Source of the DNA: Schlesneria sp.
GTDB lineage: Bacteria; Planctomycetota; Planctomycetia; Planctomycetales; Planctomycetaceae
Direction of reading: 5' to 3'
Assembly: GCA_028291515.1 (NCBI GenBank)
Contig: JAQGHU010000045.1
Location: forward strand, 1 to 38,821
DNA: 38,821 nucleotides
Under the pieces are notes generated by a model. That model did no database searches, had not been told where the DNA came from, and saw only the letters and a program-made list of their open reading frames with translations. Position 1 is the first letter of the stretch, and every line of letters starts with the position of its first letter. Positions 1 through 38,821 of this stretch are shown one piece after another. The position numbers were made by a program, and so were the translations under genes.

Positions 1-45
1 TCGACCACCTTCCAGCGTCTCCACCACCAGTTCCGACTCGTCCAT
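1..45 (-). CDS. 5' end of an unidentified gene downstream of glmS (partial)
   Basis: An ATG on the minus strand at 43-45 opens a reading frame that runs off the window edge after 15 codons (MDESELVVETLEGGR). An AGGAGG Shine-Dalgarno motif lies about 8 bases upstream, which is the main reason to call it a gene. It lies about 105 bases downstream of the glmS stop on the same strand, so co-transcription is possible. Too little protein is visible to name a family. Confidence 0.5.
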   Translation of the reverse strand, partial: MDESELVVETLEGGR

Positions 46-150
46 CTCTGTCCCTCCTGGAAAGGGACATTTTGGTTCATCATATGCCTGGCGCAAAAAG
101 CGTGCCGAACACGATTGGGCGATGCCCACGCGGTTAAACGAATCGGTGGC

Positions 151-2013
151 CTATTCGACGGTCACGCTCTTGGCGAGGTTTCGTGGTCGGTCCACGTTGC
201 AGCCTCTCAAGATCGCGATGTGGTAAGCCAGCAGTTGCAGCGGAATCGAGGTGACCAGCGGTTGCAGGTATTCGTCGACATCCGGCACATAGATCACATC
301 GTCAGCGAGTTTCGCAATCTTGTCGTCGCTCTCGCAGGCGATCGCGATGACTGGTCCCCGTCGAGCTTTCACTTCTTCCAGGTTGCTCATCACCTTGGGA
401 TAGATCTGGCAACGCGGCGCGATGAAGACGCTGGGCGTTTCTTCATCCACCAACGCAATCGGACCGTGCTTCATTTCGGCGGCAGGATAGCCTTCTGCAT
501 GGATGTAGCTGATTTCCTTCAACTTGAGCGCCCCTTCCAGAGCGACCGGGAAGTTATACAGTCGGCCCAGGTACAAGAAGTTTTCGGCCTGATAGTACTT
601 CTGAGCAACTTCCTTCACTGCGTCGTTACACTCCAGGGCCTTTCGGATCTTGTTTGGCATATCGCGAAGATGACTGATGATTCGCTTGCCAGCCGGATAC
701 GATAAGTGCCGCATGCGACCTAAGAACATCGCCAACAGAGTGAGGACCGTCACCTGCGATGTGAAAGCCTTGGTCGATGCGACACCGACTTCGGGACCGG
801 CATGCAGATAAATCCCGCCGTCTGCCTCGCGGGCGATGGATGAGCCAACCGTGTTGCAGATGGCCAGCGTCGGATGTCCTTTGCGTTTGCATTCGCGCAT
901 CGCAGCGAGCGTGTCAGCAGTTTCTCCGCTTTGCGTAATCGCAAACACCATCGTTCGGTCGGACATCGGCGGATTGCGATAACGCAACTCGCTGGCGTAT
1001 TCCACTTCGACCGGGATGCGAGCGAACTCTTCGATGAGGTATTCGCCAACGAGGCCGGCGTGCCAACTGGTTCCGCAGGCGGTCAGAACGATGCGATCGA
1101 TCCGACGAAGCTTTTGTGGGTCCATATTCAAGCCGCCGAATTTTGCGGAGGCTTCGTCGTCGTCTAGTCGACCTCTTAAGGCATTTTCAATCGATTGAGG
1201 CTGCTCGAAGATTTCCTTGAGCATGTAGTGATCGAAATCACCAAGCTCTGTGTCCTGGACTGTCTGTTCGAGGAACTTGATTGACGGCGTCTGGGCACCA
1301 GTGTGCTGATGCTTCAATTGGAATTTATCGGCCGTGATGATCGCGATTTCGTGATCGTTCAGATACACGACTTCGTCGGTACGGCCGACGAGCGGACTGG
1401 AGTCGCTCGCCAGATAATGCTCGCCCTTACCAATCCCAACGACCAGCGGGCTTCCCAAGCGAGCCGCGATCAGCATGTTCGGAACTTCGCGGAAGAGGAT
1501 CGCCAGACCGTAGGTCCCCTTCACGCGTTTCAACGCGGCCTCAACCGCCTGCAGGCACGTTTCGGCACTGGTGGGATCGCTCCCCAGCTTGATCTCTTCG
1601 TCCAGCTGATGAGCGATCAGGTGAGCGGCGACTTCCGTATCGGTGGCCGATCGGAAGACATATCCCAATTCCTGCAACTGGCTTCGCAGAGCCGAATAAT
1701 TCTCGATCACGCCGTTGTGGACAACGACGACTTCGCCGTTCCCACCCGTGTGAGGATGTGAATTCACATCGCTGGGTTCCCCGTGAGTGGCCCAGCGCGT
1801 GTGTCCAATTCCGGTCGAACCGATGACCGGCTGTTGCGTGACGAGTTCGGCCAGCTGCCCAACTCGACCAGTCTTCTTTCGAATGGAGATCTGGTCGCCA
1901 TTCTGCAGTGCCACGCCGGCGCTGTCATAGCCACGGTATTCGAGGCGAAACAGCCCCTCGATCAGGTAGTCATACGCCTGCTTGGGCCCAACATATCCGA
2001 CAATTCCGCACAC
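151..2013 (-). CDS. glmS: glutamine--fructose-6-phosphate aminotransferase (isomerizing), GTG start
   Basis: Makes glucosamine-6-phosphate from fructose-6-phosphate and glutamine, the entry step to UDP-GlcNAc and cell-envelope amino sugars; cytosolic. The N-terminus reads (V/M)CGIVGYVG, so the cysteine after the initiator is the class II glutamine amidotransferase nucleophile exposed when Met is removed. Further seen are the HTRWATHG and HNGVIEN motifs of the glutaminase domain, then two SIS isomerase domains (TACGTSWHAG, ITQSGETADTLAA, EGALKLKEISYIHAEGY) and the typical C-terminus ending LAKSVTVE. The open frame extends 31 codons further upstream, but I place the start at a GTG at 2011-2013 because the Cys must follow the initiator and a GGAG lies 8 bases upstream. 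That gives 620 aa, close to the E. coli enzyme (609). It is divergent from the tad genes. Confidence 0.96.
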   Translation of the reverse strand: MCGIVGYVGPKQAYDYLIEGLFRLEYRGYDSAGVALQNGDQISIRKKTGRVGQLAELVTQQPVIGSTGIGHTRWATHGEPSDVNSHPHTGGNGEVVVVHNGVIENYSALRSQLQELGYVFRSATDTEVAAHLIAHQLDEEIKLGSDPTSAETCLQAVEAALKRVKGTYGLAILFREVPNMLIAARLGSPLVVGIGKGEHYLASDSSPLVGRTDEVVYLNDHEIAIITADKFQLKHQHTGAQTPSIKFLEQTVQDTELGDFDHYMLKEIFEQPQSIENALRGRLDDDEASAKFGGLNMDPQKLRRIDRIVLTACGTSWHAGLVGEYLIEEFARIPVEVEYASELRYRNPPMSDRTMVFAITQSGETADTLAAMRECKRKGHPTLAICNTVGSSIAREADGGIYLHAGPEVGVASTKAFTSQVTVLTLLAMFLGRMRHLSYPAGKRIISHLRDMPNKIRKALECNDAVKEVAQKYYQAENFLYLGRLYNFPVALEGALKLKEISYIHAEGYPAAEMKHGPIALVDEETPSVFIAPRCQIYPKVMSNLEEVKARRGPVIAIACESDDKIAKLADDVIYVPDVDEYLQPLVTSIPLQLLAYHIAILRGCNVDRPRNLAKSVTVE

Positions 2014-2454
2014 GGCTGAATCTCCACATTGGCAACAAAAGGAGGAATCAAATGACGAGACGGTCGAGGTGGTCACTTTCGATTCAGCGACTCTCGTGCC
2101 AATCATCTCGCGACAAAATTCCTGCGCGGGCTATAGCAAAGTTTTGGCAACTCCGTCAACGCGAAGTTCGGCAGATTCAACCAGTTAGACCGCGAAGAGC
2201 CGAATTGGCACCGTTGGGATCGTCGCACTGATCGGTGTGTGATTCTCTCCACAGATGTTGCGAAGCCGATGCGTCGAATCATCGAGGCATTATATCCGGC
2301 GCATTCGTTACGACAGATCTCCGGTTCCGTTTGAACCGCCATGCTTCCGTTTTGCAACATGCCAATTGTTGACCTACGTTTGCGATGGAGTGTTGTCAGC
2401 CACCCTTTCGGCAACAACTTTTCCCCAGTTAACGTCTACAAGGACTGAATCCAA
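2014..2454. other. divergent intergenic region between glmS and tadA
   Basis: About 440 bases separate the divergent glmS and tadA starts and should hold both promoters. The ribosome binding sites are visible at each edge (GGAG for glmS, AAGGA for tadA). No convincing sigma-70 box pair, hairpin or small gene was recognised. A 104-codon minus-strand frame here has no family features and overlaps the glmS leader. Confidence 0.6.
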
Positions 2455-3777
2455 ATGCCTGCCCCAAGTCATACTCCTACACGCGGTCGAGGGGCTTCGT
2501 CGGAACTGGATTTTGAAAGCCTTAAAAGATTGATTCACGGCAAACTGGTCGAAAAACTCGACCTGTCGCGCCTGGGAGACCTGCAGGGAGATACCCTGCG
2601 CCGCGAAATTCGCTTAGTTGTCGAACACTTGTGCGACACTGAAAATCCATTGCTGAATCGTTCCGAGCGCGAACGCCTCGTGGAAGAAGTTCTCGACGAG
2701 ACATTTGGCTATGGTCCGCTGGAGATCCTGCTGAAAGAGCAGGGGGTGGCGGATATCATGATCAACGGTCCCAAGAATGTCTTCATCGAAAAGAATGGAC
2801 GCATTCAAAAGTCCGAGGTCACATTCCGTGACAACGCTCACCTGATGCAGATTCTGGATCGCATCGTCTCTCGCGTGGGCCGCCGAATCGACGAAACGTC
2901 GCCGATGGTCGATGCTCGCCTCGCAGACGGCTCGCGTGTCAACGCGATCATCCCGCCGCTCGCTCTGGACGGACCGTCATTGACGATTCGTCGTTTCGGA
3001 TCGAAGCCGCTGGGACTGGAAGATCTGCTCCGCTTCGGTGCCTTCACGCCAGAAATTGCATTGCTGCTGGAAGGGGCGATCAAAGCCCGCCTGAACATCA
3101 TCATCAGCGGTGGTACCGGTTCGGGAAAAACGACACTGTTGAACACACTGTCGAGCTTCATCCAGAATGATCATCGAATTATTACAATTGAAGATGCGGC
3201 CGAATTGCAGATGCAACAACCGCACGTGCTGCGACTGGAAACGCGTCCACCGAACATCGAAGGCAAGGGACGCGTGACCGCCACCGACCTGGTCAAGAAC
3301 GCCCTGCGAATGCGACCCGACCGAATCGTGATCGGCGAATGCCGCGGTGCAGAATCGCTGGACATGTTGCAGGCGATGAACACCGGCCACGAAGGATCGA
3401 TGACCACCATCCACGCCAACACGCCTCGCGATGCTGTTTCACGCCTCGAAACGATGATCTCGATGGGGGGCGTCGAATTGCCGATTCGCGCATTGCGTCA
3501 GCAATTCGCGGCTGCCGTGGACCTGATCATTCAAGTCCAGCGATTGCAAGGTGGTCCGCGCAAGCTGACATACATCACGGAAGTCCAGAACATGGAACAG
3601 GACCAAATCGTGATGCAAGACATCTTCGTCTTCAAGCAGGACGGGATCGACGATCAAAACCGGGCCTTCGGCCATTTCGAAGCGACAGGGATTCGCCCTT
3701 CGTTTATGCAGCGACTGGAATCGGCGGGAGTCAAACTGCCGTCGAATTTGTTTACTCAGCGAGCCCTGGGCCGCTAG
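2455..3777 (+). CDS. tadA: Tad/Flp pilus assembly motor ATPase TadA (CpaF family)
   Basis: Hexameric secretion ATPase that powers assembly of Flp/Tad-type pili at the inner membrane. It has the CpaF layout: a helical N-terminal domain, a region reading [11 protein letters not shown] and ADIMINGP that is characteristic of the family, a Walker A motif GGTGSGKTT at residues 219-227 (Lys225), the Asp box around TIEDAAEL, the Walker B region [14 protein letters not shown], and the His box [14 protein letters not shown]. At 440 aa it is a normal full length. The ATG at 2455 has AAGGA about 10 bases upstream. It is first of three co-directional genes. The usual partners (TadZ/CpaE, secretin RcpA/CpaC, prepilin peptidase, Flp pilin) are not in the window, so the locus is split or partial. 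Confidence 0.93.
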
Positions 3778-3818
3778 CAAGATCTGAAACGTTCGGGCTG
3801 TTGATTGGAGAAGGTACT

Positions 3819-4790
3819 ATGGACCCCGTGTGGATCATTTCGATTGCGGCATTTTTCGGTGCTGGTGCGTTGGGCGCTGCCGTCGTTTCGCTGACGAAAA
3901 GCATGAACACCACGCGGGCCGAAGATCGGCTGGAACTGCTCGCGGGGAACAAACCCGCCGACAGCGAGGCATCGCGCGGTTTGATGAAGCAGGACTTCGT
4001 CAATATGAGCACGGGAGCGGGCAGAGCTCTTGGTCATTTCTCGAAGCGGCTCGGCAACTTTGGTCTGTTCTTGGAACAGGCCAACTCGCCAATCGACTTC
4101 CAGACGTACGTCCTGATCAGTGGCGGGTGCGGTCTGCTGGGTGCCGCCATCGGCGCGATTGCCCAGGCACCCACACCCCTGTTGCCCGTCTTCGCCCTGA
4201 TCCTCGGAGCGATGCCCACCATGTGGTTAAGTCTTCGGCGCAAGAAGCGAACCAAGCGATTTGGTGTTCAGCTTCCTGATGCCCTGTCTCTGCTGGCTCG
4301 AGCCCTTCGATCTGGAAACAGCTTAAATTCCGGCTTGAACATGATCGTCGAAGAAATGGCCGATCCAATCAGTACCGAATTCCACATCGCCTACGAAGAG
4401 CAGAATCTTGGTATTCCCATCGAACAGGCATTAAAGAACATGATGGTTCGCATGCCGAATCTGGACTTGAAGTTCTTCGTGACCGCCGTCGCAATCCAAC
4501 GGCAAACGGGTGGTGACCTGGCAGAAATCATCGACAAGATCTGTGAAGTGATCCGCGAGCGATTCAAGATCCTCGGGATGGTGCAGGCGCTAACAGGGGA
4601 AGGTCGCCTGAGCGGCGCGGTCCTGATGGCATTGCCGATCGCGATCTTCATCGCCGTGTACTACTTAAACCAAGAGTATGTCATGTTGCTGTTCACCGAG
4701 CCGCTGGGCCGACAGATGATCACCTTCGGAATCATCATGCAGGTGCTCGGCGCGATTTGCATCAAGAAGATCATCGATATCAAGGTCTAA
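3819..4790 (+). CDS. tadB: Tad pilus platform protein TadB (type II secretion F domain)
   Basis: Inner-membrane platform protein of the Tad machinery, working with TadC on top of the TadA motor. The 323-aa product has an N-terminal membrane segment (about residues 4-26), a membrane pair around 97-138, the T2SF cytosolic domain opening with VQLPDALSLLARALRSGNSL at about 150-169, and a C-terminal membrane pair (about 260-320). The open frame extends far upstream into tadA in another frame. I start at ATG 3819 because GGAG sits 8 bases before it and the N-terminus then becomes a proper membrane segment. It begins 41 bases after the tadA stop. Confidence 0.9.
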   Translation: MDPVWIISIAAFFGAGALGAAVVSLTKSMNTTRAEDRLELLAGNKPADSEASRGLMKQDFVNMSTGAGRALGHFSKRLGNFGLFLEQANSPIDFQTYVLISGGCGLLGAAIGAIAQAPTPLLPVFALILGAMPTMWLSLRRKKRTKRFGVQLPDALSLLARALRSGNSLNSGLNMIVEEMADPISTEFHIAYEEQNLGIPIEQALKNMMVRMPNLDLKFFVTAVAIQRQTGGDLAEIIDKICEVIRERFKILGMVQALTGEGRLSGAVLMALPIAIFIAVYYLNQEYVMLLFTEPLGRQMITFGIIMQVLGAICIKKIIDIKV

Positions 4791-4847
4791 GACCGCTGCG
4801 TTGTCGGGACATTTCTACTTACCTCGAATTTTGCGAGTCGTTTGACC

Positions 4848-5777
4848 ATGGAACTTAACACCATCCTGCCATGGGCCATTTTCGCCATCTGCACTCTGGG
4901 CGTATGGGCGCTGATTTCCGCATTTCAGAAAGAAGATAACCGGGCGACCGAGCGCCTGGCGGAACTTCGTGATCCGGGAAGCCGCGATAAGAAGCGCAAG
5001 TCTGGGACCAGCGTAGGACAGTTGTTCGAAAAGGCAGCTCCCGCTCTTTCCGCAGCGTTGGGATCGAAATCGGATCTGGAAAAGAACGAGTTGCGAGTCC
5101 GATTGGCGAATGCGGGTTACAACCAAAGTTCCGCAACACAGACTTATCTGGCGATCCGAGTCGCCATGTTGGGTGTGGGTGCTCTAGCTGGTGGTGGCGG
5201 TGGCATGCTGGTCTATGGAATGACCCAAAAAGGCTACTTTGCCATCGCGATTACCGCCGGCATTTTTTTCTTCCTTCCTGAATTAGTGCTGGCGTTTATG
5301 GCCAGCTCGCGCAAGCAAAAGATCTTCCTGTCGCTACCCGATGCGCTGGACCTGCTCGTGGTCTGCGTCGAAGCCGGTTTAGGGCTGGATGCCGGGATGC
5401 GGCGTATTTCAGAAGAACTCCACGACACGCATACGGTGATGTGTGACGAACTCGATCTGTGCAACTTGCAGATCCAGATGGGTCGCGTCCGCCGCGATGT
5501 GCTCCATGACCTGGGGATCCGAACGGGAGTCGATGACGTCAAGGCATTGGCCGCGATTCTGATTCAGGCGGAGCGATTCGGCTCGTCGATCGCTCAGGCA
5601 CTGCGAGTCCAGTCCGATTCCATGCGCGTCAAACGCCGTCAGATTGCCGAAGAAAAAGCTCAGAAGACGGCCGTACAAATGCTGTTTCCAATGGTGCTCT
5701 TCATCTTCCCGGGAATCTTCGTGGTGCTGGTCGGACCGGCCGCGATCAAGATGATGGCCGCGGGAGTTGCTGGTTAA
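4848..5777 (+). CDS. tadC: Tad pilus platform protein TadC (type II secretion F domain)
   Basis: Second platform protein of the Tad pilus machine, 309 aa. It shows an N-terminal membrane segment (about 8-25), two central membrane segments (about 103-125 and 130-152), the T2SF domain starting LSLPDALDLLVVCVEAGLGL at about 161-180, and a C-terminal membrane segment (about 283-303). ATG 4848 is preferred over the TTG two codons earlier, and neither has a strong ribosome binding site. It follows tadB by 57 bases and precedes a strong terminator, so it is the last gene of the trio. It is paralogous to TadB, as usual for this family. Confidence 0.9.
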   Translation: MELNTILPWAIFAICTLGVWALISAFQKEDNRATERLAELRDPGSRDKKRKSGTSVGQLFEKAAPALSAALGSKSDLEKNELRVRLANAGYNQSSATQTYLAIRVAMLGVGALAGGGGGMLVYGMTQKGYFAIAITAGIFFFLPELVLAFMASSRKQKIFLSLPDALDLLVVCVEAGLGLDAGMRRISEELHDTHTVMCDELDLCNLQIQMGRVRRDVLHDLGIRTGVDDVKALAAILIQAERFGSSIAQALRVQSDSMRVKRRQIAEEKAQKTAVQMLFPMVLFIFPGIFVVLVGPAAIKMMAAGVAG

Positions 5778-5810
5778 TCATTGACCGCTCGCGAACTCGA
5801 CCTATGCAGG

Positions 5811-5843
5811 AAGACCACTCATCACGAGTGGTCTTTCTTTTTT
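5811..5843 (+). terminator. intrinsic terminator of the tadABC operon
   Basis: A perfect 10-bp stem (5811-5820 with 5826-5835), 5-base loop ATCAC, and a following T-rich run TCTTTTTT (5836-5843) form a textbook rho-independent terminator 33 bases after the tadC stop. Confidence 0.93.
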
Positions 5844-6191
5844 GAACGACGCGTCAATCACTAGGCTGCGCCAGGGGCAGACACATGTGAAGGGCACGCG
5901 GCCAGGCTCTCAAGGTAGGCAATTGGCGAATGAAGCGGATTTAGCGTGTCCGACTGGATAAAGACGACGTGATCATTTTTTTGCCCCTGTTGCAGTTATT
6001 GCCGCAGGAAAGGGGGACGATGGTTAAGGACGTAACTTCATGACGGAGCGGTGAGTTAGCACATTTTCAGAATCGGCAATTCCTGCCGAACGGCGACTTA
6101 AAAGGATTGTCGCCTTTCGGAATCAGGCGCAGCCACCAGTAGTGTCACCACCCCTTGGTGGGACAGCGACGAACACACCACGAGCTCAACC
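5844..6191 (+). promoter_or_regulatory. structured leader/promoter region of the beta-helix protein
   Basis: About 350 bases without a gene separate the tad terminator from the next start codon. Three consecutive small stem-loops lie near the 3' end: 6074-6088 (5-bp stem CGGCA/TGCCG), 6092-6114 (6-bp stem GGCGAC/GTCGCC) and 6143-6165 (nine pairs with one bulged A, CCACC-CCTT-GGTGG core). The last ends 26 bases before the ATG. I cannot match this to a known riboswitch. No clear promoter boxes were recognised. Confidence 0.4.
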
Positions 6192-9100
6192 ATGAAGATG
6201 TCGTTCCGACTGATTCTGAAATCAGTTGCCGTCGTAGTTCTGATGGCGCAAGCTGGCCAATTGAGGGCTCAGCAGAGCGCACCTCTCTTCACAGAACGAT
6301 TTGCCAACGTCTTCGATCCCAACAGCCGCACCTATTTCACGGTGCAGGGAACTGAGGGAAAACAGTTCGGTGGACAGCAGCCGTTCGCCAGCATCGGCGC
6401 GACCCACTACACAGGCTCCATCGATGATGCGGTGACGCTCTACAGCGGCCAGTTCATGATGAACTACAACGCGATCACCGGTAACCCCGCGGGCTCATTG
6501 GGAATTCAGCAGCGCTGGATGACGGATCTCCCTGTGCTCGATCGATCGATTGTCGGTGCGGGCCTCTATCTCGATTTCACTCAAAGCCGTTACAACAATC
6601 TCTTCCAGCAACTCGATGTGAATTTCGAGTTGTTCACCCAATCGAATTGGGTCGGCCGTGCAAATCTTTATCTTCCTGTCGGACAGATCCAGCAAGGAAC
6701 AGGCATTGGTGGCGGCGCATCGGGGCTGACCGTCGTTAACACGGTCGTCGGCACCTCAACCAGCTATCAGTTGCTGGATGTCGCGATGATGGGAAGCGAC
6801 TTCGAATTGGGCCGCAAGTTTTTCAATTATCGAGCGGAAGTCTACGGAAGCTATTACAACTGGAACGGCCCCATTGCTGGATTCACCAACGGCGTCAGAG
6901 GAGGCGTGCGGGCTTACCTGACAAACAATTTGTCGGCCAACGTCAATATTTCGCACGATCAGTTTTTCGGAACCAATGTCTACAGCGGACTGACTTACTT
7001 CTTCGGTGGCAACGGGGGAAGTCGCCCGATGTCTTTCGAGAACCTGATGACACTGCCAGCTCAACGGTCGCAGCAAGTGGCCATTGGGAATTACTCACGC
7101 GGCACTTATAGTTTCGCGCCGCTGCATGACACGGCGAGTGGTGATCTGTTGCACGCCTACTTCGTTAAAGAAGGGGGCACGGGAACCGGGACTCAAGCCG
7201 ATCCCGCCAGCATTGCCTCGGTGTTGGCGAACACGCAATTTGGCCACGGCAGCGCGATGATTCTGGTTGACGCCGGGGGGAACTTCACGGCTCCAATCGC
7301 GTTGACCCAAGATCGTCAGCAGATCATCGGTGGCGGTTCCACAGGGACGGCCAACGTCGATTTCTCAGTCGCATTGGGACAGGGACCGGGATCGTCGTTC
7401 CTGCATCTGGCAGGCCTGGGCGGGCGACCTGTGCTGGCTCCGACAGCCGGAAACGCCGTCACGCTGACCAATCAGAACACGGTTCAAGGATTCACGATCG
7501 ATGGCAGCGGAGGTTTGACCAATGGGATCTCGGGGAATCCGGGCGCTCTTGATACCACGATCCGCGACATGGTGATTCAGAATGTCGCCGGCACAGGTAT
7601 CATCATTCAGCCGTCTACCAATACGACCATCGACAAGATGACCTTCGCGAACAACGGCACAGACGTCCTGCTGGATGCAGCTAATTCGAAGATCACGAAT
7701 ATCACCAGCACAGGGGCCATCAACGGTTCGCTGAACATCGGCGGTGCGGCGGGCGACATCACCGGGACGACATTGATCTCGAACGTGAATATCTCGGGTG
7801 CGGGCGGCTTTGGCGGTATCCAACTGAATAACGCTCAGAATGGAGCGCAGGTCAACCTGACCAACGTCATTGTGAATGGCGGGACTGGATCGGGTATCAC
7901 CGTCAACAACTCGAAGACCGGTAGCATCTATACTCTGACGAACGTCGACATCCTGACCGTAGGCGGTACCGGAATGTCACTGGTAAATAGCAACGGGACC
8001 TTCAACGTCGATGCCACGAGCCTGATCAACAATGCCGGGTCTACGGGATTGGAAGTGAATGGTGGGGCTATCAACGTCAACTATGGTGGCGGATTGGGCC
8101 AGACCTTATCGGATCAGTCGGCAGTGCTGGTGACAGGGAACCATACCGGAACGCTCATCTTTACCAACACGTCGTCGATCAACACGACGATCGGCAATGG
8201 CTTGCAGTTTGACGGGGCCGACGGAACTTACAAGTTCCTGGGGACTACCACCATGAATGGCGGCGACGCGGGAATCGATATCTTCAACGGCAACGGCGAC
8301 TTCACGTTTACGAACCCGTACATCAACAACACGGCCTCCGGAATGGGTGTGAAGATTGTCGGCGGTGGAGGTGACGCCCCAACATCAACATTCAACGGTC
8401 TGAATATCACGACCATCAGCAATCAGGGTTTCTTCGTGTCGAACGGCGGGCTGACAACTGTCACCGGGACCGCCAATGTGACGACTTCCTTCGGCACAGC
8501 GGTCGAACTGAACGGAACACCATTGGCCGCGACGTTCACGAATATCACATCGACGCAAAGTCCGGGAGCAGGAATCAGCATCGACAAATCGAGCGGTACA
8601 TTCGGAGTGACCGGGACGGCCACGATCACGGGTGCTGCGGGTAGCGGTCTGGTGATCAATAACTCGAGCACTCTGACGTCGACGATTCAATCGGTCACGA
8701 TCGACACTGTCGGAACGCTGTCGACGGACAATGGCGTCACGCTTACCGATGCCGGTACCGTCAGCATCCTGGGCGGCACGATCAACAACTCCAGTGGTGA
8801 CGGAATTCACAGTTCGGATACGAACCTGACCGCGACCGGCTTGAACATCGGTGGAACCGGCTCGATTACCGGCGACGGCATCGAGATTGTCAACAACGGT
8901 TCCCCTCACGTCGTCACCATCAGCAACAACTCGATCAAAGCCAATGCCAGCGGGATCAGCACCAAAGATTCGGGGAACGCCGGGGAATTGGTGCTGACTT
9001 TGAACGGCAATACCATTCAGGCCGTCAACAACGGTGCCTTGGCCATGGACATCGTTGGCAATGGACTGAATTCAACGATCATCAAGTCGATGTTGGACGG

Positions 9101-9692
9101 AACGATCATTGGCGGCACGGGTGGCGGAGTCGAGTTTAAACGAGTGACGTTCGACGCGTCGGGGACGGCGCTGACGGGAACCCAGATCAACGCGGGGAAC
9201 TGGACGATCGGAACGACGGCCGCTCGTATTCAGGGTGATGCCCTGCGATTCGATGGGCCGACGGGCGATTTGAAGTTCACCACCTTGAACATCGCCAACA
9301 ACAATGGAACAGGTCTGTATGTCGACACCAAGACGCTGGGGACGACATTCGCGCTGACGAACACGGCGGGTGTGATCGACACCACGAACGGTTCGGCCAC
9401 GTTCCTCGATCCGCTGACGTTGAACATGACATTCAGTAGCATTACCAGCACGGGCAGCTCGACGAACGGCCTGACGCTGGATGGAGCCGCCGGAGCCTTC
9501 ACCGTGACAGGTTTGACGAGTATCAACGGCGCGACGACCTATGGTCTTTCGATCCAGAATTCGTCGGCGACTGTGAACTTCAACAACGTCACCATCAACA
9601 CCTCGGGCACAAACTGGATCAACGAAGTCGGCAACACCGGCGCGGTGAACTTCAACGGGACCACGACAATCGACGGTGTTATTGTCCCATAA
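6192..9692 (+). CDS. secreted beta-helix protein with inverse-autotransporter-like N-terminal barrel
   Basis: Predicted outer-membrane-anchored surface protein of 1166 aa. Residues 1-26 form a signal peptide with cleavage after LRA. Residues about 30-272 have alternating amphipathic strands, aromatic girdles and tracts such as GAGLYLDFTQSRYNN, LTNNLSANVNISHDQFFG and YSGLTYFFGG, resembling the inverse autotransporter (intimin/invasin) beta-barrel. From about residue 320 to the end the protein is rich in Gly, Asn, Thr and Ile with irregular 20-25-residue repeats (NGLxI, GSGITVNNS, ISNNSIKAN) typical of right-handed parallel beta-helices. The barrel-first order is the inverse-autotransporter order. 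There are almost no cysteines. Only a weak GAG precedes the ATG. The function is inferred to be adhesion or matrix binding, and an enzymatic polysaccharide-binding beta-helix cannot be excluded. It follows the tad genes but is separately transcribed. Confidence 0.8.
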   Translation: MKMSFRLILKSVAVVVLMAQAGQLRAQQSAPLFTERFANVFDPNSRTYFTVQGTEGKQFGGQQPFASIGATHYTGSIDDAVTLYSGQFMMNYNAITGNPAGSLGIQQRWMTDLPVLDRSIVGAGLYLDFTQSRYNNLFQQLDVNFELFTQSNWVGRANLYLPVGQIQQGTGIGGGASGLTVVNTVVGTSTSYQLLDVAMMGSDFELGRKFFNYRAEVYGSYYNWNGPIAGFTNGVRGGVRAYLTNNLSANVNISHDQFFGTNVYSGLTYFFGGNGGSRPMSFENLMTLPAQRSQQVAIGNYSRGTYSFAPLHDTASGDLLHAYFVKEGGTGTGTQADPASIASVLANTQFGHGSAMILVDAGGNFTAPIALTQDRQQIIGGGSTGTANVDFSVALGQGPGSSFLHLAGLGGRPVLAPTAGNAVTLTNQNTVQGFTIDGSGGLTNGISGNPGALDTTIRDMVIQNVAGTGIIIQPSTNTTIDKMTFANNGTDVLLDAANSKITNITSTGAINGSLNIGGAAGDITGTTLISNVNISGAGGFGGIQLNNAQNGAQVNLTNVIVNGGTGSGITVNNSKTGSIYTLTNVDILTVGGTGMSLVNSNGTFNVDATSLINNAGSTGLEVNGGAINVNYGGGLGQTLSDQSAVLVTGNHTGTLIFTNTSSINTTIGNGLQFDGADGTYKFLGTTTMNGGDAGIDIFNGNGDFTFTNPYINNTASGMGVKIVGGGGDAPTSTFNGLNITTISNQGFFVSNGGLTTVTGTANVTTSFGTAVELNGTPLAATFTNITSTQSPGAGISIDKSSGTFGVTGTATITGAAGSGLVINNSSTLTSTIQSVTIDTVGTLSTDNGVTLTDAGTVSILGGTINNSSGDGIHSSDTNLTATGLNIGGTGSITGDGIEIVNNGSPHVVTISNNSIKANASGISTKDSGNAGELVLTLNGNTIQAVNNGALAMDIVGNGLNSTIIKSMLDGTIIGGTGGGVEFKRVTFDASGTALTGTQINAGNWTIGTTAARIQGDALRFDGPTGDLKFTTLNIANNNGTGLYVDTKTLGTTFALTNTAGVIDTTNGSATFLDPLTLNMTFSSITSTGSSTNGLTLDGAAGAFTVTGLTSINGATTYGLSIQNSSATVNFNNVTINTSGTNWINEVGNTGAVNFNGTTTIDGVIVP

Positions 9693-9719
9693 AGCCGGAG
9701 GTCACTTGGTGCAGCCACC

Positions 9720-11060
9720 CTATCCGACTAACTCCCGGATCGGGGTCCGATCGTCGAGCAGATATTGAGGCCGCCCGTTGAAGTCTGGCAGGGCGGTCTC
9801 TGGGTTGATCCCCAACACGTGATAGATCGTACTGATCACATTTTGGAAGCTGATTTTGCCGTTGACCGATCGTTCAGCGCGGTTGTCGGTTTCTCCAATC
9901 ACCTGCCCCATTGTCAGGCCGCCTCCATAGAAGAGAGCACAACCGGCATCCGCCCAGTGTTCGCGACCCGGACCGAGCGGCGTGATTTTCGGAGTGCGGC
10001 CGAATTCTCCCAACACCACAACCAGCACATCATTCTCCAGACCGCGATCTTTCAGATCGTCAACGAGGGCCGCGATGCTCATATCAAGAACTGGCATCAG
10101 GCACTTGAGGGCAAAGAAAATGTCGCCATCAGCGCTGCTGTGATGATCCCATTCCGCGGCGTGAAGTGTCACCACGCGCACCCCCGCTTCGACCAGCCGT
10201 CGTGCCATCAGGAACGGTTTGCCATTCCAATCGTACATGTACTGCTTGGCGGTCTGGTGCGGATACTTGCCAGCCTTATGTCCGTATCGAGCCAACGTCT
10301 CTGGTGACTCACCCGACAAATCAAATGCTTCCCTGACCTGCGGGGAAGCAATCATTTGCATCGCCTGCGACTGAAATCGATCTAACCCTTTGAAGGCGTC
10401 AGACCGGTCGAGATGGCGATGAAGATTGTCAAACGCCGACAGCAACGACTTGCGATTCTCAAGCTGCTGCAGATCTTTGACAGGGGTGAGATCGCTCAGC
10501 GATTCTTTGAACGGCCGAAACGGAGCGTGACCCGCTCCGGCATAGTACGGCTTTTCATAGTCGAACATGTCCGACGATTCGCTCAGACTGACGTAGCTTG
10601 GCAAGGCCGCTTCGGTCGGCGCGAGCTTGCTGACAATCGATCCAAAGGCCGGTCGCTTGCCCGCTCCACGAGGCAACCCGGTGTAGACCTCACTGAGATA
10701 GTGGTCATTTTCAACCGATCGAATCCCTCGAACGAGTGCCGTGCGATCCATCATCGCCGCCTGTCGCGGCATGTGCTCACAGATTTGGACACCGCTCAAG
10801 CTGGTCGCAATCGGCGAAAAAGGCCCGCGGTACTCCAGTGGAGCCTGTGGTTTCAGATCCCACATGTCGATATGTGACGGTCCGCCATTCAGGACGACGT
10901 AGATGACCGACTTTGGACGTTGAGGTGTCTTGGCGACTGCCTCCTGTCGCAGCAGATCGGCCAGCGTCAGCCCACCCAATCCCAAGGCACCAACTCGCAG
11001 CAACTCGCGTCGACTGAGCGTCGGCGAGTGATCGAGATGGCGATTCGCAATGCTCAGCAT
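9720..11060 (-). CDS. DUF1501 family twin-arginine exported protein
   Basis: 446-aa member of the DUF1501 (sulfatase/alkaline-phosphatase-fold) proteins that are greatly expanded in planctomycetes. An N-terminal Tat-type signal is visible (SRRELLRVGALGLGGLTLADLL, about residues 16-37). Family landmarks include VIYVVLNGGPSHIDMWDLKP, a central AAEWDHHSSADGD stretch, VVVLGEFGRTPKITP with GREHWADAG, and a C-terminal VLGINPETALPDFNGRPQYLL. In many planctomycete genomes such genes pair with a DUF1549/DUF1553 cytochrome-like gene, and no such partner lies here. The open frame allows a start 12 codons upstream, but ATG 11058-11060 is chosen for its GAGAGG at 8 bases and for giving a normal Tat n-region. 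Substrate unknown. Confidence 0.9.
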   Translation of the reverse strand: MLSIANRHLDHSPTLSRRELLRVGALGLGGLTLADLLRQEAVAKTPQRPKSVIYVVLNGGPSHIDMWDLKPQAPLEYRGPFSPIATSLSGVQICEHMPRQAAMMDRTALVRGIRSVENDHYLSEVYTGLPRGAGKRPAFGSIVSKLAPTEAALPSYVSLSESSDMFDYEKPYYAGAGHAPFRPFKESLSDLTPVKDLQQLENRKSLLSAFDNLHRHLDRSDAFKGLDRFQSQAMQMIASPQVREAFDLSGESPETLARYGHKAGKYPHQTAKQYMYDWNGKPFLMARRLVEAGVRVVTLHAAEWDHHSSADGDIFFALKCLMPVLDMSIAALVDDLKDRGLENDVLVVVLGEFGRTPKITPLGPGREHWADAGCALFYGGGLTMGQVIGETDNRAERSVNGKISFQNVISTIYHVLGINPETALPDFNGRPQYLLDDRTPIRELVG

Positions 11061-11327
11061 TCCTCTGACCTCTCTCGGCCTACGCAACGGCAACAATGGA
11101 TGCGATCATACAAGAACAATCGGAGTCGTTGCTAGGCCCTGGCCGCTGGGAAGAAGGAATCAAACGGAAGTCGCCGGTTTTTGGCGTCGCTCAGCCTAAG
11201 TTAGGACACCAATTTGGAGTGGTCGTCGATATGCTACCCTGAGAAGCCCATTCGACAATGCGATTGTCTGGTGCGAATTGAGATTTCATTCCGTTCATGG
11301 TCACAGCAAAAGAGGCTCGGCGAGGCG

Positions 11328-11984
11328 ATGGAAACATTGACTGTGGCAGGTGCCAATGCCCTTGCGGAGCTTGATCGTCTTCGAGAGGAGACGGCGAAAA
11401 CGGGTCTTTATCCGATTCTGTTTGGTAGCGCAGACGATTTTGAGACGGCGACAGAATTTGAATCAGATGAGCTCAATCCAGAAAATCTGATCAAGCAGAG
11501 CCAGGGAATTGACGTGGCGCGGTGGCTGGCCAACAAAGCCGACGAGCATGCGGACTTATTGCAGTCTGAAGATGGCGAATGGCCCACCGAGACCTTCGAC
11601 GAAATGGGAATCGTCACCCATGTGGACATCCAGAGTCGAAAGCCTCACCAGGAAGTGCTGATTGGATTGTTGCGGCTCGATGCTGCCTGGCAGGCGTTCG
11701 CTCATCTCGGTTGGGGTGGCTGGAATGATTGCCCATTTCCCGCCGAGCACTGTGCGCTGCATCGCTATTGGCAGAACCAATGGGGTGCCGAAGTCGTGAG
11801 CATTACCGGTTCCGTCGTCCAGTGCATCGTGTCACGCCCACCCCAAGACCGCGAGTCGGCATTAAGGCTCGCTCGCGAACAGCATATTTACTGCTATGAC
11901 ATCGTGGAGCAGGGGACTGGCTCGATCGCCGCTCTGGCCGCGGGGCTCGTGGATTCGAACTATTGGTACTTCTGGTGGGATTGA
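11328..11984 (+). CDS. DUF4253 domain-containing protein
   Basis: 218-aa soluble protein. The C-terminal half has the DUF4253 hallmarks: AWQAFAHLGWGGWNDCPFP, a HRYWQNQWGAEVVSITGSVV stretch (about residues 150-170) and the C-terminus SNYWYFWWD. No signal peptide or membrane segment is visible. The frame is open from 11214, but ATG 11328 is preferred because GAGG motifs precede it and the upstream codons look non-coding. The family function is not established; it is common in bacteria and sometimes lies near polymorphic-toxin or SMI1/KNR4-type immunity genes, but nothing here supports that role. It stands alone, divergent from the DUF1501 gene and followed by an inverted REP pair. Confidence 0.8.
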   Translation: METLTVAGANALAELDRLREETAKTGLYPILFGSADDFETATEFESDELNPENLIKQSQGIDVARWLANKADEHADLLQSEDGEWPTETFDEMGIVTHVDIQSRKPHQEVLIGLLRLDAAWQAFAHLGWGGWNDCPFPAEHCALHRYWQNQWGAEVVSITGSVVQCIVSRPPQDRESALRLAREQHIYCYDIVEQGTGSIAALAAGLVDSNYWYFWWD

Positions 11985-12003
11985 CGGTAACTACTCCCAC
12001 GAC

Positions 12004-12135
12004 CGTCATTCCCGCGCAGGCGGGAATCCAGCGAACGCAGAGCATCGACACAGGAACTATGGACCTTGCCCCGTGAGGATGGCTGGTAGTGATTTGCTGT
12101 GGAATCACTGGATTCCCGCCTCCGCGGGAATGACA
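12004..12135. repeat. REPIN-like inverted pair of REP elements
   Basis: Two 28-base sequences, 12004-12031 and 12108-12135, are inverted copies of each other with only two differences. Each is itself an imperfect palindrome built on ATTCCCGC...GCGGGAAT. The spacing (about 76 bases) and inverted arrangement match a REPIN, a short element mobilised in trans by a RAYT transposase. It lies between the stop of the DUF4253 gene and the stop of the thioredoxin-TPR gene. As transcribed RNA it would fold into one large hairpin and could also act as a bidirectional terminator between these convergent genes. Confidence 0.85.
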
Positions 12136-12143
12136 CGCGAGCC

Positions 12144-13007
12144 TTAGTACAACGCGGTGGCTAGTTGCCGCCGGAATTCGCCGGTCAGTTCCGAAGCAGG
12201 TCCCAGCATGTCGAAGATCTTTACCATGGTCGCTTTGGCTTCATTGCGGGCTTCGCCGTAGTCCTGCTTCACGATTTCCAGACAAGTCTCCAAAGCCTTG
12301 CGATGCTGTGACACGGCCGCGTAGGCATCTGCCAAACGAACGCGCAGGATCAAGTTGGCTGGATCCGCGTCGGCAGCCTTGCGAGCCTCGTCGACTCCGC
12401 CACTCTCGGCAGCGGCCAAGCGAACTTCCAGTTCCGACTTGATCCGTTCGGCGTCGGGTTCGAGAAAACCACGCGCGGCCAGCGTCTCAATGAGAGAGCC
12501 ACTCTCTTCCAGCCGGTTTTGCTTTAGCAGAACGTTCGCCAGACAAATCCGCAACGAGTCTTCTTTCGGTTCCAGTTCCAGAGCTTCACGATACTTGGAT
12601 TCGGCCAATTTCGGATCGCTCTCGACAAGTGCTGCCGCTTCTTTCGCCAATTCCTGGGCTCGTGAGGGGAGCATCGGGGCCAGCCACTGACGAATCTGCT
12701 CTTCGGTCAACATTCCGACGAACTGATCGACCGGTTGGCCCTGATACAATCCAAAGACCGTTGGCAGCGACTGAATTCCGAAGGCCTGCGCAATTTGTGA
12801 TTCTTCGTCGGTATTGATTTTGGCGAGGATGAATTTGCCGCCGTATTCCCCTGCCAACTTTTCAAGAACCGGTGCCAATTGCAGGCAGGGAGCGCACCAG
12901 GGAGCCCAGAAGTCGATGACGACCAGCGTTTCCATCGATTTCTGGACCACGTCGTTCTGAAACGTGGCCATGGTGACATTGATGACGTGCGACGATGCGG
13001 CGGACAT
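12144..13007 (-). CDS. cnoX: thioredoxin-TPR protein, CnoX/YbbN-like chaperedoxin
   Basis: 287-aa cytosolic protein. Residues 1-115 are a thioredoxin fold with the active site WAPWCAPC (Cys38 and Cys41), the cis-proline loop SLPTV and the KINTDEE strand. Residues about 120-287 are a helical TPR-like region (ESKYREALELEPKEDSLRICLANVLL and similar units), the layout of YbbN/CnoX. E. coli CnoX lacks the paired redox cysteines (SQHC), while this one keeps both, so it probably has oxidoreductase as well as holdase activity; that is inference. The start ATG has GAAAGG 7 bases upstream. It is convergent with the DUF4253 gene and lies 212 bases downstream of the DUF1598-like gene on the same strand. 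Confidence 0.85.
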   Translation of the reverse strand: MSAASSHVINVTMATFQNDVVQKSMETLVVIDFWAPWCAPCLQLAPVLEKLAGEYGGKFILAKINTDEESQIAQAFGIQSLPTVFGLYQGQPVDQFVGMLTEEQIRQWLAPMLPSRAQELAKEAAALVESDPKLAESKYREALELEPKEDSLRICLANVLLKQNRLEESGSLIETLAARGFLEPDAERIKSELEVRLAAAESGGVDEARKAADADPANLILRVRLADAYAAVSQHRKALETCLEIVKQDYGEARNEAKATMVKIFDMLGPASELTGEFRRQLATALY

Positions 13008-13219
13008 ATCGAGGCCTTTCTCAGGGTGAATTCAAGCCATGAGTGTACGCGGTCACGCGCGGGTCGGCAAATGCTGCGAAACGCGCCGACAAAGCAAGAA
13101 ATACCGATCAGGTCAGCATGAGAAGGCGAAGATTCATGCCGGAAAGAATCGGGATCTTGCACGAATGTGCGAGCCCACTTCGCGTCTGGCGGATTCAAGC
13201 GACGAACTTGATTCAAACG

Positions 13220-14647
13220 CTACTTGGAGGTCGTCACTTTCTTATCCGCATCCCACCACCAGCGATGAGTTTCGCTGCGTGCTGTAGACGCTGCAGTTTG
13301 TCGATCAGACTCTAAGCGCTGAGCATCCGTCGCCGGCACGATCGACTTGCCGAGAGTTTGATTGGGGTGAATCGACACACCTCCACCAACAAGACCGACG
13401 ATCATGCTCCCCGCTTTTTTGTAGTTGACCGATGAGGGAACTTGTTTGGGAGCATTGAACGTCGGGACGCCGAGACGTTGTTCATCCAGCAACGTCGCCA
13501 TCTTCCAGTCGACCTTATCGGAAAGCCGCTCTTTGTGAAGCAGTGCGACCAACACAGCCCAGTCGGTCAGATTCTGCAGTTCTCCAAAGATCGGTGACTT
13601 CGCAGCCAGTTCCGGAAATTTCTCGGTAAACTGCTTGGCGAAAGCCTTGGTCGAAATTCGCGTCGTCGCCGCGCCAGATCGATTGCCCTGAGCATCAGCG
13701 ATCTCTTCTTCCGCCAGCAGTTGCAGCCGCTGACCGGCGAATCGAAACGCGAGGCCATCTTCACTGCGGTAGATCGCGTCGTAGAGCGGAACAAACCACC
13801 AGCGCTGCATCGTGTTGCCATTGGCACCCAGCATCGCGAGATGACTTTTCAGCCCTTTAACGCCAGGGTTCTCGTGACCCATCGCGATGCGCTTCATCCG
13901 ATAATCGGCCTCGATCAGGGCCACCGCGAAATGGGTGTCAGGGGACACGCCGTCCACTCGCACGGTCTGCATTCCCAGGATGTCATCCATTTTCTTGAAG
14001 CGTGCCTCGACGACATCAGCAGTGGCAGCACCACCTTGCTTGATGAACTTCTGCAGTTCAGCCAGTCGTTCCGGCACGGGATCGATCGAGCAACCGATAT
14101 TGCGTGCCTGGCGAAGTGTTCGCAACGCGACAACAAAATCATCGAGCCTTAATGTCGGTCGTCCGCTGTTCACGCCAATCATGCGTCCCACGGCATCGGG
14201 GGCGAACCCCTCGGCAGGGCCGGCGATCACGAGGTCTTTCGTTTCCGGCAGTACGAAAACATCTGTGATCTGCTGCAATCCGGCCAGAAAGAAGACCTCG
14301 TCTGGAATAGGCGATTGCTCGGTCAGATGCTTCTCGATCTGCCGCTCCCACTCGACCAGTGAAACATAGCGCAGTTCGCTGGTTTGATTGATGTCCGCGT
14401 TCAAAGATTTCTTGGCAACCAGTTCCCGCCGCTTCTTATCAAGAGTCCCCGTGGAGTCAGTCGCGATCACCACGCTGACAACGCCCGCTGCATCAATCTT
14501 AATTCCCCCAGCATTGTTCTGGTTGTTTCCTCCGTTATTGTTCCCTCCATTGTTGCCCTGTGCGCGAACACTCGTTGGTACAAACGGCGAACCGATGGCA
14601 ATCATCAACGAAGCCAGGATCAGTATCTGACGAAGGGCACGAGACAT
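13220..14647 (-). CDS. exported DUF1598-like planctomycete protein
   Basis: 475-aa secreted or periplasmic protein. It has a signal peptide with cleavage probably after SVRA at about residue 29, then an Asn/Gly-rich linker (about 30-47) and a long globular region with no recognised catalytic motif (VVALRTLRQARNIGCSIDPVPERL, FAVALIEADYRMKRIAMG). The pattern resembles DUF1598, a family known mainly from planctomycetes; this is memory-based and moderate. A 12-base perfect palindrome (14649-14660) containing the GGAAAG ribosome binding site sits just before the ATG. The function is unknown. Confidence 0.72.
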   Translation of the reverse strand: MSRALRQILILASLMIAIGSPFVPTSVRAQGNNGGNNNGGNNQNNAGGIKIDAAGVVSVVIATDSTGTLDKKRRELVAKKSLNADINQTSELRYVSLVEWERQIEKHLTEQSPIPDEVFFLAGLQQITDVFVLPETKDLVIAGPAEGFAPDAVGRMIGVNSGRPTLRLDDFVVALRTLRQARNIGCSIDPVPERLAELQKFIKQGGAATADVVEARFKKMDDILGMQTVRVDGVSPDTHFAVALIEADYRMKRIAMGHENPGVKGLKSHLAMLGANGNTMQRWWFVPLYDAIYRSEDGLAFRFAGQRLQLLAEEEIADAQGNRSGAATTRISTKAFAKQFTEKFPELAAKSPIFGELQNLTDWAVLVALLHKERLSDKVDWKMATLLDEQRLGVPTFNAPKQVPSSVNYKKAGSMIVGLVGGGVSIHPNQTLGKSIVPATDAQRLESDRQTAASTARSETHRWWWDADKKVTTSK

Positions 14648-14795
14648 TGGAAAGCTTTCCGAGTTGTAGACGGGCCCGTATCGAGGGAATCCAGACGGAC
14701 GATCTCATTCTATCGCGGCGATTCGTCGAAAGCAGCATTTTCTTTTGCCGCTGCTCGCTCGCAAAGGCACATCTAGAAGTGATCGGCTCATGCCT

Positions 14796-15293
14796 CTAGA
14801 TCCCGACGCGCATCTCACACATGGCCCATTGTCCGAAGTTCTCTTCGACTTCGACACGTAGCGAACTTAGATTTCGACTTCCCGGATGCTGTCGCAGAAC
14901 TTCGCGTAGTTGCTGGCCCATCCAATGAGCGATCAGTTCGGCGGTGGTGTTGGCAACGGGCAGCAGGATGCAGTCCTCGCGAGGAAACACCCACCGACGC
15001 TCTTCAAATGTCGCGGTCACTTCGCGATCGTCAGCCACGACCTTAATCTTGGGATGCGATGTTGGCAGCAAGACTCGATGATCCAGGTCATTCACGAGCT
15101 TTTGTGTGGCATCCCGCAGAGCGATGAAGTCGAAGACGTAGCTGTTCTCGTCAAGCGGCCCGGCGACTTCCACGGCAACGCGCCAGTTATGTCCATGCAG
15201 TCGCTCACAGATATTGCCATTGAAGGTAATGAAGTGCGCGGCACTAAAAACCAGATGGTCCTTGGTCACGCGAACGCGATATTGCTCAGTCAT
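14796..15293 (-). CDS. 6-pyruvoyl-tetrahydropterin synthase / QueD family protein
   Basis: 165-aa T-fold enzyme. Zinc ligands appear as His20 in FSAAHF and His33/His35 in RLHGHNW, with Cys29 in the usual catalytic position (NICE..HGHN), LDHRVLL in the middle and the C-terminal EVEENFGQWA carrying the pterin-anchoring Glu. The family converts 7,8-dihydroneopterin triphosphate to 6-pyruvoyl-tetrahydropterin or to 6-carboxy-tetrahydropterin (QueD). I cannot tell which from the sequence alone. The start ATG 15291-15293 overlaps the upstream CitG-like gene by 8 bases and lacks a good ribosome binding site, so translational coupling is likely. A longer frame starting at 15335 is rejected because it adds 14 codons inside the upstream gene. 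The context (CitG-like protein and dehydrogenase, no other queuosine genes) argues for a pterin cofactor rather than queuosine, as inference. Confidence 0.85.
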   Translation of the reverse strand: MTEQYRVRVTKDHLVFSAAHFITFNGNICERLHGHNWRVAVEVAGPLDENSYVFDFIALRDATQKLVNDLDHRVLLPTSHPKIKVVADDREVTATFEERRWVFPREDCILLPVANTTAELIAHWMGQQLREVLRQHPGSRNLSSLRVEVEENFGQWAMCEMRVGI

Positions 15294-16239
15294 GATGGGG
15301 CTTTTCTGTGGGGGCTTGTCGAATACGAGCCGCATGCTGCAGCACTTCGTCGCGGGTCGGTGGCTCGATCACATCGTATCGGATAGCGATTAGCAACGTG
15401 GCCGCGATCAAGTCCGCTGTCGTGCCTGGATTTCGCCGATGTCCATCGCCGCGCAGCCATTCGTCGAATCGATGAAGTGCGTTCCAGCCTTCCAGATGAG
15501 CTGGCCAGTCGGTGCGAACCACAGCTGCAGCTCGTTCCTGCAGTTCCTTGGCCACGGTCGAACCGCATTTGCGAACGACCAGGGAATCAGGTCCATCGGC
15601 CAACAGCTTCAGTTGCAGTCGGATCACACTTGCTTCCCAGGGAACAAGTCCGGGCAACCCAGCCAACGTGTCGATTTGTCGGATCACACTCCCTAACTGG
15701 TGGCACCAGTTCCAATTGTCCAGGAGCCAGGGCAGGGCCAACCGCTCAACGTAGGCGTAGTTTGTGGAATACTGCTCAGCAATCCGATCGCGATCGGCAG
15801 CGAGTGCCATAGCGTCGCGCAGTGAAATTGTCGGCCTATCGTGAACGTCTTGAGACTTAACTTGTCCCATTCCACCAGGTCTCGCTAGGCGAATCGCTGC
15901 ATAAACGTGCTCCGCATCTTCTATCGTTGTTTGCGACAGAACATCGGCAATTCCTTCTGGCTGATCGAGTGCTACTGCAGCCAGTGGAGCGATTAACAGC
16001 GCAATTCCGAGATTCACATTAGACCGGGACTCGCGGTGAGTCTGCTCGATGGCATTGAGTACCGATCTCCCCAGGCCGACATGCTGACTGGCAGCCAGCG
16101 GTTCTGCGATTGCCGCTGCCGCCGAGACGAAATCGTCGTAGCAGAGATCTTCGAACGAAGCTCCCGGGTGGACATTTCCCACCTTCCGCGCCGTGGCTTC
16201 CATCAGGCAACTGATCTCAATTTGCTCGGCCAGGTTCAT
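15286..16239 (-). CDS. CitG-like (triphosphoribosyl-dephospho-CoA synthase family) protein
   Basis: 317-aa protein with the CitG/MdcB family pattern: KVGNVHPGASFEDLCYDDF at about residues 19-37 (family form KPGNVHPG..F.D) and SNVNLGIALLIAPLAAVAL (family form NTNLGIILLLAPLA). The family attaches a phosphoribosyl group to dephospho-CoA in citrate lyase and malonate decarboxylase biogenesis, but no citrate lyase or malonate decarboxylase genes are here. Stand-alone archaeal and planctomycete-type homologues have been annotated near pterin-linked C1 genes; I recall this without being able to verify it. Its ATG overlaps the stop of the upstream dehydrogenase (ATGA) and its stop overlaps the PTPS start, so the three genes form one tightly coupled operon. 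A role in transferring a ribosyl-phosphate group during pterin cofactor synthesis is speculative. Confidence 0.78.
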   Translation of the reverse strand: MNLAEQIEISCLMEATARKVGNVHPGASFEDLCYDDFVSAAAAIAEPLAASQHVGLGRSVLNAIEQTHRESRSNVNLGIALLIAPLAAVALDQPEGIADVLSQTTIEDAEHVYAAIRLARPGGMGQVKSQDVHDRPTISLRDAMALAADRDRIAEQYSTNYAYVERLALPWLLDNWNWCHQLGSVIRQIDTLAGLPGLVPWEASVIRLQLKLLADGPDSLVVRKCGSTVAKELQERAAAVVRTDWPAHLEGWNALHRFDEWLRGDGHRRNPGTTADLIAATLLIAIRYDVIEPPTRDEVLQHAARIRQAPTEKPHHD

Positions 16240-17219
16240 CGAATGGTCTTTGCCGGAAAGTCGACGATAACTTTGATCGCCCCGTCTCGTCGATCACGAA
16301 ATAGCTCAAAGGCCTGCTGCAATTGAGACAACGGGAAGCGATGCGTGATGATCGGCGAGACATCAATTCGTCCTTCGCCGATCCATCGCATCGCCAGCGG
16401 AAAATCGCGGCCAAAATCGGGGCCGACCGAGGTATGGACCGTCACGTTCTTGAAGAACAGATCTCGCCAGCGCAGGCCATCGACCAGCTTTGGCGGGACA
16501 CCAAAACAGAGCAACTGGCCACCTTTCCGGCAGAGATCAATGCAAAGATTCAGTTGCTGATCGGCATGCCCCACGCATTCGATCACAACATCCGGCAGGT
16601 GCCCCCCGAGAATCTTACGTATCGCTTCGACCGGATCCTGCTTCAAGTTGCAGACCGTGGCCGTCGCGCCCATTTTCGGACTGACCTGCAATCGACTTTC
16701 CAGCAGGTCGATCCCGATGATATGGCGAGCTCCCATGTTTCGCAGGGCCGCATTCATCAGTTGGCCCATCGGTCCCTGACCAACGATTGCCACGTCGAGA
16801 TCCAGCAGGTTGGGAAGCTTCTTGAGGGCAAAGATCGCCGTCCCCAACGGCTGCGCCATCAACGCTTGTTCTTCAGGAATGTTGGTTGCAATCGAGATCG
16901 CCTGGTTCTCATCCAGCACATATCTCTCGAACAGCCCCTGTTGAGCCACAGGCACCGCCAGAACTCGATCACCGACCTTCCACCGGTGGCCGTTCGTGGC
17001 CGTAACCGTTCCGATCATCTCATGCAGCGAATGTCCGATCTCGATTGGCCATTCATCCCAGCCATTGAAGTAGGGGAGGTCCGAACCGCAGAGGCACGTT
17101 GTTTCGGGCTGGAAGATGATCTGCCCCGAAATTCCATCCGGCGGGACATCCGCCAACATCGGTTCAGGAAGATCAACCAGCCGAATCTTTCCAGGGGCAT
17201 ACATGTCACCGGCGAGCAT
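16236..17219 (-). CDS. zinc-type medium-chain dehydrogenase/reductase
   Basis: 327-aa MDR-superfamily oxidoreductase. The N-terminal GroES-like domain carries the probable catalytic zinc ligands Cys44 (CLCGSD), His63 (IGHSLHE) and Glu67. The nucleotide-binding Rossmann domain has VGQGPMG at 146-152 followed by an acidic GIDLLESR turn, suggesting NAD. The four-cysteine structural zinc lobe is absent, because no CxxCxxC run follows VGDRVLAVP, so this is a short-lobed MDR. The start ATG 17217-17219 has GAGGA 7 bases upstream, and the longer open frame adds 19 unlikely residues. It is first gene of the operon with the CitG-like and PTPS genes. The substrate is unknown: alcohol, polyol or threonine-like substrates fit the fold. 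Confidence 0.85.
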   Translation of the reverse strand: MLAGDMYAPGKIRLVDLPEPMLADVPPDGISGQIIFQPETTCLCGSDLPYFNGWDEWPIEIGHSLHEMIGTVTATNGHRWKVGDRVLAVPVAQQGLFERYVLDENQAISIATNIPEEQALMAQPLGTAIFALKKLPNLLDLDVAIVGQGPMGQLMNAALRNMGARHIIGIDLLESRLQVSPKMGATATVCNLKQDPVEAIRKILGGHLPDVVIECVGHADQQLNLCIDLCRKGGQLLCFGVPPKLVDGLRWRDLFFKNVTVHTSVGPDFGRDFPLAMRWIGEGRIDVSPIITHRFPLSQLQQAFELFRDRRDGAIKVIVDFPAKTIR

Positions 17220-17297
17220 AGCCAATTCCTCGTGCCATCGTATGGTTCGATTCGCGCAACTGCGATAATCGCACACGAGCAGATTGCACCTGTTCTC

Positions 17298-17789
17298 TTA
17301 TCCTTCGTCAACGTAGATGGCGAGGCACTTCTTATCTTGCCAAAAGGTTTCCAATGTCAGCTTGGGCTTGATCACGCACTTGATGGTCAATGGGCTCAAT
17401 CGAACACTAATGGCATGGCTTCCTCTGCCATCGAAGGTTCCAATATCCACGATCTCGGCCCCGCTCAATTCCAGACCATTCCTTTTCAGATAGTCCATGA
17501 TCGTCGGTACCTGAAGATCGACACCCGTTGTTGCTTCCGCGTGAGGATTTCGAAGCACTTTCGCGGTGGCAGTAAGCTCTGCCAGATCAGCCGGATGCCG
17601 ACGAAAGTGTTCTTCATAACTGCGGTAATAGATCGATTCTAGAGCTTCGCCTTGCGTCATGAAGACTCCATCCACAACGTATCCAACCTCCCAATCACCG
17701 TAGAGTCGATCCCATTCGCGCTGACGAGCGGTGCGCTGCTTGACGCCCCCCGCGTTCCCAATTCTGCGTTCCACGATCTTCCATGCCAT
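17298..17789 (-). CDS. hypothetical protein upstream of the dehydrogenase operon
   Basis: 163-aa soluble protein that I do not recognise. It has no signal peptide or membrane segment. It contains a WDRLYGDWEVGYVVDGVFMTQ segment and an YYRSYEEHFRRHP segment in the first half, and a GAEIVDIGTFDGRGSHAISVRL segment with a VIKPKL strand near the end. The latter half is beta-rich. A weak GGTGA precedes the ATG at 17787-17789. It is on the same strand and 78 bases upstream of the dehydrogenase start, so it may be the first gene of that operon. The balanced codon use and length support a real gene. Confidence 0.65.
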   Translation of the reverse strand: MAWKIVERRIGNAGGVKQRTARQREWDRLYGDWEVGYVVDGVFMTQGEALESIYYRSYEEHFRRHPADLAELTATAKVLRNPHAEATTGVDLQVPTIMDYLKRNGLELSGAEIVDIGTFDGRGSHAISVRLSPLTIKCVIKPKLTLETFWQDKKCLAIYVDEG

Positions 17790-17866
17790 GGGTCATTCAC
17801 CGAAGGTCGGGAGGAGACTGCTACCGGTCCATTGCGATTTAAGATTGTGCCAAATCATGCCACTGC

Positions 17867-17906
17867 AAAACAGCAAAGCCCGGCTTGTTTCCAAACCGAG
17901 CTTTGC
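17867..17906 (-). terminator. probable intrinsic terminator of the EF-G gene
   Basis: Read on the minus strand, an imperfect stem GCAAAGC/GCTTTGC extended by CGG/CCG pairs, with a short loop, ends in a T-containing tract (TGTTTT). It lies about 30 bases past the EF-G stop. The stem has one wobble and one bulge, so confidence is moderate. Confidence 0.6.
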
Positions 17907-17935
17907 AAGTTCATTCACCGAACAGGTCTGAAGCT

Positions 17936-20074
17936 TTACTTCATTGCGGCGCGTTCGGCCTTTTCTTTCATTCGCTTCTCGACCACTTCGTCCTGCAAGC
18001 CGCGAGGCAGCATCGCGTAGTGGGCAAATTCCATGCTGAATGTTCCCTTGCCCTGCGTCATCGATCGCACTTCGTTGGCATAGTCGAACATGCTGGCCAG
18101 TGGCACTTCGGCGATGATCACGGCCATCCCCATATTGGTTTCGGTCGAGTTCACCAAACCGCGCTTACTGGACAGGTGACCTGTCACGTTCCCCTGGTAT
18201 TCATCGGGAACTTCCACTTCCAACTTCATGATCGGCTCGAGCAGACCGATGGCGGCCTTCTTAAGCGATTCACGCATACAGTCAAACGCACAGATGTTGA
18301 ACGCCATTTCAGACGAATCGACATCGTGATAGGTACCGTCCTGCAGGATCATCTGGACGTTCACCACTTCGCATTCACACAACGGTCCCTTGACCAGCGC
18401 CCGCTGGAATCCTTCATCGATCGGCTTGATATATTCCTTGGGAATACGTCCGCCGGTGACATCGTTGACGAATTCATAGGGGATGGCACTGTCGACAGGC
18501 AACGGAACCAGCTTACCGACCACATGGCCGTATTGACCGGAACCACCCGTTTGCTTCTTGTGCTTGTAGTTAAATTCGACTTCTTTCGTGGGGGTTTCGC
18601 GATAGGCCACGCGAGGATTCCCGATGATGCATTCGACGCCATATTCACGCTTGATGCGTTCGACGTAGATGTCCAGATGCAACTGACCCATACCGGCGAT
18701 CAGCGTCTGGCCGGTTTCTTCGTCGGTCAGGACGCGGAAGGTCGGATCTTCGCGGCGGAAACGTTCCAGGGCCTTGCCAAGCTTATCGGCACCGTCTCGC
18801 TTGACCGGTTCAATACTGAGTCGGATCACCGCATCGGGAACGAAAATACTTTCCAGCGAATACGTCACCGATTCGCTACAGAACGTATCCCCCGAGGCGC
18901 AATCGACCCCGACCAGGGCGACGATGTCGCCGGCTTCTGCAACTTCCACGTCGGCACGGTCGTTCGCGTGCATGCGCACCAAGCGACCGAACCGTACCTT
19001 TTTACCGGTGCGAGTATTGAAGTAGCTGTCGCCCTTCACGATCTTACCTTGATAGATTCGTGTGTACGTCAACTGACCGTATTGCTCGACCACGGTCTTG
19101 AACGCCATGCAGACCATCGGCTTGTCCGGGTTGGATTCCAGTTTGACGCGGTTCCAGTTGGGAATCTTCGTCTCTTCTTCCGAAGTCGGCTTCTTGAGTT
19201 GGTCGATGGCAGTCATCGTGCGATCGAGCGGGCTTGGCAGGAAATAGGTCACGCCGTCGAGCGCTTCCTGAACACCTTTGTTCTTGTAGGCCGAACCCAT
19301 CATCACCGGGGTAATCTGTAGAGCGATGGTCGCATCGCGGACGACCTTACGAATCTCGGCGACACTGATTTCAGCTTCTTCAAGCAGCTTTTCCATTAAC
19401 GAATCGCTGAACATCGACAGCGTTTCGAGCATCTGATGGCGCGCTTCTTTGGCCTTCTCCTGAAATTCTGCAGGAATTGCTTCACGACGAATGAACTCGC
19501 CGTCTTCGCCGTCGAAGAAGATCGCTTCCATCGCCAACAGATCGATGACGCCAGCAAACTCGGCTTCGCGACCCATCGGAATCTGCAGCGGGACCGGGAT
19601 CACGCCCAGCTTTTCGCGGATCTGCGAAATGACCTTGTCCGGATTGGCACCGGTACGGTCCATCTTGTTGATGAACGCAATTCGAGGAACCTTGTACCGC
19701 TTCATCTGACGATCGACGGTCAACGATTGGCTCTGCACGCCACCGACCGAGCACAACACTAAGATGGCCCCGTCCAGTACGCGCAGCGATCGTTCCACTT
19801 CGACCGTGAAGTCGACGTGGCCAGGGGTATCGATGACGTTGACAGTGTAATCACCCCAGTGCACCTGCGTGGCGGCCGCAGTAATCGTGATCCCTTTTTC
19901 TCGTTCGAGTTCCATGAAGTCCATTGTCGCGCCGACTTTGTCCTTCCCCTTCACTTCATGGATTTCGTGAATTCGACCGGAGTAAAACAGGATCCGCTCG
20001 GTCAGCGTCGTTTTGCCCGAGTCAATGTGAGCAGAGATACCGATGTTGCGGACTTTTTCGAGGTTCATAGCCAT
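17936..20074 (-). CDS. fusA: translation elongation factor G, spirochaete/planctomycete (EFG1-like) type
   Basis: 712-aa ribosomal translocase GTPase. G1 motif [13 protein letters not shown] (residues 15-27) has Ser where most bacterial EF-Gs have Ala and Leu where they have Thr, as in mitochondrial EFG1 and the spd subfamily of spirochaetes and planctomycetes. G3 (DTPGH) and G4 (NKMD) are intact. Domain IV is recognisable from its [12 protein letters not shown] stretch, and domain V from [15 protein letters not shown] and the terminal [10 protein letters not shown]. In this subfamily EFG1 is the translocation form and a separate EFG2 has a different role; which role this copy takes is inferred from sequence type. 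It stands alone rather than in a str operon with rpsL, rpsG and tuf. Confidence 0.95.
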
Positions 20075-20781
20075 GGCTTGGTACTGTTACTACTAAAATC
20101 GCGGTTGAAAACAACGTCCTGAACCACAATTGGCCAAGACTTACAGGGTGTTGTGAAAACAACGCAATCGCTGAGAGGCTCGTGAGTTACAAGTCCTCAT
20201 TTACAAAAGCGGAGATGTCACAGGGAGTAGAGTAGGGGGGATGCCTCTGGAAAGCGCACGGAAAGCACAGCCGGCGAAGTGGTCCATCACAGTGAGGCGC
20301 TGCAATGAACCCTATCGAACACAGCGAATCGTGCATTTCCTGAGCATTTTTTACTCGTTGGTGAGACTCGGTGAGTCTTTCCTAGGACTAGTTTGGCTTT
20401 CCGGTTGCGCTGGGCGGACACTTCTTCCGCGCCGTTAATGCAAGGGCCAAAATAATAACGGCAGAACTGGGGTTCGGGAAGAGCGGAATGATCTGCTTAA
20501 CCCGAATTTCTTCAACTCTCGACTTTGGAATCGTCGCGGTTTTTTGCGAATCGGTCAAATTCACGGCAATATCTGCGATCCAGCGACCAACCCAATTTCC
20601 ATTCCCTCGACATTCACGAGAATTGTTTACGACCAAGATCTGCGCTTAGGGAATCGAGAATCGCCGACATCCATATCCCAGAATATCTTACGCAGTCATG
20701 AGGACTGCGACGAGGTGTTCGTCGCCAAATTGTATGACCGCGACAGACGCCACGAATTCAAACAATGAGCGACAGTGGCAT
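20075..20781. other. long intergenic region without a recognisable gene
   Basis: About 700 bases between the EF-G start and the stop of a lipoprotein gene, both on the minus strand. It presumably holds the EF-G promoter. The sequence GAAAACAACG occurs twice (about 20113 and 20155). Two abutting hairpins lie at 20691-20709 (7-bp stem CGCAGTC/GACTGCG) and 20707-20725 (7-bp stem GCGACGA/TCGTCGC), which may end the lipoprotein transcript though no T-run follows. Open frames of 65-82 codons here lack ribosome binding sites and family features. Confidence 0.5.
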
Positions 20782-21339
20782 CTACCGCACGTTGAAGTCG
20801 AAATCGATGCCGATGCGCACGATGCCGTCTTGTCGGAAAGTGGCCCACTGTTCCGACGGGATTGTGGAGGCTTGTTGCACCTCTGAACGACGCACACGCA
20901 CCTCGCCAGGAATCGAAACTGGTGGGACATAGGCGCTTGTCGTCCTCTTCAGCAGCCGACTGACATAGGGGACTTTCCGCAGTCGTGATTTGCTTTGCAC
21001 CTGGATCTGATCACGATGAATGCGGACCGCCTCCGTCAGTACGAGATGTGTCTCATCAATCGCCGCCACTCGCCCCGCGATCGTCGTGTCATCTGATCCC
21101 GTTTCTGCGGAATTGTCTGGCGAGGCCACTCTCAATTCGCAGTACTGATCGCACTGGAGTTGCCCAACTTCGGTAGGGGTAAGGCCGGTGGAGTTCACGA
21201 GTTGTGGACGCGGCGAGGCCGTCTCAGTGAAGTGGTCCTGTACCTTGGAGATCGTTGGCGGCAAAGACAAGATCGTGCAGCCTGTCAGTGAACACGACAG
21301 TAACAATGTCTGTGTGAAGCGACAGATTTGTGAGTGCAT
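20782..21339 (-). CDS. lipoprotein A, paralogue of the lipoprotein at 23930-24487
   Basis: 185-aa predicted lipoprotein. The lipobox ends LTGC with Cys21, and a hydrophobic h-region runs from about 9 to 18. The C-terminal half matches lipoprotein C of this window: AGRVAAI, VPYVSRLLKRT, IPGEVRVRRS, IPSEQW..FRQ and the closing RIGIDFDFN. The function is unknown. An alternative GTG start at 21369 overlaps the upstream stop (GTGA), but ATG 21337-21339 is preferred because it gives a normal signal sequence and the same Cys21 position as its three neighbours. It lies directly behind lipoprotein B and is probably co-transcribed with it. Confidence 0.75.
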   Translation of the reverse strand: MHSQICRFTQTLLLSCSLTGCTILSLPPTISKVQDHFTETASPRPQLVNSTGLTPTEVGQLQCDQYCELRVASPDNSAETGSDDTTIAGRVAAIDETHLVLTEAVRIHRDQIQVQSKSRLRKVPYVSRLLKRTTSAYVPPVSIPGEVRVRRSEVQQASTIPSEQWATFRQDGIVRIGIDFDFNVR

Positions 21340-21365
21340 ATGGGCACCAGGACTTACTGTGGTCG

Positions 21366-21803
21366 TCACTTGGCGGAAACCTGTTGAGTGGGTGCCGTTG
21401 GAGGATCAACACGAGTGATTGCCTGAATGCTTGATTTTTTGACCGCCCGAAATTCACCGAAACCAGCGAACGCTGGGGTGACATCGGCAAGCTGGATAGT
21501 GGATCTATTGACGGCCACAACCCGTCCTGTCCAAATCCATTTCCCTTCGAGAGGCAGTCCTACACAGTCACCACGAAATGGCGGAAGCCAAGTCTCAAAT
21601 TTCCACCGCTGGCCCAGTTGGATGGCACTTAAGTCGATGGTCGCTTCCACTGCATCTGTTTCAGCGGATTCGAAGGTGTCTCCGTTGCGATTGTGCGGAA
21701 ATTGTTCTGACGCCAAAGGCTGGTTTTCATCAGATCTGATGCAGCCTGAGTGCGTATACATGATCCCTGCGATCAGCATGCCCATCACCGGACGGCTCAG
21801 CAT
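21366..21803 (-). CDS. lipoprotein B
   Basis: 145-aa predicted lipoprotein with lipobox HSGC and Cys21. The mature part is hydrophilic at first, then has a beta-rich WTGRVVAVNRSTIQLADV segment that resembles the AGRV.A... segment of lipoproteins A and C, suggesting distant common origin. AAGGG lies 8 bases before the ATG. First gene of a probable two-gene unit with lipoprotein A, divergent from the ABC permease. No function can be assigned. Confidence 0.7.
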   Translation of the reverse strand: MLSRPVMGMLIAGIMYTHSGCIRSDENQPLASEQFPHNRNGDTFESAETDAVEATIDLSAIQLGQRWKFETWLPPFRGDCVGLPLEGKWIWTGRVVAVNRSTIQLADVTPAFAGFGEFRAVKKSSIQAITRVDPPTAPTQQVSAK

Positions 21804-22140
21804 GACGGCGGCCCTTCGTCGTGTCGGAGGAGCAACAATGAGTACTTTGAGCGAACTATCGATAAGCCCCGGCTTCCGGCAAGGTTAGTTTACATTGCAT
21901 TCGCAACGCAGTGATTCATCACAAATGAAGCAATCGTCTTTCTCGCACCAAGTTAGATGAGTGCGGCAGGCTTGTGATGAAATGAGACTTCCGGAAATAG
22001 ACAACGCTGATCGGCGAATGATGCCGATGCACATTCCGCCTTCAAGTGATTTGCGCAGTTGCGACTTCGTGAAGGAGTTTGGTTAGCATGTCGGCTCACT
22101 CTCCGACCCGTCACCTTGATCCGCGGGGAATACGAACGCA
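21804..22140. other. divergent intergenic region between lipoprotein B and the ABC permease
   Basis: About 340 bases that should contain promoters for both directions. No strong promoter boxes or hairpins recognised. A short ATG frame beginning at 22084 is out of frame with the permease and ends quickly. Confidence 0.5.
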
Positions 22141-23679
22141 ATGTTTCACGGCGTACTCGCACTGGTCGGGCGGTCCTTGCGAGTCGACTCACGCTCGGTG
22201 CAATCACACTTAGCTCGACTCGGATTGATGGCGGCGATCTATGTGGCACTTTGCGTGGCGCAGTGGAATTCCACTTCGTTTGGAGCACCCGGACTGCGAT
22301 TCTTTTATGGCATCGGCTATCTGAACCTGACGTTTATGACGTTGCTTGGGCTCAGTTTCTTTTCCACGTCGATCAGCGAGGAAAAGGAAGAAGATACGCT
22401 GGGACTGATGCTGATGGCTGGGATCAGTCCGTTGGGTACCTTGATCGGCAAGTCCGGTGGGCGACTCGCGCAGGCGTTGTTGCTGATCGCCGTCCAGTAT
22501 CCATTCACATTGCTGGCTGTCACGATGGGTGGGGTGACTCAAGCCCAGGTCAGCGCTGTTTATCTTGGATTGGCGGCCTACCTGGTTCTGCTGGCGGGGT
22601 TCGGCCTGCTTTGCTCGACGATTGGATCTAACAATCGATCCGCAGCCACATGCATGACGATCGGCTTGTTGGCCTATGTTCTGATTCCGCGACTGGCCGC
22701 CTCCCTCTTCATTTTTCTCACACGCAATGGTGCAGTCGGCGCGATTCAAGCCGGTGCGATCCTGGACCCCATCGCGCGGTTCTCGGTGTTTGAACAGATG
22801 GGCTGGATCCTGACGACGGGCTTTGGTGACCCCAAATTCAGTTGGCAGGTGATCAGCAATCTGTCCACAGGTCTGTTTTGCTTCGGATTGGCTTGGGCAC
22901 TGTTTGGGCTGTGCTCACGGCAGCCAGGAACCGAATCAACAACGCGGGGTTTGATCGCTCGCAGTCATGGTCGATTCCGTTGGTTTTCGCCAGGTCGCCC
23001 CTGGGCCAATCCATTTCTGTGGAAAGACTACTATTTTGTGTCCGGCGGCTTGGGCATGATTCCCGCCCGCTTGGCGTTTTGTCTCGGCCTGTATGGCATC
23101 GCTCTGTTGCAGCACAACTATCAGGGGGGCGGCCTCCGCAACCTCTATATGGATGTTTCGTTTTACCAGATCTTCCTTTCGCTGGCGGTCTCGATTGATG
23201 CCGCCCGATTGCTGGCACGCTCGGTCAATGACGAGATCCGCGGTCAAACCTTATCATCGCTGATCATGCTGCCTGAATCGTCCGTCTCTCTCATCTATTC
23301 AAAATTTGCCGGCGCATTGATTGGTTGGCTGCCAGGCGTCGCGGTCGAAATCATGATCACCGCCATCACGGATCAAGGTCGAAAGAACTGTGCGGCGATG
23401 ATCCGCGAGCCGATGGGATTCTACGTCACGACATTCTTCATTCTCATTCCGCACTTGGCGATGCTTCTGTCGGCCTATTTGAGATGGGGCGCGGTTCCGC
23501 TCAGCGCCGTGATTTCGATCGGTTCCCTTTTCGGTTCGATGATGATCCTGCAGGCGGTGTTTCGCATACAACCGCAGGAATTCATGCTGATTCCTGCGGG
23601 GATGTTCGTCCTGGGAGTCTGCGCCATGTGCCACATCGTGCTCTACGCACGCATCAAACAACTGGCGGCGGGGACATAA
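22141..23679 (+). CDS. ABC-2-type transporter permease without a linked ATPase
   Basis: 512-aa polytopic inner-membrane protein with roughly twelve hydrophobic segments in two halves. The first half begins with membrane segments around residues 28-42 and 51-75, then the ISEEKEEDTLGLMLMAGISP loop that is typical of ABC-2 permeases, where the interface with the ATPase lies. The equivalent in the second half reads SVNDEIRGQTLSSLIMLPES. The protein therefore looks like a fused two-module permease. No ATP-binding subunit lies within the window, so it must use one encoded elsewhere or act differently. GGGGA precedes the ATG by about 11 bases. It is flanked on both sides by opposing lipoprotein genes. 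Confidence 0.82.
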   Translation: MFHGVLALVGRSLRVDSRSVQSHLARLGLMAAIYVALCVAQWNSTSFGAPGLRFFYGIGYLNLTFMTLLGLSFFSTSISEEKEEDTLGLMLMAGISPLGTLIGKSGGRLAQALLLIAVQYPFTLLAVTMGGVTQAQVSAVYLGLAAYLVLLAGFGLLCSTIGSNNRSAATCMTIGLLAYVLIPRLAASLFIFLTRNGAVGAIQAGAILDPIARFSVFEQMGWILTTGFGDPKFSWQVISNLSTGLFCFGLAWALFGLCSRQPGTESTTRGLIARSHGRFRWFSPGRPWANPFLWKDYYFVSGGLGMIPARLAFCLGLYGIALLQHNYQGGGLRNLYMDVSFYQIFLSLAVSIDAARLLARSVNDEIRGQTLSSLIMLPESSVSLIYSKFAGALIGWLPGVAVEIMITAITDQGRKNCAAMIREPMGFYVTTFFILIPHLAMLLSAYLRWGAVPLSAVISIGSLFGSMMILQAVFRIQPQEFMLIPAGMFVLGVCAMCHIVLYARIKQLAAGT

Positions 23680-23768
23680 AGTAAGTCGTGCGCAGGCATC
23701 GGCGAAGGGGTGATTTGGCCAGACGACTGATGCGAGCGGCGATCCAACAAAGCGCTGCCACCAAGGTG

Positions 23769-23918
23769 TCAAAGGAAGTCAAAGACCGACAATGAATCTT
23801 CCGGCTCATCGTCGCCCCCTTCATAGCCCCCAACGGATTGTCGGCCGGCCGACGCACATCCCACGAAAAGACAAAGGATGAGAGCGAGCGCGAGGATTCG
23901 ATAGTTCAGGCAATTCAT
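23769..23918 (-). CDS. 49-aa small lipoprotein
   Basis: A short reading frame, MNCLNYRILALALILCLFVG then Cys21, has a complete lipoprotein signal (basic n-region, long hydrophobic core, lipobox FVGC). The mature peptide is only 29 residues, Gly/Asp/Glu-rich with a final SVFDFL. It starts 11 bases after the stop of lipoprotein C and has TAGGG about 10 bases before its ATG, so it is the second gene of a two-gene unit. It lies convergent with the ABC permease. Very short genes can be chance, but the full signal and tight spacing argue for a real one. Function unknown. Confidence 0.65.
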   Translation of the reverse strand: MNCLNYRILALALILCLFVGCASAGRQSVGGYEGGDDEPEDSLSVFDFL

Positions 23919-23929
23919 GTCAGCAGACC

Positions 23930-24487
23930 CTAGCGATGGCTGTTGAAGTCAAAATCAACACCGATTCGTTCAAACTGACGTTGCTGGCGGAAGGAATCCC
24001 ACTCCGAGTCAGGAATGGAGCACGCGCCAAGCACCGAGGATTTCACCAGTCGTAGTTCTCCAGGAATTGGAGTTGGCATCACACCGACTCCTGTCCTCTT
24101 GAAAAGCCGACCGTAATAAGGAACCGTTTGAAGCAGCGGTTGGCGGATCTTGTAATTCGGTCTTTCGAAACCGACACACTCGCTGAGTACGACCTCGCCA
24201 CCATTCATCGCCAAGACGCGACCGGCAACAATCCGCGGTTCAGTGTTCGGTCCCGTCGAATCGATCGGAGCCGAAGTCCAAATCTTTGCGTACTGCCCAA
24301 TCCCGATCTGATCGATATCACCTGGCACCATCGTCATCACTGGCGACATGGCTTGTGAGGCGGTTAATTCCTGTGGTTCGTCCTGCTGAACCGGGACTTT
24401 CCCCGCTGGCAGCATCCAAACAGCACACCCCGATTGCCCGAAGACCGCGAAAGCGGCCAGCACAAGCAGTGAAGGGTGGCGGAGCAT
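23930..24487 (-). CDS. lipoprotein C, paralogue of lipoprotein A
   Basis: 185-aa predicted lipoprotein with lipobox QSGC and Cys21. The mature protein shares with lipoprotein A the ordered motifs VAGRVLAM, VPYYGRLFKRT, IPGELRLVKS, IPDSEWDSFRQ and the closing RIGVDFDFN, and it has the same length. The shared C-terminus suggests a beta-structured surface or periplasmic domain. First gene of a unit with the small lipoprotein downstream. A GGGA precedes the ATG. The family is not one I can name. Confidence 0.75.
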   Translation of the reverse strand: MLRHPSLLVLAAFAVFGQSGCAVWMLPAGKVPVQQDEPQELTASQAMSPVMTMVPGDIDQIGIGQYAKIWTSAPIDSTGPNTEPRIVAGRVLAMNGGEVVLSECVGFERPNYKIRQPLLQTVPYYGRLFKRTGVGVMPTPIPGELRLVKSSVLGACSIPDSEWDSFRQQRQFERIGVDFDFNSHR

Positions 24488-24713
24488 GGTCGTTCCCGTG
24501 CCGGATTGGGGAGACTTATGAGTCTGCAGAGGTCTATCAGAGAGCCCCCGATCTAGCCTAGCTCAGACTGCAGGGCGGCTGACACGGGAGTCGAGCACAT
24601 CCGTGAGAAGTCCTCGCAACCAGCAGATCCTGCCGCCAATCTGCCAGGTTCTGACTGATCGCGTGATCGACGAAGGCGATGAAGATCTTTATCAGTACGA
24701 TAACGATGCATGC

Positions 24714-24752
24714 AAAAAAGAAGCGGCCCGACTGAAGGCCAGTCGGGCCGCT
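24714..24752 (-). terminator. intrinsic terminator of the pyruvate phosphate dikinase gene
   Basis: A perfect 12-bp GC-rich stem (24722-24733 with 24741-24752), 7-base loop, and on the minus strand a trailing TTCTTTTTT run form a strong rho-independent terminator about 27 bases after the stop codon. Confidence 0.95.
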
Positions 24753-24778
24753 CGATTCAAATCGATTGGTAGTATCGA

Positions 24779-27511
<2,733 letters not shown>

Positions 27512-27893
27512 GCGCAGTCCTTCCAAACCCGGTCGTCTTAACAACCGCAAATTAAGGGATCGGCCGGGTTTATGTCTTTTCCGGCCAGAAAGGGGTCCTC
27601 GGGGCGAACAATCAGCGCCCGAGCAAAACCACTCGTTGACAACGCGAAAAGTAGCGATCGATAGCCCGAACTTCAAGCGTCAGGCGATCCAGTCGACAGA
27701 CGACTCCCTCCTGATCTGAATCTGCCACACGGCGCAAGTCGTTGACCTATTGCGGCGAAACGACTTACCGCAGAGAACGACGCCAAGCCGTCTCTTCCGC
27801 TTGACAACTTGTTAAGACGCGTTGTCTGATAGAAGTCTCCGCGGGCACGGTGGGAACGGATGACTAAGCTTCTTTATTCATAATGGCTGTGCC
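27512..27893. other. divergent intergenic region between ppdK and the Ntn-hydrolase-like gene
   Basis: About 380 bases. It contains the ppdK ribosome binding site and leader stem-loop near 27518-27571. The remaining 320 bases must hold two promoters, but no clear box pair was recognised. An open frame on the minus strand through part of it is the upstream extension of ppdK and not coding in my reading. Confidence 0.5.
27525..27571 (-). promoter_or_regulatory. ppdK: leader stem-loop abutting the ppdK ribosome binding site
   Basis: In the minus-strand leader an 11-bp stem (27525-27535 with 27561-27571, one G-U pair) encloses a second 5-bp stem CTTAA/TTAAG (27537-27541 with 27552-27556) and a 10-base loop. 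The 3' arm ends directly against the GGAAGGA ribosome binding site (27518-27524), 6 bases before the ATG. The position suggests control of ribosome access or mRNA stability, but this is inferred from structure only. Confidence 0.6.
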
Positions 27894-29018
27894 ATGGCCG
27901 ATCTCGTCACGGATGTAAAACCGGCTCCCCAACTCAAGACAGGCCGCTGGAAACGCCGTCTGAAGTGGCTGGGATTGAGCATGCTTGGGCTCCTGCTCGT
28001 GACGGCCTTCCTTCTGAAGGACTACGTCCGCACGCTGCAGTCGTTACGACGAGTTCCTGGAACGAATGCCTTCGTGATGGACTACTACGTAAACTATCAC
28101 CTCGACGAAATCCGCCAGCGAGGGATGGATGTCAAACACTTGCAAGACACGTGTACGGAAACTTTGTTTCCTGATTTTCTCCTGCCGGTCATGACTTGCT
28201 TGAAACCGCTGTATTTTCCCAAACCGGTGAAGACGATCGATCATACCGGAGATCATTGTTCGACGGTTGTGTTGCGGTCTAGTGACGATCGCGTGTTCTT
28301 CGGCCGCAATTTCGACTACCACAATGATGTGTTCCTGATCTTGCGAGCGCACGATCATCAGGGGCTGGCATCCATTGCCGTAGTCGATCTCGCCTATCTG
28401 AACATGAACCGCAAGGACCTCGATCAAATGGGCTTGCTGAAGAGGGTTACTCTGCTGGGGGCACCTTTTTATCTGATGGATGGAATGAATCGACACGGCG
28501 TGGCGGTCGCGGACATGGCCGTGCCGCATGCCGAGCCGCCTGTCGATCCTGCGAAGCCGTCGGTGATTCACTCCACACTGATGCGGCTCATCATTGACTA
28601 CGCCAAGAACGTCGACGAAGCCGTGGAACTGGCACGGTCGTACAACGTCAGCTTCGTCGAAGTCCCTGTGCACTTGATGGTCGCGGACGCCTCGGGTGAA
28701 TCTCGAGTGATCGAGTTCAACAGCGGTGAACTTCGCATTACATCGGGACATGAATCGTGGCAACTCTGCACGAATCATCTGGTCTGGCAAAAGAGTGAGC
28801 AGGAAAACGATGAGTCGTGCCGCCGCTATCAAACAGGCTCAGAACTGGCAGCGGAAGTCGAACAACTCGATGCGCAGGCCGCCAAACGAGTGATCCAGAG
28901 CATGTCCGTCAAAGACTTCACGATGTGGACCAGCCTTTACGACCTCAAACAATTGAGGGCCAGTATCACGTATCGAATGCAGACGGATCGTGAATATCGC
29001 GATTCCATTCCGAAGTGA
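27894..29018 (+). CDS. membrane-anchored Ntn-hydrolase (C45/C59-like amidase or acyltransferase)
   Basis: 374-aa protein with one N-terminal membrane segment (about residues 25-41) after a basic stretch (GRWKRRLKW), so the catalytic part is probably outside the cytosol. The Ntn-hydrolase signature is the run HCSTVVLRSSDDRVFFGRNFDY, with Cys122 as candidate nucleophile followed by the GRNFDY motif common to choloylglycine hydrolases, acid ceramidase-like and C45 acyltransferases. In typical members the Cys becomes N-terminal after propeptide cleavage; here about 120 residues precede it, as in C45/acid-amidase types. Later motifs GMNRHGVAVADMAV and LMVADASGESRVIEFNSGE fit the family. The substrate (N-acyl amide, bile-salt-like or peptide) cannot be inferred. 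Stand-alone gene. Confidence 0.75.
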   Translation: MADLVTDVKPAPQLKTGRWKRRLKWLGLSMLGLLLVTAFLLKDYVRTLQSLRRVPGTNAFVMDYYVNYHLDEIRQRGMDVKHLQDTCTETLFPDFLLPVMTCLKPLYFPKPVKTIDHTGDHCSTVVLRSSDDRVFFGRNFDYHNDVFLILRAHDHQGLASIAVVDLAYLNMNRKDLDQMGLLKRVTLLGAPFYLMDGMNRHGVAVADMAVPHAEPPVDPAKPSVIHSTLMRLIIDYAKNVDEAVELARSYNVSFVEVPVHLMVADASGESRVIEFNSGELRITSGHESWQLCTNHLVWQKSEQENDESCRRYQTGSELAAEVEQLDAQAAKRVIQSMSVKDFTMWTSLYDLKQLRASITYRMQTDREYRDSIPK

Positions 29019-29023
29019 GGGTA

Positions 29024-29604
29024 ATCCGCAGATTTCGCAGAGTGACGCAGATTTTGGAGAAAGGTAAGATTCTATCACAATCGAAGCCACTTCCATGAAA
29101 GAAGACGATGGCTGATGAACGCGACCCGCGCACTTACACAATTATTGGCGCTGCGATGGAGGTTCACCGGCAACTGGGCTGCGGATTTTTGGAGTCGGTC
29201 TATCAAGAAGCCTTCGCACTCGAACTGATCGAACAGCAAGTTCCATTTCGACGCGAAGTGGAATTGCTTATCCGCTACAAAGGCCGTGTGTTGGAAACGT
29301 CATTTCGAGCAGACTTCATATGCTTCGACTCGGTGATCGTCGAGTTAAAAGCGATTGTTGCACTGACCGGAATCGACGATGCCCAAGTCCTGAACTATCT
29401 CAAATCAACAGGATATGAGGTCGGCATGTTGTTGAACTTCGGTACTCCCTCTCTTCAACATAAACGCCTCGTTCGTAGTTCGTCTTGGAAATCCAGCAGA
29501 ATCGATCCGCAGATTTCGCAGAGTGACGCAGATTAAGGAAGCGAATTGCAGAAGAGAGCCATGAACATCCTCTGAAAATCTGCTAAATCTGTGTAATCTG
29601 CGGA
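29024..29604. mobile_element. repeat-bounded GxxExxY cassette
   Basis: A 30-base sequence at 29024-29053 is repeated exactly at 29505-29534, overlapping the last codons of the GxxExxY gene, and an inverted related copy lies at 29575-29604. All are made of GCAGATT-type units with short spacers. The outer copies form imperfect terminal inverted repeats around a single gene. I infer a small mobile or recombinogenic unit; no transposase is present and no target duplication was recognised. Confidence 0.55.
29108..29536 (+). CDS. GxxExxY family protein (PD-(D/E)xK nuclease-like)
   Basis: 142-aa protein of the GxxExxY family. The name motif is at residues 26-32 (G-FL-E-SV-Y), followed by an amphipathic helix EAFALELIEQQ, then a nuclease-like core with RADF (Asp69) and VELKA (Glu79, Lys81) that fits the PD-(D/E)xK fold. 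The family is widespread, often as stray copies between genes and flanked by repeats, and its biological role is not established. The last nine or so residues are encoded by one of the 30-base repeats, so the C-terminus was probably fixed by the insertion or by recombination between repeats. GAAGA precedes the ATG. Confidence 0.88.
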   Translation: MADERDPRTYTIIGAAMEVHRQLGCGFLESVYQEAFALELIEQQVPFRREVELLIRYKGRVLETSFRADFICFDSVIVELKAIVALTGIDDAQVLNYLKSTGYEVGMLLNFGTPSLQHKRLVRSSSWKSSRIDPQISQSDAD

Positions 29605-29666
29605 CCACTTTTGAACTCTGTCCCATAGATTGCGGGACATCGGCGACAAGCAAAGGACAATCACTG

Positions 29667-31784
29667 ATGAAGGTCATGATCTACGGATTAGTGTGCTTAC
29701 TGATGGCCGGAGTTGCCGGAGCAGGGGAGAAGATGACGTATCCGAACTCGAAGAAAATCGATCACGTTGACGAACTGCATGGCGTGAAAGTCCCGGATCC
29801 ATATCGCTGGCTCGAAGACGATGTTCGTGAATCGAAAGAGGTGGCCGCGTGGGTGGAAGCTGAAAATAAGGTGACGTTTGCCTACCTCGAGTCGATTCCG
29901 CAGCGTGAGACGATTCGGAAGCGGCTCACCGAACTCTGGAACTATGAGAAGTTCTCGGCCCCGTCAAAATCCGGAGGGCGATACTTCTTTCTCAAGAATG
30001 ATGGCCTGCAGAATCAGTCGGTGATGTACAAGCAGGACACGCTCGACGCCGAGCCCAGCGTCCTGATCGATCCCAACAAATGGTCCAAGGACGGCACAGT
30101 GGCGTTGGGTGCCACCTCTTTCAGTGATGATGGCCGCTATGTCGCCTACAGCGTGGCTGAAGCGGGCTCGGATTGGAATGTCTGGCGCATCCTGGAAGTG
30201 GAAACCGGGCGTCTGCTTGAAGACGAATTGCGTTGGGTCAAGTTCAGCGGAGCAGCCTGGACCACTGACAACAAAGGGTTTTTCTATAGCCGTTACGACG
30301 AACCACCGAAGGAAGCTGCGTTCCAACGGACGAATCTGAATCAAAAGGTATTCTATCACCGCATCGGAACACCTCAGTCCCAGGACACGCTTGTCTACAA
30401 GCGACCAGACGAACCAACCTGGGGCTTTGGATTGCGCGTTAGCGAAGATGGGCGTTATCTGGTGATCAACATCTGGAAGGGAACGAACGAGAAGTTCCGC
30501 GTCCTCTACAAGGATCTTACCGAACCTTATGGGATGCCGATCGATCTGATCGAGCACTTCAACGACGACTACTCGTTCATCGGAAACGATGGTCCGGTTT
30601 TCTATTTCGTCACTGATCTGGAAGCACCACGCAAGCGGATCATTGCGATCGACACTCGCAAGCCAACAGAAGTTAGCGAGGTCGTCGCACAGACCACAGA
30701 GACATTGATCGGTGCCGATATCGTTGCGAATCAGTTCGTGTTGACGTATCTGAAGGACGCTCGAACTCAAGTGAAGATGCATGAGTTGGATGGCAAGTTC
30801 ATTCGCGAAGTGCAGTTTCCAGGGATCGGGACAGCATCAGGTTTCGGCGGGAAGCGAACAGATACCGAGACGTTTTATTCGTTCTCCAGCTTCGCAACGC
30901 CACCGTCCGTGTTTCGTTACGACCTGCTGACGGGCGAGAGCAAGCTGCTGCGTCGTGCGGCGGTCAAGTTCACGTCGGACAACTATGAAGTCAAACAGGT
31001 GTTCTATTCGAGCAAAGACGGAACGAAGGTTCCGATGTTCATTGCTCACAAGAAGGGACTTAAACTGGATGGATCGAATCCAACGCTGCTCTATGGCTAT
31101 GGCGGTTTCTCGATCCCGCTGACGCCTGCGTTCTCGGTCTCGCGCGTCGCATGGATGGAGATGGGAGGCGTCTACGCCGTCGCCAACCTGCGAGGTGGCG
31201 GCGAATATGGCGAGGAATGGCACAAGGCCGGGACCAAGCTGAAGAAGCAGAATGTGTTCGATGACTTCATTTCGGCCGGCGAATGGCTGATCAAGAACAG
31301 TTACACCAAACCCGAGAAACTAGCGATCCAAGGAGGATCAAACGGCGGCCTGCTCGTTGGGGCGTGTATGACCCAGAGACCAGATCTGTTTGGAGCCTGC
31401 CTACCCGCAGTCGGCGTGATGGACATGCTGCGATTCCACAAGTTCACTGCCGGTCGGTTCTGGGTCGATGATTATGGAAGTGCCGATAATGCCGAAGAAT
31501 TCAAAGCATTGTTGGACTATTCGCCGTATCACTCACTGAATCCCGATACGAAGTATCCCGCCACGCTGATCACAACAGCGGACACGGACGACCGTGTTGT
31601 TCCCGGGCACAGCTTCAAGTTCGCAGCGCGGTTGCAGGAATGCCAGGCGGGTTCGCCACCCGTCTTGATTCGCATCGAAACGCGGGCCGGTCACGGCGCG
31701 GGGAAGCCCACCGCCAAGGTGATCGAAGAAGCGGCTGATCAAATGGCCTTCCTGGTCAAAAGCCTGAACATGAAGACTGATTGA
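29667..31784 (+). CDS. prolyl oligopeptidase, S9A family, secreted
   Basis: 705-aa serine peptidase that cleaves short peptides after proline. A signal peptide (residues 1 to about 20) indicates export to the periplasm. It has the seven-bladed propeller (about 70-420) and an alpha/beta-hydrolase domain. The catalytic triad is readable as Ser558 in GGSNGG, Asp641 in TADTDDRVVP and His676 in RAGHGAG, close to the spacing of mammalian prolyl oligopeptidase. The N-terminal DPYRWLEDDV and the RGGGEYGEEWHKAG loop are also characteristic. AAGGA precedes the ATG by about 10 bases. It is monocistronic with a terminator-like hairpin after it. Confidence 0.95.
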   Translation: MKVMIYGLVCLLMAGVAGAGEKMTYPNSKKIDHVDELHGVKVPDPYRWLEDDVRESKEVAAWVEAENKVTFAYLESIPQRETIRKRLTELWNYEKFSAPSKSGGRYFFLKNDGLQNQSVMYKQDTLDAEPSVLIDPNKWSKDGTVALGATSFSDDGRYVAYSVAEAGSDWNVWRILEVETGRLLEDELRWVKFSGAAWTTDNKGFFYSRYDEPPKEAAFQRTNLNQKVFYHRIGTPQSQDTLVYKRPDEPTWGFGLRVSEDGRYLVINIWKGTNEKFRVLYKDLTEPYGMPIDLIEHFNDDYSFIGNDGPVFYFVTDLEAPRKRIIAIDTRKPTEVSEVVAQTTETLIGADIVANQFVLTYLKDARTQVKMHELDGKFIREVQFPGIGTASGFGGKRTDTETFYSFSSFATPPSVFRYDLLTGESKLLRRAAVKFTSDNYEVKQVFYSSKDGTKVPMFIAHKKGLKLDGSNPTLLYGYGGFSIPLTPAFSVSRVAWMEMGGVYAVANLRGGGEYGEEWHKAGTKLKKQNVFDDFISAGEWLIKNSYTKPEKLAIQGGSNGGLLVGACMTQRPDLFGACLPAVGVMDMLRFHKFTAGRFWVDDYGSADNAEEFKALLDYSPYHSLNPDTKYPATLITTADTDDRVVPGHSFKFAARLQECQAGSPPVLIRIETRAGHGAGKPTAKVIEEAADQMAFLVKSLNMKTD

Positions 31785-31816
31785 AGTAATGACTCACCAG
31801 TCATCACTTAGACCAC

Positions 31817-31851
31817 AAACGCCCTTGGCCACCCCCGCCGAGGGCGTTTTG
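31817..31851 (+). terminator. probable terminator of the prolyl oligopeptidase gene
   Basis: A 9-bp stem AAACGCCCT/AGGGCGTTT (31817-31825 with 31841-31849), a 15-base loop with an inner GGC/GCC pairing, and a short TT tail lie 32 bases after the stop codon. The T-tract is short, so strength is uncertain. Confidence 0.7.
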
Positions 31852-32036
31852 CATTGGCCCCGACTGAATCGAAGAGGATTCAGTTTGCGTGGTGTTGAAC
31901 CCTGTGTTGGGAATACGTTTCTCTCTGATGGCAAGGTTAAGCACGTCGCTTAGCCAAACAACAGGCTTTTGACGCCACTCCGTGCGGATCCCGCGAAGTC
32001 GATGTCGAAGAGCGATTAGCACAAAGGGAGATTCCG

Positions 32037-32495
32037 ATGATCGCAAGAGGAATGCAGGGTGTTGCCGATAAGTGGTCGCTGAAGACCGGATTATTGGCGG
32101 CAGTGGCGGTTTTTGGTTTGACGATGTCCGCTCAGGCTCAATGTTCCGGAGGTGGGCAGGGGGGAAGCAGTGGACAGATGTCCGGTCGTTCGATGGCCGG
32201 TCTGGGAATGGGCGGCACCGGGATGGGCGGAAACAGCAATTTTAACTCGCAGCCATCAATGGCGGCGGCCCAGATGGAGACGGCCCAATACCTGAACAAC
32301 ATGCAGGCGTCGCATAACGTGATGATGCAACAGATCTACCAGCATCAGAATCAGCAGAAGGAAGCACTCCGTCAGGCCAGTGCGAACAGGAAGCGGATTG
32401 CGGCCCAGAAGGCGATCGACATCAGCAGCAAATCGAAGTCGAAGTCCAGTTCGAGCAGCAGCGCGAAGTCGATCGAATTGACACAGTCCAATTGA
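32037..32495 (+). CDS. small secreted Gly/Met/Ser-rich protein
   Basis: 152-aa protein with a signal peptide (hydrophobic core around residues 19-31, cleavage after AQA at about 35). The mature part is low in complexity: Gly/Ser/Met-rich to about residue 70, then a Gln/Met-rich helix (QIYQHQNQQKEALRQASANR) and a Ser/Lys-rich tail. A strong AAAGGGAG lies 6-8 bases before the ATG, which supports a real gene. No family recognised. It is on the same strand and 152 bases ahead of the YfaP-like gene, with a hairpin between them. Confidence 0.75.
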   Translation: MIARGMQGVADKWSLKTGLLAAVAVFGLTMSAQAQCSGGGQGGSSGQMSGRSMAGLGMGGTGMGGNSNFNSQPSMAAAQMETAQYLNNMQASHNVMMQQIYQHQNQQKEALRQASANRKRIAAQKAIDISSKSKSKSSSSSSAKSIELTQSN

Positions 32496-32513
32496 GCAGG
32501 CGGCGAAAGTGAA

Positions 32514-32544
32514 CCCCGGATCGTCGAGCGTTCAACGTCCGGGG
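32514..32544 (+). promoter_or_regulatory. intergenic hairpin between the small secreted protein and the YfaP-like gene
   Basis: A 7-bp GC stem CCCCGGA/TCCGGGG (32514-32520 with 32538-32544), extended by CGT/ACG inside, lies 19 bases after the stop codon. No T-run follows, so it may be a processing or attenuation element rather than a full terminator. Confidence 0.45.
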
Positions 32545-32647
32545 CATCACGTCAGTTTCCGATTAGACCAAGTCCCTCTTGAATTCCAACTCTGCAATTG
32601 GGCAGAATTCCCCCTTCAGCGGCGACAACTCGTAGAAGGGCATGACG

Positions 32648-33829
32648 ATGGCCAACGTCAATCCGAGCATCACGTTTGTTTGCCGATTCTGCCAGCAGGT
32701 GATCAAGGCTGCGGCGACATCAGAAGGTCGCGCAGGACGATGTCCCAGTTGCCAGAAGGTCGTCCATGCCCCCGCGGCATCGGAGACGATGTCCCCGTTT
32801 CCACTTGAGATCGTCGATACCGGACTTCGCCGCCCCAAGCTGAATGGGCTGATGCAAGGCGTTGCGGTTTCATTGGCTCTCCATCTGGTTCTACTCTCCG
32901 CGCTGGGTGTCATTGTCTTTGAATCACGCGAACTCGGTCGATCACTCATTGCGACCATGTTTTTCGACTCGGAAGGAACAGAGATTGAAGTGGGTGAGAT
33001 TTCAATTGAAATGCCCGCCCCGGATCTGGCAACCATTGAGGGAGACGCCCAATTGGCTGCCGTGAGCCAAGAGATCCCGGAGCAACCATTGGTCGGGCCA
33101 CCTGTGCAGGGGGGTACCAATGTTGGAGGACGACAACAGCGGATATCGGCTTCTGCAGAGACCACTGGCTCCACGGATCCCGCTGCCAGATTCTCTTCCA
33201 CGGCAACCGAACGGCTCAAAAGACAACCTGCAGCCAGACGGGGCGACTTTGAAATCGCACTGTTCTGGGACGGTCCCAGCGATCTCGATTTGCACGTTCA
33301 GTTTCGATCGCCCTCGGAACGTATTCGACGCTACATCAATTTTGGCGACAAGGGTAAACCGGAAACCGGCTTCCTGGACGTGGATCAGAATTTTAAACCG
33401 GCCTATGTCGAAGATCCGATCGAGCACATTCGCTGGAACACCAAGACCCCTCCATCGGGAACCTACCTGATTCTGGTTCATGGATTCCATCTAAGATCAA
33501 ACAGCAATTCGACCCCACGGGTCATTCCCTTCACAGTGGAAGTTAAAACTCCTGACAGCGTGCGCAGCTTTTCCGGAGTAGTCGGTGAGAAGCAATTTTT
33601 TGAAGTCGATACACTTCTGATCGAGGGACCCGAAGAAGAACAAGTACTACGGACGCCAAAGACCTTAACTGCCACCGAACGCCTACTGGAAACCGCGAAG
33701 AAGAAACTCGACAGTGGCACGGGTTCGTCCAAACGCGAAGCCATCGGAATCCTGAAGGGTCTGATTCGCCGCTTTCCCCATTCTGCAGAAGCAGACGAGG
33801 CACGTGAATTATTGAAGTCACACCCATAG
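32648..33829 (+). CDS. zinc-ribbon, transmembrane, YfaP-like (DUF2135) and TPR-like protein
   Basis: 393-aa multidomain protein. The N-terminus has paired cysteines (C12xxC15 and C32xxC35) typical of a small cytosolic zinc ribbon. A single membrane segment follows at about 72-92. After a Gly/Pro-rich linker, residues about 203-305 read FWDGPSDLDLHVQFRSP, GFLDVDQN and PPSGTYLILVHGF, the pattern of the YfaP/DUF2135 beta-domain. The C-terminus (about 345-393) has a TPR-like helix pair with LIRRFPHSAEADEARELL. The domain order suggests an outside-facing beta-domain tethered to a cytosolic zinc knuckle. The second ATG (32648) is chosen because GAAGGG is 7 bases away, versus 1 base for the first at 32642. 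The function is unknown. Confidence 0.75.
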   Translation: MANVNPSITFVCRFCQQVIKAAATSEGRAGRCPSCQKVVHAPAASETMSPFPLEIVDTGLRRPKLNGLMQGVAVSLALHLVLLSALGVIVFESRELGRSLIATMFFDSEGTEIEVGEISIEMPAPDLATIEGDAQLAAVSQEIPEQPLVGPPVQGGTNVGGRQQRISASAETTGSTDPAARFSSTATERLKRQPAARRGDFEIALFWDGPSDLDLHVQFRSPSERIRRYINFGDKGKPETGFLDVDQNFKPAYVEDPIEHIRWNTKTPPSGTYLILVHGFHLRSNSNSTPRVIPFTVEVKTPDSVRSFSGVVGEKQFFEVDTLLIEGPEEEQVLRTPKTLTATERLLETAKKKLDSGTGSSKREAIGILKGLIRRFPHSAEADEARELLKSHP

Positions 33830-33922
33830 CCTTCTGCCGGAACTTTATAGCGGATCTGGACGTTTTCTTTCATCCACTGAACGCAACCCGGCCTTGGTTG
33901 GACGGCCCGCCAGCAAAACCAT

Positions 33923-34843
33923 TTAGTCGCTGATCAGGTTGTTGAAATCGACGGGCGAACTCACGCGAGCACCGTTCTTCAGCCCGGCCATGTCGATCTG
34001 ATCGCCGTGCTTGAGCATCTCGAACCGGGAATCTCGGGAATCCATTTTCGGGATGTAGGCGAGGACGTAGGAGGCACCAATCACTCCAATTCGACCTTTA
34101 GGGACTTGGACGACCAGCGCTGTTCCCTCGTCGATCCCAAAGGCTGTTAGATTGGGGTGGGATTCCATCAATCCGAGCAATCGATTGATGCGGCTACGAC
34201 GCAGGAAGTGCTGGTCGATAACGGCGCCGCTCAGCAGATCAAACCCGGTTCCCTCGACGGCCTCTTCCTGCCCTTGCTGGATCATGACCTTTGTCATCGC
34301 TGCCGCGCCGGCCGAACTGCCGCCGATAACTCCTCCGCGGTCGATGACGGCTCGCAATCTGTCTTCAACTAACGTGCCGGCATACTGCGCGGACAGCCAG
34401 GCTTGAATGCCGCCACTTAACCAGACCGCGGTGGCTTGATCGAGCGGATCAGAGAACGACGCTTGGTTCGCTTGATCTCGCGAATTGGTATGCAGGATCT
34501 GTACGGATTGCACGCCCAGACTTCGCCAGTAATCGCACAACGAATCTTGCTGAGCCTGAGTGGCATCGAACGCTGGGATAATGACCAAGCGGGTCCGATC
34601 TGCGCCGCCTGCCAAGTCAATAAAGCATTGGCGAATTTCCGGCGGCAACGTGCCACCGCCAGCGATGACGAGCGAGCCCCCTTTGTAACGGTTGATGAAA
34701 TCGGTCCGTTCCGAGTCGTCTGGAGGAATGTGATTCAACCAGTGACTGAGGCCCACCGCGGCGAGAGAACCGAAGGCAACGACTGTCCAGACGATGCGCC
34801 CTGGCAGTCGTTGCTTGATCGGTTTTCCGTCACTCTGCGTCAT
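33923..34843 (-). CDS. membrane-anchored cyanophycinase-like peptidase (S51)
   Basis: 306-aa protein with a single N-terminal membrane segment (about 17-33). The rest resembles cyanophycinase and related S51 peptidases: SLVIAGGGTLPPE at about 57-69, the nucleophile Ser177 in GGSSAGAAAM (174-183), the DQHFLRRSRINRLLG helix at 210-224 and GIDEGTALVV. Family enzymes cleave beta-aspartyl peptides such as cyanophycin; the real substrate here is unknown, and no cyanophycin synthetase is in the window. GAGG lies 5 bases before the ATG. It starts 29 bases after the recA stop and may be read through from recA. Confidence 0.85.
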   Translation of the reverse strand: MTQSDGKPIKQRLPGRIVWTVVAFGSLAAVGLSHWLNHIPPDDSERTDFINRYKGGSLVIAGGGTLPPEIRQCFIDLAGGADRTRLVIIPAFDATQAQQDSLCDYWRSLGVQSVQILHTNSRDQANQASFSDPLDQATAVWLSGGIQAWLSAQYAGTLVEDRLRAVIDRGGVIGGSSAGAAAMTKVMIQQGQEEAVEGTGFDLLSGAVIDQHFLRRSRINRLLGLMESHPNLTAFGIDEGTALVVQVPKGRIGVIGASYVLAYIPKMDSRDSRFEMLKHGDQIDMAGLKNGARVSSPVDFNNLISD

Positions 34844-34872
34844 CGAAACCTCACGATTTCAACGCGGATACG

Positions 34873-35931
<1,059 letters not shown>

Positions 35932-36059
35932 ATGGGAGTCCTTTCAAGTGAACGATGGGCGCAATGAGATCGATGTGCGGTGGAAATTAGGCATTCCAGG
36001 GCGGATTCGCAAGCGAGTCGCGTGGCTGCGGAAGGCCAAGGACTGAGGGGGCGAGGGAC

Positions 36060-36101
36060 AGTACTCAGTACAGAGTACGCAGTTCGGAGTACGCAGTATC
36101 A
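36060..36101. repeat. heptamer tandem repeat (AGTACNN)
   Basis: Six consecutive 7-base units: AGTACTC, AGTACAG, AGTACGC, AGTTCGG, AGTACGC and AGTATCA. Units share AGTAC with variable last two bases. It lies about 130 bases upstream of the recA start. Confidence 0.75.
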
Positions 36102-36270
36102 TGGACTGCATGACACAACCTCCGGCTCGTCGCCTCGAACCTTACGAAATGGCAGAATTTGTCAGTCCATGGCAGGGTTTTGGGGGGGCTGCGATTTTGT
36201 CACCGGATGTCTAGCGAGATTTTGAGAATGACGGGTGTTGAACTGACACATCGATCTGCCTCCTACGAAA

Positions 36271-36321
36271 AACGGCCACACATGTTGACGCCGATTTCGG
36301 CAGTCGACACGTGTGGCCGTT
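36271..36321. ncRNA. near-perfect 24-bp hairpin of unknown function
   Basis: Arms of 19 bases (36271-36289 and 36303-36321) match with two mismatches, continue through a bulged A into a 5-bp inner stem (36290-36294 with 36297-36301) and close on a 2-base gap at DNA level. No T-run follows either side, so it is not a simple terminator. It could be a small RNA, a single-strand transposon end, or a mobile palindrome. Type is tentative. Confidence 0.4.
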
Positions 36322-36684
36322 GGTTACGGTCCACTGATTTTCAGTACGTGGTGGATGTTTGTTATGCCATATTTCGCGTGAGTCGAGCTAGACGGTGTTT
36401 TGGATATTTTGCCATTTTCCGCGAAATGTCTCGTCACTGCGGGTGGATGCTCGCCTACGAAGCCAACACTCACTGACAAAGTTTGACACCCCAGGACAGT
36501 TTTTGACATTGGGGGACAAAAACGGGCTGTTTTTGGCTGTTTTCCTCAAAAAAGTGGATATTTTGTGACAGATCGAATAGTCACGTTTTCTTCCTCGACG
36601 CCGGTTTTGGTAGCTTTGGCATTGTGCTGTTGTTCATGGGGGATTGACCCGTCCTCTTTGCCGTCGCCGTAAGGAAATTGGTCC

Positions 36685-36979
36685 ATGTCAGATCGTCCTG
36701 GGGCTTTTGCATTCCAACTCTTTCGGGCCTTCACGTCCACGATCGATGTTCAATTGAGCAGCGGCAATCTGGTGGTATCGTTGCAGAAGCCTGACGGAAC
36801 AGCGATCGCTGGCACTCGATTCCAGGCGACCCCTTCGGTGGATCAGTGGGCCAACTTCTGGAGGGCGGTTGAATTCCTCGAGGTGTGGTCGTGGAAATGA
36901 GGTCTATGCCGACCCGGGAACTCGCGACGGTCAATCGTGGAGCCTGCACATGAAGCACGGCAGCCACCCCGCCGCCTGA
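36685..36979 (+). pseudogene. small gene interrupted by a frameshift
   Basis: An ATG at 36685 with AAGGA 9 bases upstream opens a 71-codon frame (MSDRPGAFAFQLFRAFTS...) that ends WSWK-stop at 36898-36900. Moving one base forward, the next frame reads on directly as EVYADPGTRDGQSWSLHMKH and stops at 36977-36979, continuing the same style of sequence (Trp-rich, W-W-K then DG..W). The simplest reading is a one-base insertion (or two-base deletion) in a gene of about 97 codons. A programmed shift or an assembly error is less likely but possible. The family is not recognised; the W..FW...LEVW.W pattern hints at a small beta/helix domain. The downstream end may also be truncated. Confidence 0.55.
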
Positions 36980-37072
36980 GCCTTTGCGTCGCGGCAGACG
37001 TGAAAGAGGAATGAACCTTCGTAACCACGAGCCTTCGGTAACGGTCGAAACTCTTTGCCACTTCGATTAAGA

Positions 37073-37100
37073 CACTGGCGGCCCAAAGCTGCCGCCAGTG
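37073..37100. repeat. REP-like palindrome
   Basis: A perfect 10-bp inverted repeat CACTGGCGGC/GCCGCCAGTG with an 8-base loop (37073-37100). It sits exactly at the broken 5' edge of the RAYT remnant, consistent with a REP-type element linked to that transposase. It is unrelated to the ATTCCCGC REP pair at 12004-12135. Confidence 0.7.
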
Positions 37101-37104
37101 GCAC

Positions 37105-37327
37105 CCGGCGAGTTTCAGTTCTGGCAGTCCGGGCCGGGCTACGACCGAAACATGGACAACGACGGAACGATCTGGCCGCAATTGCCTACATTCATCTGAA
37201 TCCGATCCGTCGTGGACTGCGCACTCGTGCAGTTGACTGGCCATGGTCGAGTGCCGGAGTGTTTGCAGGGCTAGCGGGCCCCCTCCCGATCGGTCGAGAT
37301 TCCTTGCCCTCAGACCCGGGAAGCTGA
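37105..37327 (+). pseudogene. remnant of a REP-associated tyrosine transposase (RAYT, IS200/IS605-like)
   Basis: Two frames carry consecutive pieces of a RAYT C-terminal half. Frame one reads GEFQFWQSGPGYDRNMDNDG (from about 37108) and frame two continues AIAYIHLNPIRRGL...AVDWPWSSAG, a hallmark of the family (IHxNPVRRGL...DWxWSS), to a stop at 37325-37327. The N-terminal half with the HUH motif and catalytic Tyr region is missing, and a frameshift separates the pieces, so the gene is dead. The left edge meets a REP-like palindrome. Whether an intact copy exists elsewhere cannot be seen here. Confidence 0.82.
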
Positions 37328-37486
37328 AGGTAGGAAGAGCACGACCTTGTCGAAGACTCCAAAATCGTGGCACCCTTGATCGAACGCTTCAGATGCCAAT
37401 TCAGGCGCTGTGCAACGACCAGTGAGGTGAATGCAAAGGCATGCGCACCCGGCGATGTGGGGTATTTTCATTGAGACTTCATACGC

Positions 37487-38596
37487 TCAATCATCTCTGT
37501 TGGCCATGCGCCGTTTGGCCCTCGCCTCGGCCTCAGTGACGAGCGACGGGCTGCGTCGGCGAGCTCGATACTGGCCTTCGTCGATTGGGTCGCACTGAAT
37601 AAATGTTAGGTCCAATCGAATATTCGGATGGGGTTGGAAAATCTGAACGAGGCCGTTTGTCGGCGCTCCATCCAGAAGCCACCCGTCACGGCGAACAAAA
37701 TTAGATCGAGGTTTTTGTACAGCCTTTTTATGCACTGACCAAAGATCTTGAAGGTATGAGCCGCAATCATCGTGAGCAAAGTAGATTGACCGAGTGTGGT
37801 TGTGGAGCTGCAATGCGTTGAGTTGTGAGACATCAGACTCGTGAATCAAGTCGACGATGCAAGAGTTGGTCGGGCGACGGTACACTGCTGCATCAAAAAA
37901 CATGATCATCGTGTCGGAGTCGAGCGGAAAAAAGATCTGTAAGCCTGGCGTCTGCAAGCCCAAGACGCCCCGCTGAGTGACATTTCGGTAGTAAGAATTA
38001 GCAAAAACAACAGGAGAGTCGCAGAAAACGAACGGATAGTCGGTGTTGTTTCTAAGGAGGATAAAATCCAAATCTGAGATCAGTAACCAGTTCTCAAGAG
38101 CGAATACCACATTCTGAAACGCAGCTATGGAACGCGAAAAGGTGACCTTTGCCTCACCTGTTTTCATGGCAGAAACAAGTCGTTCTCGATTGTTAATACC
38201 TGGAGCAGTCATGAGGTGTCTCGTGAACGCTTCGGTTGCCATGGCCTCTGCTGATTGGGAGTGCAACTCGGCCGCCAGTTCTGTTCGGGATTGCTGTAGT
38301 GCAACGGCCTGCCAGGTAGTCCTTACGATTTCAGGAGTCAATGGCGGGAAAGTCTCTGACCAAGCAATCTCAATCAATGACCTAAGGGCTATCGCGTGCT
38401 CGTTTTCAATTTCAGAGAGAGGCCCCTCGATGGTGCCGTCGCCATAGAAATCGTATTTCGCACATTGGCCTTTAATGGCAGCGTTGTGAATCAAGCGGCC
38501 TGGTTTCGGCATGTACGAATGGACGTGCCTTCCATCTCTTGAAAAGAGCCGAAAATAGAATTGAGGAACATAATGTTGATTGATCTTTTTCGACAC
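37487..38596 (-). CDS. DUF4238 domain-containing protein, GTG start
   Basis: 369-aa soluble protein. The N-terminus KINQHYVPQFYFRLFSRDG is the hallmark of DUF4238, with further motifs CAKYDFYG, ENEHAIALRSLI and a central NNTDYPFVFCDSPVVFAN. The family has no established function; members are scattered in accessory regions and a defence or nuclease-like role is speculative. I use the GTG at 38594-38596 because GGAGG lies 5 bases upstream and the family motif begins a few residues later; a longer frame starts at 38635. Codon use looks more AT-rich than the housekeeping genes, in keeping with a transferred gene next to transposon debris. Confidence 0.75.
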   Translation of the reverse strand: MSKKINQHYVPQFYFRLFSRDGRHVHSYMPKPGRLIHNAAIKGQCAKYDFYGDGTIEGPLSEIENEHAIALRSLIEIAWSETFPPLTPEIVRTTWQAVALQQSRTELAAELHSQSAEAMATEAFTRHLMTAPGINNRERLVSAMKTGEAKVTFSRSIAAFQNVVFALENWLLISDLDFILLRNNTDYPFVFCDSPVVFANSYYRNVTQRGVLGLQTPGLQIFFPLDSDTMIMFFDAAVYRRPTNSCIVDLIHESDVSQLNALQLHNHTRSIYFAHDDCGSYLQDLWSVHKKAVQKPRSNFVRRDGWLLDGAPTNGLVQIFQPHPNIRLDLTFIQCDPIDEGQYRARRRSPSLVTEAEARAKRRMANRDD

Positions 38597-38778
38597 GTCG
38601 CCTCCATCCCATGTTGGCCAAGACGGACATTCCAAATTCTATCGCGGTTCGCTGTTATTTGGTGAAATTAGAGAGTTCACGAACCGGCTGAGGTCTAGTG
38701 GTCGATCTATCGTCCGATGTCAGGTTCGAATAGACTTTGCTGGGGCGGTTCAGCGAGTGAATTGGTGAGGAGGCAAGG

Positions 38779-38821
38779 ATGCCGGACCTGACGAAGAAGC
38801 TCAAGGTGGAGTTGTCTGCGG
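38779..38821 (+). CDS. 5' end of an unidentified gene (partial)
   Basis: An ATG at 38779 with GAGGAGG 5 bases upstream opens a frame MPDLTKKLKVELSA that runs off the window. The strong ribosome binding site supports a real gene. The KLKVELSA opening resembles IS630-type or helix-turn-helix transposase N-termini, which would suit this accessory zone, but 14 residues cannot prove it. Confidence 0.5.
   Translation, partial: MPDLTKKLKVELSA

Follow-up and report, generated by a model that had tools for sequence, protein, structure and literature searches.

The CitG-like and PTPS genes of a locus in Schlesneria sp. are a conserved pair and probably constitute the functional unit of that locus, and comparison across planctomycete genomes makes it highly probable that the CitG-like gene belongs with the H4MPT system. 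With confidence a little above even, we favor a reading in which both proteins serve (dephospho)H4MPT synthesis, the CitG-like protein by alpha-ribosyl transfer and PTPS by supplying a pterin precursor, with the adjoining MDR dehydrogenase as a passenger. Four results presented here support it: the co-occurrence of CitG with Mch, the pairing with PTPS together with one gene fusion, a separate clade that keeps the core residues of CitG and changes others, and a trend for PTPS to be present in place of FolB.

The window, meaning the whole 38,821-nucleotide stretch of DNA that was analyzed, is one contig (C101) among the 119 that make up an 8.59-Mb genome. A sequence-only reading had described three genes joined by an ATGA overlap and an 8-base overlap, and both the sequence and Pfam matches confirm this arrangement (Table 1). 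The MDR frame is also open further upstream, from a GTG at 17276, and the longest PTPS frame begins at 15335; most aligned relatives of PTPS start near the shorter ATG. The genes lie in a block at 12144-20074 that comprises EF-G, CitG-PTPS, DUF1598 and a thioredoxin-TPR protein and also occurs, without the MDR gene, in another genome (G171); EF-G and CitG-PTPS are found together in G048, G069 and others as well. Between EF-G and the MDR gene, a 163-residue open reading frame (17298-17789) had no match in Pfam or NCBIfam. Of the C1 genes, mch and an orf5-like gene were confirmed in this genome: these follow one another on contig C41, apart from CitG-like and PTPS on C101.

Table 1. Coordinates of the genes and gene overlaps at the Schlesneria locus.
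Feature	Position in window	Strand	Evidence or remark
MDR (zinc-type) dehydrogenase, 327 aa	16236..17219	-	ATG start; Pfam ADH_zinc_N, 79 bits
MDR/CitG-like ATGA overlap	16236..16239	-	Sequence; CitG-like start shares ATGA with MDR stop
CitG-like (PF01874) protein, 317 aa, C1/Orf7 clade	15286..16239	-	Pfam CitG, 188 bits (cut-off 27)
CitG-like/PTPS 8-base overlap	15286..15293	-	Sequence
PTPS-I/III homologue, 165 aa from ATG at 15293	14796..15293	-	Pfam PTPS, 84 bits (cut-off 22.4)

Profile searches of one set of 392 planctomycete genomes for CitG (PF01874) and for Mch (PF02289) placed each gene above cut-off in 50; both were present in 49 genomes and neither in 341, and each occurred alone once (Fisher p 3e-60, a value that ignores the kinship of the genomes). 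Four CitG matches below cut-off (G043, G083, G257 and G278; about 20 bits, no Mch) were scored as absent, and in G396, counted among the 49, Mch is a mere fragment at a contig end. Genomes with both genes come from nine families (f1, f2, f50, f52, f64, f67, f73, f78 and f79), of which f64 also includes a genome, G111, with neither. The one genome with CitG alone (G303) carries a true citrate-lyase CitG, in the form of a CitX-CitG fusion with KPGLV beside citE and citF (L234:4832-8729). The one with Mch alone (G399; L235:8120-10046) gave no CitG match; its Mch is divergent and lies next to an FhcD homologue, possibly reflecting a different or reduced C1 route. In a smaller sample of 149 genomes, 14 had the two genes together and none had one alone at cut-off. 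The proposed tie between the CitG-like gene and H4MPT-type C1 metabolism is upheld by these counts: CitG without Mch was seen in 1 of 50 cases in the phylum sample, that one being a true CitG, and homologues of the CitG-like subtype in genomes without C1-pterin genes are nearly absent.

Within the family to which the window belongs, 59 of 61 genomes have CitG and 57 have Mch, and 56 of the 59 with CitG also have Mch. CitG lacked an Mch match in G161, G176 and G199, Mch was found without CitG in G168, and neither was found in G182. Completeness is 78-80% for G161, G182 and G199; since G176 and G168 are 98% and 97% complete, they are either real exceptions or assembly gaps. Among 14 named control genomes, CitG was present in E. 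coli, which has citrate lyase, and in four archaea, M. jannaschii, M. acetivorans, H. volcanii and S. acidocaldarius; all of these archaea except S. acidocaldarius gave an Mch match. Haloarchaea use folate, and the presence of both CitG and Mch matches in H. volcanii counts against the H4MPT reading. For Sulfolobales, PMC3261824 reports a folate analogue with methanopterin traits, and CitG without Mch in S. acidocaldarius agrees with a biosynthetic role.

The association of PTPS with the CitG-like gene, also claimed at the outset, holds well beyond this locus. The CitG gene and a window-type PTPS gene lie on the same strand, overlapping or no more than 200 nt apart, in 38 of 49 genomes (10/14, 20/23 and 8/12 combined), which represent seven of the families listed above (all except f50 and f64); in G356 the two are separated by 1.08 kb. 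One of the 38 (G133; L079:8517-9938) has both Pfam domains in a single 473-residue open reading frame, a fusion that may be a sequencing error because it comes from one draft assembly. In the window's own family the pair is adjacent in 24 of 59 genomes, and 5 of the other 35 have fewer than 250 bases of contig left. Four planctomycetes outside it (G148, G117, G064 and G133) have mch, a RimK-like gene, CitG-like and PTPS in a row. The exact overlaps seen in the window vary between genomes; what is kept is the adjacency of CitG and PTPS.

On the evidence of gene order, the CitG-like gene corresponds to Orf7 of the methylotroph H4MPT cluster. CitG-like matches occur in 32 plasmid records, of which seven proteobacterial loci were read, and in all seven a Mch homologue lies within two genes of the CitG-like gene; a contig scan of genomes with a single protein yielded two loci only. 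Phyllobacterium, Azospirillum and Azoarcus share the order mch, RimK-like (Orf5; labeled 'hypothetical' in Azoarcus), CitG-like, fae, and mch-orf5-orf7-fae is the order given for Methylosinus in the section of PMC3615186 on this cluster. The initial description of the trio as an undescribed system was overstated in that the gene is part of an archaeal-like cluster described there. The Orf7 of Methylosinus and Methylorubrum belongs to the same Pfam family as the CitG-like protein, and in the Schlesneria genome, unlike those clusters, the gene is away from mch and paired with PTPS. The 'Orf7' that appears in a passage of PMC4683180 is an unrelated nitrate-reductase protein.

The window's CitG-like protein carries the signatures KxGNV, NVNLG and NPGTTAD. 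An alignment of 70 planctomycete rows, 7 proteobacterial rows and 7 CitG/MdcB rows (triphosphoribosyl-dephospho-CoA synthases) shows that a common fold family and core are retained, with K19, G21, V23, N74, G78, A275 and D276 invariant across the three groups. The clade differs from CitG/MdcB at other positions. NxNLG occurs in 69 of 70 planctomycete rows (NAHLG in the other) and in 7/7 proteobacterial C1 rows, at a site where the CitG/MdcB rows have NTHKG (three), NTHRG (three) or NAHAG (one); the His of GxHxD, at position 29 in all seven CitG/MdcB rows, is mostly replaced by F or G; and S/T-x-G-G becomes NPGT. The CitG/MdcB signatures KPGLV, NTHKG/NTHRG and GG-AD are accordingly absent from the clade. 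In a 29-row tree, a branch with 100/100 support separates 22 C1 rows from the 7 CitG/MdcB rows, within which there are long branches, and the seven proteobacterial proteins from C1 loci share the side and the signatures of the window protein. The sole solved relative that we found, PDB 3h9p (presumably from Archaeoglobus fulgidus, and a putative triphosphoribosyl-dephospho-CoA synthase by annotation), has NPGT-AD and differs from the window clade in having NVHFG at the NxNLG site. A structure prediction from a three-row alignment gave a mean pLDDT of 43.5 and was set aside.

The PTPS motif in the window, CERLHGH, conforms in the alignment to CExxHGH, the PTPS-I/III signature, and the CE form was found in 31/31 and 21/21 loci with PTPS near CitG in two locus sets. 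The genome encodes a further family member, a paralogue on contig C117 that has CKHLHGH, the QueD form. According to the motif classification in PMC5041015, CxxxHGH marks QueD, ExxHGH marks PTPS-III, and CExxHGH marks hybrids able to serve both folate and queuosine; it also assigns PTPS-III members to H4MPT synthesis in specific archaea. The window PTPS has the motif and the FolB-replacing tendency in common with the PTPS-I/III hybrids (COG0720) and differs from them in its partnership with a CitG-like gene, which includes one fusion. Among the 61 genomes of the family, 15 have both PTPS and FolB, 30 PTPS only, 14 FolB only and 2 neither (Fisher p 0.0003, with kinship ignored), so that FolB is found in 14 of the 16 genomes that lack a window-type PTPS at the E-value used vs 15 of the 45 that have it; the two genomes with neither are 86-87% complete. 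A search of the Schlesneria genome for FolB gave no match. One candidate stand-in, annotated 'dihydroneopterin aldolase' (L085:21891-22526), was rejected, since it matches the amino acid kinase family and is probably a misnamed Orf21/MfnE. The counts indicate that PTPS can substitute for FolB, and this ability suggests as its product 6-hydroxymethyl-dihydropterin, the pterin common to folate and H4MPT. We consider it likely that the enzyme makes 6-hydroxymethyl-7,8-dihydropterin from dihydroneopterin triphosphate and bypasses FolB. The replacement trend alone does not prove a role for PTPS in H4MPT synthesis.

A candidate reaction for the CitG-like protein follows from what the two systems share. 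CitG moves the ribosyl triphosphate of ATP onto a hydroxyl in alpha linkage, and H4MPT contains one ribose that is alpha-linked to its deoxyribitol; the first ribose, which is C-linked, is made by RFAP synthase. We know of no gene assigned to the alpha-ribosyl step of methanopterin synthesis, and RFAP synthase aside, the labeled genes of the cluster include no other evident ribosyl transferase. PMC8141765 gives phosphate and hydroxyglutarate as the only groups missing from bacterial dH4MPT, which should therefore keep this ribose. Taken together, the alpha-ribosyl chemistry of CitG, the alpha-ribose of H4MPT, a methylofuran without ribose and a cluster without another evident transferase lead us to propose, at somewhat better than even odds, that the CitG-like protein adds the alpha-ribosyl group of (dephospho)H4MPT. 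Several points count against it: ribosylation in methanogen extracts reportedly drew on PRPP, vs ATP for CitG; loss of the His/Lys of NTHKG and of the His of GxHxD suggests that the chemistry may have changed as well; and in Proteobacteria the gene sits beside Orf5/MyfB, a methylofuran enzyme. Also weighing against the overall reading are the exceptions to co-occurrence (CitG alone in G161, G176 and G199, Mch alone in G168 and G399), adjacency of the pair in no more than 24 of 59 genomes of the window's family, and the lack of a window-type PTPS in 16 of 61. In the proposed scheme, PTPS would convert dihydroneopterin triphosphate to 6-hydroxymethyl-7,8-dihydropterin without FolB, and its product would feed H4MPT and also, in this genome without a FolB match, folate. 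The CitG-like protein would use CitG-type chemistry to place a ribosyl phosphate in alpha linkage onto a hydroxyl of the 1-deoxyribitol in a pterin-arylamine precursor. We infer the acceptor, the sequence of the reactions and the donor, which could be PRPP or, as for CitG itself, ATP.

Other readings of the locus can be set against this scheme. That all three genes form one pathway, as was originally supposed, stands for the CitG-like/PTPS pair and fails for the dehydrogenase, which in that case would turn the ribose ring, by reduction, into the H4MPT deoxyribitol. Such a reduction is a step that the pathway does require, the ATGA overlap joins the MDR and CitG-like genes here, and they also adjoin in G149. 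MDR is present, however, in 33 of 61 genomes of the family (E up to 1e-30) vs 57 of 61 for Mch, and only in this genome and G149, two of the 33, is it beside CitG; near CitG, it was seen in 2 of 91 genomes with CitG loci read (68 + 23, some loci stopping at contig ends). In a congener, G180, MDR comes after EF-G, with CitG located on a different contig, and G171 has EF-G, CitG, PTPS, DUF1598 and a thioredoxin-like protein in order with no MDR. On distribution and synteny we reject MDR as a pathway member; the three-gene pathway is very improbable, and the gene is probably a passenger, a neighbor outside the functional unit. Even less credible, with hardly any chance of being right, is the idea that the CitG-like protein is a true CitG or MdcB, supplying citrate lyase or malonate decarboxylase with the precursor of its prosthetic group. 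The Pfam CitG match speaks for it, but the NCBIfam CitG/MdcB models (TIGR03125, TIGR03132) do not match the window protein at E 0.001, and relatives (L085, L072) score no higher than 44 bits where the cut-offs are 272-282, while E. coli CitG and a plasmid MdcB pass theirs. With the motifs and the position across the 100/100 branch, these scores lead us to reject such an identity; in addition, no citrate lyase or malonate decarboxylase genes were seen among the window's scanned families or in the labeled neighborhoods. As a separate observation, some 3 kb separate a window-type MDR gene from an FhcD homologue (41% identity) in G188 (L153:2311-7303), the one such genome among those read.

Two further alternatives keep the C1 or pterin context and change the product. 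The CitG-like protein might serve methylofuran, which carries the formyl group in this pathway, instead of H4MPT. We regard this as quite doubtful: its planctomycete partner is a pterin enzyme, and we know of no methanofuran in S. acidocaldarius, which has CitG without an Mch match. The gene does adjoin an Orf5-like ligase in 6 of 7 proteobacterial loci and in several planctomycetes, and PMC8141765 assigns two genes of the cluster to methylofuran, Orf5, which is the methylofuran glutamate ligase MyfB, and Orf17; yet methylofuran as given there consists of furan, tyrosine/tyramine and glutamates, with no ribose. It is also possible, if unlikely, that PTPS serves folate (or queuosine) alone and adjoins the CitG-like gene by position only. 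A folate-only role would agree with replacement of FolB, a folate-pathway gene, with the dual capacity of CExxHGH hybrids in the PMC5041015 classification, and with the 14 of 16 genomes without window-type PTPS that have FolB, most of which still have Mch. It would account poorly for pairing across at least seven families and one fused frame, for coexistence of PTPS with FolB in 15 of 61 genomes, for a second PTPS with a QueD motif in this genome, and for the H4MPT role of PTPS-III members in some archaea (the same part of PMC5041015). Because the pterin precursor is common to both cofactors, a PTPS that serves folate and H4MPT alike is the simplest reading.

To our knowledge, three cluster genes are without an assigned reaction, Orf7 (CitG-like), Orf19 and Orf20, the last two of which we take to be DUF6513 and DUF447, respectively; Orf19 scores 198 bits with a dihydropteroate-synthase-like model, under the cut-off of 257. 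We likewise know of three steps without genes: ribosylation, pterin-arylamine condensation and reduction to the ribitol. Three reaction-less genes and three gene-less steps invite a one-to-one pairing that is directly testable. Open-licence literature, which leaves most subscription journals outside, yielded nothing on triphosphoribosyl and methanopterin jointly, and a ribosyl role for Orf7 may already have been proposed. We give an even chance to the broader proposition that the Orf7/CitG-like clade is the alpha-ribosyltransferase of methanopterin synthesis in bacteria and archaea, that its acceptor, and perhaps its donor, changed along with the shift from NTHKG to NxNLG, and that with PTPS it forms a two-enzyme unit in planctomycetes, fused in one lineage. 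If this is true, the common annotation of the clade as triphosphoribosyl-dephospho-CoA synthase would be wrong.
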